DNA of 64,000 nucleotides from Lacunisphaera limnophila (lineage in GTDB: Bacteria > Verrucomicrobiota > Verrucomicrobiia > Opitutales > Opitutaceae): the NCBI RefSeq assembly GCF_001746835.1, contig NZ_CP016094.1, positions 3,673,501 to 3,737,500 on the forward strand, written 5' to 3'. Shown one piece after another: positions 1 through 64,000 of this stretch. How positions within the stretch are numbered: position 1 is the first letter of the stretch; every line of letters starts with the position of its first letter. The notes under the pieces were generated by a model. That model saw only the letters and a program-made list of their open reading frames with translations. It had not been told where the DNA came from and ran no database searches. A program made the position numbers and the translations under genes.

Positions 1-1517
1 CCGAGATCTGGGACGCCGTCAACGCCGACTCCTCCGCCTGCTCGCGCAAGCACTGCGACTGCGAGAAATGCCATTACCAGCGCGCCCGCGCCCGGCTGCG
101 CACCTCGCAGGTCGTCATCGTCAACCACGCCCTGCTCTTCGCCCTCATCAACGCCGGCGGCGCCCAGGCCCAAGGCGGTGACCGCGAGACCCGCGGCGTG
201 CTCTTCCCCGACGATTTCCTCGTCCTCGACGAGGCCCACACCGTCCCCGAGGTCGCCACCGCCAACTTCGGCCTCTCCCTCAGCAGCTATGGCGTCGATC
301 GCGCCTTGAAGTACCTCTACAACCCGAAGACCAAGCGCGGGGTCATGAAGAAACACGGCGGCCCCGCCGGCCAGCAGCTCGTGGTCGACGCCCTCGACGC
401 CGCCAAGCAGTTCTTCGATTTCATCGCCACGCGCATCCTGGACCAGCGCGCCATCGTCCGCATCCGCGAGATCGGGGTGGCCGAGCCCATGCTCGACGGC
501 CCGCTGGGGGCCCTCTCCCGTCTGCTCGCCAACGTGGCCGACAAGCTGCCGGAGGGCCGCGACCACGATGAGGTGCAGGAACAGAAGCAACGCATCAAGG
601 GCCTCCAGGCCGGCCTCACCGAGTGGCTCACGCTCGGCGACAAAGGCCACGTCTACTGGACCGAGCGCAGCGGCCGCAAGCAGACCATTGTTTCCCTCCG
701 CAGCGCGCCCATCGACGTGGCGCCCGAGCTCCGCAAGCATCTCTTCGGCTGCGGCACCAGCGTCGTCTGCACCAGCGCCACCCTCGCGATGGGCGGCACC
801 ATCGAGCCCTTCGCTGCCCGCATCGGGGCCGACCACGCCGAAGCCGTGGCGGTGAAGTCGCCCTTCGATTTCGAGCGCAACATGCGCGTCTATGTCGCAA
901 CCGACGTGCCCCTGCCCTCGCCCCAGGAGGCGAAACTCGCCCTCGACACCCTCGTCGACTACATCCGCTTCTGCACGGAACGCGTCCGCGGCGGCTCCCT
1001 CGTTCTCTTCACCAGCTACACCGACATGCGCGCCGTGGCCGCCACCCTCGAGCCCGAGTGGCGCAAGGCCGGTCGCCCCTTCCTCCTGCAGGGCGCCGAC
1101 CTCTCCCGCACCGAGCTGACCCAGCAGATGCGCTCGCTCGGCAACGCCGTGCTCTTCGGCACCGACAGCTTCTGGACCGGCGTGGACGTCCCCGGCGCGG
1201 CCCTCTCCCAGGTCATCATCACCCGACTGCCCTTCGACCCGCCCACGCACCCCATCACCGAGGCCAAGTGCGAGCACATCCGCGACGCCGGCGGCAACCC
1301 CTTCAACGAGCTCACCCTGCCCGACGCCCTGATCAAGTTCCGCCAAGGCGTCGGCCGCCTCATCCGCAGCAAGACGGATTGCGGCCTGGTCACCATTCTG
1401 GACTCGCGGGTGCTGGCCAAAACCTACGGCCGGGAGTTTCTGGGCAGCCTGCCGACCACCGAATACGAGCGGCTGGATCGTAAAAACCGGGAGCAGGTGT
1501 TTAGGCCTTTCCCTTGA
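1..1517 (+). CDS. dinG: DinG/XPD-like Fe-S ATP-dependent helicase, 3' part
   Basis: The frame is open from the window edge, so the N-terminus with Walker A is outside. The visible part begins with a cysteine set (CSRKHCDCEKC) that matches the 4Fe-4S cluster of XPD/DinG helicases. It is followed by a VVNHALL-type segment and a DEAH box near base 230 (LVLDEAHT). Further on come the second RecA-like domain signatures: SVVCTSATL, GSLVLFTSYTDM, GTDSFWTGVDVPG and, near the end, QGVGRLIRS (motif VI). This order is typical of superfamily 2 5'-3' helicases acting on DNA damage or R-loop structures. The stop codon lies in a perfect 9-bp palindrome (CTTTCCCTT/AAGGGAAAG, 1507-1525). A methionine at base 198 is internal to the conserved domain and is not the start. 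The family assignment is firm; DinG versus a related Rad3 helicase is less certain. Confidence 0.9.
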   Translation, partial: EIWDAVNADSSACSRKHCDCEKCHYQRARARLRTSQVVIVNHALLFALINAGGAQAQGGDRETRGVLFPDDFLVLDEAHTVPEVATANFGLSLSSYGVDRALKYLYNPKTKRGVMKKHGGPAGQQLVVDALDAAKQFFDFIATRILDQRAIVRIREIGVAEPMLDGPLGALSRLLANVADKLPEGRDHDEVQEQKQRIKGLQAGLTEWLTLGDKGHVYWTERSGRKQTIVSLRSAPIDVAPELRKHLFGCGTSVVCTSATLAMGGTIEPFAARIGADHAEAVAVKSPFDFERNMRVYVATDVPLPSPQEAKLALDTLVDYIRFCTERVRGGSLVLFTSYTDMRAVAATLEPEWRKAGRPFLLQGADLSRTELTQQMRSLGNAVLFGTDSFWTGVDVPGAALSQVIITRLPFDPPTHPITEAKCEHIRDAGGNPFNELTLPDALIKFRQGVGRLIRSKTDCGLVTILDSRVLAKTYGREFLGSLPTTEYERLDRKNREQVFRPFP

Positions 1518-1551
1518 AGGGAAAGCTGCCACTAATCCCTTGGATAACCTG

Positions 1552-2265
1552 ATGAAGCTTCGCTCTTTCGCCCACACCGACATCGGTCGCGTCCGTTCCG
1601 AGAATGAGGACAGTTACCTCTGCAATGACACCATCGGCCTTTACGCAGTCGCCGACGGTATCGGCGGCCTGCCCTCCGGCGCCCAGGCCAGCCAGCTCAC
1701 GGTTCAGACACTGCAGAAAATCGTCGGCGAGCACGCGGTCGGCAACAAGCTCAACTACGAGCGCATCCTCACCGAGATCAACGACCAGGTATTCCAACTC
1801 GGCCGCGTGATCAGCCCGCAGTTCGGCATCGGCTCCACCCTCACCTTCGCCCACGTCGTCGGCGTGAAGCTCCATTTCGGCCACGTCGGTGATTCCACCG
1901 GACTGCGCCTGCGCTCGAAGGTCCTTCAGCAACTGACCACCGACCACACGATCGAGACCGAGCTGAAGGCCCGGGCCGCCCGCGGCGAGCCGCTCGGCAT
2001 GCTGATGGAGAATCGCAACGCCCTGACCCGCTGCATCGGCCAGCCGCCCCCGCTGGAGCCGGACTGCTTCGCCCACACCATCCTGCCTCACGACCGCTAC
2101 CTGCTGTGCAGCGACGGCATCTCCCGCTTCATCCCGCCCGAGGAGATCGCCAAGGTCATGACCGAGGCCAAGGATCCCGAGGCCGTGATCACGACCCTTG
2201 TCGACCGCGCCAACGAACGCGGCGGCCTCGACAACAGCACTGGCGTGGTGATGTTCTTCGATTGA
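1552..2265 (+). CDS. PP2C-family Ser/Thr protein phosphatase
   Basis: A 237-residue single-domain PPM/PP2C phosphatase, expected to remove phosphate from Ser/Thr of proteins in the cytoplasm using two metal ions. The metal-binding and core motifs are present in order: RSENEDSY, VADGIGGLPSG, GSTLTFAHV, GHVGDST, LLCSDGIS and the final GGLDNSTGVV. The usual GDSR is GDST here, a small change in the substrate-side motif. I chose the ATG at 1552; a TTG at 1540 would add four residues. It starts only 34 bases after the helicase stop. There is no transmembrane segment and no linked kinase, so its partner kinase must be elsewhere. PrpC/Stp-type phosphatase is the nearest named relative. Confidence 0.88.
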   Translation: MKLRSFAHTDIGRVRSENEDSYLCNDTIGLYAVADGIGGLPSGAQASQLTVQTLQKIVGEHAVGNKLNYERILTEINDQVFQLGRVISPQFGIGSTLTFAHVVGVKLHFGHVGDSTGLRLRSKVLQQLTTDHTIETELKARAARGEPLGMLMENRNALTRCIGQPPPLEPDCFAHTILPHDRYLLCSDGISRFIPPEEIAKVMTEAKDPEAVITTLVDRANERGGLDNSTGVVMFFD

Positions 2266-2340
2266 GCTGAATGCATCCGCCACGGATTGCACCGATGGAA
2301 ACGGATGTGACCATTTCCCTTCCGGCATCCGTTTTCATCC

Positions 2341-2661
2341 GTGGCTAATCCTGTCCCCCGTTCCCAAACCTTCGCGACGCTTGTCGCCTCGCAGCCGCAC
2401 AACGAGCTCTTCCGCTTCAGCCTCGCCCAGGCCCTGCTCGCCGAGCAACGCCCCGCCGACGCCGTCGAGCACCTGATCCTGTGCGCGCAAAAGAAAGCCG
2501 ACTGGATGATGCCCCGCATCCTCCTCAGCAAGGCCCTCCTCGGCCTGTCCCGTCCCGCCGACGCCCGCCCCTGGCTGGAAGAGGCTCTGCAACTCGCCAT
2601 CGACCAAAGCCACGAAGACCCCGAGCGCGAACTGCGCGCCATCCTCGCCGAGCTCGCCTGA
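2341..2661 (+). CDS. small TPR-like helical protein
   Basis: A 106-residue alpha-helical protein with two or three degenerate tetratricopeptide-like helix pairs (residues about 12-50, 52-75 and 76-100). The repeated pattern is small/Ala at turn positions (FSLAQALLAEQRPADAVEHL, ILLSKALLGLSRPADARPWL). Such proteins are usually protein-protein scaffolds. The start is a GTG, since the only upstream in-frame ATG (2305) runs straight into TGA. It follows the phosphatase by 75 bases in the same direction and may be its partner, but nothing in the sequence shows that. A convergent hairpin terminator follows. The specific function is unknown. Confidence 0.6.
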   Translation: MANPVPRSQTFATLVASQPHNELFRFSLAQALLAEQRPADAVEHLILCAQKKADWMMPRILLSKALLGLSRPADARPWLEEALQLAIDQSHEDPERELRAILAELA

Positions 2662-2680
2662 AGGAAGAAGCCAGGACGAT

Positions 2681-2715
2681 GAATTAAGAAAATCGGCTCA
2701 CCCGATTCTTAATTC
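2681..2715. terminator. bidirectional hairpin terminator
   Basis: An inverted repeat with arms GAATTAAGAAAATCGG and CCGATTCTTAATTC gives a stem of about 14 bp with a two-base bulge. It sits between the convergent TPR-like gene and the nucleotidyltransferase gene, as expected of a shared terminator. The AT-rich outer arm supplies the U-rich tract in both directions. Confidence 0.6.
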
Positions 2716-2729
2716 TTCCTTCATCCTTC

Positions 2730-3677
2730 TTACTTCCAAAGCGGCGCCGGATACTTCCCCTCCGCCACCAGCGCCTTGATTGCCCCCTGCGCCGACGCCA
2801 GGTCCTCCTTGTACGTCAGCCCGAACCACGCGTCCTCCGAGCGGTGCAACGCGATCTTCGCCTCCCCGCTCTGATTCAGTTCACTGAGCGTCGTCGGCAG
2901 ATAGATCTCCGCCTTCGGGTCGCTGCCCCGACTCTTGAGAAAGGTTTCAAACTTCGCCTCCAGCTGCGGGAACACCGCCGGGGTGAAGCCCCAGAAATTC
3001 ATGGACACGATCTCTTCCCCCGTGAGCTGCTGCGCCTGGCCCGCGGCATCCGTGTAACGCGCGCCGCTCTCGGTCTTCTCGATCTTGGTGATTTCCGTGA
3101 TACCCCGCAGCCGGCCGGCCGCATCCGTCGCGCACAACCCGCGGCTGACCGTGCCATGCTCCGACAGGGTCTGGCTCAGCGGATAGCCCACCATCGCGTA
3201 ATCCGCGGACGCCGCGAAGTGCGCCGACAGCGTCCGGTACGCGGAGGCCCCGTAGAAGTCATCCGCATTGATCACGGCAAACGGCCCCCGCACCGCCGCC
3301 TGCGCCACCAGCGTCGCATGCGCCGTCCCCCACGGCTTGGTCCGAGGTGGAACCTGGCCTCCGGACAGGTTGGTTTGAGCGAACCCGCCCGGCAGCGCAT
3401 CCATCTCCTGAAACACATACGCCACGTCCATCCGTTGTTCCAACCGCCGTCCGATGGTGTCGCGAAAATCCGCCTCAATATCCTTCCGGATCACCAGCAC
3501 CAGCCGCCCGAACCCCGCCCGCAGTGCGTCGTAGGCCGAATACTCGATGATCAGCTCCCCGTGCGGCCCGACCGGCTGCACCTGCTTGATGCCGCCGAAG
3601 CGACTGCCCATGCCCGCCGCGAGCACCACCAGATCGTAGGAACGTTTTGGATTTACCACGAAACCCACCAAAGACAC
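2730..3677 (-). CDS. sugar-nucleotide-type nucleotidyltransferase
   Basis: A protein of about 300 residues with the N-terminal signature of NTP-transferases, LVVLAAGMGSRFGGIKQ, in which the GxGxR..K loop binds the nucleotide. A second hallmark is the VINADDFYG motif, the metal-binding Asp pair of the Rossmann-like fold. It should couple an NTP to a sugar phosphate or another phosphorylated alcohol. Later conserved pieces are VSMNFWGFTPAVF and EIYLPTTLSEL, which give a short C-terminal extension rather than a left-handed beta-helix. It is thus a stand-alone transferase and not a GlmU-type fusion. The start is uncertain: the first ATG (3677) gives a leader unlike the family, and a downstream GTG just before the AAGMGS motif is possible. 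The exact substrate cannot be read from the sequence. Confidence 0.8.
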   Translation of the reverse strand: MSLVGFVVNPKRSYDLVVLAAGMGSRFGGIKQVQPVGPHGELIIEYSAYDALRAGFGRLVLVIRKDIEADFRDTIGRRLEQRMDVAYVFQEMDALPGGFAQTNLSGGQVPPRTKPWGTAHATLVAQAAVRGPFAVINADDFYGASAYRTLSAHFAASADYAMVGYPLSQTLSEHGTVSRGLCATDAAGRLRGITEITKIEKTESGARYTDAAGQAQQLTGEEIVSMNFWGFTPAVFPQLEAKFETFLKSRGSDPKAEIYLPTTLSELNQSGEAKIALHRSEDAWFGLTYKEDLASAQGAIKALVAEGKYPAPLWK

Positions 3678-3861
3678 GAAAGCCCAGGCAGGGAAGTCCG
3701 ATATTCCGCCGTCCCTCCCTGCAGGGGCGTCGCTTGACGGCGTCTTCCTACCCCAATCCGTACAACAACGGATAAACCAGACTTCCCCAGGACTGTGCCC
3801 GGAAAACCCGGAGGCAGATTCCTCGCACCAAGACCGAGTTCCGTGGCCCGAAAACCGTGAA

Positions 3862-3890
3862 CAAAAAAGCCGCTGTCAGGGACAACGGCT
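3862..3890 (-). terminator. Rho-independent terminator of the tRNA gene
   Basis: Read on the minus strand, AGCCGTTGTC-CCT-GACAGCGGCT forms a 10-bp stem (one G-U pair) with a three-base loop, followed by six T. It lies directly downstream of the tRNA 3' end, which is where the tRNA transcript should stop. Confidence 0.8.
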
Positions 3891-3894
3891 AAAT

Positions 3895-3969
<75 letters not shown>

Positions 3970-4055
3970 GAAAGGGAGGCGCAAGAAGTCACAGATTTGG
4001 CCGGAAATCCACAAGATTTTTCTCGCCGCGCCGTAGCCACGCCGGCGCCGGCGGC

Positions 4056-5390
4056 CTAGATGTCATCCGGCCCCAACCAGCGGAAGTGCGTGATAATGAA
4101 CCGTCCTTCCGCGCTGGCGGGGGTGACTTTGACCCGCTGCACGATCGCCTCCACCCACGCCGTGGCCTCCACCCGGCTGGGATCCGCCGGGTTGGCCGCA
4201 TCCCCATAGGCCCGCACCCGAAAGGTGTCCGAGCGAACCGCCAGCATCGGGCGCATCACATCCCCAAAGGCCTGCAGCGTGCCACCCCCCGCCGCCAACG
4301 CGTCGCCCAGGGCCGCCGAATTCAGAAACAGGTCGACCGAGGGATAGGGTCCGCCCGCCCGCTTTCCGGCGCCGGGGTCGGCGACGGGAAAACGCGCCAC
4401 CAACGCATCCGCAAACATCCCCGGCGATAGCGTGGGCGCACCGCCCTGCTTGTGCCGGTTGTAAGTCGCCGCCACCCCCCGCCAGAAACGGTGATTGGTC
4501 GTGTTGATGTTCAGATATCCCGGAAAAGAACCGAGTGGAGTGATTCCGAAATGCGTTAGCCCCAGCGCATGGAAATTCGCCCGCAACTGGCCCGCCAGTG
4601 CCGTGGAGGTCACGCTCGTGGGCACCAGCGCCAGCTGCGCATGGCTCAGGATATTTCCCGCCGCCAGCTCGGCTACCAGCGGCGACAGGTCGATCAGCTC
4701 GTCGATGGCGTGGGCGGGGTCCGCCCCCTGCGCGCTGAGTTTCACCCCTTCATCCCCCACCCACCACGCATAACGCCCCAGCGGCACCGCGCTGCGCTCG
4801 CGCGTGGAGACCACAACCGGCACCAGGCGCACACGGACATGCTCCCGGTCCGCGCCGTCGGCCCCGAGGGAACCCGCCGCCACCAGGGTTAGGGCGTCAC
4901 TGCCATCGACCAAGGGCAACACCGCCGTGTCCGCGCCGGGGACCAACCACCGGAAAAACTGCCCGTTGCCATCCCACACCACGCCCCAATTCCGCTGCGC
5001 CTGGCCAGCGCCGGCCGGGATGCCCGTGACCCCCGCCATGCCCGTCAGCATGTCGTCCTCCCCCGCAAACCGCTGCAGGTCCCCGATCGCCTGGCTCAGC
5101 CCGAGCTGCGCGTTCTGCCGGGCCTGCATCTGGTAAACCCCCGTCGCCGACACCTCCGCCCCCACCCGGCTCAGGGCACTCAGCGCATAAACCACCAGCA
5201 CCAGCAGCCCCAGCAATAGGATCGTGATGACAAGCGCGAACCCGGCAGTAGCTGATGCTTTCCGAGCTTTTGGACACAGCGCGCACCGAGTCGAACCTGA
5301 GCCCGTCGAGGATGCAGGGATATCTCCGTGCCCCCGGATTGGACCTCCGTGCCCTCGGTGACCCACGGCCTTCGGCTTCGAAAGTGTCAT
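4056..5390 (-). CDS. GspK/PilX-like minor pseudopilin (last gene of pseudopilin operon)
   Basis: A 444-residue protein with a type III-like prepilin segment: a cleavage-type Gly-Phe (TAG/FALVITILLLGLLVLVV) at about residue 50, one hydrophobic N-terminal helix, then a large extracytoplasmic domain. The length and position match GspK/PilX-like tip proteins that cap a pseudopilus; the last-of-operon position also recalls the Verrucomicrobia 'Verru_Chthon cassette' protein A, though this copy is short for it. The ATG overlaps the previous stop as ATGA, so translation is coupled. The leader of about 49 residues is very long. It is encoded by direct repeats (CTCCGTGCCCYCGG at 5325 and 5346) and by a CCTGAGCCCGTCGAGG element, so much of it looks repeat-derived. 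The exported domain is unrecognised. Confidence 0.65.
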   Translation of the reverse strand: MTLSKPKAVGHRGHGGPIRGHGDIPASSTGSGSTRCALCPKARKASATAGFALVITILLLGLLVLVVYALSALSRVGAEVSATGVYQMQARQNAQLGLSQAIGDLQRFAGEDDMLTGMAGVTGIPAGAGQAQRNWGVVWDGNGQFFRWLVPGADTAVLPLVDGSDALTLVAAGSLGADGADREHVRVRLVPVVVSTRERSAVPLGRYAWWVGDEGVKLSAQGADPAHAIDELIDLSPLVAELAAGNILSHAQLALVPTSVTSTALAGQLRANFHALGLTHFGITPLGSFPGYLNINTTNHRFWRGVAATYNRHKQGGAPTLSPGMFADALVARFPVADPGAGKRAGGPYPSVDLFLNSAALGDALAAGGGTLQAFGDVMRPMLAVRSDTFRVRAYGDAANPADPSRVEATAWVEAIVQRVKVTPASAEGRFIITHFRWLGPDDI

Positions 5391-6472
5391 TGCGCCACTC
5401 CCTTGATCTCAATCCGCCGCGAAAAAACCGCCGAGTGCGCCTCAACCACGCTCCACCACCAGGCCGCGTCCGTGGCCTGGTCCGCCGGGCGCACCACCCG
5501 GCCGCTCTCCATCGCCTCAATGAGACCGGCTCCCTCCTCGCTCAGGATGCGCACCAGGACGTCGGCCACCACGGGAAAGGCCGAGTCATTCGCCCCGCTC
5601 TGCCCGACCGCCTGGTGCGACAAGTCCCCCGCTGCCCCCGGATAAATTCTCACCAGCGCGCCACCGCCATCGCGGACATACAGCCAGCACCCGAAATCCA
5701 CGACATTGCTCGCGATGAGGTTCGCGTGGCCGGGGTTCATCACATTGCGCGCGAGCCGGAATTGCGCCGCGCCGACCGCATAGGGATTGTTGTTGCTGCT
5801 CGCATAGTTGCCGCTCGCGACATCGTAACCCCGCACCAAGGTTTCCTCGCTGCTGATGGCCGAGCGATACAAGGCGTAACGCACGGGCGCCGGGTTGCCC
5901 GCCACCGGATCGCCCGTCACCGGCCGCCGGGCCATTTGCCAGGCGACGACAATCGGCAGGCTGCCGCCGGACTCCACGTTCGTCGTCACGCAACGCAGCC
6001 AGACGCCGGACAGCCCGAACCGCGCCTGCTCGATCAGGCGCTCGCCTCCCCGCCCCGGCTCGGGCAGCGGCCGCAGGCTACCACCCCCGCCCGGCTTCAT
6101 CATGCCCGGCCCGGCCAGCCAGCCGTGGTTCGCCAGGGTCGCGGAGCTGTCGAGGATGTCCGCCGCCAGCCACCGCGTGGTGTCCCGCCGATGCACCGCC
6201 GCTTGCAGGTCCTGCTCCAGCTGATCAAGCACCTGCTTGGCCGTCATCGCCTGGGTGTACTTTGCCTGCTGCCGCCGCCAAAGGGTCAGCACATTCATCG
6301 TGACCGCCAGCATGAGCCCCGCAATCAGCAGCGTGATGGTGACGGCCACCAGCAACTCCAGCAGCGTGAAGCCGGCGTGCCCCCCCTTGTGGGAGCGAAC
6401 TTGCTCGCGACTTCGAGCGCCCCTGCTCGCGAGCAAGCTGGCTCCCGCATAAGAGTTCACCTCCGCTTTCAC
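5387..6472 (-). CDS. GspJ-like pseudopilin with palindrome-derived leader
   Basis: A 361-residue prepilin-like protein. The cleavage site and hydrophobic helix are HAG/FTLLELLVAVTITLLI, with Glu at +5 as in all type IV pilin-like proteins. A long C-terminal domain follows, as in GspJ or the Verru_Chthon cassette protein C. The GTG at 6472 overlaps the upstream stop (GTGA) and is taken as start; it gives a 34-residue leader. Most of that leader is encoded by a 20-bp inverted repeat (6391-6410 and 6427-6446, 18 of 20 matching) of the kind normally found between genes. The leader would be removed by prepilin peptidase, so its sequence is free to vary. It belongs to the six-gene coupled operon 9088 to 4056. 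Confidence 0.75.
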   Translation of the reverse strand: MKAEVNSYAGASLLASRGARSREQVRSHKGGHAGFTLLELLVAVTITLLIAGLMLAVTMNVLTLWRRQQAKYTQAMTAKQVLDQLEQDLQAAVHRRDTTRWLAADILDSSATLANHGWLAGPGMMKPGGGGSLRPLPEPGRGGERLIEQARFGLSGVWLRCVTTNVESGGSLPIVVAWQMARRPVTGDPVAGNPAPVRYALYRSAISSEETLVRGYDVASGNYASSNNNPYAVGAAQFRLARNVMNPGHANLIASNVVDFGCWLYVRDGGGALVRIYPGAAGDLSHQAVGQSGANDSAFPVVADVLVRILSEEGAGLIEAMESGRVVRPADQATDAAWWWSVVEAHSAVFSRRIEIKGVAQ

Positions 6473-7077
6473 CGGTTCACCCCCACCGTGAACATCAGTT
6501 CGTGCCGCAACTCCGGCGGCGTCGGCGCCGCCACCCCGGGCAACCGGTGCGGCCAGCTCACGCGCACGGCCAGCGCGAGGGCCGACTGCGCCTCCTGAAA
6601 ACGCAGCGGGCCATCGGGAAACCGCCAGCATTCGACGAGGAAATACTGATCTGACTCGGCGATGCGTCCATTCGCCGGCGGCCGGTACTCGCTCGCGTGC
6701 AGGCGCACGCCCTCGCGCGTCGCCACAAAGGCGAGGCCGTTGGCCAGCGGCGTGCCCATCACGGGCGCCTGCGCGGCCAGCGCATCGAAGCCCGGGCCCG
6801 CCAACCGCGTGAGTTCAACCTGCAACGCCGCCGGCAGCCGGCTGGCGACGAGCCGGTCCGCCGATTCCGCCCCCCGCCCGGTCAACCCCGGCAACAGGGC
6901 CAAAATCACCGTGACCGCCGTCGCAAACACCGCGACCGCCACGATCACCTCGATGAGCGAAAAAGCGTGGTTTGGCCGTACAGGTGGTTCGACAGTGGGC
7001 GCAGCTTTACGGCCCGACTGAGCGCGGCATGCCCCACCTACGTCTCCGCGCGTTACCATTTTCAGTTTCTCAGGCAT
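6469..7077 (-). CDS. GspI-like pseudopilin
   Basis: A 202-residue prepilin-like protein with cleavage motif NHA/FSLIEVIVAVAVFATAV (Ala instead of Gly at -1, Glu at +5). A compact C-terminal domain follows that ends in a WPHRLPG-type segment, in keeping with a minor pseudopilin (GspI or Verru_Chthon protein B). The start ATG at 7077 lies 13 bases after the previous stop; a second ATG at 7059 is possible. The 38-residue leader is unusually long and GC-rich. It is encoded between AGGTGG and CCACCT arms (about 6980-7040) that look like an inserted palindromic repeat. Its stop overlaps the start of the next pseudopilin. The exact subfamily call is an inference from order and size. Confidence 0.7.
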   Translation of the reverse strand: MPEKLKMVTRGDVGGACRAQSGRKAAPTVEPPVRPNHAFSLIEVIVAVAVFATAVTVILALLPGLTGRGAESADRLVASRLPAALQVELTRLAGPGFDALAAQAPVMGTPLANGLAFVATREGVRLHASEYRPPANGRIAESDQYFLVECWRFPDGPLRFQEAQSALALAVRVSWPHRLPGVAAPTPPELRHELMFTVGVNR

Positions 7078-7090
7078 CGACGATTGGCCC

Positions 7091-7840
7091 TCAGAACGCA
7101 CTGCGCTCACTCAACAGTGCCGGCACGCCATAGGCACTCAGCACCAGGCCGCGCACGGCGTCGGGCTGGGCCAGCCGGACCGGTGACTCGCCCGACGCAT
7201 ACGATCCGGGCGCCCGGATGCCGCCCGCAGCCAGCACAAGCAAGCCCCGCGGCGGCAGCCCGCCGGCGAGTGGCGCCAGGGTGCCGTTGGGGGTGAAACA
7301 GAGGCCCGTCCAATTCCTCGCCGCCACCTCGCCCGGCAAGGCAACCACCACCTGCTGGTTGCGGAATACACCCGAGGCGAGTTCTTCCCCTGGCTCGGAA
7401 ACGCGCCGCCACTGCGCCGGATCTGTCACGAGCCCGGCGGGGCTGCCCAACGTCGCCGGCAGCACAAAGATCCCGGCCGGCAGGGTCACGGTCTGCAGCG
7501 TCTCCCACTCCGGCGGATTTGCCCCAGGGGTCCGCGCGAGTTGCAGTACAAGTTCATGCAGAAACCGCTCGGGCACCGCCGGGTCATTCGCCACCAACAC
7601 CCGGCTATGACGCCCGGTCGCGGCCGCCTTGAGCCGGGCCGAGGTCACCAGGTTCGCCACCGTGGCTTGGCCGGCCTGCAGGGCCGCCGCCGGCCCGCCG
7701 CCGGGCAACCCGGTGATCAAAACCGCCGCCAGTCCGGCAATCAGCCCGACCACGACCAGTAATTCCAGCAGCGTAAAAGCCCTTTGCCCCTGCCGCGGCG
7801 GTCGGTGACCGCCGGATCGGACCGTATTTGATTTCCTCAT
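7091..7840 (-). CDS. GspH-like pseudopilin
   Basis: A 249-residue protein with the prepilin motif QRA/FTLLELLVVVGLIAGLAAVL and a C-terminal beta-rich domain containing TGRHSRVLVANDP and WTGLCFTPNGT. This is the layout of GspH/FimT-type minor pseudopilins, or of the Verru_Chthon protein D. The ATG at 7840 overlaps the upstream stop (ATGA), so this start is preferred to a TTG at 7846. The 21-residue leader spans a perfect 7-bp palindrome, GGCGGTC-GGT-GACCGCC (7797-7813), similar to elements in neighbouring leaders. It is the third gene of the coupled pseudopilin operon. Confidence 0.7.
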   Translation of the reverse strand: MRKSNTVRSGGHRPPRQGQRAFTLLELLVVVGLIAGLAAVLITGLPGGGPAAALQAGQATVANLVTSARLKAAATGRHSRVLVANDPAVPERFLHELVLQLARTPGANPPEWETLQTVTLPAGIFVLPATLGSPAGLVTDPAQWRRVSEPGEELASGVFRNQQVVVALPGEVAARNWTGLCFTPNGTLAPLAGGLPPRGLLVLAAGGIRAPGSYASGESPVRLAQPDAVRGLVLSAYGVPALLSERSAF

Positions 7841-8517
7841 TTCCAACTGAAGATGAACTCCGGGTTCGCCGGCGTCGCCCCCGGCGCGGGGGCGTAGAAG
7901 ATCACGCCCGCCCGCACCCCCGCCGGCGGCATATCGGCCGCCGCCGGCGTGCTGCCGCCAACCGCGGGCAGCACCGTGAAATCCGCGCCCGGCCGGATCA
8001 CGCCGTCCAGGTCGCGGTCCACCAACACCGCAATCGCCGTATTGTCGAAGACGTCGCGCACCAGTCCGCCCGGGGTGAAGTCGCCATCGCTGAAGGAATG
8101 AAACCGCATGAGCTTCCGGTTCTGCAATGCCGCCGGACCGCCCGCCGCCAGCGCGGTGCCATCACGTCGCCGGCCGGCCAGCAGATCGTGGAACGGATGT
8201 TCCGCCGCCGTCACGCCCCCGTTCACCAGGTTGCTCGCATCAAAGGCCGGATAGTAGCCGTATTCCCCGCGAAACGACTCGATGGCCCCGGCCCATTGGG
8301 TGAACTGCACCTTGGTTTTGGCCTTGTTCGCCGACCGTCGCGCCGCGCTTACACTCGGAAAAATCAAGGCCGCGAGAATCCCCACCACGGCGACGACGCA
8401 AAGCAGCTCGATCAAGGTGAAGGCGGCAAGACGCGGTCGCGGTGGTCTCTGACCGTCGGTTCGACCCCGGTGGTCGTAGACCGGCGCTGCCCTCGGATTT
8501 TCTTCACACGATTTCAT
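7837..8517 (-). CDS. pseudopilin (GspG/GspH-like), second gene of operon
   Basis: A 226-residue protein with the class III prepilin motif LAA/FTLIELLCVVAVVGILAAL and a soluble domain with FRGEYGYYPAFDASNL, a turn common in major pseudopilin relatives. The frame is open farther upstream, but the ATG at 8517 sits one base after the stop of the upstream gene and is the natural start. An ATG at 8538 would overlap the upstream gene. The 32-residue leader is encoded by two near-identical short palindromes, CGGTGGTCTCTGACC (8440) and CGGTGGTCGTAGACC (8468), so its sequence seems to come from a repeat. It is coupled to the next gene by an ATGA overlap. Confidence 0.7.
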   Translation of the reverse strand: MKSCEENPRAAPVYDHRGRTDGQRPPRPRLAAFTLIELLCVVAVVGILAALIFPSVSAARRSANKAKTKVQFTQWAGAIESFRGEYGYYPAFDASNLVNGGVTAAEHPFHDLLAGRRRDGTALAAGGPAALQNRKLMRFHSFSDGDFTPGGLVRDVFDNTAIAVLVDRDLDGVIRPGADFTVLPAVGGSTPAAADMPPAGVRAGVIFYAPAPGATPANPEFIFSWK

Positions 8518-8518
8518 C

Positions 8519-9088
8519 TCAGCGGTTCGCGTAGACATTGTCCGCGTTGCCCGGGGCCGCAACATCGGGAAATCCACCTGATAACAGGGTGGCCGTGCCG
8601 GTCTCATCCGGACCGGCTGAGGCCAGGACATACGAGGGGTTGGTCCAACCCGGCAGCACCCGGTAGGCGTACCGGTACGGCTGCCCCCACGGATCCAACA
8701 ACACCGCGGATTCCTGCACAAAAGGATCGGCGCTCACGGCAAACCGCGCCGTCTCGATCTGGGCGCGGCCGGTGATCGCTTCCTGGTTCGGTCCGCGCCG
8801 GCCGATCAAGGCCTGGAGCAGATGCGCGGAATCGATCGTGCGCGGATAATCACCTTGGACCGTCTTGTAGGATTCCAAGGCGGAGGCCAGCACCGCCAAC
8901 TCCGCCCGCGCCCGGGCGATCCGGCCCTTCTCCGTCGCACTCTGACCCACGGCGATCACGATGCTCGTCAGGATGGCGATGACCCCGATGACGGCCAGCA
9001 ACTCGAGCAGGGTGAAGCCGCGCTTCCAGCTCGGCCCGGCCCGCAACCGCAGGTCCCGTGATGAAAGCTGTTGGAGTGATTGTCGCAT
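8519..9088 (-). CDS. GspG-like major pseudopilin, first gene of operon
   Basis: A 189-residue protein with the motif WKRG/FTLLELLAVIGVIAILTSI. It has the GspG hallmark LDPWGQPYRYAYRV followed by YVLASAGPDETGT, the loop that in GspG binds calcium and stabilises the fibre. Its leader is 24 residues and lacks the obvious palindromes seen in the next four genes. It heads the minus-strand operon of six prepilin-like genes. The assembly ATPases and membrane platform expected to drive it (GspE, GspF, PilT) are about 20 kb away on the same strand. No secretin gene or prepilin peptidase gene was seen in the window. Confidence 0.82.
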   Translation of the reverse strand: MRQSLQQLSSRDLRLRAGPSWKRGFTLLELLAVIGVIAILTSIVIAVGQSATEKGRIARARAELAVLASALESYKTVQGDYPRTIDSAHLLQALIGRRGPNQEAITGRAQIETARFAVSADPFVQESAVLLDPWGQPYRYAYRVLPGWTNPSYVLASAGPDETGTATLLSGGFPDVAAPGNADNVYANR

Positions 9089-9134
9089 GCGGGCCGGGGG
9101 CGGTCAGACACCGGCCGGCCCGCCCCGGTTTCGG

Positions 9135-11093
9135 TTATTCGTCGGATTGCAGGGCGGCAATGACCGAGAAGTCCTCCAGCGTGGTGGTGTCACCCTTCAC
9201 GCTGCCGTTCGTCGCCAGCTCCTTGAGCAGCCGGCGCATGATTTTACCCGAACGCGTCTTCGGCAGGCCGGCGGCAAAGCGCACCTGGTCAGGCTTCGCC
9301 AGCGATCCGATCTCCTTGCCGACATGCGCCCGCAGGGCCTCCTTGAGCTCCTCGCTCGCGGTGGCCGTGGACTTCAGGGTCACGAACACCACCAGCGACT
9401 GGCCCTTCAGGTCGTCGGGCTTGCCCACGGCCGCGGCCTCGGCCACGGCCGGGTGCGACACGAGCGCGCTCTCCACCTCGGCGGTGCCGATGCGGTGACC
9501 GGAGACGTTCAGCACATCGTCGATGCGGCCGATGACCCAGAAATAACCGTCCTTGTCCTGCCGGGCGCCGTCGCCCGTGAAATAATAGTGCGGGTGCTTC
9601 GGGAACTCGGAGAAATAGGCCTTCTTGTAACGCTCGTCGTCGCCCCAGAGCGTACGGAGCATCGAGGGCCAGGGCTGGGTGATGACGAACTTGCCGCCGG
9701 AATTGCGCGGCACCTCCTTGCCATCCGAGTCCACGACCATCGGCTTGATGCCGAAGAACGGCAGCGTGGCCGAGCCCGGCTTGGTCGGGGTGACGCCGGG
9801 AATCGGCGTCACCATGATCGAGCCCGTCTCGGTCTGCCACCACGTGTCGACGATCGGGCACTTCTTTTTGCCGATCATCTTGTGATACCACATCCAGGCC
9901 TCGGGATTGATGGGTTCGCCGACCGTGCCGAGCAGGCGTAACGAGTCGAGGCGGTGCCGCAGCACGTAGTTGTCACCCCAGCGCATGAAGGCGCGGATCG
10001 CCGTCGGGGCCGTGTAGAGGATGGTCAGACCATGGCGGTCGATCATCTGCCAGAAGCGGTCGGGCTCCGGCTGATTGGGCGCACCCTCATAAAGGAAAAC
10101 AGTCGAGCCGTTCGAGAGCAGGCCGTACACGACGTAACTGTGGCCGGTGATCCAGCCGATGTCCGCCGAGCAGAAATAGCGGTCATTCTCCTTCAGGTCG
10201 AAAACGTAGTGCGAGCTGAGCTTCGCGCCGAGCAGGTAGCCGGCCGAGGTGTGCAACACGCCCTTCGGTTTGCCGGTGGAGCCGGAGGTGTAGAGAATGA
10301 ACAGCGGGTGTTCGGAATCGAAGGCCTTCGCGTCGTGGTAATTCGGGGCGCCTTCCCAGGCCTCCTTCCACCACACGTCGCGACCCTCGACCATCGTGAC
10401 CGGGTTGCCGCAACGCTTCACGACCATCACGCTGTGCACGCAGGGCGCGCCCGCGACGGCCTTGTCGACGTTGGCCTTGAGTTCGATCACCTTGCCCCGG
10501 CGCCAGCCACCGTCGGCGGTGATCACGAGCTTCGCCTGGCAGTCATTGATGCGGTCCTTGATGGCCTCCGCACTGAAACCGCCGAAAATCACCGTGTGCA
10601 CCGCGCCCACCCGCGCACAGGCGAGCATGGCGATGACCGCCTCCGGAATCATGGGCATGTAGATCGCGACGCGATCCCCCGCCTTGATGCCGAGATTCTC
10701 CATGAAGTGGGACATCCGGCACACATGGAAGTGAAGCTGGCGGTAGGTGATCGTGCGCACATCGCCCGGCTCACCTTCGAAAATCAGCGCCGCCTTGTTC
10801 TCGCGGGCCGTGCCGATGTGGCGATCCAGGCAGTTCTCGGAAACGTTTAACTTACCGCCCAAGAACCACTTGGCATGCGGCGGCTTCCACTGCAGGACCT
10901 TCTTGAAGGGCTTGCGCCAGACGAGCTGCTCGTTGGCCTGTTTCGCCCAAAACTTTTCTGGAGCGTTGACAGACTCAGCGTACATCCTACGGTAAGTCTC
11001 GAAACTACCCAGGTTTGCTTGGTTCTTGAATTCAGCCGATGGTTTGAAAATCCGGCTTTCGCGAGACACCGAGGTAATCGTTTGGTCCGTCAC
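9135..11093 (-). CDS. acsA: acetyl-CoA synthetase
   Basis: A 652-residue AMP-forming acetate-CoA ligase, the full length of the family. It activates acetate to acetyl-AMP and then to acetyl-CoA in the cytoplasm. Visible motifs are YTSGSTGKPKGVLHT (the phosphate loop, about residue 270), TWWQTETGSIM, YFTGDGARQDKDGY with the hinge Asp, and the C-terminal RSGKIMRRLL whose Lys is the usual acetylation site that switches the enzyme off. The start is GTG at 11093, chosen because GAGGAG lies seven bases upstream on the minus strand. It is divergently transcribed from a rho-like gene. No sirtuin or acetyltransferase gene is adjacent. Confidence 0.96.
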   Translation of the reverse strand: MTDQTITSVSRESRIFKPSAEFKNQANLGSFETYRRMYAESVNAPEKFWAKQANEQLVWRKPFKKVLQWKPPHAKWFLGGKLNVSENCLDRHIGTARENKAALIFEGEPGDVRTITYRQLHFHVCRMSHFMENLGIKAGDRVAIYMPMIPEAVIAMLACARVGAVHTVIFGGFSAEAIKDRINDCQAKLVITADGGWRRGKVIELKANVDKAVAGAPCVHSVMVVKRCGNPVTMVEGRDVWWKEAWEGAPNYHDAKAFDSEHPLFILYTSGSTGKPKGVLHTSAGYLLGAKLSSHYVFDLKENDRYFCSADIGWITGHSYVVYGLLSNGSTVFLYEGAPNQPEPDRFWQMIDRHGLTILYTAPTAIRAFMRWGDNYVLRHRLDSLRLLGTVGEPINPEAWMWYHKMIGKKKCPIVDTWWQTETGSIMVTPIPGVTPTKPGSATLPFFGIKPMVVDSDGKEVPRNSGGKFVITQPWPSMLRTLWGDDERYKKAYFSEFPKHPHYYFTGDGARQDKDGYFWVIGRIDDVLNVSGHRIGTAEVESALVSHPAVAEAAAVGKPDDLKGQSLVVFVTLKSTATASEELKEALRAHVGKEIGSLAKPDQVRFAAGLPKTRSGKIMRRLLKELATNGSVKGDTTTLEDFSVIAALQSDE

Positions 11094-11200
11094 AAGTTTC
11101 TCCTCTGAGGTTATTGGGGGTTGAAGCTAAGCGTTTTGAGAAATGCCCCCGACGGATTGCGCGGTCAAGCCCAGGCAGCATCCCACCCACCCGTATTTGT

Positions 11201-12376
11201 ATGGATAAAGAAAATCCGCCGGCCGCTCCCCTTGAGTCGCAGGCTCCCACTCCCGCCCCGGCCCCGCCGGAAAACACTATCCGTGTCGAAGGTATCCTCG
11301 ACATCGATAACAGCCGCAACGGCCAGTTGCTGGACCTGAATAAGTTTGGCAAGCGCCGCCCCACGGATCCCTTCGTTCCGCGCGAGCTCATCCGCCGCTT
11401 CCACCTGCAGCAGGGCAGCATCATCACCGCCACGGCCACGCCCGACCCGCGCTTCCCGAATCCCAAGATCCGCTTCATCGAGAAGGTCGACGGTCTCGAG
11501 ATCGACGAACGCCGCCGCAAGACCGAGTTCGCCAACCTCACCACGGTCACCCCCGACAAGATGCTCCGCCTCGAGCACAAGGACGGCCGCATGACCACCC
11601 GCGTCGTCGACCTCTTCTGCCCCATCGGCAAGGGCACCCGCGGCCTCATCGTCGCCCCGCCCCGCACCGGCAAGACCACCTACCTGCGCGACATCGCCCT
11701 TGGCGTCCTCCAGAACCACCCGGAGTGCCACGTCATCATCCTCCTCGTCGACGAGCGCCCCGAAGAAGTCACCGACTTCAAGCGTTCCGTCCCCGCCGAG
11801 GTCTGGGCCTCGTCCAACGACGACCCGGTCGAGAACCATATCCGCATCGCCGACCTCTGCATCGAGCGCGCCCGCCGCCTCGTCGAGGCCGGCAAGGACG
11901 TCGTCATGCTGATCGACTCCCTCACCCGCCTCGCCCGCGCCCACAATACCGCCAAGAACTCCGGCCGCACCGGCTCCGGTGGTCTCGACGTCCGCGCCCT
12001 CGAGAAACCCCGCCAACTCTTCGCCTCGGCCCGCAACACCGAGGACGGTGGCTCCCTCACCATCATCGCCTCCATCCTCGTCGAGACCGGCTCCCGCATG
12101 GACGACATCATCTTCCAGGAATTCAAGGGCACCGGCAACATGGAGCTCGTCCTGGACCGCAAGGCCGCCGAAATGCGCATCTGGCCGGCCGTCAACATCC
12201 AGTCCTCCGGCACCCGCCGCGAGGAGCTCCTCATCGAGCCCAAGAAGCTGGAGGGCATCCACTTCTTCCGCCGCGCCCTCGTGCAGCAGAAGATCGAGGA
12301 AGCCACCGACACCATGGTCACCCGCCTGGGCAAGACCAAGACCAACGACGAGTTCCTGAAACTCATCACGAAGTAA
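11201..12376 (+). CDS. rho: divergent transcription termination factor Rho, short paralogue
   Basis: A 391-residue Rho-family hexameric ATPase. The C-terminal motor is well conserved: Walker [12 protein letters not shown] (about residue 150), [18 protein letters not shown], Walker B VVMLIDSLTRLARAHN, the R-loop FKGTGNMEL and SGTRREELL. The N-terminal RNA-binding part is degenerate: no helical Rho_N domain, and the RNP1 motif of the cold-shock-like fold (GFGFLR in most Rho) is not recognisable. I took the ATG at 11201; the frame is open to 11114, but that stretch is not Rho-like. A second, longer Rho with a glycine-rich insert is encoded at 35116-37047. Whether this short copy terminates transcription or does something else cannot be told from sequence. 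Confidence 0.88.
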   Translation: MDKENPPAAPLESQAPTPAPAPPENTIRVEGILDIDNSRNGQLLDLNKFGKRRPTDPFVPRELIRRFHLQQGSIITATATPDPRFPNPKIRFIEKVDGLEIDERRRKTEFANLTTVTPDKMLRLEHKDGRMTTRVVDLFCPIGKGTRGLIVAPPRTGKTTYLRDIALGVLQNHPECHVIILLVDERPEEVTDFKRSVPAEVWASSNDDPVENHIRIADLCIERARRLVEAGKDVVMLIDSLTRLARAHNTAKNSGRTGSGGLDVRALEKPRQLFASARNTEDGGSLTIIASILVETGSRMDDIIFQEFKGTGNMELVLDRKAAEMRIWPAVNIQSSGTRREELLIEPKKLEGIHFFRRALVQQKIEEATDTMVTRLGKTKTNDEFLKLITK

Positions 12377-12428
12377 ATTTCGCCCTTGCCCGCCTCTACC
12401 TTCACCAACCACCCTGACCGTTTCCTGA

Positions 12429-14186
12429 ATGAATAGCTTCTCCGAGCAATGCCTCGATATGGCCCGGTCGATGTTGAGCCACAATCTCGACTCGATCAAC
12501 GCCGACGGCACCGTCACCCCCATCGCCACCGAAACCTCCCGCTCCGACGAGCCGGGACACGTCGCCTTCGCCTTGGGCGAATACTACCGCGCCACCGGCG
12601 AGACCACGCTGAAGGGGCACGACCTCATCGACCTCACGGCCCGCTGCGTCACCGCCCAGGCCTTCACCGAGCCGGCCCACGAGAACGGCCTGGCCTACGC
12701 CGCCCTCGGCCTCCTCTCCTTCGGCCCCTCCAAGGAGCGCAACGCCGTCTGGGAACGCCTCGTCGAGGAGACCCGCGAGCATCTCGACAAGCTCCTGCTC
12801 ACCCGCAGCGACTACGACAATTACTGGCAGGCCTTCAACATCGCCAAGGCCGTCTGCCGCTACAGCCTCGGCCTCTCCAAGAAGGACGAGACCTCGCGCC
12901 TCATCGAGCGCATGGTCGAACGCATCGAGCAGACCAGCTCCTCCGGCTTCTTTGACGACGCCGAGAAGGGCTTCGGCGGCCACTTCAACCTGTACGGCGT
13001 GATGACTCTGTCGTTCACCCGCTCGGCCCTCCAGCTCCACGCCAACTCCGCCCTCCGCGAGCGCAAGCTCCCCACCCTTCGCACCTACGCCGAGAAGTAC
13101 ATCAAGATGATGCCTGACCTCGTCCGCGCGGACGGTCTCGGCTGGGCCTACGGCCGCTCGGCCGGCGCCTACGGCCAGATGCACTGCATCACCCTCATCC
13201 TGCAGGGCCTGCGCGACGGCTGGATCCCCGACGACCAGAAGAACAAGTATTTCGATATCCTGCGCCGCCTGTTCTACTACTTCTTCCAGACCTACCTGGA
13301 CCAGGAGCACGGCTTCCTCGACATCCGCGACGACGAACGCACTGCCTACGCCTCCCACACGACGCGCATGGCTAACTTCGACGCCGCCCGCTACCTCTGC
13401 CAGTGGGCCCGCCTCGCCAAGACCGTGGCGATGCCCGACAACGTCCGCCCCGAGCCCGCCCGCACCAGCGGCCGCTTTGTCATCTACGACAAGAGCAACC
13501 GCAAGGAGCAGGGTCTCTTCCTCTACCGCGACGCCGAGTCCGGCCTGCACGTCCAGATCCCGCTCGTCAGCTCCGGCACCGACTGCACCGCCGACAACCT
13601 CTCGTTCCCCCACTGCCCGGGCGTCTTCGACTGGCCCAACAACGTCTACCTGCCGGTCATGGTTCCCGAACTCACCTTCGGCGACCACGTCACCGTCCCG
13701 TGTTTCTACGGCCAGAAGTGCGTCACCGGCCTCGGTCTCAAGAACTCGTTCTACTTCCGCTACGAGCAGCCCGAGCTGATCAACCTCAAGGAAGAACTCG
13801 CCCGCGGCATCGGCAGCGTGAAGGTCCAGTGGGCCTTCACCGGCAGCAAGATCACCGCCGAGTTCGCCTACACGGTCAAAAACCAGATCCAGCTCGACAA
13901 GTTCCGCATGGCCCTCGTCATCGGCGCCCCGCACTCGAAGTACCGCATGGGTTCCTCGCCCGCCCTCGGCGCGCAAGGCCACCGCTGCTCGGTGCTCAAG
14001 GACGATTTCCACGCCAACTGGGCCGAGACCGAGGTCGTCACCGCCGACCCGGCCTACAAGACCAACTTCGGCAAGCTGCATTACGTGCAGACCTTCGTCC
14101 GCGATCACCCGCTCATCATGCGCCCCGGCCAGGTCTACCGCCTGTCCGTCGCCTTCGATCCGGACCTGACCGTCGTCGAGGCCTAA
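12429..14186 (+). CDS. unrecognised 585-residue protein, toroid-like N-terminal half
   Basis: I do not recognise a named family. The first ~330 residues are helical with Gly-rich turns and aromatic pairs (GEYYRATGETTLKGHDL, NYWQAFNIAKAVCRYS, GWAYGRSAGAYGQ), a pattern seen in alpha/alpha-toroid carbohydrate enzymes. The remaining 250 residues look beta-rich (LFLYRDAESGLHVQIPLVS, FYFRYEQPELINL). This arrangement recalls polysaccharide lyases or glycoside hydrolases with a toroid plus beta-sandwich, but no catalytic set could be assigned. There is no signal peptide, so it would act in the cytoplasm. It starts 52 bases after the short rho and could be co-transcribed with it. A strong terminator follows. 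Confidence 0.55.
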   Translation: MNSFSEQCLDMARSMLSHNLDSINADGTVTPIATETSRSDEPGHVAFALGEYYRATGETTLKGHDLIDLTARCVTAQAFTEPAHENGLAYAALGLLSFGPSKERNAVWERLVEETREHLDKLLLTRSDYDNYWQAFNIAKAVCRYSLGLSKKDETSRLIERMVERIEQTSSSGFFDDAEKGFGGHFNLYGVMTLSFTRSALQLHANSALRERKLPTLRTYAEKYIKMMPDLVRADGLGWAYGRSAGAYGQMHCITLILQGLRDGWIPDDQKNKYFDILRRLFYYFFQTYLDQEHGFLDIRDDERTAYASHTTRMANFDAARYLCQWARLAKTVAMPDNVRPEPARTSGRFVIYDKSNRKEQGLFLYRDAESGLHVQIPLVSSGTDCTADNLSFPHCPGVFDWPNNVYLPVMVPELTFGDHVTVPCFYGQKCVTGLGLKNSFYFRYEQPELINLKEELARGIGSVKVQWAFTGSKITAEFAYTVKNQIQLDKFRMALVIGAPHSKYRMGSSPALGAQGHRCSVLKDDFHANWAETEVVTADPAYKTNFGKLHYVQTFVRDHPLIMRPGQVYRLSVAFDPDLTVVEA

Positions 14187-14204
14187 GTCCGGCACTCCTC
14201 ATTG

Positions 14205-14234
14205 TAGGGCGGGGTTTCCAAACCCCGCCTTTTT
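14205..14234 (+). terminator. Rho-independent terminator
   Basis: GGCGGGGTTT-CC-AAACCCCGCC (14208-14229) is a perfect 10-bp stem with a two-base turn, followed by five T. It lies 20 bases after the unknown 585-residue protein gene. Confidence 0.7.
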
Positions 14235-14407
14235 CATGCCCGGTTACCAGCACCCCTGGAGCGCAGGCGACCCCGCCCGCGAAAGATCGCGTCAACACTC
14301 CGAAGATGAACCCCGCGCGCCCGCTATTCCAAACCCACACCCGGCCCGCGCTCCCCTTTCTTAATTCATCCTTCTTCCTTCTTACTTCCTACTTCTTCCT
14401 TCCGCCT

Positions 14408-15883
14408 TCACTTCTCTAGCGCCGCCTCAATCTGCCGGCTCGCCGAGCGCAACACCTCCAGCCGCGCATAACGCTTGTTGTCCGCCGGCACCAATTGCCA
14501 CGGCGCATTAACCGGGTCAGTCAGCGCGAGCATGTCACCCACCGCCACTTCGTACGCCGCCCGCTGCCGGCGGTTGCGCCAGTCCTCGGCATTGAGCTTG
14601 TGCCGCTTGTGCGGGGTCGCCTCCCGCTCGCGGAACCGACGCAGTTGCTCCGCATGCGACACATGCAGCCAGTATTTCAACAGGATGACCCCGTGGTCGG
14701 TCAGCTGCCGCTCAAAGTCATTGATCTCCGCGTAGGCCCGCCGCCACTCGTCCTCGCGGCAAAATCCCTCGATGCGCTCCACCAGCACCCGCCCGTACCA
14801 GGAGCGGTCAAACACCGTCATCCGGCCGTTCCGCGGCAAGTCCCGCCAGAAACGCCAGAGGTAGTGCGCGTGTTTTTCCTCCTCGGTGGGTTTTGCCACC
14901 GGGATCACGCTGTAGTCCCGGGGATCGATGGCACTGGTGAGGCGCCGGATGGCCCCGCCCTTGCCCGCCGCATCCCAGCCCTCAAAGGCCATGACAATGG
15001 ACCGCCCGGAGGTCAGCGCCGCCCGCACCGCCCGGTTCAACCGGCCGAGCCACTTCTCGCGTAACGTATCGTAATCCTTGGCCGTGAGGTCCTGGTCCAG
15101 CGGAAGGGCGTTCAGCCGCCGCAGGCCCGCCGGGCGCAGCGGCTTGACGCGAGCCGGCGCCTTCGTCCGCGGCAGTTTGGCCATCCGCTTCAGTTGCTGA
15201 TTAAATCGGGTCAGGAGCAGGCGTCCGACCGCCAGGTCACGGGCCCGCTCGTCCTCGGCGTCAATGATCGTCCAGCGTGCGCCCGGCCGGTCGGTCTTCT
15301 CCCGGATCAGGCGCGCCGTCCGGTCCATGCGGCCATAGATGCGATGATGATGCCAGTCCTCGTCGCTCACGCGCCACGCCGTGGCCGGGTCGGACCGCAG
15401 CGTGCGCAGCCGGCGACCCTGGGCCTCTTGGGAGAGATGCAGCCAGACTTTCACGATCAGGGTCCCGCCGTCGACCAGCACCTGCTCGAAATCCCGGATG
15501 CGCTCCGCCTCGGCGGCCACCGCACTCAGGGCCCGCCGGTTGCGGGCCTCGCTGCGCAAGGTCTCGGTGTACCAGGACCCGGCATATAACCCGATCCGTC
15601 CGATGCCCGGCAAACTGCGCCAGAAGCGCCACGCGTGCGGGTGCGCCCGCTCGTTGTCCGTCGGCGGATGCCACGAAAAGGTCTCCACCCCGCGGGGATC
15701 GAGCCACTCCGCCAGGGTGTTCAGCAGGCTGCCCCGTCCGGCCCCCTCCGGCCCGGCGATGATCAGCAGGACCTTGAAGGGCGCCTGCTTCAGGCCGAGT
15801 TGCAACTGCACCAGTTGCGGCCGGAGCACATCGGCCCGGGCCTGGTACACTCGCTTCGCCATGCGCTGCTTTGCCTGGGCCAT
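14408..15883 (-). CDS. pap: two-domain PPK2 (polyphosphate:AMP phosphotransferase type)
   Basis: A 491-residue protein made of two PPK2 domains in tandem, the layout of class II PPK2 (Pap), which phosphorylates AMP to ADP with polyphosphate. The C-terminal domain (about 265-490) has an intact Walker A, FEGWDAAGKGGAIRR, and the lid/DRSWYGRVLVERIEGF motif. The N-terminal domain (about 20-240) has a degenerate loop, AGPEGAGRGS, and lacks the DRSWY motif, having AGSWYTE instead; it is probably structural, as in known Pap proteins. It is divergent from the single-domain PPK2 gene, with a 135-base intergenic region that carries AATGTTACA (15939-15947), a word seen again before ppk1. Confidence 0.88.
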   Translation of the reverse strand: MAQAKQRMAKRVYQARADVLRPQLVQLQLGLKQAPFKVLLIIAGPEGAGRGSLLNTLAEWLDPRGVETFSWHPPTDNERAHPHAWRFWRSLPGIGRIGLYAGSWYTETLRSEARNRRALSAVAAEAERIRDFEQVLVDGGTLIVKVWLHLSQEAQGRRLRTLRSDPATAWRVSDEDWHHHRIYGRMDRTARLIREKTDRPGARWTIIDAEDERARDLAVGRLLLTRFNQQLKRMAKLPRTKAPARVKPLRPAGLRRLNALPLDQDLTAKDYDTLREKWLGRLNRAVRAALTSGRSIVMAFEGWDAAGKGGAIRRLTSAIDPRDYSVIPVAKPTEEEKHAHYLWRFWRDLPRNGRMTVFDRSWYGRVLVERIEGFCREDEWRRAYAEINDFERQLTDHGVILLKYWLHVSHAEQLRRFREREATPHKRHKLNAEDWRNRRQRAAYEVAVGDMLALTDPVNAPWQLVPADNKRYARLEVLRSASRQIEAALEK

Positions 15884-16018
15884 GGCGCGAAACTGCCCGC
15901 CAGCCTCCTGATGTCGAGCCGCGGATTGTCCGGGCCCAATGTTACAGCCGGGTTAAATCCCGCCCCACCCGCCGGCCTGCCATTGCGGCACCCCGCGCGG
16001 CGGGCTTCGCTCCGCGCC

Positions 16019-16954
16019 ATGGCGAAGTCCACTCCCACCCTGCAACACGACAACGAGCTCATGCGCCGCGTCCACCGCGAGCTGATCGACGAGTATGACG
16101 AGGAACTCGAGATGGAGCGGGAGGACTGGGAACATGTCGAAGCTGGTCAGCCCGCCCGACCGGTCGAGGACGACACCAGCCGCGCCTCGCGTAACCGCTA
16201 CTTCAAGGAACTCTTCCGCCTCCAGGGCGAACTCGTGAAGATGCACGATTGGATCGTCGAATCCGGTCATCGCATGGTGATCCTATTCGAAGGCCGGGAC
16301 GCCGCCGGCAAGGGCGGAGCGATCAAGCGCATCACCCAGCGCCTCAATCCCCGCGTCGCCCGCGTGACCGCCCTGCCCGCCCCCTCCAGCCGCGAGAAGA
16401 CCCAGTGGTATTTCCAACGCTACATCGCCCACCTGCCCGCCGCGGGCGAGATGGTCCTGTTCGACCGCAGCTGGTACAACCGCGCGGGCGTCGAACGCGT
16501 CATGGGCTTCTGCAGCGATGCCGAGTACGAGGAATTCTTCCGCACGGTGCCCGAGTTCGAGAAGATGCTCGTGCGCTCGGGCATCCAGGTGATCAAGTAT
16601 TGGTTCTCCATTCCCGACGAGGAGCAGGAATTTCGCTTCCGTTGCCGGATCAACGACCCGCTCAAACAGTGGAAACTCAGCCCGATGGACCTCGAGTCCC
16701 GTAAACGCTGGGAACTCTACACCAAGGCCAAGGAGGTCATGTTCGAGCGCACCCACATCCCCGAGGCCCCGTGGTGGGTCGTCCAGGGCGCCGACAAGAA
16801 AAAGGGCCGCCTGAACTGCATCGCCCACCTGCTCTCCCAGGTGAAATACTCCGAGGTCGAGCGCCCCACCATCAAGCTGCCGCCGCGGGTGCACCACCCC
16901 GACTACCAGCGCGAGCCGATCCCCGCCGAAATGATCGTCCCGGAAATTTACTGA
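16019..16954 (+). CDS. ppk2: polyphosphate kinase 2 (single-domain)
   Basis: A 311-residue PPK2 that moves phosphate between polyphosphate and nucleotides. Visible are Walker A LFEGRDAAGKGGAIKR (about residue 90), EKTQWYFQRY, Walker B-side VLFDRSWYNRAGVERVMGF and the lid-side KQWKLSPMDLESRKRW. The SPMDLESRKRW segment resembles class I enzymes that favour GDP/ADP. The frame is open upstream to 15635, overlapping the divergent Pap gene; the ATG at 16019 is the first start after it. Its 3' end overlaps the convergent histone-like gene by seven bases. Together with Pap and PPK1 it forms a polyphosphate locus with enzymes for both making and using polyP. Confidence 0.9.
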   Translation: MAKSTPTLQHDNELMRRVHRELIDEYDEELEMEREDWEHVEAGQPARPVEDDTSRASRNRYFKELFRLQGELVKMHDWIVESGHRMVILFEGRDAAGKGGAIKRITQRLNPRVARVTALPAPSSREKTQWYFQRYIAHLPAAGEMVLFDRSWYNRAGVERVMGFCSDAEYEEFFRTVPEFEKMLVRSGIQVIKYWFSIPDEEQEFRFRCRINDPLKQWKLSPMDLESRKRWELYTKAKEVMFERTHIPEAPWWVVQGADKKKGRLNCIAHLLSQVKYSEVERPTIKLPPRVHHPDYQREPIPAEMIVPEIY

Positions 16955-17307
16955 GCCGGAGCCGGATTCTCGCTCGGGGTCACGGCGGTCTCGGCCGCCA
17001 CCGGCTCGATCGCCACTGGCGCGGCCACCGCGGCGGGCCGGACCCGCTTCGCGGCCGGCTTTGCCGCCGGCTTGCGCGCGGCTTTCTTCGGCGCCACCAG
17101 CGCAGCAAGTTCCGCCTTGAGGGCCTTCAATTCCTTGCGCGGCTTCTTGGCCGCCCGCTTGGCCTCCTTGAATTTCTGCTTCGCCTGCTTGACGCCCGCC
17201 TTGGCCAGCTTGGCCGTCTTCTTGGCCGCATCCGCCAGCTTCTGCACAGCGGCGATGCGGGTCAGGAGTTTCTTTTTGAGGGCGATCGAGGGCACAGGGG
17301 AGGTCAT
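16948..17307 (-). CDS. lysine/alanine-rich histone H1-like protein
   Basis: A 119-residue, very basic protein. Residues 10-75 form a predicted helix or coiled coil rich in Lys and Ala (KKLLTRIAAVQKLADAAKK, KQKFKEAKRAAKKPRKEL). Residues 75-105 carry PKKAARKPAAKPAAKR, like the tails of bacterial histone H1-like proteins (AlgP, Hc1 types). Such proteins bind DNA or polyanions. It lies inside the polyphosphate locus, convergent with ppk2 and divergent from ppk1, so a polyphosphate-granule or nucleoid role is a reasonable guess, not shown. The ATG at 17307 is preferred; the frame runs on upstream but loses the composition. Confidence 0.72.
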   Translation of the reverse strand: MTSPVPSIALKKKLLTRIAAVQKLADAAKKTAKLAKAGVKQAKQKFKEAKRAAKKPRKELKALKAELAALVAPKKAARKPAAKPAAKRVRPAAVAAPVAIEPVAAETAVTPSENPAPAQ

Positions 17308-17572
17308 GGGTTCTGGGGGTTGGAAGAAACGACCACCACAGATGTCAATCTGGCCGCGACCAGCAATGATCGGAATGTTACATTTTGCCGACATTCCGCC
17401 GATTCGCGTTCTAACCCATTCCCAACCATTGGCCTCGGTAACCGGTGACACCCGCCCCAAATGTTAAATCTGATCAGGAATCCGGAATAGCGTTGGTAAT
17501 CATTTTTCGGATGACTATCCCCTTCCCTTCACCACCCGGGGCCCGGCCCCGCCACTTTCCGTCCCAGCTCCC

Positions 17573-19735
17573 ATGCCTCCCTCTCCCCGCGCCAAGCCCC
17601 GCTCCACCAAGATCACGGCCAAGACGGGTAAGTCCATCACCCCCAAGGCCGGCGGCAGCAAAATCGTCTACGCCAACCGCGAGATGAGCTGGCTGGCCTT
17701 CAACCGCCGCGTCCTCGACCAGGCCAAGAATGAGGCCAATCCGCTCCTCGAGCGCACTAAGTTCCTCGCCATCGTCAGCTCCAACCTCGACGAGTTCTTC
17801 GAGATCCGCATCGCCGGCTTGCTCCAGCAGAAGGATTCCACCGGCGGCGAGCCCAGCATCGACGGCCTCTCCCCCCGGGAGCAGCTGAAACGCGCCTTCT
17901 CGGAGATCCGTAAACTCGTCGACGAGCAGTACGCCTGCTGGAACGACCTCCTCGTGCCCGCGCTCGCCCGCGAGAAGATCACCTTCAAGACCGCCTCGCA
18001 ACTGACCGCCGCCGAGCGCGCCTGGGTGCAGGACTACTTCGTCAAGCAGGTCCACCCGGTCCTCACGCCGCTGGCCATCGACCAGTCGCACCCCTTCCCG
18101 CAGATCGCGAACAAGACGCTCAACGTCATCGTCACGGTCGACAACCCCGACACCCCCGAGGTCGAGGGCCTCACCGCCGTCCTGCCCGTGCCGCGCATCC
18201 TCCCGCGCCTCGTCCAGATCACCCCCGACAAGCGCGGTCCGCAGACTTTCGTCTTCCTGAGCGAGATCATCAAGCTCTGCGCCGGTGAACTCTTCCCCGG
18301 CTACCGCGTGATCAGCGCCCAGGCCTTCCGCGTCACCCGCAACAGCGACCTCTACATCGACGACGAGGAGGCCGAGAACCTCCTCAAGAAGATCGAGGAG
18401 GAGCTGCGCAACCTCCGTCGCGGCGCCGCCGTGCGCCTGGAGATCGAGGCCGACGCCCCCGCGGCCGTCTTCCAGCTCCTCTGCGAGCACCTGCAACTCG
18501 ACGAGGACCGCGTCTTCAAACTCGGCGGCCCCCTCAACCTGGTGCGCATGATGAGCCTCTCCGACCTCGTGGACCGGCCCGACCTGAAATTTGCTCCCTT
18601 CGCCCCCTGCGAACTGCCCGCGCTGAAGTCCGCCCCCAGCATCTACGCCGCCATCCACGAGGGCGACATCCTGCTGCACCACCCCTACGACTCCTTCAAC
18701 CCCGTCGTCGAATTCGTCAAGCAGGGCGCCACGGATCCCGCCGTGCTGGCCATCAAGCAGACGCTTTACCGCACCAGCGGCGACTCGCCCATCATCGGCG
18801 CGCTCATCGAGGCCTCGCGCAACGGCAAGCAGGTCACCGCCCTGATCGAGCTCAAGGCCCGCTTCGACGAGGCCAACAACATCAAGTGGGCTAAGGAACT
18901 CGAGGAGGCCGGCGTCCACGTCGTCTTCGGTCTCGTCGGCCACAAGACCCACTGCAAATGCAGCATGATCGTGCGCCAGGAGGCCGACGGCATCCGCCGC
19001 TACGTGCACCTCGGCACCGGCAACTACAACCCGAAGACCGCCCGCCTCTACACCGACCTCAGCCTGCTAACCTGCAATCCCGAGATCACCGCCGAGGTCG
19101 CCCAGCTGTTCAACACGCTCACCGGCTTCGGCCGCACCCCGGAGTTCAAGCACCTGATCGTCGCCCCCTTCAACCTCCACTCCCGGATCCAGGAGCTGAT
19201 CGCCAACGAGGCCACCAACGCCGCCGCCGGCAAGCCCGCCCGCATCATCGCCAAGATGAACAAGCTCGTGGACAAGGTGACCATCGACAACCTCTACGCC
19301 GCCTCCCAGGCCGGTGTGCAGATCGACCTCATCGTCCGCGCCACCTGCTGCCTCGTCCCGGGCGTGAAGGGCCTCAGCGAGAACATCCGCATCCGCAATC
19401 TCGTCGGCCGCTACCTCGAGCACCCGCGCATCTACTACTTCGAGAACGACACCGCGCCGCTCCTCTTTGCCGGCAGCTCCGACTGGATGACCCGCAATTT
19501 CTTCCGCCGCGTTGAGGCACTCTTCCCCATCTACCGGCCCGACCTGCGCGACCGCGTCCTCCAGGAGATCCTGCCCAGTGAGTTCAAGGACAACGTCGAC
19601 GCCTGCGAACTCCAGCCGGACGGCACCTACCTGCCGCCCGTGCGCAAGGAAGGGGAGGCCCCCTTCTCCGCCCAAAAGCACTTCATGGCCCTCGCCGCCC
19701 AGCGCGCCACCGCCCCGCTCGAAGTCGCTCCCTGA
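17573..19735 (+). CDS. ppk1: polyphosphate kinase 1
   Basis: A 720-residue PPK1, full length. It polymerises ATP gamma-phosphate into polyphosphate and works in reverse to make ATP. It shows the N-terminal REMSWLAFNRRVL and SSNLDEFFEIRIAGL (N domain), then the PLD-like C-terminal domains with HKTHCKCSM, in which His460 matches the phospho-histidine region, and YVHLGTGNYNPKTARLYTD. Later pieces AGSSDWMTRNFFRRVE and the second PLD-like half are intact. The start is the ATG at 17573 after a pyrimidine-rich stretch; a basic, disordered N-terminal tail of about 30 residues precedes the conserved domain. The divergent 17308-17572 region has CGGAATGT/ACATTCCG arms (17371-17398), a possible operator. 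Confidence 0.96.
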   Translation: MPPSPRAKPRSTKITAKTGKSITPKAGGSKIVYANREMSWLAFNRRVLDQAKNEANPLLERTKFLAIVSSNLDEFFEIRIAGLLQQKDSTGGEPSIDGLSPREQLKRAFSEIRKLVDEQYACWNDLLVPALAREKITFKTASQLTAAERAWVQDYFVKQVHPVLTPLAIDQSHPFPQIANKTLNVIVTVDNPDTPEVEGLTAVLPVPRILPRLVQITPDKRGPQTFVFLSEIIKLCAGELFPGYRVISAQAFRVTRNSDLYIDDEEAENLLKKIEEELRNLRRGAAVRLEIEADAPAAVFQLLCEHLQLDEDRVFKLGGPLNLVRMMSLSDLVDRPDLKFAPFAPCELPALKSAPSIYAAIHEGDILLHHPYDSFNPVVEFVKQGATDPAVLAIKQTLYRTSGDSPIIGALIEASRNGKQVTALIELKARFDEANNIKWAKELEEAGVHVVFGLVGHKTHCKCSMIVRQEADGIRRYVHLGTGNYNPKTARLYTDLSLLTCNPEITAEVAQLFNTLTGFGRTPEFKHLIVAPFNLHSRIQELIANEATNAAAGKPARIIAKMNKLVDKVTIDNLYAASQAGVQIDLIVRATCCLVPGVKGLSENIRIRNLVGRYLEHPRIYYFENDTAPLLFAGSSDWMTRNFFRRVEALFPIYRPDLRDRVLQEILPSEFKDNVDACELQPDGTYLPPVRKEGEAPFSAQKHFMALAAQRATAPLEVAP

Positions 19736-19739
19736 TCAA

Positions 19740-19770
19740 GGTGGAGCACGTTGCCCCCAACGTGCTTCCC
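19740..19770. repeat. GGTGGA-type intergenic hairpin repeat
   Basis: GGTGG followed by AGCACGTT-GCCCCC-AACGTGCT (arms 19745-19752 and 19759-19766). The same layout occurs at 20218 with different but still pairing arms, and in altered form at 41118, so this is a family of small hairpins between genes. It directly follows ppk1 and may act as an RNA stabiliser or terminator. Confidence 0.6.
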
Positions 19771-19822
19771 CGACTCATTTTTCGCATTGGCCCCGCCCGC
19801 CCTTCCGCCAACGCTTTTGCGC

Positions 19823-20203
19823 ATGGAGCCGGCCCCCTTCTTCGACGTCCCGCTGAACCTGCCCCACGCCGGCCGCATCGCCCGGCGCTTGGTCACTTAT
19901 CTCCACCGCGACGGCCACCACGCCACCGCCGCCGCCGCCACGGCCGTGGCCCTGGTGGAACGGCTGGACCCGTATTTCGAAAGCGAGGAGAACCCGCCCT
20001 TGATCCACGTCGAGGCCGTTCGCGCCGAGGTCGCCGCCCTCGCCCGCCACTTTGTCGAGCAGGTTGAATTGGACGCCCTCGGTCACGACCGGCTGGGCCA
20101 GGCCGTGCGCAATTTGTTCGAGTGCCTCGAACTGGGCCGCGAGGGCGCCGCCCTCTCCCTCCGCGCCGGCGAGGACCCCGGTTCCATGCAGCGCCCCCGC
20201 TAA
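19823..20203 (+). CDS. unknown small helical protein
   Basis: A 126-residue protein, mainly helical and rich in Ala, Leu, Arg and Glu, with no recognisable domain. Segments such as RIARRLVTYLHRDGHHATAA and VEQVELDALGHDRLGQAVRNLFE suggest a short bundle. The ATG at 19823 is used; the open frame begins at 19751 but would read through the hairpin repeat. It lies between two copies of the same hairpin family, downstream of ppk1 in the same direction. Codon use is like the neighbours (third position G or C), which supports a real gene. Function unknown. Confidence 0.5.
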   Translation: MEPAPFFDVPLNLPHAGRIARRLVTYLHRDGHHATAAAATAVALVERLDPYFESEENPPLIHVEAVRAEVAALARHFVEQVELDALGHDRLGQAVRNLFECLELGREGAALSLRAGEDPGSMQRPR

Positions 20204-20217
20204 GCCTCGCCCACCAC

Positions 20218-20250
20218 GGTGGAGCGCCTTGCCCCCAAGGCGCTGGTTCG
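20218..20250. repeat. GGTGGA-type intergenic hairpin repeat
   Basis: GGTGG with AGCGCCTT-GCCCCC-AAGGCGCT (arms 20223-20230 and 20237-20244). Compared with the copy at 19740, the inner three stem bases differ on both arms in a compensatory way (ACG/CGT versus GCC/GGC) and the loop GCCCCC is identical. This means pairing is kept while sequence changes. Confidence 0.6.
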
Positions 20251-20424
20251 AAGGCTTTAGCCGCGCGCGAGCGCCGCGACAACGTGGCCTCCGTCGTACC
20301 CTCATGCCCGTTCGCCCGATTTTGACTTTTCAACGCCCTTTGTTGTCCTCCCCCGGGAGCCGGCCGGCCTCCCCGCCGAAACTTCTATGTATTCACCGTT
20401 TTCTGTGGTTAACTCCCTCACCCC

Positions 20425-21072
20425 ATGATCGACCCCCATGCTGAATTTGACCATGCCGTGCTCGACAAGATCGAGCTGAGCCCGATCGGTGCCCTGCCCA
20501 CCACCCCCGCCTACCAGGACGCCCTCAAGCGGCTCTACGCCGCCCAGCAGGTCTACCCCAACGCCGACCACAAGGGCGGTCATGTCACGGCCCGCTCTCT
20601 TGCCAGCCTGCCCTGCTTCTACGCCCACAATCTCGACGACTTGATCGCCGGCGCGATCAGTGATGACGCGATCGAGCCCAACGCCAGCATCTACGAGCGC
20701 TATGTCCAGTCACTGGGCATCGACCACCGCGCCCGGGCCGAGGGCTTCCGCCAGACCGTGATCGGCAAGGCCGTCCACCACCGCGCCAAGGCCGGCCACG
20801 CCATCGTCCACGACCCGCTGCACACGCTTTTCCTCGTCCCCGGTTCCGGCCCGCACCCGGGCCTCCCCGGCAACTACCTGCACGGCTCGGTGTTTCATGT
20901 CGGCGACGAGGTCACCGGCCACTGGGTGGTCCACGTCCACGATCGCGAGGACGGTGCCTGCATCTTCCACACCCCCAAGCTCCCCGATGCCCTGGCCAAG
21001 CTCCAGGAAGTCATCGCCAGCGCTCCCTTCCACCTGAACGAATTGGAAGCCCTCGGCTTCAAGCTGACCTAG
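20425..21072 (+). CDS. conserved-looking unknown protein of 215 residues
   Basis: I do not recognise a family. The protein is soluble, His-rich in its middle (GKAVHHRAKAGHAIVHDPLHTLF, 149-170 region rich in His and Pro) and ends in a small alpha/beta stretch with GHWVVHVHDREDGACIFHTPKL. The several conserved-looking His/Asp positions could bind a metal, but no motif is diagnostic. No signal peptide is seen. The ATG follows an AT-rich stretch (20380-20424). It is convergent with the SpoIIE-type phosphatase gene 28 bases downstream. Confidence 0.5.
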   Translation: MIDPHAEFDHAVLDKIELSPIGALPTTPAYQDALKRLYAAQQVYPNADHKGGHVTARSLASLPCFYAHNLDDLIAGAISDDAIEPNASIYERYVQSLGIDHRARAEGFRQTVIGKAVHHRAKAGHAIVHDPLHTLFLVPGSGPHPGLPGNYLHGSVFHVGDEVTGHWVVHVHDREDGACIFHTPKLPDALAKLQEVIASAPFHLNELEALGFKLT

Positions 21073-21100
21073 TAGCCGCGGACGAGGTCCCGGCCGACGC

Positions 21101-22327
21101 TCAAGTCCCCAGTTCGCCTACCACGAGACAAAGGTCGTCATCAAACGACTGGTGGCCCGAGAACTGCGCCGCTGACCGGCGGACCTCCCCCAGCAGTTGC
21201 TCCAAGTCCCCTTGGCGCGATTTCGCCAAAGCCGCGGCCACGCCGGCCGGGCCGAATTCCTGGCCGGCCTCGTTCGCCGCCTCGGTGATACCATCGGTGA
21301 AAAGTAAAAGGCGGTCGCCCAGTTCCAGCGGCAACGTGACCTCGCCATAAACGTGGTCATCAATCAGACCCAAGGCCGGGCCACAGACCCGGTCGGGCAG
21401 GACGAGCGGCGCCGCCAGGCCGGCGCGGACACTCCAGTGCAGGGGCGCAGGATGTCCCGCCTGCGCATAAGTCAGCCGCCGGGTGGCGGCATCGAGCTTC
21501 AAATACGCCGCCGTCACGAAGATCGTGTCCCCCGTGCGCTGGAGCATCTTGCTCAGGTGGGCGTTGAGCTGGGTCAGCAATGCCGCCGGATTCCCGGCCT
21601 GATGCCGCTGTTCTTCGATCAGCGTGCGCACCATGGCCGTGATCAGCGCCGAGCGCACGCCATGGCCCATGACGTCGCAGATGATGACTCCGGCGGCGGT
21701 ATCCGAAATGGGGAGCACATCGAAGAAGTCCCCGCTGACGCCCCCTGCCGGCTCATAGAGCTGGGCAAAACGCAGCCGGGTGCCGTCATTCGCCCGACAG
21801 GCGGGAAACTCCCGCGGCAGCATGGCCAGTTGGACCTCCCGGGCCATCCGCACATCGTCCTCCATCTGGCGGTTTTTCGCTGCCGTCTCGGCCAGATTAT
21901 CCATGAGCAACGTCGTCTGGAGCCGCACAAGATCCCGCACATAAATCAGGCCGATGAAATCCCCGGCCCCATCCACGAGCAGGATGTCATCGTAGAAATG
22001 CTCATCCCGCCGGGCGGCGATCTGTTGCAGCACATCCGTGAGCGGGGTCTCGACTGAGACGATGATCGCCTCAGGCAGAACGTGATCTCTCACCGCGGCC
22101 CGACCATAGAGGGCAAAACCGTACCGGGCGCCCAGCAGCATCCCAAGTTCGCGCCGCGCGCAAATCCCCACCAGCTGCCGCCCGTAGAGTACCGCCATGA
22201 AGTCATGGCGCCCGGCGGCAAAGCGCTGCTGGACCTCTTCCAGGGAATCGGTCGCACGTACAAAATCCCGGTGTCCCACTAGGGCGCGCAGGTTGCCGGG
22301 GCCGGCCGTGGGCGACTGATCAGACAT
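21101..22327 (-). CDS. CBS-pair and SpoIIE-type PP2C phosphatase
   Basis: A 408-residue regulator. Residues 1-165 look like a pair of CBS repeats (DFMAVLYGRQLVGICARRELG; DDILLVDGAGDFIGLIYVRDLV), which bind adenosine nucleotides in other proteins. A short coiled linker with the family's AREVQLAMLP motif precedes the SpoIIE/RsbU catalytic domain (about 195-405) with GGVSGDFFDV, VIICDVMGHGVRSALI and LLFTDGITEA metal sites. Such enzymes dephosphorylate an anti-sigma-antagonist or a similar partner. The start is ATG 22327; the frame is open to 22423. No anti-sigma or STAS gene is adjacent, so the partner is unknown. It is convergent with the 215-residue unknown. Confidence 0.85.
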   Translation of the reverse strand: MSDQSPTAGPGNLRALVGHRDFVRATDSLEEVQQRFAAGRHDFMAVLYGRQLVGICARRELGMLLGARYGFALYGRAAVRDHVLPEAIIVSVETPLTDVLQQIAARRDEHFYDDILLVDGAGDFIGLIYVRDLVRLQTTLLMDNLAETAAKNRQMEDDVRMAREVQLAMLPREFPACRANDGTRLRFAQLYEPAGGVSGDFFDVLPISDTAAGVIICDVMGHGVRSALITAMVRTLIEEQRHQAGNPAALLTQLNAHLSKMLQRTGDTIFVTAAYLKLDAATRRLTYAQAGHPAPLHWSVRAGLAAPLVLPDRVCGPALGLIDDHVYGEVTLPLELGDRLLLFTDGITEAANEAGQEFGPAGVAAALAKSRQGDLEQLLGEVRRSAAQFSGHQSFDDDLCLVVGELGT

Positions 22328-22432
22328 CCCCGCAAGATTGACCCTCCCCCGCCAAACACAATCCGCCACGCCAAAGTCATCGTCTCGTAACATTCGTGAA
22401 TCGCCGCCAGTGCGCGCCACCAAGCGACCGCC

Positions 22433-24556
22433 TCATAGAGCCGTCCAATCCTTGGCCGTCGGCGGGCTCTGATTCTGCAACCTTACGCCGGTGACCCTGC
22501 CGCCCTTCATCTCGACGACCTGGTCTGCACACCCTAGCACCGCCGGGTGATGGGCGGCGATGACAAGGGTGCGGCCTTCGTTCCGCAGCCGGCGGAGCAG
22601 GTCGAGGACCCGGCTCTCCGAAGCAGCGTCGAGTGACGCCGTAGGTTCATCCAACAGGAGCACCGGGGCATCCCGATAGAGTGCGCGGACAATCGCCAGA
22701 CGCTGCCGCTGGCCCCCGGAGAGATTGGCCCCGTTCTCTGTGAGGTGCGTGAGAAAACCGCGCGGCAGGTTTTCAATCAGCTCTAGCACCCCAACCTCCC
22801 GGCACAGGGCATGCAACCGAGGGATATTCGGATGCGCCTCACCGGGCGCAAGATTCTCCAGCACGGTGCCCGAAAGCAAAACCGTGGCCTGAGGGACCAC
22901 CGCCAAGTTCCGGCGCAGGGACTCCAAGGTAAATGCCTGGAAGTCGATCCCGCCAAACCTGATCTGTCCCCGGTCCGGCAGATAGAGGCGCTGAATCAAC
23001 GCCAGGAGCGTGCTCTTGCCACATCCCGATTCACCGGCGAGCACAGTGATCCGCCCAGGTGGGAAAGTCAGCCTCACGTCATCCAGTGTCGCGCGACGTC
23101 CTACATGGCGGAATGAAACCCGGTCGATATGTACCGCGAGCGGTGCATCCCCCGCGAAGATCACGGTTCCCCCATCCTTCTCCTTGGCCAGGTCCATGAT
23201 CTCATACAAGCGATCTGCCGCAATCAGCGCATCCTGGACTGACGTGCTAAGCCCGATGAGCCCCACAAGCGGAACCGTCAGGAAAGATGTTAGGGTATAA
23301 CATGACATGAGCTCACCCAGAGTGAGTTGGCCCCGCAACACGAGGACCCCACCGCCCCAGAGAACCCCCAACAGGCTGGCTTGCGTCAGCAGGGCAGTCG
23401 CCAGCCCCCCGGACAGCGAAAGCAGCGATGACTGTCTGATCGATTCCTGCAGCAACTGGAGTTTCACGCCGGTCTTCCGCACCGCGTGTGCCTCGGTCCG
23501 AAAACGACGGATCACCGACTGCGCGGCCAGTGATTCGGTGAACTGCGCGGCAAAGTCCGCCGCCTTCTCCATCAGGTCGCGTTCCGTCCGCCGGTTGCCC
23601 CGATCCATGCACCAGTAGATCGCCGCACCCGCGGGCAGCAGTGCCACGGACACCAGGGCCAATTGGGGTGCATAGAGAAACATGCCCGCGAGCGAAAACA
23701 AGATGAGCAACGGGTTAAGCAGCAGTTGCGGTAGCGTGCTGTTCAGAAAAGCCCGGACATTCACCGCATCCCCCACCCGCGACGTGATCTCCCCCACCCG
23801 CATCGTATCGAAGAACACCTGGGGCAGACCCAGCAGGTGGGTGTAATATGACTGGATCAAATCGGTATCCATTCGCTGGGCCGTGCGCAACGCGAGCAAG
23901 GACTGCCCCGCCGCCAAACCCAACCGGGCCAGCAGCAGCGCCAGCATCACCACCCCCATGAGATAGAGATAGCCGGTGTCACGAGCAGGAATGATTTCAT
24001 CGACCAGCTTCTGGACATAGACTGCCGTGCCCAAGGTGAACAGGGTGCCCAGGACCGACATGATGAACGCCAGCCCAAGGTCGACCCGGTGTGGCCACAC
24101 CAGATGCCAGAGACGACGGCGTGCTGTCACCGTGCGATCACCGGTAACAAAACCCACCCCGGGCTCGAGCTTGAGCAGCACACCGGTCCAGACAGATTTG
24201 AACTTCTCCGGGGACCATTCCACCGTCCGTCCCTCGGCGGGGTCCATCACCTCGACCCGTTGGTCAGATAGCTGGGTGACCACCACGTAATGCAGCCCGC
24301 GCTCCTCCAGCAAGCAGTGGGCGATGACGGGCAGGGATGCCGCCGTTGCCTGCTCAAATGTACCCTTCAACCCCGTGGCCGTGAGTCCCAATTTTCGGGC
24401 GGCCTCGACCAAACCGAGGGCCGTCGTCCCTTGCTGGGTGGTCCCAGCCAGTGAACGCAAATATGTTACCGAATGGCGCAGACCGTGGTGCGCCGCAATC
24501 GCCGCCAGGCAAGCCGCCCCACAGTCCGTGACATCCCGCTGTTTGATCGCGATCAC
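22433..24556 (-). CDS. peptidase-containing ABC exporter (C39 / PCAT type)
   Basis: A 707-residue single-chain exporter. Residues 1-130 are a C39 peptidase: Cys12 in QRDVTDCGAACLA, His in GLHYVVV, Asp in VMDPAEG. These enzymes cut double-glycine leaders. Residues about 155-430 hold six membrane helices (LAFIMSVLGTLFTLGTAVYV first). The C-terminal ATPase has Walker A LAGESGCGKSTLLA, signature LSGGQRQRLAIVRAL and Walker B VLLLDEPTASLD with an H-loop AAHHPAV. A peptide with a fitting GG leader is encoded about 1.1 kb upstream on the same strand, making it the likely substrate. No HlyD-type adaptor or TolC gene is seen next to it. Confidence 0.92.
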   Translation of the reverse strand: MIAIKQRDVTDCGAACLAAIAAHHGLRHSVTYLRSLAGTTQQGTTALGLVEAARKLGLTATGLKGTFEQATAASLPVIAHCLLEERGLHYVVVTQLSDQRVEVMDPAEGRTVEWSPEKFKSVWTGVLLKLEPGVGFVTGDRTVTARRRLWHLVWPHRVDLGLAFIMSVLGTLFTLGTAVYVQKLVDEIIPARDTGYLYLMGVVMLALLLARLGLAAGQSLLALRTAQRMDTDLIQSYYTHLLGLPQVFFDTMRVGEITSRVGDAVNVRAFLNSTLPQLLLNPLLILFSLAGMFLYAPQLALVSVALLPAGAAIYWCMDRGNRRTERDLMEKAADFAAQFTESLAAQSVIRRFRTEAHAVRKTGVKLQLLQESIRQSSLLSLSGGLATALLTQASLLGVLWGGGVLVLRGQLTLGELMSCYTLTSFLTVPLVGLIGLSTSVQDALIAADRLYEIMDLAKEKDGGTVIFAGDAPLAVHIDRVSFRHVGRRATLDDVRLTFPPGRITVLAGESGCGKSTLLALIQRLYLPDRGQIRFGGIDFQAFTLESLRRNLAVVPQATVLLSGTVLENLAPGEAHPNIPRLHALCREVGVLELIENLPRGFLTHLTENGANLSGGQRQRLAIVRALYRDAPVLLLDEPTASLDAASESRVLDLLRRLRNEGRTLVIAAHHPAVLGCADQVVEMKGGRVTGVRLQNQSPPTAKDWTAL

Positions 24557-24586
24557 GATGAAGAGCGCCCTACGATCCTTCGCGAT

Positions 24587-25609
24587 CTAACGCGCGACCA
24601 CCTTGCTGCCTTGCTTGTGATATTTCTTCGCCAGCTTCTTGACGTGATCATCCACATTTTTCCACGCGCGCCTGGCTTCCTCCATGCGCTGCTTCGACTC
24701 ATCCACCCGCCCGATTGATTTCAAAATGATGGCCGTATGCGCCAACACCTTGGCACGCTCCTCCGGCGTTATACCCTTGGCCGTTTCAAGATACTCCCTG
24801 CTGGCGACGAGCGCCTCTTCCACGTGCAGGAGCGACTGGGCCGACAGTTCAACGAATTTCTCCTGTCCTTGCCCATCTCCCGTGAATTCTGGCTCAATTT
24901 TTTTGCAGAGGGTGAATGCTCCGTCGTAATCCCCCATCTCTACTTTGGATTTAATCATTAGCATCACAGGATGGCGGTTTGAAGGATCCAAACGTTTCGC
25001 CTCCTCAAAGTTCATAATCGCTGCAGCGTGGTTATCCAACCTCACCTGGAGCATGCCCTGCACTAAAGCATAATCATGCGCACTTCTCTGACTAAGTTCC
25101 GATAAGTGCAGCTTTAGCTTAGCCGTATCTCCTCCGAATAGCTTCGGCATGCTGTAGACCATAATCAGTACGATGCGGGCGGTGTGACAGTCCGGGTCGC
25201 AGGCCACCGCGTACTCAGCAGAGCGAACTGCTTTTTTCAGCTTGGTGAACGATTGAATCACATTGCCTGAATCCACACTGGCTATGATTGCCCGCAAGTG
25301 AAGCATGTGGGCGGCGGCCGATTTTGGCAGTCGTCGAGCAACATCCTCGCAGATCTCGAGCACGCCAGGCTCATCGAGTCTTATTTCGCAGTATGCATAA
25401 ACCAGCCAGAGGTCTGGGCACGATTGCTCCGCGTCCGAGCGACACAGCGCCCGGGCCTGAGCCCGGGCGCTGGTGATGTCGCCTTCCTTGGCCATGACCG
25501 CCAGCTCACGGACGCAGGGCCCCGTGAAAGTTGTGATCTGACGATAGTCGGGCGCCGCAATACCTGTGATCGCCAGACTTAGGCAGGATAATAGCCAGTA
25601 CCGCGCCAT
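24587..25609 (-). CDS. secreted TPR protein in peptide-export cassette
   Basis: A 340-residue protein with an N-terminal signal peptide (MARYWLLSCLSLAITGIAA), then helix-pair repeats from about residue 40 to 320. The better TPR units include YALVQGMLQVRLDNHAAAIM, FEEAKRLDPSNRHPVML and AKVLAHTAIILKSIGRVDES. Tetratricopeptide repeats bind peptides or proteins, so it may hold the exported peptide or the exporter in the periplasm, which is inference from position. The start is taken as ATG 25609; an upstream ATG at 25642 lacks a signal-like charge pattern. It ends 30 bases before the exporter gene and begins 47 bases after the peptide gene. Its lower GC suggests a different origin from the flanks. 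Confidence 0.7.
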   Translation of the reverse strand: MARYWLLSCLSLAITGIAAPDYRQITTFTGPCVRELAVMAKEGDITSARAQARALCRSDAEQSCPDLWLVYAYCEIRLDEPGVLEICEDVARRLPKSAAAHMLHLRAIIASVDSGNVIQSFTKLKKAVRSAEYAVACDPDCHTARIVLIMVYSMPKLFGGDTAKLKLHLSELSQRSAHDYALVQGMLQVRLDNHAAAIMNFEEAKRLDPSNRHPVMLMIKSKVEMGDYDGAFTLCKKIEPEFTGDGQGQEKFVELSAQSLLHVEEALVASREYLETAKGITPEERAKVLAHTAIILKSIGRVDESKQRMEEARRAWKNVDDHVKKLAKKYHKQGSKVVAR

Positions 25610-25656
25610 AACTAGATCCAATTGCGAATACCGTAATACCAATCAGGGGTGTCGAG

Positions 25657-25842
25657 TTACCAACCGAAGAAAGCCCTGACTTCACCAAACAGTGCCTTCA
25701 AGCCTTGGCCGATTTTTTTAAGCCCCGCAATGAACAGATCAACACCTTGACCAATAAAGGAGCCTGGCGAGCCTTCATTGGCTACTCCTCCACACGTCCC
25801 TTCGAGTTCCGCCGCGGTCATTTCGATCATCGCACTTTTCAT
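25657..25842 (-). CDS. 61-residue double-glycine leader peptide (putative bacteriocin)
   Basis: The leader MKSAMIEMTAAELEGTCGG fits the GG-leader consensus, with Met at -12, Thr at -11, Glu at -8, Leu at -7 and Gly-Gly at -2/-1. The remaining 42 residues start VANEGSPGSF. They contain a predicted amphipathic helix, LFIAGLKKIGQGLKALFG, with spaced Gly and Lys and an aromatic end (RAFFGW), as in class II bacteriocins. The reading frame extends upstream, but ATG 25842 gives the classical leader. The C39 exporter downstream supplies the expected protease and export. Target and activity are unknown; a signalling peptide is an alternative. No immunity gene was identified; a short unknown could be one, but none is clear. 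Confidence 0.75.
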   Translation of the reverse strand: MKSAMIEMTAAELEGTCGGVANEGSPGSFIGQGVDLFIAGLKKIGQGLKALFGEVRAFFGW

Positions 25843-26597
25843 GGTAGTATTGAGTTTTCCCTGACGATCCCGCGAGACGCGCGGGGCGTTTCCGGCCTCG
25901 AGGCCAAAAGGATTTGGTTTCTGGGGCAATAAAACCACTCCTCGCCCGGACCCACACGCCCGCATTTTACGTCAAATTACGTAGACAAAGCGCTTGCCAA
26001 CCCTTCGCGCCCTCCGCGGTCCCACCGTCCGACAGACCAACCGATCCCTCGGCCGCTTTCGCCACCGCCGACCCCGCTCCCTGCCTCCCCGGTTGTCCGC
26101 CCGGATCTACATCCCGTCCCACCCGGGATTGAAACCCGGACTAGGGACGAACGGCCCCAACTCTCGGCACAGCAAATGACTTACATTGACCAACCCATGC
26201 GCAGGTAATGCCGTTGCCCGTCGCGCTGCTCTTGCGCGACACTGACCACGATGAAATCGCGCTGCCAGCCGGCGATCGGCTCCCTCCTTGGCGCCGCCCC
26301 TGGCTGTCTCCTGCCCCTGGTGGAAAAAACCCTCACCGACTACGACGCCATCCGCGAGCACTTCGGCCCCGGCCGCACTTCCGCCCAGCCCGCGACCCCC
26401 TGAACCTGGCCCCGAGCCTGCCTCAAGGAGGAACCCGGCCGTCGGACGGGTTGTTTTAACCCCTAGCGCCCTCCGCACGAGTCCGCCTCAACCGACAATA
26501 TCGGTTTAGAGTAGAGCCAGTCTCCGTCAGGCCCAAGATGCTCAATAGGTCGGTCAAAGACCGGCCCGTTACTCCTTCCCACCCTTCGCGAGAAACG
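25843..26597. other. 755-base region, mostly non-coding
   Basis: No convincing full gene. It has mixed base composition: AT-richer up to 26020, then high GC. It should contain the promoter of the peptide cassette (minus strand, just above 25842). One small plus-strand frame is listed separately (26251-26403). The stretch near 26100-26160 has a short inverted run around CCCACCCGGGATTGAAACCCGG. Nothing else was recognised. Confidence 0.5.
26251..26403 (+). CDS. possible small ORF of 50 residues, doubtful
   Basis: ATG to TGA encodes 50 residues with third positions mostly G or C, like nearby genes. The start has a hydrophobic patch (IGSLLGAAPGCLLPLVEK), the end is Pro/Ala rich. It could be a remnant of a longer gene, or chance in a GC-rich region. 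No homology is recognised and no ribosome site is evident. Listed only because it fills an otherwise empty stretch. Confidence 0.25.
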   Translation: MKSRCQPAIGSLLGAAPGCLLPLVEKTLTDYDAIREHFGPGRTSAQPATP

Positions 26598-27236
26598 TCA
26601 GCTCGTCACCACGGGCTCTGCCGGTGCCACCGGCTGCGCCGGGGTAGTCTCCGCGGCCGGCGCGGTGACCGGAACCGCCTTCGGCTTCGGCGTCCCCACC
26701 AGCACCCCGAGGTGCTCCTGGATCTTCTGGAAAAACTCGGCGTTCAGGTCGCCCACCGGTACCTCGTACATCACGTGCGACGGCATGTGCTCGAGCAACT
26801 GCCGGCTGCGGTCCGCGCTCAGTCCGCGCGGCTTAAGGATCTTCTTCCGCTCCAGCATGAGCGCGAGGAATTGCAGCAGCGGTGTATTGATCGCCTCGGA
26901 GGTGCCGTCCTCGATCCCGTTCTCCGACCCCGCCCCGGCGGCCGTCGCCAGCGTCAGGAACAGGTTCTCCGCCGTGAACTTCAGGTTGCGATCCGTGTTG
27001 TCATCCCGGCGCGGCCGGAAATCGGCCGTCACCCACCGGCAATAGACGAAGGCGGGCGGCATGAACTTGCCATCCTCGCTTTCCAACAGGTCCCGCCGCG
27101 CCACCTCGCCGGAGGCCTGCCCTGAGCCTGTCGAAGCGGCCTCCCGCACGAGGTAGCTGACGACACGGTCATGCTCCGCGAAGTCGCGGCCGCTGACGAA
27201 ACACTTTGTGGCAATCGGGTGAAGATTCAGCTCCAT
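26598..27236 (-). CDS. unknown protein with in-frame repeat insert
   Basis: A 212-residue protein of unknown function: a folded N-terminal part of about 170 residues (MELNLHPIATKCFVSGRDF, FVYCRWVTADFRPRRDD, KFTAENLFLTLATAAGAG) and a Pro/Ala-rich tail (PVTAPAAETTPAQPVAPAEPV) that is probably disordered. Residues 34-42 (AASTGSGQA) are encoded by a TGCCCTGAGCCTGTCGAAGC element inside GGAGGCC/GGCCTCC arms. It looks like a small mobile repeat inserted without breaking the frame. Start ATG 27236. No neighbours in the same direction give context. Confidence 0.55.
   Translation of the reverse strand: MELNLHPIATKCFVSGRDFAEHDRVVSYLVREAASTGSGQASGEVARRDLLESEDGKFMPPAFVYCRWVTADFRPRRDDNTDRNLKFTAENLFLTLATAAGAGSENGIEDGTSEAINTPLLQFLALMLERKKILKPRGLSADRSRQLLEHMPSHVMYEVPVGDLNAEFFQKIQEHLGVLVGTPKPKAVPVTAPAAETTPAQPVAPAEPVVTS
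27111..27144. repeat. palindrome-flanked TGCCCTGAGCC repeat inside a gene
   Basis: The core TGCCCTGAGCCTGTCGAAGC (27118-27137) is framed by perfect 7-base inverted arms GGAGGCC and GGCCTCC. A related core, CCTGAGCCCGTCGAGG, occurs at 5296-5311 in the leader of a pseudopilin gene. The length, a little over 30 bases, keeps a nearby reading frame open as residues STGSG. Confidence 0.65.
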
Positions 27237-27295
27237 GGGACGTTTCTTGTTTACCCCCGGACAGGGTGAAAGCTAGCAAATTGATTCAGGAAGGG

Positions 27296-27416
27296 GTGAG
27301 TAGCGAGTAGCGTGTAGCGAGCATCCTCAAAAAATGCGAGTGACACGCTGGCGGTCGACACCATTCCCTTCCCCAGATGCCGGTTATACTCACTACCCGC
27401 TACTCACTACCCGCTA
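27296..27416. repeat. short tandem and inverted TAGCGAG repeats
   Basis: Three heptamers of the TAGCGAG type (27301-27321) are mirrored by two 14-base units CTCACTACCCGCTA (27389-27416), so the tract can fold back on itself. It fills the space between two divergent genes (26598-27236 and 27423-28085). Its role is unknown; promoters of both genes must lie within or around it. Confidence 0.55.
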
Positions 27417-27422
27417 CTGTCC

Positions 27423-28085
27423 ATGTCCGGTAGACTCATCGCCGTCGGCGACATCCACGGCTGCCACAAGGAATTCGAGGACCTCCTCGAGAAGCTCGAC
27501 CTCAAGAAGGACGACCGCCTCATCCTCCTCGGCGACCTCATCAGCCGGGGGCCCGACAGCGGCAAGGTCGTCGCCCTCGCCCGCGAACACGCCACCGCTT
27601 CCCTCCTCGGCAACCACGAGCTCCGCCACCTCAACTACCGGCGCACCGACGACCCCACCCACCTCAAGAAATACGACTACGCCACGATGGAACAGCTCCG
27701 CGGCAAGGACTGGGACTACCTCGAGTCCATGAAGCTGACCTACTCCGACGAAGAACTCGGCGTGGTCTTCGTCCACGGCGGCTTCCTCCCCGATCGCCCC
27801 TGGCAACGCCAGCCGGCTCGCATTGTCACCCGCATCCAGGTCGTGGGCAAGGACGGCGAACCCCACAAGCGCTCCGAGATGCCCGACGCTCCCCACTGGT
27901 CCACCCTCTGGGAAGGCCCGCCCTTCGTCGTCTACGGCCACACCCCCCGCGAGGAGGTCTCCCGCACCAAGTGGACCCTCGGCATCGACACCGCCTGCGC
28001 CATGGGCGGCTGCCTGACCGCCTATATCCTCCCCGAAAAGAAGCTCGTCCAGGTCAAGGCCCGAGAGACGTACTACAGGCGCTGA
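27423..28085 (+). CDS. calcineurin-like metallophosphoesterase
   Basis: A 220-residue PPP-type phosphoesterase with all metal motifs: GDIHGCHKEF (I), GDLISRGPDS (II), LLGNHELRH (III), FVHGGFLP and VVYGHTPREE. This set is that of bacterial protein phosphatases and Ap4A hydrolases (PrpE/ApaH types) acting with two Mn or Fe ions. Length and motif spacing favour a PrpE-like single-domain enzyme; protein versus dinucleotide substrate is not decidable. ATG 27423 follows a repeat tract. It is followed after 71 bases by a YhaM-like nuclease gene in the same direction, so the two may be co-transcribed. Confidence 0.88.
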   Translation: MSGRLIAVGDIHGCHKEFEDLLEKLDLKKDDRLILLGDLISRGPDSGKVVALAREHATASLLGNHELRHLNYRRTDDPTHLKKYDYATMEQLRGKDWDYLESMKLTYSDEELGVVFVHGGFLPDRPWQRQPARIVTRIQVVGKDGEPHKRSEMPDAPHWSTLWEGPPFVVYGHTPREEVSRTKWTLGIDTACAMGGCLTAYILPEKKLVQVKARETYYRR

Positions 28086-28156
28086 GTGCCTGGTCGCCTG
28101 ATTCCAGGCTGTCTTTTAATCTGTCCTCCCCCCGCCGTCCTCTGTTTTCTGGGGGT

Positions 28157-29140
28157 ATGGCCGACCACCCCACCCCGCTCGCCGTCCGCGACATCAAGAC
28201 CCTCCCGAGCGGCGACACCTTCACCGGGGTCCTGCTCGTCCGCCGGGTCACCACCAAGACCGCCAAAAACGGCAACGCCTTCCTGAGCCTCGAACTTGGC
28301 GACAAGACCGGCACCTTCCCCCTGAATGTTTTCGGCGACAGCCCCGCCTACGAGCTCTTCACCGGCCTCAAGGACGGCGGCATCGTGCGCATCGAGGCCA
28401 AAGTCGAATTCTACCAGGAGCGCCTCTCGCCCCGCCTCCTGCGCGCCGAGCCCCTGTCGATGGACCAGCTCAGCGGCTCCGCCGTGCTTGCCAACCTCGT
28501 CGAGACCGCCCCCGAGGACGCCGACGCCCTCTGGGCCGAATTCCAGCAGCACATCGCCTCCATCGGCCACGCCGAGCTGCGCGCCACCGTCCAGGCGGTG
28601 TTCGATGACATCGGGGACCAGTTCCGCATCGCGCCGGCCGCCGTCGCCATGCACCACGCCTACCGCCACGGCCTGCTGGAGCACACCACCCACATGGCCC
28701 GCGCCGCCAAGGCCCTGCTTCCCCTCTACCCGGAGATCGATGCCGATCTCGCGATGGCCGGCGTGCTGGTCCACGACACCGGCAAGGTCATCGAATACCA
28801 GGGCGACCTCGTCACCACCAAGAGCCGCAAGGGCATCCTCCAAGGCCACGTCGTCCTCGGCTACCAGCTCGTGCGCAAGGCCGGCATGAAGACCAAGCTC
28901 AACCCCGACCTCCTCGAGCGGCTGGAGCACATCGTCCTCAGCCATCAGGGCGAACTCGAGTGGGGCGCCGCCGTCATCGCCGCCACCCCCGAGGCCGTCT
29001 TCGTCGCCAAGGTTGACGACCTCGACGCCAAGATGGGCATGGTCCAGCGCCTCCTCCGCCAGGCCGGCGAAGACACCCCGTTTTCCGACAAACACCTGGG
29101 CCTGAATTCGCAGCTCCTCCTCACGAAGCCGGTTAAGTAA
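28157..29140 (+). CDS. yhaM: YhaM-like 3'-5' exonuclease (OB fold + HD domain)
   Basis: A 327-residue protein: an N-terminal OB-fold (residues about 15-95, FLSLELGDKTGTFPLNVFG) and an HD domain (about 150-300) with HGLLEHTTHM, GVLVHDTGKVIEYQGD and HIVLSHQGELEWGA. This is the layout of YhaM-family 3'-5' exoribonucleases. The metal-binding His and Asp residues of the HD domain are present. The ATG at 28157 (GGGGGT just upstream) is the natural start; the frame extends farther only through the preceding gene. It may be co-transcribed with the metallophosphoesterase. It would act in RNA turnover. Confidence 0.86.
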   Translation: MADHPTPLAVRDIKTLPSGDTFTGVLLVRRVTTKTAKNGNAFLSLELGDKTGTFPLNVFGDSPAYELFTGLKDGGIVRIEAKVEFYQERLSPRLLRAEPLSMDQLSGSAVLANLVETAPEDADALWAEFQQHIASIGHAELRATVQAVFDDIGDQFRIAPAAVAMHHAYRHGLLEHTTHMARAAKALLPLYPEIDADLAMAGVLVHDTGKVIEYQGDLVTTKSRKGILQGHVVLGYQLVRKAGMKTKLNPDLLERLEHIVLSHQGELEWGAAVIAATPEAVFVAKVDDLDAKMGMVQRLLRQAGEDTPFSDKHLGLNSQLLLTKPVK

Positions 29141-29266
29141 AACCAGCGCCCCGGGCGCTTGGCCTTACTCAATCGGTGTCACGCCAAGCCGCCAAGGCGA
29201 GCAGGCCACCCGCCACCTCTCGTTACCGTCTGCCTACTTTGCGGCTCTGCGCCTCTGCGTGAAAAT

Positions 29267-30511
29267 TCAGGAGAGAAGCTGCACGATCCGGATGATCGGC
29301 AAAAACAGCGCGATCACGATCGTGCCCACGATCAGGGCCAGAAACAAAATCAGGACCGGCTCGATCAACGAGCTGAGACCGGCGACGGCGTTGTCCACCT
29401 CCTCCTCGTAGATGTCGGCCACCTTGTTGAGCATCTCCGGCAACTGGCCGGACTGCTCCCCCACCTCGATCATGCTCGTCACCATCGGCGGAAAAACGTG
29501 GGTGGCCTCCAGCGGCCGCGCCACCGGGGCGCCCTCTTTGACCCGTTCATGCACGCGCATGATCGCCGCCGCCACCCGCGCGTTGCCGCACGTGTCCCGG
29601 GTGATGAGCAAGGCCGGCAGGATGGGCACGCCGCTCGACAGCAGGGTCCCCAGCGTCCGGCCAAACCGCGCGACGATGGCCTTCAGGAAGAGGTCGCCAA
29701 AGAGCGGGAGCTTCACGACCAGCGTGTCCACGAGGCGCGCCCCCGCCTCGGTCCGGCGGAACAGCCGGAAGCCGATCCACCCCGCCAGCACCACGCCGAA
29801 GGTGAGCCACACCTGGTGCCGCACCGCGTCGCTGACCGCGAGCACGGCCTGCGTGAGCGGGGGCAACGGCGCCCCTTTCAGCAGGTCGGCGAAGATCTGC
29901 TGAAACTTCGGCACCACGTAGACCAGCAGCCCGGCGAGGATCACCAGCGCGACCGACAGCACGACCGCCGGGTAGACCATCGCCGCGACGACCTTCCCGC
30001 GCACATGCAGGCTCTTCTCCTGGAACCGGGCCAGCCGGTCGAGCACGCCGTCGAGCACCCCGCCCGCCTCGCCCGCCTTGATCATGTTCAGGTAAAGCCG
30101 GTCAAAGACCCGCGGGTGCCGCGCCATCGCCGCCGACAGTGTGTCGCCCGTCTTGATGCTCCCGGCCAGCCCCTCGACCACCCGGCGGAACGACTCGTTG
30201 CGCTGCTGCCGCGCCAGGGCCTCCAGGGCTTTCAACAACGGCATGCCCGCCCGCAGCAGCGTGCCCAGCTGCCGGGTGAACACCGCCAGCTCGCGGGCCC
30301 CGACCGGACGCAGGAACGGCACGCTGAGCGCCCACGCCATCCGTCCTGTCGCACCCGTGTCGCCCCCTGCCCGTTCCACCGGCGCCACCGCCGTGGGAAA
30401 CAGGCCCTGCGCGCGCAACGCCGCCGCGGCCTGCTGGGCATCGTCCGCGTCCAGCCGCCCCAACTTCTTCGCGCCGGTCGCATCCAAGGCGGTGTATTTG
30501 AAGACAGGCAC
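29267..30511 (-). CDS. gspF: type II secretion / type IV pilus platform protein GspF
   Basis: A 414-residue inner-membrane protein with two repeated T2SSF domains: residues about 60-185 (ELAVFTRQLGTLLRAGMPLL) and 265-390 (FGRTLGTLLSSGVPILPAL). Both are followed by membrane helices (VVLSVALVILAGLLVYVVP; LIEPVLILFLALIVGTIVIAL). It anchors the assembly ATPases under the pseudopilus. The GTG start at 30511 (VPVFKYTALD) matches the usual N-terminus better than the GTG at 30535. It lies last in the minus-strand run gspE-pilT-gspE-gspF. The pseudopilins it should assemble are at 4-9 kb. Confidence 0.93.
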   Translation of the reverse strand: MPVFKYTALDATGAKKLGRLDADDAQQAAAALRAQGLFPTAVAPVERAGGDTGATGRMAWALSVPFLRPVGARELAVFTRQLGTLLRAGMPLLKALEALARQQRNESFRRVVEGLAGSIKTGDTLSAAMARHPRVFDRLYLNMIKAGEAGGVLDGVLDRLARFQEKSLHVRGKVVAAMVYPAVVLSVALVILAGLLVYVVPKFQQIFADLLKGAPLPPLTQAVLAVSDAVRHQVWLTFGVVLAGWIGFRLFRRTEAGARLVDTLVVKLPLFGDLFLKAIVARFGRTLGTLLSSGVPILPALLITRDTCGNARVAAAIMRVHERVKEGAPVARPLEATHVFPPMVTSMIEVGEQSGQLPEMLNKVADIYEEEVDNAVAGLSSLIEPVLILFLALIVGTIVIALFLPIIRIVQLLS

Positions 30512-30677
30512 GATCAGGCTCCTGATTTGAACCACCGCGGCCCCATGGCACGGATCGCCATGAAGGGCTGTTTGTAATCACTCCGCCGTGGCACCTGATG
30601 AACATCAGGGCAAAATCCGGTCACGCCGTCGTGCCGCTGGTAGCTTTGCGTCCCCCTGTCTTCGTGTTTCATCAGCC

Positions 30678-32354
30678 TCAGATGTATTTGACCACTTCCT
30701 CGACCGTCGTGTCCCCCGCCGCCAGCGCCACCAACGCGGCCTCTCGCAGGGTGACCATGCCGTCCGCCACGGCTTGCTGGCGCAACGCCACGAGCGAGGC
30801 CCCCTGCACCATGAGTTCCCGCAACGCATCACTGACCAGCAGGAATTCAAAGATCCCGATCCGGCCCCGGTAACCGGTCTGATGACAGGCCGGGCAGCCC
30901 GCGCCCCGGTAAAACGCCGTCCCGGCCGGCACGCCCAGCTGGCGCACCAACGCCTCCGGCGGCGTGTGGGCCGTGCGACACTCCGGACAAATCCGTCGCA
31001 GCAACCGCTGCGCCAGCACCGCCTCCACCGTCGAGGCCAGCAGGAACGGGGCGATGCCCATGTCCACCAGGCGCGTGACCGCCGACGGTGCGTCGTTGGT
31101 GTGCAACGTCGTCAGCACCAGGTGGCCGGTCAGCGAGGCCTGGATCGCGATCTGCGCGGTCTCCAGGTCGCGCACCTCCCCGACCATCACGATGTCGGGG
31201 TCCTGCCGCAGGAAGGTCCGCAACGCGCGCGAAAAGGTCAGGCCGGCGGCCAGGTTCACCGGCACCTGCATGATGCCGTCGATCTCGTACTCCACCGGAT
31301 CCTCGACGGTCAGGAGCTTCGCCTCGGGCTGGTTCAGCAGCTTGAGGCAGCTGTAGAGCGTCGTCGTCTTGCCCGAACCGGTCGGGCCGGTGACGATGAA
31401 GATGCCGTTCGGACGGCGGATGATCGCCTCCACCCCGCGGCGCACCGGCGGCGGCAGGCCGAGTTGCGCGAGCTCCAGGCGCACCGCCGACTGGTCCAGC
31501 ACGCGCAGCACTACGCTCTCGCCGAACTGGGTGGGCAGCGTGGACACGCGCAGGTCCACGGCGCGTCCGGCCAGCGTCAGCCGGATACGGCCGTCCTGCG
31601 GCAGGCGGCGCTCGGCGATGTTGAGGCTCGCCAACACCTTGAGGCGGGAGATGACCGGCAGGGCCAGCGCCGGCGGCGGCGGCGCGAGTTCGAGCAGCGC
31701 GCCGTCAATGCGGTATCGGATGCGAAACTCATGCTCGAAGGGCTCGAAATGCAGGTCCGACGCCCGGTCGCGGATCGCCTGCGCCAGCACGAGGTTGACG
31801 TAGCGGATGATGGGCGTCTGTCCCGCCATTTGCTCGATGTCGGTTTCGCTCAGCGTCCCGGTGGCGTCGCGGGCCTGCGCCCGCAGGTCGCCCAGCACGT
31901 CCTCCAGCGAGGCGTCATCCTCGCCGTAATGCCGCCGCATGAGCCCCTGCACCTGTTCGGGGTCGGCCACCGTCACGCGCACGTCCCGTTCCAGCGCAAA
32001 GGCCAGGTCGTTCACCAGCCCGGGATTGAAGGGATCCACCGCCGCCACCGTGACGGTGAATTCATCCGTCGCGAGCGGGGCGACGCCATAGGTCCGGGCC
32101 AGCGCGGCGCCAACGAAGGTGGCCGCGTCGTCGGGCAGGCTGGCCGGCAGGACTGCCGCGTACTCGCCGCCGATGTGCTCCGCCACGGCCCGCAGCAGGC
32201 CGGCCGGTTCGATCAGGCCCAGGTCCAGGACGGTCCGGGCCAGCGCCTTGCCGCTGCGCCGGTGCTCGTCGTACGCCGCCTGGAGCGCGGCCGGCTCCAC
32301 CAGCCGCCGCGCGGCAAGCAGGTCGTGCACCGCCTGGTCGTGTCCCTCGAACAT
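30678..32354 (-). CDS. gspE: GspE/PilB-type assembly ATPase
   Basis: A 558-residue ATPase that drives pseudopilus or pilus extension. The N-terminal MshEN-like domain (1-150) is followed by a linker and the RecA-like core with Walker [17 protein letters not shown], the Asp box EDPVEYEIDGI, Walker B MVGEVRDLETAQ and the His box TTLHTNDAPSAVTR. The zinc site is intact (CPEC...CPAC, about residues 450-490). Start is ATG 32354, 22 bases after the pilT stop. A second GspE of similar architecture lies on the other side of pilT. Confidence 0.93.
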   Translation of the reverse strand: MFEGHDQAVHDLLAARRLVEPAALQAAYDEHRRSGKALARTVLDLGLIEPAGLLRAVAEHIGGEYAAVLPASLPDDAATFVGAALARTYGVAPLATDEFTVTVAAVDPFNPGLVNDLAFALERDVRVTVADPEQVQGLMRRHYGEDDASLEDVLGDLRAQARDATGTLSETDIEQMAGQTPIIRYVNLVLAQAIRDRASDLHFEPFEHEFRIRYRIDGALLELAPPPPALALPVISRLKVLASLNIAERRLPQDGRIRLTLAGRAVDLRVSTLPTQFGESVVLRVLDQSAVRLELAQLGLPPPVRRGVEAIIRRPNGIFIVTGPTGSGKTTTLYSCLKLLNQPEAKLLTVEDPVEYEIDGIMQVPVNLAAGLTFSRALRTFLRQDPDIVMVGEVRDLETAQIAIQASLTGHLVLTTLHTNDAPSAVTRLVDMGIAPFLLASTVEAVLAQRLLRRICPECRTAHTPPEALVRQLGVPAGTAFYRGAGCPACHQTGYRGRIGIFEFLLVSDALRELMVQGASLVALRQQAVADGMVTLREAALVALAAGDTTVEEVVKYI

Positions 32355-32376
32355 GGCGGTGGCAACGCGGGCCGGC

Positions 32377-33459
32377 TCAGAGGTCGCGCAGCTTGAATCC
32401 CATGCTCAGCAGCTTCTCGCGCATGGCGACGGGCTCCTGCGACTTCTCCAGCGCCTCGTCGGGCTCGATGAGCTCCTTGTTCACCAGGCTCATGAGATGC
32501 GTGTCGAGCGTGATCATGCCCAGGTTCGCGCCCGTCTGGATGTCGGAGGGGATACGGAAGGTCTTGTTGTCGCGGATCAGCGAGGCGATGGACGAGGTGT
32601 TGACCATGATCTCGTAGGCCGCGATGCGCCCGCCGGTCTTCTTCTTGCACAGGCCCTGGGAAATGACCGCGATGATCGAGGTCGAGAGCTGGGTGCGGAT
32701 CATCTCCTTCATGTTGGCCGGGAAGGCGTCGACGATGCGGTCGACGGTCTTGGCCGCGCTGTTTGTGTGCAGCGTGCCGAACACCAAGTGACCCGTCTCG
32801 GCCGCCGAGATGGCCGCCTCGATCGTCTCCAGGTCGCGCAACTCACCGACCAGGATCACGTCCGGGTCCTGGCGCAGGGCGCGCTTAATCGCCTCGGAGA
32901 AGCTTGGCACGTCGGAGCCGACCTCGCGCTGGGTCACGACGCACTTCTTGTGCGGGTGGTAATATTCGATCGGGTCCTCGATCGTGATGATGTGGCCGTC
33001 GCGGTTCTCGTTGATGTAATTCACCATCGAGGCGAGGGTCGTCGACTTGCCCGAGCCCGTCGGGCCCGTGACCAGGAACAGGCCGCGCGGGCGGTAGAGC
33101 AGCTCCTTGATCTTGTCCGGCATGCCGATGGCCCGCAGGTCGAAGAGCTGGTTGGGGATCTGGCGCAGGACGAGGCCGTAGTTGCCCTTGGCCTTGAGCA
33201 CGCTGACGCGGAAACGGGCCTTGTCGCCAAAGGCGAAGCCGAAGTCGGTGCCGCCGTTGAGCTTCACGTTCTGGATGTGGTTGTCCGGCGTGATCGAGAG
33301 CATCAGCTGCTCCGTGTCCTCGGGCCGCAGCTCGGGGCCGTCGATCGGCGTCATGCTGCCGCGCAAACGCAGGCAGGGCGGCACCCCGACCTGAAGGTGC
33401 AGGTCGGAGCACTTCTGGTCGACGACCAGCTCGAGAAGATCGTTCATTTCATAGCTCAT
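32377..33459 (-). CDS. pilT: PilT-type retraction ATPase
   Basis: A 360-residue retraction ATPase. Motifs: Walker [17 protein letters not shown] (about residue 134), Asp box [17 protein letters not shown], Walker [16 protein letters not shown] and His box [16 protein letters not shown]. The Met-rich end [17 protein letters not shown] is typical of PilT, and no zinc site is present, as expected. PilT disassembles type IV pili, which suggests that the apparatus in this organism is a dynamic pilus rather than only a secretion system. Located between two GspE-type genes. Confidence 0.95.
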
Positions 33460-33488
33460 GCGGTGGGTGGGTTATAAATAGGTGGGCC

Positions 33489-35087
33489 TCAGACGGTGTC
33501 GCCGACGGTGACCGCCACCACTTCTTCGATGGTGGTGAGGCCGGCAAGGACTTTGCGGATTCCGTCTTCTCTCATGGTGCGCATTCCGTCCCGCCGGGCC
33601 TGCTCGCGCAAGCGGACAGCGGTAACGTTGTCGTAAATCATGCCGCGAATCCCGTCGTGGACGAGAAAGATTTCAAAAATTCCCATCCGCCCCCGGTAGC
33701 CGGTGCCATGGCAGGCGGCGCACCCGGCGCCATGGGCGAAGTCAGCCCCGGCCACCTGGGCCGGCCCGAGCCCCAGGGCCTGCAGCTCGCGGGGCGCCGG
33801 CGTGTAGGCCCGGCGGCAGTCCGGGCAGATCCGCCGCACCAGCCGTTGCGCCATCACGGACCGCAACGCGGCGGCCACGAGGAAGGGTTTGGCCCCGATG
33901 TCGATCAGCCGCGTGACGGCGGAGGGCGCATCATTGGTGTGCAGGGTGCTGAACACCATGTGGCCGGTCAGCGAGGCGTTGATGGCGATCTCCGCCGTCT
34001 CCGCGTCGCGGATTTCACCCACCATGACCACGTTCGGCGCCTGGCGCAGCATGGCCCGGAGCGCGGCGGCAAAAGTCATGCCGATCGCCGCGTTCACCGG
34101 CACCTGGTTGATGCCCGTAAGCTGGTACTCGACCGGCTCCTCCACCGTGATGATCTTCCGGTCCGCCCGGTTCAGGTGCTGCAGGCTGGCGTACAGCGTG
34201 GTGGTCTTGCCCGAACCCGTCGGGCCCGTGACCAGCATGATGCCGTCGGGCGCGGCGATCTGCCGCTCAAAACCCGCCTGGTCGTCGGGCAGGAAACCCA
34301 GCTCGGGCATGCCGAGTTTCAGGCTCTCGGCGTCCAGGATGCGCATCACGATGCTCTCGCCGTGGGCCGTCGGCAGCGAGGAAACCCGCAGGTCCAGCGC
34401 CCGGCCGTCCACCGTCACCTGGATGCGGCCGTCCTGCGGCACGCGCTTCTCCGCGATGCTGATGTTCGCCATGATCTTCAACCGGGAGATGATCGCGAGC
34501 TGCAGGCGCTTGGGCGGCGGCCCGGCCTCGTGCAGCACGCCGTCGATGCGGTACCGCACCCGGAAGCGCCGCTCCAGCGGCTCCAGGTGGATGTCGGAGG
34601 CCCGGCGCCGGATCGCATCGGTGATCAGGTCGCGCACCAGCCGGATGACCGGCGCATCGCGCTCGGTCGCGGATTCATCCCGCAACGCCTCGGCGGCGGG
34701 CGGGGCCTCGGGCGCCTGCCCGTCGTAGCTGCGCACGATCGCCCGGCGGATGTCGGCAGCCGTCGCCAGCACCGCCTCGACCGGCTCGCCGGTGGCGTAC
34801 TCCAGGCTGTCCATCACGTCGGCGGCGATGGGGTCGGCGATCGCGACCTGCAGCCGGCCGCGCGCGCGCCCGCAGGGCACGACCTGGTGGGCGCGCACGA
34901 AGTCCGCCGGCAGGGCCGCGCGCACGTCGGCCGCGATCAGCCGGTCCCCGATTTCCACGAAGGCCATGCCAAAGTGCTCGGCCACGGCCCGCGCCACCGC
35001 GGTGCGGTCGGCCGGCGCCGCGTCCCCCGGCCGGAGCAGGCCGCGCTGGTGCGCGATCTGCAGGAGGGGATCGGCGGCGGTCGTCAC
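33489..35087 (-). CDS. gspE: second GspE/PilB-type assembly ATPase
   Basis: A 532-residue ATPase with an MshEN-like N-terminus and the same core as the gene at 30678: Walker [17 protein letters not shown], Asp box VEEPVEYQLTGINQ, Walker B MVGEIRDAETAEIA, His box STLHTNDAPSAVTRL. The zinc site CPDC...CAACHGTGY is intact. Having two assembly ATPases with a PilT between them suggests either specialised pili or division of labour between two apparatuses. It is 30 bases downstream of the stop of the second rho, on the same strand. Confidence 0.92.
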   Translation of the reverse strand: MTTAADPLLQIAHQRGLLRPGDAAPADRTAVARAVAEHFGMAFVEIGDRLIAADVRAALPADFVRAHQVVPCGRARGRLQVAIADPIAADVMDSLEYATGEPVEAVLATAADIRRAIVRSYDGQAPEAPPAAEALRDESATERDAPVIRLVRDLITDAIRRRASDIHLEPLERRFRVRYRIDGVLHEAGPPPKRLQLAIISRLKIMANISIAEKRVPQDGRIQVTVDGRALDLRVSSLPTAHGESIVMRILDAESLKLGMPELGFLPDDQAGFERQIAAPDGIMLVTGPTGSGKTTTLYASLQHLNRADRKIITVEEPVEYQLTGINQVPVNAAIGMTFAAALRAMLRQAPNVVMVGEIRDAETAEIAINASLTGHMVFSTLHTNDAPSAVTRLIDIGAKPFLVAAALRSVMAQRLVRRICPDCRRAYTPAPRELQALGLGPAQVAGADFAHGAGCAACHGTGYRGRMGIFEIFLVHDGIRGMIYDNVTAVRLREQARRDGMRTMREDGIRKVLAGLTTIEEVVAVTVGDTV

Positions 35088-35115
35088 GATGGGGGCCGGT
35101 CCCGCGTACGCGGGG

Positions 35116-37047
35116 TCAGCGGTTCAGGCTCAGGAGGAACTCCGTGTTCGTCTTGGTCTTCTTGAGCCGCTGGATGAGCATGTCCATCGAGTCGGCGGCG
35201 GGCACGCCCTGCATGGCGCGGCGCAGGGAGTAGATCTTGATGAGCTCGTCGGGGTGGTAGATGAGCTCCTCCTTGCGCGTGCCGGACTTGTCGATGTTGA
35301 TCGCGGGGAAGATGCGCTTGTTGACGAGGTCGCGGTCGAGGTGGAGCTCCATGTTGCCGGTGCCCTTGAATTCCTCGAAGATGATCTCGTCCATGCGGCT
35401 GCCCGTGTCCACCAGCGCGGTGCCGATGATCGTGAGGCTGCCGGCGCCCTCGATGTTGCGCGCCGAGCCGAAGAAGCGCTTGGGCTTCTGCAGCGCGGTG
35501 GCCTCGAGGCCGCCCGACATGATCTTGCCGCTGTTGGAGGCGAGCGCGTTGTAGGCGCGGGCCAGGCGGGTGATCGAGTCGAGCAGGATCACGACATGCT
35601 CGCCGTGCTCGACGAGCCGGCGGGCCTTCTCGATCACCATCTCGGCGCAATGCACGTGGCTCTCGGGCGCCTCGTCGAAGGTCGAGCTGACGACCTCGCC
35701 CTTGCAGTGGCGCTTGAAGTCCGTGACCTCCTCGGGGCGCTCGTCCACCAGCAGGATGATGAGCTTGGCCTCGGGCGAATTCTCCACGATGGAGTTCGCC
35801 ATATTCTGCATCAGGACGGTCTTGCCGGTGCGCGGCGGGGCCACGATCAGGCCGCGTTGGCCGAAGCCGACGGGCGTGACGATGTCGACCATGCGCATGG
35901 AAACGTCCTTCGCCCCCTGGACCTCAAGCCAGCAGCGCTTGAGCGGATAATAGGGCGTGAGCTCCTCGAAGGCCTGGATCTTGGAGATCTGGTCGGGCTC
36001 GCCGCCCATGACCTTGCGGATGGCGACGACCGCCGGGCAGCGCTCGTTGGCGCCCTGCGGGGCCTGCACCTGCACCTCGACCTGGTGGCCGCGGCGGAGG
36101 CCGAAATGCTTCACGAAGATCTCGGGCAGCAGCGCGTCCTCGGGATAGAGGCGGTAGTTCACGTCCTCATGGACGACGAAACTCAGGCCGCGCTCGGTCA
36201 TGTCGATGTAGCCGCGGTCGAGGAGCGGGAGCTTCTGCTCGATGGCGGCGGCGAACACGAGGGTCAGCAGCTGCCGGCGGTTTGGCACGCCCTCAATCTT
36301 GGCGCCCAGCTTGCGGGCGAAGGCCGTGAGGTCGGCATGGTTCAACGCATACAGCTCGTTGAGCCAGATCGCGTCGGCCTTGCTGTCAGCAATGTCGGCG
36401 GCGACCGTCGCCAGCGTCTCAATGTTGGTGAAACGCGCCGGATCCGGCAGGTCACCGTAGATGATCTGCTCCTTGGGCGGGAGGGGTTGCGGGGGTTTGT
36501 TGCTGCCGCCGCCGCCCTGGAAGTTGGGTTTCCCCCATTTGCCGCCGCCACCACCGCCGCCACCACCACCGCCGCCTTGGGGAAAATTCTTACCGCGGTG
36601 ACGCCGGCCCCATTTACCGCCGCCGCCTTGGAATTGGCCGCCGCCGTTGCCGCCGCCATTGCCGCCGCCGTCGTCATAGTTGCCCTGTCCGCCTTGTCCG
36701 CCCTGCCCACCCTGCCCGCCCGAAGGCTGGAACGCGGGGGGATGGTCAGCGCCACCCGAGGCCGGCTGGTCCGGCGGCGGGGCCGCCGGTGCCGGGGTCG
36801 GGACAAAAATCTGCTCGCGCACGGGTTCGGGCGCAGGGGCGGGCGCCGGCGCGGGGGCGGGCTCGCGGGCCTCCACCAGCGGCAGCTCCGGGGCGGCCTC
36901 GGGGGCCGATTTCTCGCCGGCGGGGGCGGCCTTGGCGCTCTTAGCGCGGTAAAGCCGGGAGCGGGGGCGCGCGGGACGTTTCGTTTTGGCCGACTCACTG
37001 GAGGCGGCTTTGCTGTTATCCTCTTCGGATTTAGGAGGGACGGACAT
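35116..37047 (-). CDS. rho: transcription termination factor Rho with glycine-rich N-terminal insert
   Basis: A 643-residue Rho. The C-terminal motor has Walker [33 protein letters not shown], the Q-loop [18 protein letters not shown] and the R-loop [12 protein letters not shown] low-complexity N-terminal section follows a basic tail: Pro/Ala ([13 protein letters not shown]), then about 70 residues rich in Gly, Asn and Gln with Arg/Lys (residues about 108-178), as found in other large Rho proteins where it affects RNA binding or phase separation. The RNP1 motif of the cold-shock-like domain is altered (GLSFV in place of GFGFL). ATG 37047; it overlaps the end of coaE by 17 bases. This is probably the main Rho; the short one is at 11201-12376. 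Confidence 0.93.
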
Positions 37048-37672
37048 GAAGGCGGTCGTGGGACCGGGATGGGGGTGATGACAAGAGGCGGTCGGCCAAG
37101 GTATTGACCTGTTCTCGCAGAAATTCAGGGGATCCGTCGTTCAGGAGAACATGATCTGCCAGTTCGCACTTTCGAGCCAGTGGCAGTTGCTTGACCAGGC
37201 GCTGGCGGGCTTGGTCCGGGGGGACGCCACGCTGCTCCAGCCGCCTCAGTTGAGTCGCGGAGTCTGTGGTTACGCAGACAATGAAATCAAACCAATTCTC
37301 GAGCTGTTTTTCGAAGAGCAGCGGCACCTCCACGATGAAGGCCGTCCCTTCCGCCGCCGCGAACACCTCCCGCCAGCGGGCGAAGAGCAGCGGATGCAGC
37401 AGATCCTCCAGCCACGCCAGCGCCGCCGGGTCGGAAAACACCTTCTCCGCCACCTTGTCCCGGCGCACGGACCCGTTGGCCGCCAGCATGGCGCTGCCCA
37501 GCCGGGCGCGGATGGCTTCGGCGATTTGCGGGCTGGGCAGCAGCTCATCGCGGATGAGCTGGTCGGCGTCGAGTCGCCGGAATCCCCGCTCAGCGAACAG
37601 GGCCGCCACCGTGGATTTTCCCGTGCCCATCCCGCCGGTCAGGCCGACGATCAAGTTGGTACGACTCACCAT
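37031..37672 (-). CDS. coaE: dephospho-CoA kinase
   Basis: A 213-residue kinase for the last step of CoA synthesis (3'-phosphorylation of dephospho-CoA by ATP). P-loop GLTGGMGTGKSTVA is at the N-terminus, followed by FRRLDADQLIRDEL and VEVPLLFEKQLENWFD, all typical CoaE motifs. The ATG at 37672 sits ten residues before the P-loop, the usual distance; an ATG at 37690 adds six residues. The end overlaps the start of rho, so translation is likely coupled. A short 55-base gap precedes the divergent HD gene. Confidence 0.92.
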   Translation of the reverse strand: MVSRTNLIVGLTGGMGTGKSTVAALFAERGFRRLDADQLIRDELLPSPQIAEAIRARLGSAMLAANGSVRRDKVAEKVFSDPAALAWLEDLLHPLLFARWREVFAAAEGTAFIVEVPLLFEKQLENWFDFIVCVTTDSATQLRRLEQRGVPPDQARQRLVKQLPLARKCELADHVLLNDGSPEFLREQVNTLADRLLSSPPSRSHDRLHVRPS

Positions 37673-37736
37673 GGGGAATTGCCCCGACAATGGGCTTGCT
37701 GCAAGTACCTAGCAACCCCTATTTCGGAGGCGCCGA

Positions 37737-38591
37737 ATGGTCCCCCCCCACGCAGTCAACACGAAGAGCACGGCCGCCGTGCTCCAGGCGGTCCGCACGG
37801 CCTTCGCCGGCATCGGGGGCGAGGCCAGTTTTCCGCTGTTGGGCCGGTTGTTCGCCGATGTGCAGGACATGTTCGAGGGCCGTTACGCCGGCTACCAGGG
37901 CATCGACATGACATACCATGATTTCGAGCACACCCTGCAGGCCACCCTCTGTCTCGTCCACCTCCTCGAGGGCCGCAGCCGGACGCCCGACAAGCCGGTC
38001 CTGACCATCCGCGACTGGGAACTCGGCGTGATGGCCGCACTCCTGCATGACGCCGGTTACCTGAAAGCCAACCACGACCTCGAGGGCACGGGCGCGAAAT
38101 ACACCTTCGTCCACGAGCGCCGCAGTTGTGACTTCGCCCGGGAATACCTCCCCCGCATGGGCGTAACCGCCACCGAGATCGACGACATCTGCTCCGCCAT
38201 CATCTGCACCGGACCGCGGAACAAGATCAGCCAGATCTCCTTTCGCAGCGAACAGGGCCGGCACTTCGCCTTCCTCCTGGTGACCGCCGACTACCTCGCC
38301 CAGATGAGCGCGCCCGACTACCTGGACAAGCTGCCCGCCCTCTACCGCGAGTTTCTGGAGGGGTTCGCCTTCGAGCAGACGCCGCCGGAGAAACGCCCTT
38401 ATCACAGCTACCGCGAACTGCTCGAGCGCACGCCCGGTTTCTGGCATGATTACGTTCGTCCCATGCTCGACTTTGAGGCCGGCGGGGTTCATCGCTATCT
38501 GACGACAGCGGGCCAACCCAATCCGTATCTGCAGGCCGTCGAGGCCAATCTCAGCGAGCTCCGACGCCGTTTGCAGGCCGGGTTGGTTTAA
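37737..38591 (+). CDS. HD-domain phosphohydrolase (cyclic-nucleotide phosphodiesterase-like)
   Basis: A 284-residue protein with a class I HD/PDEase-like core. It shows YHDFEHTLQATLCLVHLLEG (first His and HD-like pair), VMAALLHDAGYL (the HD), VHERRSCDFAREYLP and ICTGPRNKI. These residues chelate one or two metals. The spacing resembles 3',5'-cyclic nucleotide phosphodiesterases, but the nucleotide is not predictable. Start ATG 37737. It precedes comM by 27 bases and may be co-transcribed with it. No sensory domain is fused, so regulation would be at transcription or by a partner. Confidence 0.75.
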   Translation: MVPPHAVNTKSTAAVLQAVRTAFAGIGGEASFPLLGRLFADVQDMFEGRYAGYQGIDMTYHDFEHTLQATLCLVHLLEGRSRTPDKPVLTIRDWELGVMAALLHDAGYLKANHDLEGTGAKYTFVHERRSCDFAREYLPRMGVTATEIDDICSAIICTGPRNKISQISFRSEQGRHFAFLLVTADYLAQMSAPDYLDKLPALYREFLEGFAFEQTPPEKRPYHSYRELLERTPGFWHDYVRPMLDFEAGGVHRYLTTAGQPNPYLQAVEANLSELRRRLQAGLV

Positions 38592-38618
38592 CCAACCACC
38601 CTTCGCTCCCGCCAGTCC

Positions 38619-40154
38619 ATGTTAGCCACCATCGGCTCAGCCGCGTTGCTGGGCATTGACGCCGTCCCGGTCCAGATCGAGGTCAACACCGGCGAATCCG
38701 GCATCCCCGACCTCATCCTCGTCGGCCTGCCCGACACCGCCGTGAAGGAATCCCAGGACCGCGTCTTCTCGGCCCTGAGCAACTCCGCGCTCAAGATGCC
38801 GCCCACGCGCACCACGATCAACCTCGCGCCCGGCGATCTCCGCAAGGAAGGCGCCATCTACGACCTCCCCATCGCCCTGGGCATCCTCGTCGCCACCGGC
38901 CAGCTGGCCTGCGACCGCCTCCACCACTACCTTATCGCCGGCGAACTCAGCCTCTCCGGCGCCACCCGGCCGATCAAGGGCGGCCTCGCCATGGCCGTGC
39001 TCGCCCGCGCCGCGGGCCGCCGGGCCATCCTCCTGCCCCCGGTCGCCGCGCAGGAGGCCGCCCTCGTCGAGGGCCTCGAGGTCTACGAAATCACTTCGCT
39101 CGCCCAGGCCGCCCGCTACCTCGGCGGACAAATTCCCCTGTCCCCCGTGACCCCACCCCGCCGGGCCGCCGTCGCGCCCCGCTCCGAGCACGAACCCGAT
39201 TTCGCCGAGATCAAGGGCCAGCACGCCGTCCGCCGCGCCGTTGAGATCGCCGTCTCCGGCGGCCACAATCTCCTCATGATCGGACCACCCGGCTCGGGCA
39301 AATCCATGATCGCCCGCCGCATTCCCGGCATCATGCCCACCCCGTCGCTCGAGGAATACCTTGAGATCCTGCGCATCCACTCGGCCGCCGGCCACACCAT
39401 GCAGGGCGAGGTCCCCTACCTCCAACGCCCCGCCCGCGCCCCCCACCACACCATCTCCGACGTCGGGCTCATCGGAGGCGGCACCCTCCCCGGCCCCGGC
39501 GAGATCTCCCTCGCCCACCACGGCGTGCTCTTCCTGGACGAGTTGCCCGAGTTCCGCCGCTCCGCCCTCGAGGTCCTTCGCCAGCCGCTGGAGGACGGCC
39601 AGGTTACCATCTCCCGCAGCGCCGGCAAGGTCACCCTGCCCTGCCGCTTCATGCTCGTGGCCGCCATGAACCCCTGCCCCTGCGGGTATCTCGGCGACCC
39701 GCGGCACGAGTGCCGCTGCGCCCCCGCCCAGATCCAACGCTACCGCGCCCGCATCAGCGGCCCGCTGCTCGATCGTATCGACCTCCACGTCGAGGCCCCC
39801 GCTCTCTCCATCACCGAGCTCCGCGCCGACGCGGGCGGCGAAGCCTCCGCCCTCATGCGCGAACGCGTGGAGACCGCCCGCCAGCTCCAGTACATCCGCT
39901 ACCGCGGCACCGGCCTCGCCTGCAACGCCCGCATGCCCCCTTCCCAGCTCAAGAAATTCTGCGCCCTCGACTCCACCCTGGGCGACCTCCTCCAGCAGGC
40001 CATGGAGCAGCTCTCGCTCTCCGCCCGCGCCTACGACCGCATCCTCAAGGTCGCCCGCACCATCGCCGACCTCGCCGAATCCGAGTCCATCCGCTCCCCC
40101 CACCTCCTCGAGGCCATCCAATACCGCTCGCTTGATCGCAATGTGTTTTACTAA
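38619..40154 (+). CDS. comM: ComM/YifB-type Mg-chelatase-like AAA+ ATPase
   Basis: A 511-residue protein: N-terminal Lon-like domain (about 1-170, [17 protein letters not shown]), central AAA+ with Walker [17 protein letters not shown] and Walker [22 protein letters not shown], a Cys-rich finger [15 protein letters not shown], and a C-terminal lid. ComM is a helicase that promotes branch migration during natural transformation. With PilT and assembly ATPases upstream, DNA uptake by type IV pili would be plausible, but no other com gene is in the window. ATG 38619. A repeat/terminator-like hairpin follows. Confidence 0.93.
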
Positions 40155-40159
40155 GCCAC

Positions 40160-40190
40160 CTTGGTAGGAGCCAGGCTCCCGCCCATTTTT
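40160..40190 (+). terminator. terminator-like hairpin after comM
   Basis: GGAGCC-A-GGCTCC (40167-40179) followed within eight bases by five T. Close in sequence to the GGGAGC/GCTCCC arms of the repeat in the pseudopilin leader at 6391-6446, so it may be a member of the same repeat family. Confidence 0.45.
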
Positions 40191-40236
40191 CCCTCGCGTT
40201 CGGGCCGTTTCGCCGCGCCATTCTTCGGCCCGTTTC

Positions 40237-41109
40237 ATGATTCCCTTCACCACGATCCTCACGCACCCGGGCGGCGCCCATAAGGACGAGTTCCTCGCCT
40301 GCTGCGTCCTCCTCTCCCTGCACCCCGTGCCCGTCGTCCGCCGCGAACCCGCGCCCACCGACCTCGCCGATCCCGCCACCTGCGTGGTCGACGTCGGCCA
40401 CGAACACGAGCCGGCCCGCAACAATTTCGACCACCACCAGCTCCCCAAGGATCACCCGCCCACCTGCTCGCTCTCCCTCGTGCTCCAGCACCTCGGGCTG
40501 TACGCCGATGCCCGCCAGTTCTGCGCCTGGCTCGAGTCCGCCGAGTGGTTCGACTGCCGCGGCGCCGTCACCACCGCCCAATGGCTCGGCGTCCCCGCCG
40601 ACGTCCTGCCCAAGCTGAACTCCCCGATCGACATCACCCTCCTCCGCCGCTTCGCCCTGGCCAAGCGCCTCGCCCCCGGCGACCCGCTCTGGGAAATGAT
40701 GCGCATGATCGGCGAGGACCTCGTCAACTACGTGCGCACCCTGCGCGCCCGCCTCGATTTCATCGGCCGCCATGCCCAGTTCTGGACCCTCGACCTCGCC
40801 GGCTCCCCCGGGCAGATCCTCTTCCTCCCGCGCACCGAGCCCCTGCCCGAGGAGCCGTCGCTCGGCCTCGACGAATTCATCGAGGAACGCCAGCTCACCG
40901 GGGAAATCGTCGGCCTGGTCTATCCGGACCGTCGCAGCACGGGCTACGGCCTGGGCCGCTTCCGCGACAACCCGCGCCTCGACTTCACCCGGATCAACCG
41001 CGAAACCGACGTCCATTTCGCCCACGCCCGCGGCTTCGTGGCCAAGACCTCCGCCCACGACATCCCCCGCCTCCAAGCCTTGGTCACCCAGTCCGGCGTC
41101 GCATCCTGA
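40237..41109 (+). CDS. MYG1-like (UPF0160) metal-dependent protein
   Basis: A 290-residue protein of the MYG1 family, which carries a DHH-like metal site and is a predicted 3'-5' exonuclease. The N-terminal TILTHPGGAHKDEFLACC and the following VVDVGHEHEPARNNFDHHQ are the two main motifs; a Gly-Tyr-Gly loop STGYGLGRFRDNP lies near the end. Eukaryotic MYG1 acts on RNA in organelles and the nucleus; the bacterial role is not settled. ATG 40237. It is followed by trhO after 98 bases, across a small hairpin repeat. Confidence 0.78.
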   Translation: MIPFTTILTHPGGAHKDEFLACCVLLSLHPVPVVRREPAPTDLADPATCVVDVGHEHEPARNNFDHHQLPKDHPPTCSLSLVLQHLGLYADARQFCAWLESAEWFDCRGAVTTAQWLGVPADVLPKLNSPIDITLLRRFALAKRLAPGDPLWEMMRMIGEDLVNYVRTLRARLDFIGRHAQFWTLDLAGSPGQILFLPRTEPLPEEPSLGLDEFIEERQLTGEIVGLVYPDRRSTGYGLGRFRDNPRLDFTRINRETDVHFAHARGFVAKTSAHDIPRLQALVTQSGVAS

Positions 41110-41117
41110 CTCGGCAA

Positions 41118-41146
41118 GGTGGAACCTGCCTCCGCGCAGGTTTTCC
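41118..41146. repeat. GGTGGA-type intergenic hairpin repeat
   Basis: GGTGG with AACCTGC-CTCCGC-GCAGGTT (arms 41123-41129 and 41136-41142) and TTCC. The design is the same as at 19740 and 20218, with a different stem and loop, which supports a family of pairing-preserved elements. Confidence 0.55.
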
Positions 41147-41207
41147 GGGTGCATCGGTGCCCATCTGTGGTTGAACTGAATTCTCCTTCCCTCGCTTTCG
41201 CCCCCTG

Positions 41208-42077
41208 ATGCCCGAGATCATCAACTTTTCCGCCTACCGCTTCGCCCCGCTCGAGGGTCTACCTGCGCTGAAGGATCATCTTAAATCCGTCACCGCTGCG
41301 GGCGGCCTTAAGGGCACGATCCTCCTCAGTCCCGAAGGCATCAACCTCTTCGTCGCCGGCGCACGCCCCGGGCTCGACGCCCTCCTCGCCACGATCCATG
41401 CCGTCCCCGGCCTCGCCGGACTCACGCCCAAGGAAAGCCTGAGCTCGCACCAGCCCTTCCACCGGATGTTGGTGAAGATCAAAAAGGAAATTATCGCCTT
41501 CGGGATTCCCGGCATCGACCCCGCCCGGAACCCGTCGCCGCGACTCCCCGCCCGCACGCTCAAGCAGTGGCTCGACGAGGGCCGCCCGGTCACCCTCCTC
41601 GACACGCGCAACGACTATGAGGTCAACGCCGGCACCTTCCACGGCGCCGTGCCCGCCGGCATCCGGCATTTCCGCGACTTCCCGGCGGCCGCCGCCCGGC
41701 TGCCCGCGGCGCTCAAGGACCAGCCGGTCGTGACGTTCTGCACGGGCGGTATCCGCTGCGAGAAGGCCGCCCCCTACCTCGAGTCGGTCGGTTTCAAGCA
41801 GGTCTTTCAACTCGACGGTGGCATCCTGAAATACTTCGAGGAATGCGGCGGCGCGCACTATCAGGGCGAGTGCTTCGTCTTCGACGGCCGCGTCGGCGTC
41901 GATCCGGCCCTGCGCGAGACCGCCACCGTCATGTGTTTCGTCTGCCGCATGCCCCTGTCACTCGCCGATCAGGCGCATCCGCACTACGTTCGCGAAATTT
42001 CCTGCCCGCATTGTTTCGGTGGTAAGGCCTTGGCGGGAGGCCTTAAGCCATCCGCCGCCCCCGAATCCGGGGAATAG
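41208..42077 (+). CDS. trhO: tRNA uridine(34) hydroxylase TrhO (rhodanese-like)
   Basis: A 289-residue protein of the YceA/UPF0176 family. An N-terminal domain (about 1-95, KGTILLSPEGINLFVAG) is followed by a rhodanese domain with TLLDTRNDYEVNAGTF and the catalytic loop FCTGGIRCEKAAPYL. The C-terminal end has CFVC and CPHC cysteine pairs that may bind zinc. It hydroxylates uridine 34 of certain tRNAs (prephenate-independent route). ATG 41208. Several further tRNA and RNA-related genes lie nearby (DEAD helicase, S4 and CvfB-like proteins). Confidence 0.92.
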   Translation: MPEIINFSAYRFAPLEGLPALKDHLKSVTAAGGLKGTILLSPEGINLFVAGARPGLDALLATIHAVPGLAGLTPKESLSSHQPFHRMLVKIKKEIIAFGIPGIDPARNPSPRLPARTLKQWLDEGRPVTLLDTRNDYEVNAGTFHGAVPAGIRHFRDFPAAAARLPAALKDQPVVTFCTGGIRCEKAAPYLESVGFKQVFQLDGGILKYFEECGGAHYQGECFVFDGRVGVDPALRETATVMCFVCRMPLSLADQAHPHYVREISCPHCFGGKALAGGLKPSAAPESGE

Positions 42078-42112
42078 CTTTCCGTCTGCGGTGTTCTGCG
42101 TAGGCTGTTGGG

Positions 42113-42433
42113 ATGGAAATCCGACTGCAGCAGATGCCCTTCAAGTTTCAAACGCCCGATGGTCTGATGGAGGTCACCGTCCGCAGCGATAACCGCGAGA
42201 CCGCGCCCGGCACGCAGCATCATTTCACCGCTGCGGCCACCTTCATCGGCGCCGGCCCGCGCGCCCTGGAGCGGATCCAGCTCACGCCCAACGCCAAATC
42301 CCACAGCGAGGTCATGAAAACCCTCCTGACCGGCTTCAAGGTCACCCCCGGCTCCCACGCCGAGGACACCGTGAATCACCGCGTCCTGACCGCCCTCATC
42401 ACTGCCCCCGGCGTGATCGACCTGGACAGCTGA
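42113..42433 (+). CDS. unknown 106-residue protein
   Basis: A small alpha/beta protein of unknown function. The first half has alternating hydrophobic residues (FKFQTPDGLMEVTVRSDN), the second a helix (GFKVTPGSHAEDTVNHRVLT). No signal peptide or motif was recognised. Start ATG 42113, 35 bases after trhO; it may be co-transcribed. GC-biased third positions support coding. No role is proposed. Confidence 0.55.
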   Translation: MEIRLQQMPFKFQTPDGLMEVTVRSDNRETAPGTQHHFTAAATFIGAGPRALERIQLTPNAKSHSEVMKTLLTGFKVTPGSHAEDTVNHRVLTALITAPGVIDLDS

Positions 42434-42522
42434 TTAAGGAATCACGCCTTTGGCCGTGGGCAGCTAGCTTGCTCGCGCGTTAGGTCGGCGCATGCCCCGA
42501 TCCTACGTCAGGCAATTCGACC

Positions 42523-43830
42523 TCACCGCAACCGCGGCCACGAGAACTGCTTCTCCTTCGCCACCGCCGGCTTGAATTCCGGCGGCGGTAGCCCAGCGGC
42601 TTTTGCCGCGGCGGCCCGCGCCTTGTCCTTCTTGTTCGGCCGCTTTCCCTTGATCCCGCCCGTGGGCGGCGGCGGAACCTCCAGTTCCTCCGGCTCGAAG
42701 CCGGGAATCTGCTCCCGCACCAGTTCAAATCCGTTGCGCTCCTCGATCAGCCCGAAATGCCGGTGCGTCTCCGCACTGATGAAATTCACGGCCAGCCCGC
42801 TCTCCCCCGCCCGACCCGTGCGCCCGATGCGGTGTGTGTAATCCGTCGCCGAGCGCGGCAGATCGAAATTCACCACCACCGGCAGTTGCGCGATGTCGAG
42901 CCCGCGCGCGCCCAGGTCGGTCGTGAGCAACACCCGCACCGCCGAGGCCTTGAAATCCGCCAGCGCCTGCGTCCGCGCCCCTTGGCTCAGCTCGCCGTGG
43001 AACGCCGTGGCCGCGATGCCGGCCTTGCGCAGTTTTTCCGCCACATGCTCCGTCGCATACTTCGTCGCGACGAACACCAGCACGCGCGTCCACTTGTTTT
43101 CCTCGATCAGGTGCCGCAGCAGCTGCGTGCGCCGCGGCGGATCCACCTCGATCGCCCGCTGCGTGATGTCCGGCTTGGTCGCCGGCTCCGTCGCCACCTC
43201 GATCCGCACCGGGTCGCGCAACATACCTGCCGCCAGCGCGAGCACCGCGGGAGGAAACGTGGCCGAGAACAGCAGATTCTGCCGCTTGGCCGGCAGCAAC
43301 TCGAGGACGCGGTTCAGTTCGTCCGCAAAACCCAGGTCGAACAGCCGGTCGGCCTCGTCCAACACCAAGGTCTGGACCGCCGACAGCGAGACGGCATTGT
43401 GATCCACGAGATCGAGCAGACGGCCCGGCGTGGCGATGATGATGTCCGCCCCTCCGCCCAACGCCATCATCTGCGGGTTGATCGACACGCCGCCATACAC
43501 GATGAGAATCTTGATCGGCTCCGGCAGCCACCGGCCGTAGATGCGGAACGAATCCCCGATCTGCGCCGCCAGTTCCCGCGTCGGCGCGAGGACCAGGGCG
43601 CGGACAAACCGCCCACGTTCGCGGCGCCCCGCCGCCAGCGTCTGCAGGATCGGCAGCGCGAAGGCCGCAGTCTTGCCCGAGCCGGTCTGGGCCGTGGCCC
43701 ACACATCGCGGCCGCCCAGCACGGCCGGGATCGCCGCCACCTGCACCGGCGTCGGCGCGGGATAATTGCGCACGATCACGGCGCGCATCAGCGGCTCCGC
43801 CAGGCCGAGCGAGTCAAAGGTTGCGGTCAT
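42523..43830 (-). CDS. rhlE: DEAD-box RNA helicase, RhlE-like
   Basis: A 435-residue helicase with Q motif PAPTPVQVAAIP, Walker A ATAQTGSGKTAAFALP, motif II VLDEADRLFD, motif III FSATFPP, motif IV/V VFVATKYATEH and TDLGARGLDIAQLP, motif VI HRIGRTGRAG. It unwinds structured RNA with ATP. The C-terminal tail (about 375-435) is basic and Pro/Ala-rich (GKRPNKKDKARAAAAKAAG), as expected for RhlE-type RNA tethers. ATG 43830; convergent with the 106-residue unknown. The S4-domain gene lies immediately upstream on the same strand, 23 bases away. Confidence 0.93.
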   Translation of the reverse strand: MTATFDSLGLAEPLMRAVIVRNYPAPTPVQVAAIPAVLGGRDVWATAQTGSGKTAAFALPILQTLAAGRRERGRFVRALVLAPTRELAAQIGDSFRIYGRWLPEPIKILIVYGGVSINPQMMALGGGADIIIATPGRLLDLVDHNAVSLSAVQTLVLDEADRLFDLGFADELNRVLELLPAKRQNLLFSATFPPAVLALAAGMLRDPVRIEVATEPATKPDITQRAIEVDPPRRTQLLRHLIEENKWTRVLVFVATKYATEHVAEKLRKAGIAATAFHGELSQGARTQALADFKASAVRVLLTTDLGARGLDIAQLPVVVNFDLPRSATDYTHRIGRTGRAGESGLAVNFISAETHRHFGLIEERNGFELVREQIPGFEPEELEVPPPPTGGIKGKRPNKKDKARAAAAKAAGLPPPEFKPAVAKEKQFSWPRLR

Positions 43831-43853
43831 GGCCGGTGGGAGGACGGCGCGCC

Positions 43854-44090
43854 TCAGCGCACCTTCACGATGATCGTGTGCCCGTTCACGGTCACGCGGT
43901 CACCGGCCACCAGCTTCTTGCGCTTCTGCATCTCGACCACGCCGTTCAGCGTCACCTCGCCGGCGCCGATCAGCACCTTGGCCTCACCACCGCTCTCGGT
44001 CAGCCCGCCGAACTTGATGAACTGGCAGAGTTCGATCGGAATCTCCCGCACGGTGACAGGCCGCGGGGTCGAGGAATTGGTTTGGGTCAT
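43854..44090 (-). CDS. small S4-domain RNA-binding protein (YbcJ-like)
   Basis: A 78-residue single S4 domain: IPIELCQFIKFGGLTESGGEAK followed by VLIGAGEVTLNGVVEMQKRK and the final loop VAGDRVTVNGHTIIV. This fold binds structured RNA, for instance ribosomal RNA. YbcJ is the nearest named relative by length. The ATG at 44090 is chosen because it gives the compact domain; the frame extends 48 bases upstream. It is followed by the DEAD-box helicase gene, suggesting a shared RNA-related transcript. Confidence 0.82.
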   Translation of the reverse strand: MTQTNSSTPRPVTVREIPIELCQFIKFGGLTESGGEAKVLIGAGEVTLNGVVEMQKRKKLVAGDRVTVNGHTIIVKVR

Positions 44091-44289
44091 ACCCACACGT
44101 TGAACCACAAAGACCCCAAGGCACAAAGCCCAATTCATCCGATCTTACGCCGCCCTGGCCCGGATCCATGTCGGTAGCGGCCAACCACCGGCTTGGTGAA
44201 GGTTGGCGCCACTGTGGGCGAATCCCTGCCCCCCTTCGCCCCGTTGCAGGTAAACCTGCCTCGTCTTCGTCGCTTCGTGTCTCTGTAGT

Positions 44290-45159
44290 TTATTTTTCCG
44301 CCGCTCCCTGCTCCCCATCAACCGGTCCCACCAGCGTGATCCCGTCCGGATCAATGATGATCTGGCGTTCCCGGAAAAGCGTGCCGATCGCCTGCTTGAA
44401 GGCCTTCTTGCTCATGCCGAACACATCGCGGATTTCCTCCGGCAGGCTGTTGTCATGGTAAGGCAGCCGTCCACCCTTGGCCGTGAGCACCGCCATGACC
44501 TTGTCCGCCATTTCCCCGATCCGGCGATGACCAGCCTGGCCCAGCGCCAGGTCCAATTTTCCATCGGGCCGGATGGCGCGGATATAACCCTGGACGACGT
44601 CACCCACCCGCAAAGGTCCGTGGATCTCGGTGTGATAAATCAGGCCGCGGTGGGCGTTGTTCACGACAAGGTTGAACCCGAGCGGGCTCTTGCTCGCCAC
44701 CATCAGCTGCACTGCCTCGCCCTCGTGATAATGCGGCGGCTTCAGGTCCAGCCGCCGGTTGAACCGCGCACTGGCAATCAGGCGGTCGGTGCGGTCGTCC
44801 AGCACCACCATCACGACCACGCGGTCGCCCGGGTTGACCGGACCGTCCATCTCCCGCATCGGCAGGAGCAGGTCCTTCTCCAGGCCCCATTCCAGGAAAA
44901 CGCCGACCCGCGGATTGATCCCCGCGACCCGCAGGTAGGCCAGCTCGCCCACCTGCACGAGCGGCTGCTGCGTGGTGGCCACGAGGCGGTCCTCGGAATC
45001 GCGGTAGACAAACACCTCCACCTTCCCGCCCACGACCGCCCCCGTCGGGATGAATTTCCCCGGCAGCAGGATTTCGCCATGCGTCCCGCCGTCGAGATAG
45101 AGTCCGGGCGTCGACGAGCGGACAATAGTCAGAAGATTACGTTTGCCGATTTGGGCCAT
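44290..45159 (-). CDS. cvfB: CvfB-like S1-domain RNA-binding protein
   Basis: A 289-residue protein of the CvfB/YitL family. Three OB-like/S1 modules can be traced: LLTIVRSSTPGLYLDGGTHG, LAYLRVAGINPRVGVFLEWGLEKDLLLP and FNLVVNNAHRGLIYHTEIHG, each with the Gly-Val/Phe turns of S1 domains, plus a C-terminal winged-helix region (about 215-285). CvfB binds RNA and influences virulence genes in Gram-positive bacteria; its role here is unknown. ATG 45159 begins MAQIGKRN; the frame extends to 45198. No close partner in the same direction. Confidence 0.85.
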   Translation of the reverse strand: MAQIGKRNLLTIVRSSTPGLYLDGGTHGEILLPGKFIPTGAVVGGKVEVFVYRDSEDRLVATTQQPLVQVGELAYLRVAGINPRVGVFLEWGLEKDLLLPMREMDGPVNPGDRVVVMVVLDDRTDRLIASARFNRRLDLKPPHYHEGEAVQLMVASKSPLGFNLVVNNAHRGLIYHTEIHGPLRVGDVVQGYIRAIRPDGKLDLALGQAGHRRIGEMADKVMAVLTAKGGRLPYHDNSLPEEIRDVFGMSKKAFKQAIGTLFRERQIIIDPDGITLVGPVDGEQGAAEK

Positions 45160-45400
45160 GCGCCAAGTTGACCGCTCGACCCCACTTAGGGGAGGCAATT
45201 CGTAAGGCCGGCTAGGCCTGAGCGCTGGGTTGTGAATTGCCTCGGCCCAGAATGAAGACCTGGAACGGAGGGACCGGGGAAGATTGCGGTTGAAGCGAGA
45301 TCCCTCCGATTCAAAGTGAACCTAGGTCGCCGCCTCGGCCAGGCGCACCCCCGAAACCGTGCACACGCTTTTCAATAGATGCCCCCTGGCCGATCCAGCG

Positions 45401-45952
45401 ATGGCCCGTCGGTGCAAAGGCGCATGGCTCCTGCTGATTTTCGGCTTTGTGCTTTCCGCCCGATTGTTCGCCGGGCTGACGGCAGATCCGGCGGGTCCAG
45501 GCTGGCCGACAACTGATTTCAAAGCCGTTCTCAAGGAGATCGATGACGCAGGTTTGGTCGTGATCACCTATCATGACGGTTCGGAAGCCTTCGTCACGGA
45601 CAGCGAATGGATCGTTCGACTCAAGCAGCTGCTGAACTCGGCCGGGGGGAAACCGGCCAAGTATTGCTTCTGCATCAACTACCCGCAGGTCGCTCTCGTA
45701 AACAAGGACCGGGTGCTTGCGAAGATGGAAGTTCCGCACGGGAACAGATTGCGCTTCTATAGCAGCCAATCCTCGGGGGATTTCACCGTGGACGAAAAGA
45801 TTGCGAAGCAAGTGGGCGAGCTGCTCCTCAGCCAGCGCCAACGAGCGGTATCGCCCCGCAAGGCCAGTCCGCTCAAGCCTCCGCCCGCGAAAATTGAAAT
45901 CAACCTGAATGGTCATCCACCCCTCCTGCCCATCCCACCCCCGGGGGGCTAA
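45401..45952 (+). CDS. secreted protein of unknown function
   Basis: A 183-residue protein with a signal peptide (ARRCKGAWLLLIFGFVLSARLFAG). The middle (residues about 35-120) has FKAVLKEIDDAGLVVITYHDG and KYCFCINYPQVALVNKD; the end is basic and Pro-rich (PRKASPLKPPPAKIEINLNG). ATG 45401 is preferred because it begins the signal peptide; a GTG at 45359 adds 14 residues. The gene is the last before the mobile element. GC is a little lower than farther left. Confidence 0.55.
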   Translation: MARRCKGAWLLLIFGFVLSARLFAGLTADPAGPGWPTTDFKAVLKEIDDAGLVVITYHDGSEAFVTDSEWIVRLKQLLNSAGGKPAKYCFCINYPQVALVNKDRVLAKMEVPHGNRLRFYSSQSSGDFTVDEKIAKQVGELLLSQRQRAVSPRKASPLKPPPAKIEINLNGHPPLLPIPPPGG

Positions 45953-46158
45953 AAATCAGCATCCGCTGAGCGAGCGACGCCTCCCCGGCGGCCGGAGCGG
46001 TCGCCAGCGCGGCCCGGCCCAAGCAAAAGGCGCATCTCGTTGCCGAAATGCGCCTTGAAAGTGGCCCGCCAGCCGTAGGCCTGGCGAAGGCTGGTGCCCG
46101 CCTCCGGGGGATGATCACAAAAAAGAGCGCCTACCATTTCTGATAAGCGCTCTAAAAG
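45953..46158. other. intergenic region with two large hairpins at the element edge
   Basis: Two inverted repeats are visible: AAGGCGCAT with ATGCGCCTT (46027-46056) and AGAGCGC with GCGCTCT (46123-46153). The second has T and A runs outside, so it can terminate in both directions. Between them TGGTGCCCGCCTCCGGGGGATG (46092-46113) resembles the tRNA-end remnant at 46159, perhaps from an earlier insertion. No gene seen. Confidence 0.45.
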
Positions 46159-46178
46159 TGGTGCCCCCACGGGGAATC
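46159..46178 (-). other. tRNA 3'-end remnant, putative attachment site
   Basis: TGGTGCCCCCACGGGGAATC read on the minus strand is GATTCCCCGTGGGGGCACCA: the T-loop end, T-stem, acceptor half and encoded CCA of a tRNA gene. The sequence to the right no longer continues into a tRNA, and the integrase gene begins 70 bases further. This is the pattern of an attachment-site copy left when an element inserts into a tRNA gene. The intact tRNA should be at the far end, beyond the window. Confidence 0.55.
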
Positions 46179-46247
46179 ATGCCTAGGCTTGTCCGGGCCG
46201 ATAATGCGCTAAAATGAGCTGATATTCGAACTTGTCTGTATGGGTTT

Positions 46248-47666
46248 GTGTGGCTTTTTTCGGACGTGGCTCGCAAATCAGAATACCCGCGGACGATCAT
46301 TGTAGGCAGTGCGATTGTAAAGATCTACAGGGTGAAGCATCGGCGTGGGCACGATGGCTACCTCTACACTGTGGCCTACAAGACGCCGAGCGGAGATAGA
46401 AAGACTCCGCAGTTCGCCGATCCTGCCGAGGCCGAGAAAGAGGCCAGGCTGCGCGCCTCGCAGATCGCCAAGGGCCACGCTGAGTCAGTAGAGATGACAA
46501 AGTCCGACCGGGAGGAATGGCTCGCGATCAAGCGCACCGCAGGGGACACTCCCCCACTTGCGGCCATACGGGAATGGGCCAAGGCCCGCGAACTATGCGG
46601 GGATCAACTCTTGGCCGCTGCGAAGGCCTGGCACGGCGTTGGAGGGAGCTTTACGCCCATCCTAGCCGAGAAAGCGGTAGATGAGTTCATCGCCGCTGTG
46701 GAAGCGACAGGCAAGCAGGGCGAGGCAACTTACAGGGCCAAGTTGAAGCCCATTGCTACGGCTTTCGCGGGCCGCGAATTGCACTCAATTACCGCGCCCG
46801 AGTGGACCGCCTACCTGGCACGTTGGACTGATGGTGTATCTCAAAACGACCACCGCAAACGTACCATCGCCTTGTGTAGGTGGGCGCAAAGGAATGGCTA
46901 TATCCCTAAACTGAGTGAACTGGAGGTTGGCTACACCCTCAAAGCTAAGGAGAATATGCCCGAAATTGGCATTATCACTCCAGAGGCTCTCGGGCAACTG
47001 CTAGTCTACATTGACACAAACCACCCGCGACACTTGCCCGCGTTGGTGTTGGCCGCCATGGCCGGGTTACGGGCCGCGGAAATCCACGGCTCGCGGAAGG
47101 ACCGGAATCTTCGGCAGCTCTGGGCGGATATTCACCTGAATCCTGAACGGGTTGGCGGTAGGGCGGAAAAGCCATTCGTTCGTGTGACGCATGCAAAACC
47201 CAACACCCCTGCCTGGCGTCATGTGCCCCTCTGCCCGGCCGCCCGGTCATGGCTGGAGCCGTATTGGAACTCCCGGAAACCTTCGGCTTCCAGCCTACCT
47301 GCAGCAATGGAGCGGGTCCGTGACATAGCCATCACCCTAGGCCTGGATTTGCCCGACAACTGCTTTCGTCATTCCTATATCACCTATCAGGTCTCACTCA
47401 CCGGCAGTAAGGCCCAGGTGGCCCTGTGGGCTGGCACCTCAGAAGTCCGAATTGATCGGCACTACCGGCGCCCTGTGACCGAGGCGGCGGCCAAAGGGTG
47501 GTTCGGAATGACCAGAGAGGCTGCAATGAAACTCCCCAAACTCAGTGCTCCCGAGGCGGACTATTCGGCCATGGGTAAGGTTGGTGGTAGTGTGATCAGT
47601 GAGGCGAAGAAGGCAGCGGCCCGTAAACGTTTGGCAGGTGAGGCAGCGCTTGTTGATGGCGAATAG
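46248..47666 (+). CDS. int: tyrosine recombinase (integrase) of the element
   Basis: A 472-residue site-specific recombinase. The N-terminal part (about 10-230) has the SAM-like core-binding domain; the catalytic domain begins near 240. Active-site candidates: Arg275 in AMAGLRAAEI, Arg374 in NCFRHSYITY, and Tyr406 in IDRHYRRP. Two usual His positions differ: the box II His is Asn371 and the GHS-type His is Thr397, as in several integrases from this phylum. Starts with GTG; 46248 or 46266 (18 bases later) are both possible. It is the first gene of the element and faces into it. Confidence 0.85.
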   Translation: MWLFSDVARKSEYPRTIIVGSAIVKIYRVKHRRGHDGYLYTVAYKTPSGDRKTPQFADPAEAEKEARLRASQIAKGHAESVEMTKSDREEWLAIKRTAGDTPPLAAIREWAKARELCGDQLLAAAKAWHGVGGSFTPILAEKAVDEFIAAVEATGKQGEATYRAKLKPIATAFAGRELHSITAPEWTAYLARWTDGVSQNDHRKRTIALCRWAQRNGYIPKLSELEVGYTLKAKENMPEIGIITPEALGQLLVYIDTNHPRHLPALVLAAMAGLRAAEIHGSRKDRNLRQLWADIHLNPERVGGRAEKPFVRVTHAKPNTPAWRHVPLCPAARSWLEPYWNSRKPSASSLPAAMERVRDIAITLGLDLPDNCFRHSYITYQVSLTGSKAQVALWAGTSEVRIDRHYRRPVTEAAAKGWFGMTREAAMKLPKLSAPEADYSAMGKVGGSVISEAKKAAARKRLAGEAALVDGE

Positions 47667-47803
47667 CCTCTGAGGGCCTCAAGCCATCGGGACTAAGTCG
47701 GGCTGACCATTCGGAATCGTTTTTAGGAACTCATGGGCCAAAAACCGAAAGGCTTTGAGTTTGTCCCTTGCCTGTAACACCGAAAGCACGAGTCATATTG
47801 AAA

Positions 47804-48508
47804 ATGAAAATTGGCCTTTGGAATATTGATCATCCGACGACTAATTCCGGCAGCCAGACCAAGGAAGATCGATTTCTGGCAATAGCCCAGTACCTAACGG
47901 TCGCCGACTGCGACATCTACATTATCCTCGAGGCAAATTCCGCGATGAGTTTGCCGGGGTATTTCTCCGAATTCAGTGACGAAAGTCCGTTCAAACCCCT
48001 GCACCGATACTACGGGGAGCCGAACAAATACCATCAGGTCGCGATATACAGTAAGACTCCCATTCAACTCTTGGAAGTGACTGAGCCGATCAACGGACTT
48101 CTTTGCCAGGTAACGTCGCCATTCGGTCCCCTCACCCTCTATGGGAACGTAATCACCATCAAAGACAGATGGGTTAAGGGGAGCAAAATGACCTATACCG
48201 CCCGCCTCAGCGAGCAATTAGAGGCAATTGAGAAGGTCCCCAAGAATATGACGCTTATCGGCGGCGACTTCAATTTTAGACTCGGAGTGCCACGATGGCT
48301 TTCGCCACATCAGCAAATGCTCAGTCAGTCTTTGAAGCAGGGTCTCATGTGGCCAACCCAAGAGCGGGAGGACACCGTCCAGCATGTCATGCATACGAAC
48401 GATCTGACTGCCCGGGTTTCATTGGATTTCTCGATACGCCACTCGGCCACGGGCGAAAAGCGTCTGAGTGACCATCCATACATGGGTATCGATTTGAATT
48501 CCGTTTAG
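47804..48508 (+). CDS. endonuclease/exonuclease/phosphatase-fold protein
   Basis: A 234-residue EEP-superfamily protein. The motifs match DNase I/ExoIII-like enzymes: KIGLWNIDHP at the start, IYIILEAN (metal Glu), TLIGGDFNFRLG (GDFN) and the final RLSDHPYMGIDL (SDH). It should cut nucleic acid or a phosphoester; substrate unknown. ATG 47804 is taken because the first motif follows directly; a TTG at 47768 is open upstream. It follows the integrase in the same direction and could be cargo of the element, for example part of a defence function. Confidence 0.75.
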   Translation: MKIGLWNIDHPTTNSGSQTKEDRFLAIAQYLTVADCDIYIILEANSAMSLPGYFSEFSDESPFKPLHRYYGEPNKYHQVAIYSKTPIQLLEVTEPINGLLCQVTSPFGPLTLYGNVITIKDRWVKGSKMTYTARLSEQLEAIEKVPKNMTLIGGDFNFRLGVPRWLSPHQQMLSQSLKQGLMWPTQEREDTVQHVMHTNDLTARVSLDFSIRHSATGEKRLSDHPYMGIDLNSV

Positions 48509-48570
48509 GATCCCGGTTTGTGCGCCGTGCGCATTCGTTGCGTCATGAGATGGCGAGAAGGCAGGCCCCT

Positions 48571-48921
48571 CTACCCCCTTCGGTTTTTCAGGCGTCGGCG
48601 CGAGATCCAAGAGTAAATCGCCGCCGGGGTAACCACTACCTGATGATATGTGCGTAGCCATTCCACTGCCTTTTCCGCATACGGCTCCCCATCCTGGCGA
48701 TATATCCGGATTCTTACACGTAGACTTTCGTTCAAGCTCGTAGGAATCTTGCAGCGCGATACGCGCAAACCTCCGTGGGAACGTGTCTGCTTAGCCTCTC
48801 TTGTGATTCGCCAAATGGTCTGCCGTGAGAGACCCGTGCGTTGGCTAATCTCATGTAGCGAGACCCCCTTGAGATAGAGTCCAAGGACCTGATGATGCCG
48901 CCGTGGCTTGGCAGGTGACAT
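48571..48921 (-). CDS. helix-turn-helix DNA-binding protein
   Basis: A 116-residue protein. Residues 10-45 form a resolvase/transposase-type HTH (HHQVLGLYLKGVSLHEISQ, TGLSRQTIWRITREA). The rest (about 60-115) is basic with a second helical motif (AAIYSWISRRRL). It could be a small regulator or a DNA-recognition subunit. ATG 48921. It is convergent with the EEP gene and divergent from the PcfJ-like gene, thus suited to control the promoters around 48922-49048. Confidence 0.6.
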   Translation of the reverse strand: MSPAKPRRHHQVLGLYLKGVSLHEISQRTGLSRQTIWRITREAKQTRSHGGLRVSRCKIPTSLNESLRVRIRIYRQDGEPYAEKAVEWLRTYHQVVVTPAAIYSWISRRRLKNRRG

Positions 48922-49048
48922 GTTACATGATAAAAGATCAGGATGCGCTAAAGCACAAGCTGAAACAACTTAAGCTATTGCTATAAAGCGGGCTACAACT
49001 TGGGAGGTGGCCCAAATAACTTTTCGCGAAAGAGGCAGATTCCTCAGT

Positions 49049-50323
49049 ATGGAACACACCACCAGCGGCCTGGCTCCCACGCCTCAATCCTGGTTAGGGG
49101 CCTCACCACAACGGGCGAACAAGCGCGCCCATCGTTGGGCTGAAATTCCAAATGGGCTTTCGCTTCAATTCAGGCAGGAACCATCGCTGGTCCGCTTTTC
49201 CCCGGATGGCCTGATACTAAAGTTTGCCAGCACAACGTATGTGGTGACGCCCTGGCCCGGATTAGAAGTTTACTACCTTACCGTGCATGGCCAGCGGAAG
49301 CCAATCCCCGCTTTGCTGAGACCGCCGATCCTAACGTCTGTTAATGAGCTTCGCCAAAGCAGCAATCAAACGCAGCGGCTGGCTATCCATGATTTGATTA
49401 GGAACCTACCCCTTTGGATTCACGCCCGCTTGGTGCCAATGAGGCAGCGCTATTGGTTGGGCATCGAAACCTTGGCAGATATGCCTGAATCGCTGCGTTT
49501 GCTTGAAAGCTCACCAGCACTTTTTGCCGCAATGAGCCAATACGCTGCGGCTGGATGCTTAAATGGTGATCAACGCACTGCCTTGCGTGCGCTCTTGCAG
49601 GGAAGGCAGCGTGAACTGACTGACTGGCTCGGATTTGGGGGTGCTGAAGCTTGCTGCAAGATACTGCGTAAACTTTCCCACTACGACTATTCCTATTCCC
49701 AGTGGCGAGCGCTGGCGCGCTGCATGCGGCAAACAGAGATTAGAAAGGTTCTTCAAAAGGCTCCAACGATCCCATGTGCGATCGTAGACTTCTTGGTAAT
49801 TGCATCAGATACTCGGTTATTTACGAGCAGGGCACTGGGTCAAGTCGCCGCCGAGCTTCTAAAGTTGGGGCCGTCGTGGATCAAGCAACGGGAATTGATT
49901 GATGAGGTTCTGACCTGTGGATCGTTGATGAGAAAGTACGGTATCGCCCCGGTCCCTATGTCCTCATACACGGACTACAGGCGACTCCATAGCCAATTTA
50001 GCGACGCGGTTGACGATGTGCGCATGACGCAAGGACCACTGCTAGTGCTAGACGATGTAGAACCTATCATCACACCGCGTGACCTGAAACAGGAGGCCGC
50101 CGAAATGGAGCATTGCGTCGGGTCACTCCATTTCATCATGGCAGGACTCCGGGGAACGTATTGCTTTTATCGCATGGTTCGACCCGACCGTGCGACCATT
50201 TGCTTGGAGCGCAGCTCCGGGTTGGACAGCTGGAAGGTAGCGCAGATCCAGGGCCAGAAGAATTCCGGTATATCGGATACGACGATGGACATGATCCATC
50301 GTGCGGTGGCGGCCTCTACATGA
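49049..50323 (+). CDS. PcfJ-like protein
   Basis: A 424-residue protein whose last ~100 residues match the PcfJ family seen on conjugative plasmids and integrative elements. Key segment: EAAEMEHCVGSLHFIMAGLRG, then YCFYRMVRPDRATICLERSS and KVAQIQGQKNSGI, with the conserved HCVG and Q-G-N motifs. The N-terminal 300 residues are helical and unassigned. PcfJ function is unknown; the domain has been likened to a nuclease. Start ATG 49049 is used; a GTG at 49007, preceded by GGGAGG, would add 14 residues. Followed by a small protein gene after 37 bases. Confidence 0.65.
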   Translation: MEHTTSGLAPTPQSWLGASPQRANKRAHRWAEIPNGLSLQFRQEPSLVRFSPDGLILKFASTTYVVTPWPGLEVYYLTVHGQRKPIPALLRPPILTSVNELRQSSNQTQRLAIHDLIRNLPLWIHARLVPMRQRYWLGIETLADMPESLRLLESSPALFAAMSQYAAAGCLNGDQRTALRALLQGRQRELTDWLGFGGAEACCKILRKLSHYDYSYSQWRALARCMRQTEIRKVLQKAPTIPCAIVDFLVIASDTRLFTSRALGQVAAELLKLGPSWIKQRELIDEVLTCGSLMRKYGIAPVPMSSYTDYRRLHSQFSDAVDDVRMTQGPLLVLDDVEPIITPRDLKQEAAEMEHCVGSLHFIMAGLRGTYCFYRMVRPDRATICLERSSGLDSWKVAQIQGQKNSGISDTTMDMIHRAVAAST

Positions 50324-50360
50324 AGCCATGCCCACCATAAGTAGTCTTAAAAACACGAAC

Positions 50361-50816
50361 ATGAATGAAATAACGTGGGTCGTCTTAACCGTTGCTTTGG
50401 CCGGATTGCCAGGGCCCTCACGTGAGGTTGATCCCGATGGCTTTACCACCCGGGGGCAACCATCACGCCGTCTAGTCCTCCCGTTTTCGCTGACCTCGTA
50501 TACTGTGCCATATGGCGAGACCTGGAGATTAAGTTGGGTATCCCCATATAGGGCGAACGAGGTCGTCCCAGCCTATGATGTCCGAGTTATTCGAGGGAGT
50601 GTATTGATAGGGGCAAAGGGATCGATTCAAGCAAACGCAGGAGCCGTAGACATGAACGAGACGGGGCTCCTCGACCTTTCAGCAACCAACGGCGAGGCCG
50701 TGGTTTGGTTTCAAGAGAATGCGGAATTCTCCGTTGCCAATGACCGCATCAAGGTAAGCGCAGCCGTCTTCTCAGTGAGAAGTAGTAATCCCGAACTAGA
50801 GGTAATACACCAATGA
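50361..50816 (+). CDS. small exported or membrane-anchored protein
   Basis: A 151-residue protein that starts with a hydrophobic stretch (NEITWVVLTVALAGLPGPS) and has a beta-rich remainder (RLVLPFSLTSYTVPYGETWRL; GEAVVWFQENAEFSVANDR), perhaps a jelly-roll-like capsid or coat type fold. Nothing diagnostic is seen. Start ATG 50361; ATG 50328 is possible. Its stop overlaps the start of the HNH gene (ATGA), so the two are coupled. Function unknown. Confidence 0.5.
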   Translation: MNEITWVVLTVALAGLPGPSREVDPDGFTTRGQPSRRLVLPFSLTSYTVPYGETWRLSWVSPYRANEVVPAYDVRVIRGSVLIGAKGSIQANAGAVDMNETGLLDLSATNGEAVVWFQENAEFSVANDRIKVSAAVFSVRSSNPELEVIHQ

Positions 50817-51313
50817 AATACCCCAATAACGGCTCATCGCCCGTAGGGCCTACGGACATGGCTCGCTTCCCAGCATGGGTCTTTGGAGGTGGACCAACAA
50901 TCTCCACCGCGTCTGATCATGCACAGAGCGGATGGCCTTCGATCTTCAAGCGGGATAGGTATCAATGCATTTATTGCTCCCGCGGTTTTTCGCATGATCT
51001 GCACGAGCTGCTCGGCTCAACAACAGATCATATTGTGCCACAAAGCCTGTTCGGGAACCCGCGAGAGGCAAACCACCCAAACAACTTGGCCGCATCCTGT
51101 GCGGTCTGCAATAACCTCAAGGGTAACTACCGGCCACCAGAGGGTGATCCGGCGTGGTCGACCCGGGGCTCGCTCGTCCAGAAAGCAAGGGAGCACATAG
51201 CGGCCGCGAGGGCCCGAAAACTCATCGTCTATCGCCGTCATTTGGCCGACGCGGATATGAAGCCGACTCCCGATTGTCATGCCATGGAATCGGTCTCCTC
51301 TGATGACAACTGA
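50813..51313 (+). CDS. HNH endonuclease
   Basis: A 166-residue HNH nuclease. Residues about 45-112 carry the zinc Cys pairs CIYC and CAVC, with the catalytic TTDHIVPQSL (DH) and NNLAASCAVCNNLKG in between; the usual order is complete. Such domains cut DNA in restriction, homing or packaging. The ATG overlaps the stop of the preceding small protein gene, so a joint role is likely. A short repeat protein follows after 12 bases. Confidence 0.85.
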   Translation: MKYPNNGSSPVGPTDMARFPAWVFGGGPTISTASDHAQSGWPSIFKRDRYQCIYCSRGFSHDLHELLGSTTDHIVPQSLFGNPREANHPNNLAASCAVCNNLKGNYRPPEGDPAWSTRGSLVQKAREHIAAARARKLIVYRRHLADADMKPTPDCHAMESVSSDDN

Positions 51314-51325
51314 TCAATCTTCATC

Positions 51326-51532
51326 ATGCCAATAACAACCGCAGTAAAGAAAGGCAGCAGCGTCCACGTTTACGACGATAAGGGCCGACAAATCCTGACG
51401 CAATCCGTCGGCAGTAGCCCGAGTGACGGATTGATCGGCTACACGACCAATACTTTAAGCGTTCGCCGGGGTTCAGCAGTCATCACATACGACGCTAAAG
51501 GTCGTCAGCTAAGCTCCATCTCGACGTGTTAA
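51326..51532 (+). CDS. 68-residue protein with two internal repeats
   Basis: A small protein with two copies of a 16-residue unit: residues 8-23 (KKGSSVHVYDDKGRQI) and 47-62 (RRGSAVITYDAKGRQL). Each unit looks like a beta hairpin. The two copies are separated by a Gly/Ser-rich link. Such short repeat proteins occur on mobile elements but the function is unknown. The terminator hairpin at 51677-51712 ends this plus-strand set. Confidence 0.55.
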   Translation: MPITTAVKKGSSVHVYDDKGRQILTQSVGSSPSDGLIGYTTNTLSVRRGSAVITYDAKGRQLSSISTC

Positions 51533-51636
51533 TCCTGGAGCGATTTTGGCCATTTACTTAAGAGGGCCCCCTTCCCTTCCAGTTCATCCCCCCTCGCCCG
51601 TATATCGGCGCCCGCGCCCGAACATTTCGCATCCGC

Positions 51637-51669
51637 CGGCGGCTTTACTCGGCTTGCATTATTGCCGCC
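51637..51669. repeat. 33-bp exact direct repeat, copy 1
   Basis: Copy 1 of a 33-base sequence that recurs without a mismatch at 53781-53813. It begins CGGCGGCTTTACTCGG and ends CATTATTGCCGCC, so the ends GGCGGC and GCCGCC can pair. The two copies frame the AlpA-like and relaxase-like genes. Confidence 0.75.
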
Positions 51670-51676
51670 CATAAAC

Positions 51677-51712
51677 CGGGAGTACCCTACTGGGGATACT
51701 CCCGGCTGTTTC
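51677..51712 (+). terminator. terminator after the HNH/repeat-protein genes
   Basis: CCGGGAGTA and TACTCCCGG arms (51677-51685, 51697-51705) with a 11-base loop and a CTGTTTCTATT tail, oriented for the plus strand. It follows the last plus-strand gene of this block. Confidence 0.6.
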
Positions 51713-51745
51713 TATTCCAAGCCTGCTAGACCGGGGATACCCGGC

Positions 51746-51988
51746 TTAGGCGGCGTCGCTGGATCGCCGGCGGATCCACTCGATGAGAGCGGCCTCCGGG
51801 AAGCGAATGACTCGGGCATTCACGCGGACGTGAGGAACGCCCTCGCGATAGACCATATCCCAGAAGGAACCCCGGGCTTTATAGCCGAGGATTCCCATTA
51901 CCTCATTCGATGACAGGAGGCGTAGTTGACCTGGCCTGCTGTTGATTGGCCCGCACCTAGTGGCGGGCACAGAACTAACTCTGATCAT
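51746..51988 (-). CDS. AlpA/excisionase-like DNA-binding protein
   Basis: An 80-residue protein with a HTH of the MerR/AlpA kind: LRLLSSNEVMGILGYKARGSF (recognition region), VPHVRVNARVIRFPEAALIEWI. Proteins of this size next to integrative elements act as excisionases or as regulators of the integrase. Start ATG 51988. Minus strand; the following terminator (51993-52023) belongs to the upstream relaxase-like gene. Together with the integrase it probably controls excision, which is inference. Confidence 0.7.
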   Translation of the reverse strand: MIRVSSVPATRCGPINSRPGQLRLLSSNEVMGILGYKARGSFWDMVYREGVPHVRVNARVIRFPEAALIEWIRRRSSDAA

Positions 51989-51992
51989 AAAT

Positions 51993-52023
51993 AAAAAGCG
52001 GCCGGAGAGTTACCTCCGGCCGC
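51993..52023 (-). terminator. strong Rho-independent terminator
   Basis: On the minus strand GCGGCCGGAG-GTAACT-CTCCGGCCGC is a perfect 10-bp stem followed by five T. It ends the transcript of the relaxase-like gene (52045-53694). Confidence 0.8.
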
Positions 52024-52044
52024 ATGTAGGACTATCGATATAGA

Positions 52045-53694
52045 TCAGCGGCGAGGCTGCTGATCATTTCTGTCTCTTTTCTGTTCTTTTGCCCGGGACG
52101 TCGCCTGCGCCGTTGAGACAGCCTCGGAAAGAGCATGTCTAAGCTCTTCTACCATATTGGCATTGTCGGGATCTGAAATGATCCGCGATACCATCAGCAT
52201 CAGCGCAGGAGCGATCCTCCATCCGCCGGTGCGATCAGGCACGACATATTCGGTCGCGAAACCGAGTTTTTCTGGAACCTCCTTTCGGTGGAAAAGGAGA
52301 GGTAGCATTTGGACGATACCTTGCAGAAGCTGGATGGCTTCCGTTGGCGTCAAATCACGCAACTCTCCTTCCAGCACGTCGATCCGGGCCTCAGCTTCTT
52401 CCAGTTTCTCGCAAATCGAGGAAATCTGGTCCAACTGAAGGTTACGCTCACGGAACGCCTGCGACGTTACCTCTGCGGTTGTATTCGCTTCGGACAGCGC
52501 CTCGGCAAGGTCAGTTGCGTGCTGCGCGTATTGAGGATTAGCGCAGAAAGCATCTGCGATTCGAACCAACTGGGGTGAGACTCGCCAGCCGCCGGTGACA
52601 ACAGGCACAACATGATCTGCCGCATACAGCAGGTGAGCCGGCGGTACTTTGCGGGCAGACAGTTGCATGATTAGATCCGTGATGTCGTCCAGCAGCTTGA
52701 TGGCTTGAGCCGGCGATTCGACAACCTGGAGCCCTTGGGGAGCCTTTAGGCGAGCATTCGCACGGTCTAGCTGGTCTCTCAGGTTGGCATTCGCCTCAAT
52801 GAGGACATCCGGGCGGGTGGCCCGGACGACTTGCACGTGCTTGCGGTAGGCCTCTAGGGCCACTTCGTATGCAAGGGTAACCTTGGGGTCACGAGAGGCC
52901 CTGAAATAAGCCTCCAAGTGCCCGTCTAGCGTTTCATGAAGCCGCCAGTCGATCGGAACCGAGCCGAATTGGCGGAGCTTCCGTCGGATCGTATCGCGAA
53001 TGTCGACCGCGTCGGATTCAGGCCAGAGCCCGAACTCAACGAGTCTCAGGGTCCCGATACGGCCCATGCCGAGGAAGTTCTTGGCCGGCTGGCCAAGTTG
53101 ATTCCCCTCGTGCAGGAGATTATGCCTCTCATCAACCACACTGTAACAGAGGTGGATGTGTAGCATTGATTCCTCGGGGTGGACCGAGAATGCAAGAGGC
53201 TCGTAAGGCGTTTCCTGCACGAACACGGCCCGTAGATCTGAGATCAGGCCGTTGATCACTCTTGCGCTCGTTTTCCCTGCCGATTCCAGCGCAATTAGGG
53301 CGTGGGCATGGGCCGGGAACACAGTCAACGCCAACTGGCGCACGGGATCAACGTCACGGGGGCGGTAATAGTAACCGCCGCCACGGGCCGACTCCGGAGC
53401 GAGATAGTAACCACGCTCGTGCCGGCAGCGATTGAGGATATCCTCAAATTCCGGTCCGCGGATAGCCGCCCCGGTGCCGTTGAAGACAAGGCCACCGCCT
53501 AGGGAACTGAATTTCAGCTTCCCGGGCGGGGTAATGTCCGTGCCAATAAGGCCGTTGGAATGCTGCTTGAGCTGAAGCGCGTATTCTTTGTGAACTTCGT
53601 GAAGCACAGAGGTCGGGGAGAGATGCTCCACCGACTCTGGTTTACGCACGACGGCATAGATGTGGCCGCGGCGTTTGATGTATTTGTTTTTCAT
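52045..53694 (-). CDS. putative HUH relaxase-like protein with duplicated C-terminal domain
   Basis: A 549-residue protein. The N-terminal half has a possible HUH signature, VHPEESMLHIHLCYS with His179 and His181, preceded by Tyr-rich segments (YYLAPES, YYYRP) that might carry a nucleophilic Tyr. The C-terminal half holds two copies of an ~85-residue domain: about 326-412 (AQAIKLLDDITDLIM, TGGWRVSPQLVRIADAF) and 449-534 (TEAIQLLQGIVQMLP, TGGWRIAPALMLMVSRI), separated by a coiled coil (about 415-447). This may be a mobilisation or replication protein; the call is tentative because no complete relaxase motif set was found. A 17-bp perfect hairpin lies just before its start, and a terminator at its end. 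Confidence 0.5.
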   Translation of the reverse strand: MKNKYIKRRGHIYAVVRKPESVEHLSPTSVLHEVHKEYALQLKQHSNGLIGTDITPPGKLKFSSLGGGLVFNGTGAAIRGPEFEDILNRCRHERGYYLAPESARGGGYYYRPRDVDPVRQLALTVFPAHAHALIALESAGKTSARVINGLISDLRAVFVQETPYEPLAFSVHPEESMLHIHLCYSVVDERHNLLHEGNQLGQPAKNFLGMGRIGTLRLVEFGLWPESDAVDIRDTIRRKLRQFGSVPIDWRLHETLDGHLEAYFRASRDPKVTLAYEVALEAYRKHVQVVRATRPDVLIEANANLRDQLDRANARLKAPQGLQVVESPAQAIKLLDDITDLIMQLSARKVPPAHLLYAADHVVPVVTGGWRVSPQLVRIADAFCANPQYAQHATDLAEALSEANTTAEVTSQAFRERNLQLDQISSICEKLEEAEARIDVLEGELRDLTPTEAIQLLQGIVQMLPLLFHRKEVPEKLGFATEYVVPDRTGGWRIAPALMLMVSRIISDPDNANMVEELRHALSEAVSTAQATSRAKEQKRDRNDQQPRR

Positions 53695-53712
53695 ATGTTT
53701 TTTGGGGTTAAA

Positions 53713-53754
53713 ACGCCGAAGCCCGCCGGGATATTTTCCGGCGGGCTTCGGCGT
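53713..53754. repeat. 17-bp perfect inverted repeat upstream of relaxase-like gene
   Basis: ACGCCGAAGCCCGCCGG and CCGGCGGGCTTCGGCGT are perfectly complementary with an 8-base AT-rich loop. It lies 19 bases upstream of the start codon of the relaxase-like gene. It could be a terminator for the genes farther up (four T follow on the minus strand) or an origin of transfer. Confidence 0.65.
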
Positions 53755-53780
53755 CTATTCTAAAACCGCTCGCTTAGAGG

Positions 53781-53813
53781 CGGCGGCTTTACTCGGCTTG
53801 CATTATTGCCGCC
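53781..53813. repeat. 33-bp exact direct repeat, copy 2
   Basis: Identical to 51637-51669. Starts CGGCGGCTTTACTCGG, ends CATTATTGCCGCC. The flanks of the two copies do not match, so the 33-base unit itself is the repeat. Confidence 0.75.
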
Positions 53814-53831
53814 GAGAACTTGTTGAGGAGA

Positions 53832-54053
53832 TTACCCCTTGGTATTCTCCTGGGCTTTGGGTGGTTGCGCTTTGGCACGGAGATATTTCCCGTGCACCCG
53901 GCGCATGAGCTGCGGAGTGAGCGCCTGACGGTGCTCCTCGACGACAGCGATGAGAAGGCCCTGATCTGCCGCCATGCATTGCTCGGCAAGGGCCTTCGTG
54001 TAGTCCGCCTCGGTGAGGAGGCGGACGACGGGAGGTGGCTGTGGATTAGGCAT
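53832..54053 (-). CDS. small unknown protein, coupled to membrane protein gene
   Basis: A 73-residue basic protein (RLLTEADYTKALAEQCMAA, LMRRVHGKYLRAKAQ) of unknown function, helical and without membrane segment. Its start overlaps the end of the upstream membrane-protein gene by eight bases (ATGCCTAA), so translation is coupled. It is located between that gene and the relaxase-like gene, typical of mobilisation accessory proteins, but no motif supports this. Confidence 0.55.
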   Translation of the reverse strand: MPNPQPPPVVRLLTEADYTKALAEQCMAADQGLLIAVVEEHRQALTPQLMRRVHGKYLRAKAQPPKAQENTKG

Positions 54054-55014
54054 TGGCCACCTCCGGGAGCAGCGACTGCTTCAAGGATTCCCGCAGCGAC
54101 TCAATGAAGCTGTTCGCATCAAAGGCGCGCTTGCCCTTGGTCCTGAGGATCCATTCCCCATCGACGCCAGTGGGCTGCAGGCCATGGCTCACCATCGACT
54201 CCCGATATTTGGGATGAGCGACGACGACAAGGATATCGCCTTGCCGCCGGACCTCGCAATCAGGGCCGTTGTAGAGGTAGGCGTTATCGATGCCATCCGG
54301 CTCAACAACATAGGTGAGGACCGGGATGGCCGGCGCCTCGGCTGGAGCGGGTGCGTCGGCCGGCTGCTTAACATCGGCGGGCAGTTCCTGACTGAGCCGG
54401 GAACGGGCCGCCGAGATCTGCTGCCGGTTGATGAGATCGAGAACCTCCGCAGCGAGTTGCTGGAGCTTGCTCTGCTTCGGCACCGGCGGTTGTTCGCCAA
54501 GGACGATGCGGACCGCCCGCTGGACCTGCTTCGCATCCGGCGCTCCAGGGCCGGAGGCGCTGACGGCGATACGCCAGGCCTCCAGCTTCTGCTCAGCGGT
54601 GGATAGCCGCTTGAGCGGCCGGAGCGAATCGAGACTGGCCGGTTGAACCGGTTCGTCTGCGATCGGCATCCAGCTAACAGCGGCCGCTGCCAAGCAATTG
54701 GCATAGACCTCGGAGATGTCGTAGTTGTCCTTCACGTAGACCTGGAAGGTCTGCTTCTTTTTAAGGAGCCGATGAAGCTTCGCCTGCTTCGTGAAGAGCA
54801 GGATGAGCCCGAGGATCAGGCCCATGGCGACAGCGTGAGCCGAGGTGGACACGTGCTGCGTGGCTATTTTGCTCGCGACCCGGAGGGCGGAGCGTCGAGT
54901 CGAGTCGTCCGCGGAAGCGAGGTCATCGACGTTGAGGCCGACTAGCGCCTTATGGGCGGCGGCCTTCTTCTTTAGTATATCCGCAATTGAAGCGGACGGG
55001 ATGGGATTTGTCAT
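54046..55014 (-). CDS. membrane protein of the element
   Basis: A 322-residue protein with one clear membrane helix at about residue 60-80 (AVAMGLILGLILLFTKQ). The long soluble C-terminus includes Pro/Ala linkers (ADAPAPAEAPAIPV) and a folded end with LTYVVEPDGIDNAYLYNG and GILVVVAHPKY-like strands. Start ATG 55014 chosen because the short N-terminus then precedes the helix cleanly; the frame extends to 55041. Function unknown; in position it could be a mobilisation or conjugation accessory. Confidence 0.55.
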   Translation of the reverse strand: MTNPIPSASIADILKKKAAAHKALVGLNVDDLASADDSTRRSALRVASKIATQHVSTSAHAVAMGLILGLILLFTKQAKLHRLLKKKQTFQVYVKDNYDISEVYANCLAAAAVSWMPIADEPVQPASLDSLRPLKRLSTAEQKLEAWRIAVSASGPGAPDAKQVQRAVRIVLGEQPPVPKQSKLQQLAAEVLDLINRQQISAARSRLSQELPADVKQPADAPAPAEAPAIPVLTYVVEPDGIDNAYLYNGPDCEVRRQGDILVVVAHPKYRESMVSHGLQPTGVDGEWILRTKGKRAFDANSFIESLRESLKQSLLPEVANA

Positions 55015-55396
55015 TGGGATTCCCCCCAGAACAAATGCCAAGGCGCATAGTTGAATGCGCGAAGAGTGCTTAGTCCTTCAAGGACGCGGCACTCCCCAAT
55101 GTCTTGGAATGATTGAGCGAGGGTTCGAAAAAACCATCGGTAGGCGACAGCGTGAGCGGCTCCCAAAGGGGGCGCGATCGATGGCATTTTTCCGAGTATT
55201 GGAAGCAAGTGGCGCCCGGAGGCGCCGGAAGCCACGCGCAGCAAAAGAGGCATCGAGGCGTTGCCGCCGCGGGCCTGGACGTGCCGGCGCCGTGGGGCGC
55301 ATACGGCACGAGATCACGATGCCCCAAGGGGGTCATCTGGTGATCGTTTTAGGGAATCAGTCTACTGGTTCCCAAAGGAAGCTAGTCGAATGACAG
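55015..55396. other. 382-base region without a supported gene
   Basis: Between two minus-strand genes. It contains GC-rich palindromes such as GGCGCC-CGGA-GGCGCC (near 55211-55226) and a mixed AT/GC composition. A plus-strand open frame exists but its composition is not protein-like. The promoter for the membrane-protein operon must lie here; a replication or transfer origin cannot be excluded. Confidence 0.4.
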
Positions 55397-56899
55397 CTAA
55401 GAGGTGGGCTGAAGGGAGGAGCCCGGAGGGCCTCCCTCATGCCCATCAGCTTTAGGGTTTCCGGCGGGGTTTACTAAACCTTCGGAAGTTACTGTATCTT
55501 TTGGTACTTTACTTGCAGGGGTTTTCCGCCGGCGCTTACTTGCCGAACGGTATTGCTGGCGACCGACAGCATCCCTGACGGTGGCTTCCGTGATCGGCAT
55601 GTTCAGTTCGAGCTTATAGCACTTCTGCTTGCCCCTACCCCCTTTGGTGTGGATCGGCAGTGCGGCGATTAACCCATTCGTGGCGAGGCGCTCGAATAAT
55701 AAGGTGATACGGTTCTCGGGCACCTCGGTGTCCTTCGTCCATCGCACGCCCTCCGCAACTGTTTCGGCGTTGTTTTTGATCCAAACCATAGCGTCTCCCT
55801 TGGATACACCTTCCGGTTTGGACCAAACTGCCTGGTCGGAAAGGAATGCAAACATCAGTGAGGCCAAGTAGCCCTCGAAGCGCTCCCCCAGGTCCGCTTT
55901 GCTTTCGGCCCAGAAAAGCAGCGAACCTTTGTCCCTCCACAATACGAGGTCATCCACGGCAACATCGCGGGCGCTCCCCGTGAGATTGTATTGGGAGTTA
56001 TTCTTCCATAGCATCAACGCCAGATCGGCTTCAGAATGAATCGATCCAGCACCGCGCATCGATTCAGCTCCAGAAGGGCCATACGATTGTGGGCCCTCCT
56101 TTCGCATATGGTGAAGTATCACATGGGCCACTCGCTCTTCTTTCTCCCGGTCCTTAGGGGACGGACGCACACAGGCTGCGCGCACCGCCTGCATCACAGC
56201 CTTCATCTCAATGTTAGAATTTTCGTTGAGCTGATGCATCTGGATGAGGGTATCTATAATCACCAACTCCGGTTCAGCTGCTTTGATCAGGGCCTTTAGA
56301 TCCTCAAAGTCGTCTTTCCGCTCAAACGTTTCCTCTGCGGCGGTCTTGGCCCGATTATTCGGCGATTGTACTACCACTTGGAGGGAGCGTCGAGGTTCCT
56401 TACCCCCGGTTGGTGGCGGCAATTCAAATACGTGAAAGAGTGGCAAGTCGTTCAATGCCGGATCAGCAGGCGTGCTCTTGCTAGGCATTGTGAAGCCGAG
56501 GCCCTCCAATTGTTTGCTCAGGCGGGCGCTCACGCTGCGTGTCCCCATTTCCCAAGACAAGTAAAGCACCTTACGGGGCGTTTTGACTTCAATTATATTT
56601 TCCGGCGGCTGACCTGTTACCGGGTCGATCTCTAATGCTGCTCCCTGCTGGAACATGAATCTCCTCTTCGTATGCTTCGGTTTACCGCCGAGAGCGACGA
56701 ACAGCGCAAGCTGAAGGCCTAGCAGAGACTTTCCTGACTTAGGCGCACCGGCCAATAGGACTTGATCCCCAGGGCGGATGAGATTTTCGATGATCCACTC
56801 CTGGTCGTTCTCTTGTGAGACAAACAATAAGTCTGTAACTGGATAGGAATGACCGGGGGGATGTGAAACAGTAGGACTGGAACTCACCATTGTAGCCAT
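55397..56899 (-). CDS. RepA/AAA_25-type P-loop ATPase
   Basis: A 500-residue protein with a RecA-like ATPase domain (about 35-280): Walker A LAGAPKSGKSLLGLQ, VLYLSWEMGTRSVSARL, Walker B VIIDTLIQMHQLNE and HVILHHMRKEGPQSYGPSG. This matches plasmid RepA/AAA_25 helicases used in replication of small plasmids and integrative elements. The C-terminal part (about 370-500) has a winged-helix-like stretch and a disordered tail. ATG 56899. It is likely the replicative helicase of the element; candidate iterons lie at 58797-58937. Confidence 0.72.
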   Translation of the reverse strand: MATMVSSSPTVSHPPGHSYPVTDLLFVSQENDQEWIIENLIRPGDQVLLAGAPKSGKSLLGLQLALFVALGGKPKHTKRRFMFQQGAALEIDPVTGQPPENIIEVKTPRKVLYLSWEMGTRSVSARLSKQLEGLGFTMPSKSTPADPALNDLPLFHVFELPPPTGGKEPRRSLQVVVQSPNNRAKTAAEETFERKDDFEDLKALIKAAEPELVIIDTLIQMHQLNENSNIEMKAVMQAVRAACVRPSPKDREKEERVAHVILHHMRKEGPQSYGPSGAESMRGAGSIHSEADLALMLWKNNSQYNLTGSARDVAVDDLVLWRDKGSLLFWAESKADLGERFEGYLASLMFAFLSDQAVWSKPEGVSKGDAMVWIKNNAETVAEGVRWTKDTEVPENRITLLFERLATNGLIAALPIHTKGGRGKQKCYKLELNMPITEATVRDAVGRQQYRSASKRRRKTPASKVPKDTVTSEGLVNPAGNPKADGHEGGPPGSSLQPTS

Positions 56900-57154
56900 T
56901 CGCCTACGTAACACCCTAATGTTCAGTCAAAAGAATTGGCTGAAATGACAAGGAATGCGCAGAAAACCTGAACAATTGTTCAGGTTTTGTGGCACTCCGG
57001 ACTAGCTAATGGGCTCTCACGAACCTGCGCGCTGAAGGGCGATCAGGCCCCAGAAGTATCACGAATGCTACCATCCGGAAGGATCACCAGCGAGAGATTA
57101 CACGCCTTGGCGATAGCTTGAACGGTGATTCGCTCTTCAATTAGTTCGGTTGTG

Positions 57155-57808
57155 TCAGTTGCCGAACAAGCCCCGGTAGAGCCGCTGCCAGCCGTACACT
57201 TCGACGATGTACTTGCGCGCCGCGATTTGCGTCTCAGGTGGGAGCTTTCTGAACGCGAGGAGTTGCTCGTTGTCCTGCCCGAGAACAATGTCGAGGCGGT
57301 CCTCAACGTAGAGCTGCATATAGCTGATGTAAGCGGGAGCTTTCTCTTCCGCGATTGCGAGTAGGCCGTCGACGACTTCCCGGTCCTGATCGCTCAAGTT
57401 TGGGAGTTTGCAGGTTGGCACCTTGGCGATTTTATCGGCGAAGATCTGGACTTGGTGGTGCAACTCTTCGGTTAGGGCCTGGCGAATTGTTCGGTCCCCG
57501 AGGTGTTTCAGTTCTATGAACTTTTTAGGGTCCTCGAATTTAAAGCGCTGGAGGACCGGCAAGTACTTAATAATTTCGTAGGCTTGCCAGTCGATGGATT
57601 GCGGGAGAACTACGGCCGAAAGACCATCTTCACCCGGCTCCTCTTTCAGCAGGATGTAACCGCTATTGCTCGAGTTTTGATTCCCGAGTTTCTCGATGGC
57701 GTCGGCAGTTTCTTGAACCCACTTGGAGTGAGGCTCCCATTTGTTTTCCCAAGCATCGGCGAGCGGTTTCTCGACCATGCCTAGGGTTAGTATTACCCAA
57801 TGACTCAT
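57155..57808 (-). CDS. unknown 217-residue protein
   Basis: A soluble protein rich in Glu, Leu and Lys without recognised motif: KFEDPKKFIELKHLGDRTIRQ, DREVVDGLLAIAEEKAPAYI. Helix-rich. ATG 57808. Not a RES-type toxin: the expected RES motif is absent, so it is not an obvious partner of the Xre/ParS-like gene 363 bases upstream. Its stop is followed by another short open frame whose status is unclear. Confidence 0.45.
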   Translation of the reverse strand: MSHWVILTLGMVEKPLADAWENKWEPHSKWVQETADAIEKLGNQNSSNSGYILLKEEPGEDGLSAVVLPQSIDWQAYEIIKYLPVLQRFKFEDPKKFIELKHLGDRTIRQALTEELHHQVQIFADKIAKVPTCKLPNLSDQDREVVDGLLAIAEEKAPAYISYMQLYVEDRLDIVLGQDNEQLLAFRKLPPETQIAARKYIVEVYGWQRLYRGLFGN

Positions 57809-58171
57809 AGTTGTATTTGGTTTGGTGTTGAGATGCGCTGAGTTTTAGCAGCAGCATCCATGGATGGATCCGTGGCTTTTGAATTGGTTTGGCCACAGGT
57901 AAGACGGCCTCAGGCCGCCAAAAAGGCAGGCTGGATACCCAAAAGGGCGAAGCTACAACGTCTCTTGAAAAGAGAGCTAGGTGCCAGATCGGAACGCGCC
58001 AAAGGCGCGCCCGATCCGGCTTTCTCAGTCACAGGACAGAAGAAGAAGGATGGCGGCGTCATCACGAAGGGACCGATAATAGACACCGGTTGCACTTCTG
58101 AACGCGCAACGCACGGCCAGTGGATTGGGTGGTCTTACAGTGGCTATTTAGTGAACCTTCCATGAAAGCTG
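57809..58171. other. 363-base region rich in inverted repeats
   Basis: No gene supported. Several inverted repeats are packed between 57850 and 58020: CATCCATGGATG, ACGGCCTCAGGCCGCC, CTCTTGAAAAGAG and the large one at 57983-58020 (GCC/GGC, ATCGG/CGAT, CGCGCC-AAA-GGCGCG nested). It could be a termination region for the Xre/ParS-like gene, a regulatory RNA or a transfer/replication origin. Confidence 0.4.
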
Positions 58172-58591
58172 CTATTGAAAGTTTCCGTGCCCTACCCCGA
58201 CCAGGTATGACTTCACCTCAGCGCGACCGACCTTGGTCTTAGCCAGCCGAGCAGGTATCCGTCCCCGAAGCGCAGAGCACGGGGTTTTCATCCACCATGC
58301 GGCGGATCTATCGTGGGGGAAAATGCTGCGCACCAGGTCCGGTAAGGTTTTTAAAAGGTCGGTATTGCGCACTACCACCTGGCGGACCGTGTCCAGGTCC
58401 ATCATCTCTCCTTCGATGGCGGCCGACGCGACGACCGATTGAGCCATCAACCCAATGTGCATCTGCTCCGCTATCGATCGCCCGTAGAATCCGCGCACGA
58501 TCCTGTCAGCAAGGCGCCTAGCTTTGGCCGGCGATGCAACAGGAAGTTGCTTGGCGAGCTTGCCTAATTGGACTGCGGTTTTTCTTTTCAA
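58172..58591 (-). CDS. Xre/MbcA/ParS-type antitoxin-like protein (orphan)
   Basis: A 139-residue protein. The C-terminal ~40 residues match the toxin-binding domain of the Xre/MbcA/ParS family: AAWWMKTPCSALRGRIPARLAKTKVGRAEVKSYL shortened here, with the typical W-x-x-x-P, GR-P-x-x-L and GR-x-V spacing. The N-terminal part is helical. The start is TTG at 58591, which overlaps the stop of a 49-residue upstream frame (TTGA). No RES or other matching toxin gene is next to it, so its partner is missing or elsewhere. Confidence 0.6.
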   Translation of the reverse strand: MKRKTAVQLGKLAKQLPVASPAKARRLADRIVRGFYGRSIAEQMHIGLMAQSVVASAAIEGEMMDLDTVRQVVVRNTDLLKTLPDLVRSIFPHDRSAAWWMKTPCSALRGRIPARLAKTKVGRAEVKSYLVGVGHGNFQ

Positions 58592-58737
58592 GGGCCCGAA
58601 ATCTTGAAGGACCGAACATCGTCTTTCTTCAGGCTCAGTTGCCGTTGCGTGCCGATAAAAGCGGCTGATCCGGTGACATCACCGGTATCGCGTATGAAGA
58701 CAAAAATCAGGAAGGCACCTGTGAGAATTAAGCCCAT
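58588..58737 (-). CDS. 49-residue predicted membrane protein, coupled upstream of the ParS-like gene
   Basis: ATG (58737) to TGA (58588) encodes 49 residues: a hydrophobic start (GLILTGAFLIFVFIR) and a soluble end (TQRQLSLKKDDVRSFK). The TGA overlaps the TTG start of the ParS-like gene, which suggests translational coupling. Too short to be certain; the reading frame and the overlap are the support. Confidence 0.45.
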   Translation of the reverse strand: MGLILTGAFLIFVFIRDTGDVTGSAAFIGTQRQLSLKKDDVRSFKISGP

Positions 58738-59367
58738 GAATCCGGCATAGCTTCGCGGCCGCCTCGGTCAAGGCCTTGTTGAACAGCAATACATCCGGAA
58801 AACCCTACTGATTAGGGTTTTCCAACGGCCGAAACCCTCCCGAGACGCTCAGAAAACCCACGTCTGGTTAGTTTCCCAAACTATTGAGGGTTTTGGCCCC
58901 AGGAAAACCCATTTTACTCCGGATCATCCGGGTTTTTAGCACATATTGTCCTATCCGAACTTCCGGAAAAAAGCTCATACAAGCAGGAAATTCCTTCCGG
59001 TAATTTCCGGGACGCCTCCTGCAAAACCAATTGATGCTAATTGGCAGGAACGGGCATCTGTGGAGTGCGACAAGACGGTCACTTTTCCCGCTCGCGGACC
59101 TGGCGAGGTGGGCAGAATCAGGGCAATGCCAAGCCTGATCAGAGGCGCGTGAGAACGTGCAGTGGCAGCGAAACGTATGCCTCGACGGGCACGCCTTACT
59201 CCCAGAAACTCGGACTGCTCCGAGAGTCCGCACATGAGACGCGGCTATTGTCCTTGGATATACCGGACCCAAACAATACGCCGGGGGTTGGCGCCAGCGG
59301 CGAGGTGTGCCTAGATGAGCGGCACCCGTCCCTCCTGGCCGCCGTCGCCCAGGGTAGTCCGTTAAAC
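58738..59367. other. 630-base region with iteron-like repeats, no supported gene
   Basis: Mostly AT-richer than the flanks. The iteron-like array (58797-58937) is listed separately. From 59040 to 59367 there are only open frames with untypical composition. It should contain the promoter for the ParS-like pair at its lower end; at its upper end it is the downstream flank of the DGQHR operon. Confidence 0.45.
58797..58937. repeat. iteron-like array of GGAAAACCC boxes
   Basis: Seven related boxes within 141 bases, in both orientations: GGAAAACCCT (58797), AGGGTTTTCC (58814), GAAACCCT (58831), GAAAACCCA (58852), GAGGGTTTTGG (58886), AGGAAAACCCA (58901) and CCGGGTTTTT (58928). The first two form a 10-bp inverted pair around a 7-base loop. 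Such spacing is seen in replication origins (iterons) or multi-copy operators. Confidence 0.6.
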
Positions 59368-60480
59368 TCAACCTCGTGCCTTCCGGTAGGCGGCCAGCAG
59401 GTAGTTGGTCAAAAGCGCGATATCCCTCGGTGTGTTCTGAATATCATTCCACTTGCGACGAATGTCCGGCGCCAGTTCCCATTCGCCTTCCGTCCAGGCG
59501 CAGGCGCGCGCGATCTTATTCAGTTCACGACGGAACGCAGCTTGGCGGTCATTCTTGGAGTTGCCGACGGTGTGCGCAATTTCTTCCATCAGGTAGCCGA
59601 TGGCCAGCATGCCGCAACCGTGCGTGAGACGGGATTTTTTCGGCGCCAATTTCCAGGCAGCATCGAACGTATCGGCCACGGCCGACCAATAGTCGAAAAG
59701 AAAGGCTAGCATCTCCTTCTCTGCTTTGGCCTCTGAGTTCAGCGTCGCGATCTCATACAAGGCCCCGTCGCGGAAACTGTGTTCAAGCATGCGCAGCACT
59801 GCTGAATATGAAATCACCCCACGTGGGCAGGTCGGCATCCGGATGCGACCCTTGAACGGGGAATCCGGATGGGCGTTCAACACGCCGGCGACTCGTGCCG
59901 GTTCCCGCTTGCTCATTAATTGTCGAGAAAGCACGCCCTCGGTGGCGGGTAGCAATTCGAAGATCAGGTCTTTCGGCAGTGGCTTCGCGGAGTTTACGCG
60001 CACAAAATGTTCTCGTTGCTCGCTCTCGCTAGCGGCAACGAAGCCGACGACGCAGATAGGGAAAGACTTAATATCCGCTTCGCGGATGGCGGCCGTGCGT
60101 TGCTGGCCGTCAACAATCCAACCCGGCCTCGGCAATTCCGGGTCTTCGGGCGTGGGGATTCGCAGAATACCAATGCGGCCCGGTCCGTCCTCACCTTTCA
60201 GGTCGAGCGCGCTGAACTTTACCGAACCGTTGAAGGCCACCACAATGGCGTTCGGAATCATTGGATTTTCGGCCGTTTCAAGATAGCCTCGGATTTCCTT
60301 GATGTGATTCAGGACTTCCGGTCGTTGATAACCAAACAGCGTCGTCTTGTCGTCCCGCCCCACCCTGGCGACCGTCGCGAAGTCGGCAATATGTTTGCCG
60401 TCTATGGCGAAGCAAAACAGCCGATGTTTCGGCTTTGTGCCCTGGGTGTATTCGATGGCAGGAACTTCTAGGTGACGCAT
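59368..60480 (-). CDS. DGQHR-domain protein, DpdB-like (copy 1)
   Basis: A 370-residue protein of the DGQHR family (ParB/DndB-related), with FGYQRPEVLNHI near residue 50 and the core motif PGWIVDGQQRTAAI (DGQQR at 124-128). The following FVRVNSAKPLPKDLIFELL segment is also conserved in both copies here. DpdB is required with DpdA for 7-deazaguanine insertion into DNA and is thought to use ATP. It is the last gene of a minus-strand operon, nine bases after dpdA. ATG 60480. The second copy (61766-62938) is only distantly similar, so the duplication is old. Confidence 0.75.
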   Translation of the reverse strand: MRHLEVPAIEYTQGTKPKHRLFCFAIDGKHIADFATVARVGRDDKTTLFGYQRPEVLNHIKEIRGYLETAENPMIPNAIVVAFNGSVKFSALDLKGEDGPGRIGILRIPTPEDPELPRPGWIVDGQQRTAAIREADIKSFPICVVGFVAASESEQREHFVRVNSAKPLPKDLIFELLPATEGVLSRQLMSKREPARVAGVLNAHPDSPFKGRIRMPTCPRGVISYSAVLRMLEHSFRDGALYEIATLNSEAKAEKEMLAFLFDYWSAVADTFDAAWKLAPKKSRLTHGCGMLAIGYLMEEIAHTVGNSKNDRQAAFRRELNKIARACAWTEGEWELAPDIRRKWNDIQNTPRDIALLTNYLLAAYRKARG

Positions 60481-60489
60481 GGTATAAAA

Positions 60490-61752
60490 TTATTTCCGCA
60501 GTCCACGATCGGTGGCCAGCAGTTTGCGATAAAATGTGTCTAGATTGTGGAAACCGCGGCGACGATTTCGCTCCGCGCCCCGAAATACAATTACGTCATA
60601 CCCGATTTTCTTGCAGATATCGCACGGGCAGGCTTCCCACGGACGGTTGGCGAGCGTATGTCGGTATTCTTGTTCGCGGGCTTTGATTTTCAGCGGGTTG
60701 CCCTGGATGTCCTCATCATACATCACCGTATAGTCCATGAGCAGTTTGAGCGTTTCGTCCAATGCCACTTCAGTCGATGCGTAGGCGCGTAGAGCGGCCA
60801 GCGAACTACGCTCGAGTTTGATGGCCGCCGTTTGATTCACCTCGCCGGCCAGGATCCGCGCCTTCAACTTCGCATTGGCGTCGACCTGAGGAATCCGCAG
60901 GGCGATAAAGTTCTCCTTGGAGGTCTGATAGTTATCCTTCGCGCTCTTGAATGCCTGAAGCAACGGCGCCGTACTGTCGAAACTCGCAGCACCATAGCGG
61001 GAGAAATCGAAAATCTTCTCGAGGCGGGTGACACCCAAAAGATGAAACTTCGTCGTATTTTTTCGAACTTCCGACACTCGCTCCATCACCTGCAGGATCT
61101 CGGTAGTCTTGAGCGGGACCAGGCCGCCCATGGCGATGTAGTCATAACCCATCTTCTGAAGTTTGGTGACCGAGTCGGCGTAAGAGTCAGGACTCCATCC
61201 TTGAGCCACTCCCATGGGTGAGAAGGAACATCCTTTGCTTCGTTTCCAAAACTGCGCGGCTAGGTCGAGGGTGAGTTCGCGACGACGGTGGGCTTCGGCC
61301 GCCGCTGGATCCTGCTTCCTCGCCTTGGGCTTGTCCCACTCCGAGCGAAAAGCCAAAATGACATGATCCACGGAGATGCCGTAGGTGAATCCACACTGGT
61401 CGTAAAAGTGGACGACCTCCTCCACGGTGTAGGGTGGTTCGGGGTCGTCGCGGTAGGAAAACGCACCGCAGTCACCGATCACCTTCATGTCTTTCGAACC
61501 CGCTGTTTCATCGAGGCGCAGAAACTTTCGCACGCCGAGGCGCAATAGCCGCTGCTGCTGTGCCAGCGTATAGCGGGTCTTAACAATCGCCTTCGAAACC
61601 AGCATGCCATCGTAAGGCGGACGCTTAAATAGTTCGTGGGCGTAGGCGTCTGTGCGCTGGCGCATCCGGTCGGTAGCCCGTTCCTCGCGAACAAAGTCGA
61701 AGTTCGGGTCCACCAAGTCTTGAGCGTCGGGAAGATAAAATTGCATACGCAT
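60490..61752 (-). CDS. dpdA: DpdA-like DNA transglycosylase (TGT family)
   Basis: A 420-residue TGT-fold protein. GDCGAFSY (93-100) supplies the base-recognition Asp94 and SVDH at 127-130 is conserved. GGL at 209-211 and HLLGVTR (237-243) line the base pocket. Asp259 in ASFDST sits where TGT has its nucleophile. The zinc site CPCDIC (375, 377, 380) with His402 follows. This is the DpdA branch, which swaps guanine for preQ0 in DNA, rather than tRNA TGT, inferred from its neighbours and insertions. ATG 61752 or 61746. PreQ0 must be made by genes outside the window. The two DGQHR genes flank it. Confidence 0.85.
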   Translation of the reverse strand: MRMQFYLPDAQDLVDPNFDFVREERATDRMRQRTDAYAHELFKRPPYDGMLVSKAIVKTRYTLAQQQRLLRLGVRKFLRLDETAGSKDMKVIGDCGAFSYRDDPEPPYTVEEVVHFYDQCGFTYGISVDHVILAFRSEWDKPKARKQDPAAAEAHRRRELTLDLAAQFWKRSKGCSFSPMGVAQGWSPDSYADSVTKLQKMGYDYIAMGGLVPLKTTEILQVMERVSEVRKNTTKFHLLGVTRLEKIFDFSRYGAASFDSTAPLLQAFKSAKDNYQTSKENFIALRIPQVDANAKLKARILAGEVNQTAAIKLERSSLAALRAYASTEVALDETLKLLMDYTVMYDEDIQGNPLKIKAREQEYRHTLANRPWEACPCDICKKIGYDVIVFRGAERNRRRGFHNLDTFYRKLLATDRGLRK

Positions 61753-61765
61753 GAGCTAATGTCTC

Positions 61766-62938
61766 TCAGTGACCGGACGTCCTCCGTTCCACATAGGTTC
61801 TCAAAAGAAAATTCGTCAGGCCCCGAACGTGTCGGGAGACGTTCTCGAGTTCATTCCATTGCAGGCCGAGTCCCTCCCAGTTGCCCTCTGTCCAACGGCA
61901 AAACGGCTGGATGACTTCGAGTTCCGCGACCACTTCGTCCACCGCATTACTCGCACGGAGATCAATTTGTGGCATGATGCGGTCCATCAATCGCGACATC
62001 GCCGTTAGACCGGCGCTGTGCATCAGTCGACTCTCGCACGGCGGGCGTCCCCATGCTTCCGGAAACACGCGTTTCACCGCCAACCAATAGGTCATGACCG
62101 TCAGCCAAATCCGGTCCACATCGGCATCGTTCGACGCGAGATTGCGGAAGACAAAAAGACAGCCGGAGGGCTGCACGAGGCTCTCGCGCAGGGCCTTGAG
62201 CAGCGGGCCGTCCGGAATCACACGGTGCTCTTTATCCGCCTCGCTCGTCGAGGCCCGCTTGATCAGACCAAAGAAAGGCGAATCCTTCTCGCTATTGAGG
62301 GAATTAAGCAGCGCGGACGGCAGACGACTGGCCGAGGTGTTGCCCGTGATCGGCGCCGATACTTCCGGCAGAAGTTCCGTGACCAATCCACGCGGCAGCG
62401 GCCTAGAATTGTTGATGCGAAGGAATTGATCGCGCTGGCGCTCGATATTGTCCGTTATGAAGGCACACACGGGGATTGGTAGTCCGGTTCGCTTGCTCTT
62501 AGAAACCGCGAGTGCCCGTTGTTGACCATCCACGATCCAACCCGGCTTCGTTTCTGCTGAATCTCCGGGAACCGGAATGAATAAGTCCCCCGCCTTCGAT
62601 AGGCCGTCGGTCACGTTCGGCCCGCGACTGCCTACGAACCTCACCTTCGAACTAAACGCAACAATTACGGCGTGGGGAAACAAGACATCCGGACCATCAA
62701 GGTACTCCACGATGTCACGCACGTGGCGCTTTACCTCGGGTCGCTGGTAGCCGATTAGCTTACCCGCCTCGTCACGGGAAATGCGAGACACGTCGGCCAC
62801 GGCAAGCAGTTCCTCGCCCGTAAGCGCAAACAGGTAGATATCGGAGTTTTCACTTTGCGCCAATTGCAGCACCCGCCGCTTGAGCGTAGTTTTTGGCTTC
62901 GATGGAGATTCCGGTTGCTCTGATTTGTTGCGCGCCAT
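61766..62938 (-). CDS. DGQHR-domain protein, DpdB-like (copy 2)
   Basis: A 390-residue protein with the same plan as copy 1: GYQRPEVKRHVRDIVEYL near residue 64, core PGWIVDGQQRALAV (DGQQR at 137-141) and FLRINNSRPLPRGLVTELL. The C-terminal ends of both copies also align (AWTEGEWELAP and RWTEGNWEGLG with later TNYLL/TNFLL), so both are full length. It has a 20-residue Lys-rich N-terminal tail absent in copy 1. ATG 62938; two bases from the preceding gene and 13 bases before dpdA. Two DpdB-like subunits around one DpdA could form a mixed complex. Confidence 0.75.
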   Translation of the reverse strand: MARNKSEQPESPSKPKTTLKRRVLQLAQSENSDIYLFALTGEELLAVADVSRISRDEAGKLIGYQRPEVKRHVRDIVEYLDGPDVLFPHAVIVAFSSKVRFVGSRGPNVTDGLSKAGDLFIPVPGDSAETKPGWIVDGQQRALAVSKSKRTGLPIPVCAFITDNIERQRDQFLRINNSRPLPRGLVTELLPEVSAPITGNTSASRLPSALLNSLNSEKDSPFFGLIKRASTSEADKEHRVIPDGPLLKALRESLVQPSGCLFVFRNLASNDADVDRIWLTVMTYWLAVKRVFPEAWGRPPCESRLMHSAGLTAMSRLMDRIMPQIDLRASNAVDEVVAELEVIQPFCRWTEGNWEGLGLQWNELENVSRHVRGLTNFLLRTYVERRTSGH

Positions 62939-62940
62939 GG

Positions 62941-63900
62941 TTAGAGGTTATTTTTGACCGCCGTGTGCAGCTTGCGAAACCGAGTTTGTTCGCACGCAAA
63001 GCCCGCCCTCCGAAACCGCGCGAGCAAAGGCGAGGCCGTGAGGTCGGAGTTCTTTCGGAGTGCGGATTGAATAAAGCGACTCACCTGGTCGTCAGTTTTA
63101 CCCGTCCGCACAGGAAACGGTCTGATGTGCGCGCGCAGAGGCTTAAGGGTTGCGGCTGCCAGCTCGACGTCTGCTGCCCGGCGATGTAGTTTTTTGGCGA
63201 GAAACAGGCCAGCTCGGGCTAATACGGTACCCCGGGTGCCGCCCAATGCCCGATAGAGGTCGCCGGAAACGTCCACGACCCTCGGCATCCGGCGAACAGC
63301 GGCGGAAGTTGGAGTAGCCAGCACAATTGTCCTAGCCAGGCCCTCCTCGTCGCGGAGCAAAGCATCGAGGTCGCCTAAAACAGCCGCCATGTAAGCGGCA
63401 GGCAGCGCTATAATATGAGTCGACTGGCGATACTTCTTTACCGTCGCGTGCAGGGATCGCGGCCCGGTCCACGGACCGGGCCATTGGTTGAGCAGGCTCC
63501 ACCAGTCTCGGTTGCGCTGAACCGCTCCCCGAGGACCGCTGATCGCATTTGCAGCGCCAGGGGCAAAGGTGGCATCGTAGGCCGGCACCAAATTGTCGGG
63601 CGCGAGCAATCCGAGACCGGCGGAAACGATCCGGATTTCCACCCCTCCGCGCCGTAAAGCGGCGTGCTCGGTGCGTAGCTCTTTCCAGATGCCGCCGCCG
63701 TAAAGGTCGATTGCTCTCACCCAGGATTTAGAAGGGGTACCCTCGACCGCTTTCTGCCACCGGCCCATTACCTCCACCAGTGGATCCCCGTTCTTGGGCG
63801 CAGCGGCCGTCCCCAACGCCAAATGGCTGCCAGCAATTCCGCGTTTGGTCAGGGAACAGGAGAGATACACGAAAACTGCTGGTGAATCTTTGGGGGGCAC
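62941..63900 (-). CDS. DUF6884-like protein, first gene of the DpdA operon
   Basis: A 319-residue protein. The N-terminal half resembles DUF6884-type proteins: VYLSCSLTKRGIAGSH (Cys-Ser near residue 14), RAIDLYGGGIWKELRTEH and IRIVSAGLGLLAPDNLVPAYDATF. The second half (about 180-319) has a helical region and basic end. Its role is unknown; the fold has been likened to base-recognising enzymes, so action on a modified base or on DNA is possible, which is speculation. GTG start at 63900. It is two bases from the DpdB-like gene. DpdC (which converts preQ0 in DNA to ADG) is not clearly matched by it. Confidence 0.6.
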   Translation of the reverse strand: MPPKDSPAVFVYLSCSLTKRGIAGSHLALGTAAAPKNGDPLVEVMGRWQKAVEGTPSKSWVRAIDLYGGGIWKELRTEHAALRRGGVEIRIVSAGLGLLAPDNLVPAYDATFAPGAANAISGPRGAVQRNRDWWSLLNQWPGPWTGPRSLHATVKKYRQSTHIIALPAAYMAAVLGDLDALLRDEEGLARTIVLATPTSAAVRRMPRVVDVSGDLYRALGGTRGTVLARAGLFLAKKLHRRAADVELAAATLKPLRAHIRPFPVRTGKTDDQVSRFIQSALRKNSDLTASPLLARFRRAGFACEQTRFRKLHTAVKNNL

Positions 63901-64000
63901 ACTGCAATTTCTTAGGCCATACTATTTGATGCAACTGTAATTTAGCCGGCGTTTCCCCTAAAATCTCAAGCCGTGCTTTCCAAGGCCTGCAAGAGCGCTG
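63901..64000 (-). promoter_or_regulatory. upstream region of the DpdA operon
   Basis: AT-rich compared with the operon, no gene seen. It should hold the operon promoter. The window ends here, so more genes of the system may follow. Confidence 0.35.

What the first reader, a model, noticed from the sequence alone, without database searches (positions are those of the whole stretch)
59368..63900. DpdA operon with two DpdB-like proteins and a DUF6884-like protein on a mobile element
Four tightly spaced genes (gaps of 2, 13 and 9 bases) place a TGT-fold protein with the DpdA features between two different DGQHR proteins, led by a DUF6884-like protein. Known dpd clusters carry one DpdB; a pair of divergent ones suggests a hetero-complex. 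The operon lies in an element with its own integrase, so it may be a transferable DNA-modification and defence unit with an unusual composition.
Basis: partly seen in the sequence, partly recalled or inferred. Interest (0 to 1): 0.9.

Follow-up and report, generated by a model that had tools for sequence, protein, structure and literature searches.

The report
Mobile Dpd island with paired DpdB
These genes are one end of a complete, mobile bacterial defence island of the kind that marks its own DNA with a modified guanine; its two DpdB genes are an old pair seen in other such islands too, so the system is of a known kind with a few unstudied extras.

Summary
The four genes are real and correctly placed: dpdC, dpdB1, dpdA, dpdB2. 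They end a 16-gene co-directional run that continues past the window: queC-queD-(membrane+HAD protein)-queE-folE2-dpdE-F-G-H-(I)-dpdJK-dpdD-dpdC-B1-A-B2. It carries its own preQ0 genes and all dpd functions (dpdI mainly by position; dpdJ and dpdK fused). It sits in an 86.4 kb element bounded by a 20-bp repeat of a tRNA-Glu end, next to an integrase; a same-genus genome shows the empty site. DpdA is a DNA transglycosylase relative (PDB 7UI4, 381 bits), not a tRNA TGT. B1 copies form one supported clade; B2 copies lie with single DpdBs, so the pair is old and kept in order. A heteromeric DpdB complex is plausible but untested. The least-studied piece is a PycTM-like membrane + HAD protein, fused here and split in four rhizobial dpd islands. 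New member of a known kind.

The parts
59368..60480 (-). dpdB2, 370 aa: DpdB of the downstream / single-copy group
   Evidence: PADLOC DpdB PDLC02811 449.6 bits; lies with downstream and single DpdB in trees; DGQQR motif intact
60490..61752 (-). dpdA, 420 aa: DNA-guanine transglycosylase family
   Evidence: PADLOC DpdA 551.3 bits; PDB 7ui4 381 bits; split 100/100 from the genome's two other TGTs; D94, D259, C375, C377, C380, H402 invariant in 3 aligned DpdA
61766..62938 (-). dpdB1, 390 aa: second, upstream-type DpdB
   Evidence: PADLOC DpdB PDLC02811 432.6 bits; in the upstream clade, 14 rows, 100/100; DGQQR intact
   Evidence: PADLOC DpdC 130.2 bits, E 2.3e-38; a dpdC hit (26-77 bits) lies upstream of B1 in 14 of 14 other two-DpdB loci
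63966..64000 (-). 3' end of dpdD; the rest of the cluster (dpdD to queC) runs on to extended window position 86157 (genome 3737466-3759657)
   Evidence: PADLOC DpdD 249.7 bits; gene list in the full report
46159..46178 (.). left attachment repeat (20 bp) of the integrated element; the right copy is the 3' end of tRNA-Glu(ctc) at genome 3806089
   Evidence: exact 20-bp repeat; tRNA-Glu found at the right copy; sequences read
46248..47666 (+). integrase of the element, 472 aa; tyrosine type inferred from C-terminal motifs (recalled)
   Evidence: PHROG phrog_1 integrase E 7.5e-14; translation read; no Pfam hit at 0.01; adjoins the left repeat

Best explanation
This is the modification end (dpdC-B1-A-B2) of a complete 7-deazapurine-in-DNA (Dpd) modification-restriction island carried on an 86.4 kb integrative element in a tRNA-Glu gene. 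By family knowledge, FolE2, QueD, QueE and QueC make preQ0, DpdA exchanges guanine in DNA for preQ0 with help from DpdB, DpdC converts dPreQ0 to dADG, and DpdD-K act against DNA that lacks the mark. The two DpdBs are an old paralogue pair in fixed order around dpdA; most likely they act together as a heteromeric ParB/sulfiredoxin-type NTPase that loads or targets DpdA. Shown here: gene content, homology, order, the separate B1 clade, the element's ends and the empty site. Inferred: chemistry, restriction activity, and the joint action of B1 and B2. The confidence is for the island; for joint action of B1 and B2 I would give about 0.5.
For: Profiles for DpdA, B (two), C, D, E, F, G, H, J and K. 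preQ0 genes by Pfam: QueC 212 bits, PTPS 88.5, Radical_SAM 36.2, GCHY-1 308.9. DpdA to PDB 7ui4 over 2-413, 381 bits. 23 DpdA rows split from the genome's own two tRNA TGTs 100/100. Order C-B1-A-B2 in 14 other loci; in 14 of 14 the upstream copy scores higher with window B1 and the downstream copy with window B2. Upstream clade 100/100; DGQQR kept in 14 of 14 upstream and 22 of 22 other rows. Weak ParB/Noc/sulfiredoxin fold match of B1. Ends and empty site.
Against: No chemistry or phenotype was measured. The 245-aa dpdI candidate has no PADLOC hit of its own. The B1 model is of middling quality (pLDDT 76.5, pTM 0.51); none of 268 PDB matches reaches E 0.001, the best has E 0.007 and TM-score 0.17 over the query, and sequence searches of B1 and B2 find no solved relative. 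In 7 of 19 DpdA-selected loci the B1/B2 queries find no DpdB in the DNA read, so DpdB is not universal. On the DpdA tree the two-DpdB loci are not one clade (4 changes, bootstrap 2-5) and two loci without DpdB fall among them. The DpdB trees are unrooted because the outgroups were too distant.
Confidence: 0.9

Rival explanations
1. B1 and B2 are not partners but two separate helpers, each steering DpdA to different sequences, so the island has two modification specificities.
For: Both keep the DGQQR motif and match the DpdB model nearly end to end; many columns conserved in the B1 clade differ from the rest.
Against: One DpdA and one DpdC only; strict order in 14 of 14 other two-DpdB loci suggests joint use; no specificity data.
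Confidence: 0.25
2. B1 is a regulator that limits modification or its expression, as DndB is proposed to do in Dnd systems, while B2 alone helps DpdA.
For: DndB is proposed as a negative regulator (PMC12839542, passage read; PMC4507180 title and abstract start seen in a listing); single DpdBs lie with B2.
Against: Both proteins match the DpdB model at over 430 bits, and the PADLOC DndB model not at all (B1) or at 17 bits (B2).
Confidence: 0.2
3. The TGT-fold protein is a tRNA-modifying enzyme and the cluster serves queuosine.
For: It scores just above the Pfam TGT cut-off, and queC/D/E genes lie in the same run.
Against: The genome has two other TGTs scoring 507 and 486 bits against about 25; DpdA splits from them 100/100; its only PDB sequence match is a DNA-guanine transglycosylase; it lies among dpdC-K.
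Confidence: 0.02
4. The island is intact in sequence but silent or non-restricting in this host.
For: No expression data; no other genome of the 387 sampled in its phylum has a DpdA-model match at E 1e-20, so the element is rare there.
Against: The 16-gene run has open frames throughout, with gaps of -4 to 65 bases.
Confidence: 0.15

Closest known systems
dpd island of the E. coli / Salmonella Montevideo type (E. coli GE3 read here, L033)
   Same: dpdC-A-B plus dpdD-K beside a tRNA gene and an integrase (dpdC annotated hypothetical there, 47 bits to the window's); DpdA close to 7UI4
   Different: One DpdB there, two here; in the stretch read only queD of the preQ0 genes; dpdJ and dpdK separate there, fused here; no membrane+HAD hit there
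two-DpdB dpd islands of alphaproteobacterial plasmids (Agrobacterium vitis CG957, Sinorhizobium americanum CCGM7, Bradyrhizobium sp. 41S5 and others)
   Same: C-B1-A-B2 order with que genes; four of the nine carry the membrane and HAD genes
   Different: There queE-queD-queC follow B2 and the membrane and HAD parts are two genes; here the modification genes end the run and the two parts are one 515-aa protein
two-DpdB loci in Verrucomicrobia MAG UWPOB_VERRUCO3 (L006), Archangium lansinium (L007), IMG/VR contigs L042 and L043, phage record MT835580.1 (L069)
   Same: C-B1-A-B2; window B1 groups with the L006, L007 and L042 copies (99/93)
   Different: L043 and L069 show no dpdD-K hit in the DNA read (12.9 and 21.1 kb); L042 has D, K and J on the other strand
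Dnd (phosphorothioate) DndB
   Same: Distant Pfam DndB family (55 and 86 bits)
   Different: PADLOC DndB 17 bits or none; DpdB model over 430 bits

Membership tests
Dpd modification-restriction island | DpdA-type TGT-fold protein distinct from tRNA TGT | tested here: met
   551 bits to DpdA model; 7ui4 381 bits; tree split 100/100
Dpd modification-restriction island | DpdB with intact DGQ-R motif | tested here: met
   Two copies, 433 and 450 bits; DGQQR in both
Dpd modification-restriction island | DpdC | tested here: met
   130 bits, E 2.3e-38
Dpd modification-restriction island | dpdD, E, F, G, H, J, K | tested here: met
   J and K in one 1709-aa protein
Dpd modification-restriction island | dpdI | tested here: inconclusive
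   245-aa ORF in the dpdI place; no PADLOC hit; 35 bits to a Shinella protein that itself hits DpdI at 2.7e-6
Dpd modification-restriction island | preQ0 source | tested here: met
   folE2, queD, queE, queC in the same run
Dpd modification-restriction island | dPreQ0 or dADG in host DNA | not testable with these tools
   needs LC-MS/MS
Dpd modification-restriction island | restriction of unmodified DNA | not testable with these tools
   needs a transformation assay
tRNA TGT (queuosine) | groups with tRNA TGTs | tested here: not met
   About 25 bits against 507 and 486 for the genome's other TGTs; tree
Dnd system DndB | best match to DndB over DpdB | tested here: not met
   DndB 17.2 bits (B2) or none (B1) against DpdB 450 and 433
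Integrative element at a tRNA gene | direct repeat at a tRNA 3' end, adjoining integrase, empty site in relatives | tested here: met
Integrative element at a tRNA gene | excision or transfer | not testable with these tools
   needs PCR across the joined ends or a mating test

The most novel reading that the evidence does not exclude
By content dpd islands come in one-DpdB and two-DpdB forms, and in the second an old dedicated paralogue B1 forms an obligate heteromer with B2 around DpdA. Some of these islands also carry an unrecognised component, a PycTM-like membrane segment with an active HAD phosphatase, which acts as a membrane effector or a nucleotide-handling arm of the system and is a single fused protein here.
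Probability: 0.25. Interest if true: 0.6.

Novelty: new member of a known kind. Interest (0 to 1): 0.4.

Why it matters
[quoted passage not shown] two natural paralogues with fixed places around dpdA give a direct way to test it by removing one, the other or both. The island is self-contained (its own preQ0 genes and full restriction set) on an element with defined ends, so it is a clean test case. The linked membrane+HAD protein is a candidate extra component of Dpd defence that the dpdA-K naming does not cover.

Tried and rejected
Rejected: the idea that two DpdB is unusual (and the loci); a recent duplication (33.6% identity; separate clades); a degenerate B copy (DGQQR kept in 36 of 36 rows); a broken dpdF (my ORF picker dropped it and showed an antisense frame there, probably because its longest frame overlaps dpdE by more than my 60-base limit; the 840-aa frame is intact).

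Led nowhere: three distant DGQHR/DndB outgroup rows had branches of about 6 to 7 changes per column and could not root the tree. The scan of genome contigs with DpdA gave only 2 loci. The viral scan with the DpdA alignment gave no relative. Holding the downstream DpdBs as one clade is rejected (p-AU 5e-08): single DpdBs lie among them. The solved-structure search with B1 gave one chance-like row (a titin construct, E 0.0041), with B2 none, with DpdC two rows at E 0.28 and 0.83.

Rows dropped: of 25 plasmid records, 8 weak haloarchaeal TGT rows (under 80% cover) were not counted among DpdA loci. 'No DpdB' means no hit of window B1 or B2 (E 1e-4, 1e-3). Two of those seven loci, L027 and L031, do have a gene annotated DndB or DGQHR near dpdA that the queries do not reach, and L027 and L032 are cut at the record start. 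DpdB without a DpdA hit in the DNA read (L020, L021, L022, L044, L045, L046, L070) are not counted as dpd loci. L069 was not put in the trees. L047 and L048 (14-18 bits) were left out.
Full report
What was checked. The four ORFs are at the stated coordinates on the minus strand with gaps of 2, 13 and 9 bases. PADLOC profiles name them dpdC (130 bits), dpdB (433 bits, called B1 here), dpdA (551 bits) and dpdB (450 bits, called B2).

Beyond the window. The window is G000:C1:3673501-3737500 of a single-contig 4.2 Mb genome. I fetched adjoining stretches. The same strand carries, upstream of dpdC (genome coordinates): dpdD 3737466-3739724, a dpdJ-dpdK fusion 3739721-3744850, a 245-aa ORF 3744852-3745589, dpdH 3745586-3748690, dpdG 3748693-3749637, dpdF 3749634-3752156, dpdE 3752153-3755452, folE2 3755464-3756279, queE 3756280-3756960, a 515-aa membrane+HAD protein 3756963-3758510, queD 3758510-3758953 and queC 3758950-3759657. 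All 16 genes point one way, with gaps from -4 to 65 bases. The 245-aa ORF has no PADLOC hit, but it lies where dpdI lies in E. coli and scores 35 bits to a Shinella protein that hits the DpdI model at 2.7e-6; I call it a likely dpdI.

DpdA. The only PDB sequence match at E up to 1 is 7ui4, 'DNA-guanine transglycosylase', 381 bits over residues 2-413; PMC12137116 (passages read) names 7UI4 as Salmonella Montevideo DpdA. D94, D259, C375, C377, C380 and H402 are invariant in three aligned DpdA; that these match the catalytic and zinc residues of TGTs is recalled, not tested. The own genome has two other TGT genes at 507 and 486 bits against about 25 for DpdA, and 23 DpdA rows split from those two with 100/100 support.

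Two DpdBs are not unusual. [quoted passage not shown] the passage does not say to which of the two sets the 801 belongs. Of these 19, 11 have two DpdB, 1 has one, and 7 have no hit of window B1 or B2 in the DNA read. Two of the seven, L027 and L031, have a gene annotated DndB or DGQHR nearby that these queries do not reach, and L027 and L032 are cut at the record start. One E. coli locus, of 159 of 5,426 genomes with a near match, was read and has one DpdB. Three more two-DpdB loci came from searches with DpdB itself: two IMG/VR contigs and one unverified phage record. In all 14 other two-DpdB loci the order is C-B-A-B, and in 14 of 14 the upstream copy scores higher with window B1 and the downstream copy with window B2.

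Trees. With 29 rows, and again with 36, all upstream copies including window B1 form one side of a branch at 100/100 (12 rows, 14 rows). Downstream and single copies lie together on the other side, mostly unresolved at the base, and a tree with the downstream copies held as one clade is rejected (p-AU 5e-08). So B1 is a distinct old paralogue and B2 belongs with the single-copy DpdBs. The root is not placed because outgroups were too distant. Against a simple picture of two lineages: on the DpdA tree the two-DpdB loci need 4 changes (bootstrap 2-5), and Acetobacter and Methylorubrum DpdA, which have no DpdB hit, fall among the alphaproteobacterial two-DpdB rows, so the pair has been gained or lost more than once. 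DGQQR is kept in 14 of 14 upstream and 22 of 22 other rows: neither copy looks dead. A shallow AlphaFold2 model of B1 (6 sequences, pLDDT 76.5, pTM 0.51) finds Noc, ParB and sulfiredoxin chains among its best PDB matches, but weakly (0 of 268 matches at E 0.001; best E 0.007, TM-score 0.17 over the query; RAG1 chains also appear). This fits, without proving, the description of DpdB as a ParB-like ATPase (PMC12839542, passages read).

The mobile element. G+C in 4-kb blocks is 0.50-0.64 from about 3721 to 3805 kb, and mostly 0.64-0.70 outside (one block at 0.61 in the window's left part; the edge blocks are 0.62). Comparing 2.5 kb at the left edge with 109 kb to the right, the longest exact repeat is 20 bp, at 3719659 (window 46159) and 3806089; the next is 16 bp. 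The right copy is the 3' end of an intact tRNA-Glu(ctc), and the left copy adjoins an integrase. The copies are 86,430 bp apart. Of 21 genomes of the genus (own included), 18 match the left flank and 21 the right. In G677 the left-flank match ends at 3035942 and the tRNA-side match starts at 3036022, that is, the site is empty; in G707 they are 48 bp apart on one contig, in G701 1.4 kb apart. In G705 they are 16.9 kb apart, and in G122 they lie far apart in the chromosome, so not every relative shows a simple empty site. Within its phylum sample, 1 of 387 genomes (the own one) has a DpdA-model match at E 1e-20. In the order sample, 3 of 372 have a DpdB-model match at that level, the two others weak (83 and 77 bits).

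Extras. (a) The 515-aa protein has a weak PycTM match (PADLOC, E 3.5e-4) in its membrane part and a HAD domain (E 8e-07); DADNTLWD and GDQ...D motifs align in five proteins. In Agrobacterium, Bradyrhizobium, Rhizobium and Sinorhizobium dpd islands the two parts are neighbouring genes; the HAD parts score 82-99 bits, the membrane parts only 21-31. It is seen in 5 of 15 two-DpdB loci (window included) and in 0 of 9 other DpdA loci read. In the plasmid collection it matches 5 records, 4 of them these dpd islands; the fifth is a HAD gene with no dpd gene annotated in the stretch read. No phage record matches at E 1e-3. (b) dpdJ and dpdK are fused here and separate in the 8 other loci where a J-like and a K-like gene were both seen (L006, L013, L017, L026, L027, L028, L033, L042).

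How it most likely works. Following the published pathway (PMC11888242 and PMC12839542, passages), preQ0 is made from GTP by FolE, QueD, QueE and QueC; DpdA puts preQ0 into DNA with DpdB; DpdC turns dPreQ0 into dADG; DpdD-K form the restriction part. That FolE2 stands in for FolE here is inferred. I infer that B1 and B2 work as a heteromer, because they are kept together, in fixed places and both with intact motifs, across Verrucomicrobia, Myxococcota, Alphaproteobacteria and phage-like contigs. The alternatives (two specificities, or B1 as regulator) are not excluded.

Print check. I searched the held library for DpdA/DpdB/DpdC, DGQHR, dpd and 7-deazaguanine with other terms (listings were capped) and read passages of six papers. 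In what I saw, no paper describes B1 and B2 as paired clades or the membrane+HAD protein in dpd islands. The main dpd papers (PNAS 2016, Mol Microbiol 2018, NAR 2023, MMBR 2024) are not held and GATOR-GC's supplementary tables could not be read, so this is a limited check.

Verdict. A complete, mobile, two-DpdB dpd island: a new member of a known kind, with a few unstudied extras.

Noticed in passing
extended window 83463-85010 (genome 3756963-3758510; L003:12063-13610): 515-aa membrane (PycTM-like, weak) + HAD phosphatase protein between queD and queE; split into two neighbouring genes in four rhizobial dpd islands.
   Followed up: partly
L002:14722-19851: DpdJ and DpdK fused in one 1709-aa protein; separate in the 8 other loci where both were seen.
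   Followed up: partly
L027, L028, L029, L031, L032: Cyanobacterial and Paenibacillus plasmid DpdA proteins are about 690-716 aa, with a long N-terminal extension; L028, L029 and L032 also carry a second, small TGT-like gene. None has a hit of window B1 or B2, though L027 and L031 have a gene annotated DndB or DGQHR nearby.
   Followed up: no
L017:24024-25064: A third DGQHR-annotated protein in the Agrobacterium vitis dpd region, very divergent from both DpdBs (branch 6.8 in the tree).
   Followed up: no
L069 (phage record MT835580.1), 9063-15196: An unverified human-gut phage record carries dpdC-B1-A-B2-queE-queC with no dpdD-K hit in the 21 kb read: a two-DpdB modification set on a phage contig.
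   Followed up: partly
L070:4737-6143 (Myxococcus phage Mx4); L044, L045: DpdB-like proteins of about 470-540 aa without a DpdA hit in the DNA read.
   Followed up: no
genome 3640528-3641571 (L035) and 501877-502950 (L034): The host carries two canonical TGT genes besides DpdA; one lies in a long open frame of over 850 aa.
   Followed up: no
G705:C57:45450-62361: In a same-genus genome the two flanks of the tRNA-Glu site are 16.9 kb apart on one contig: perhaps a different insert at the same site.
   Followed up: no
window 54729-54799: ARAGORN calls a tRNA-Lys(ttt) inside the element, overlapping a 331-aa minus-strand ORF.
   Followed up: no
window 58172-58591: A small gene with an Xre/MbcA/ParS-type antitoxin C-terminal domain downstream of dpdB2; a toxin partner was not looked for.
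   Followed up: no
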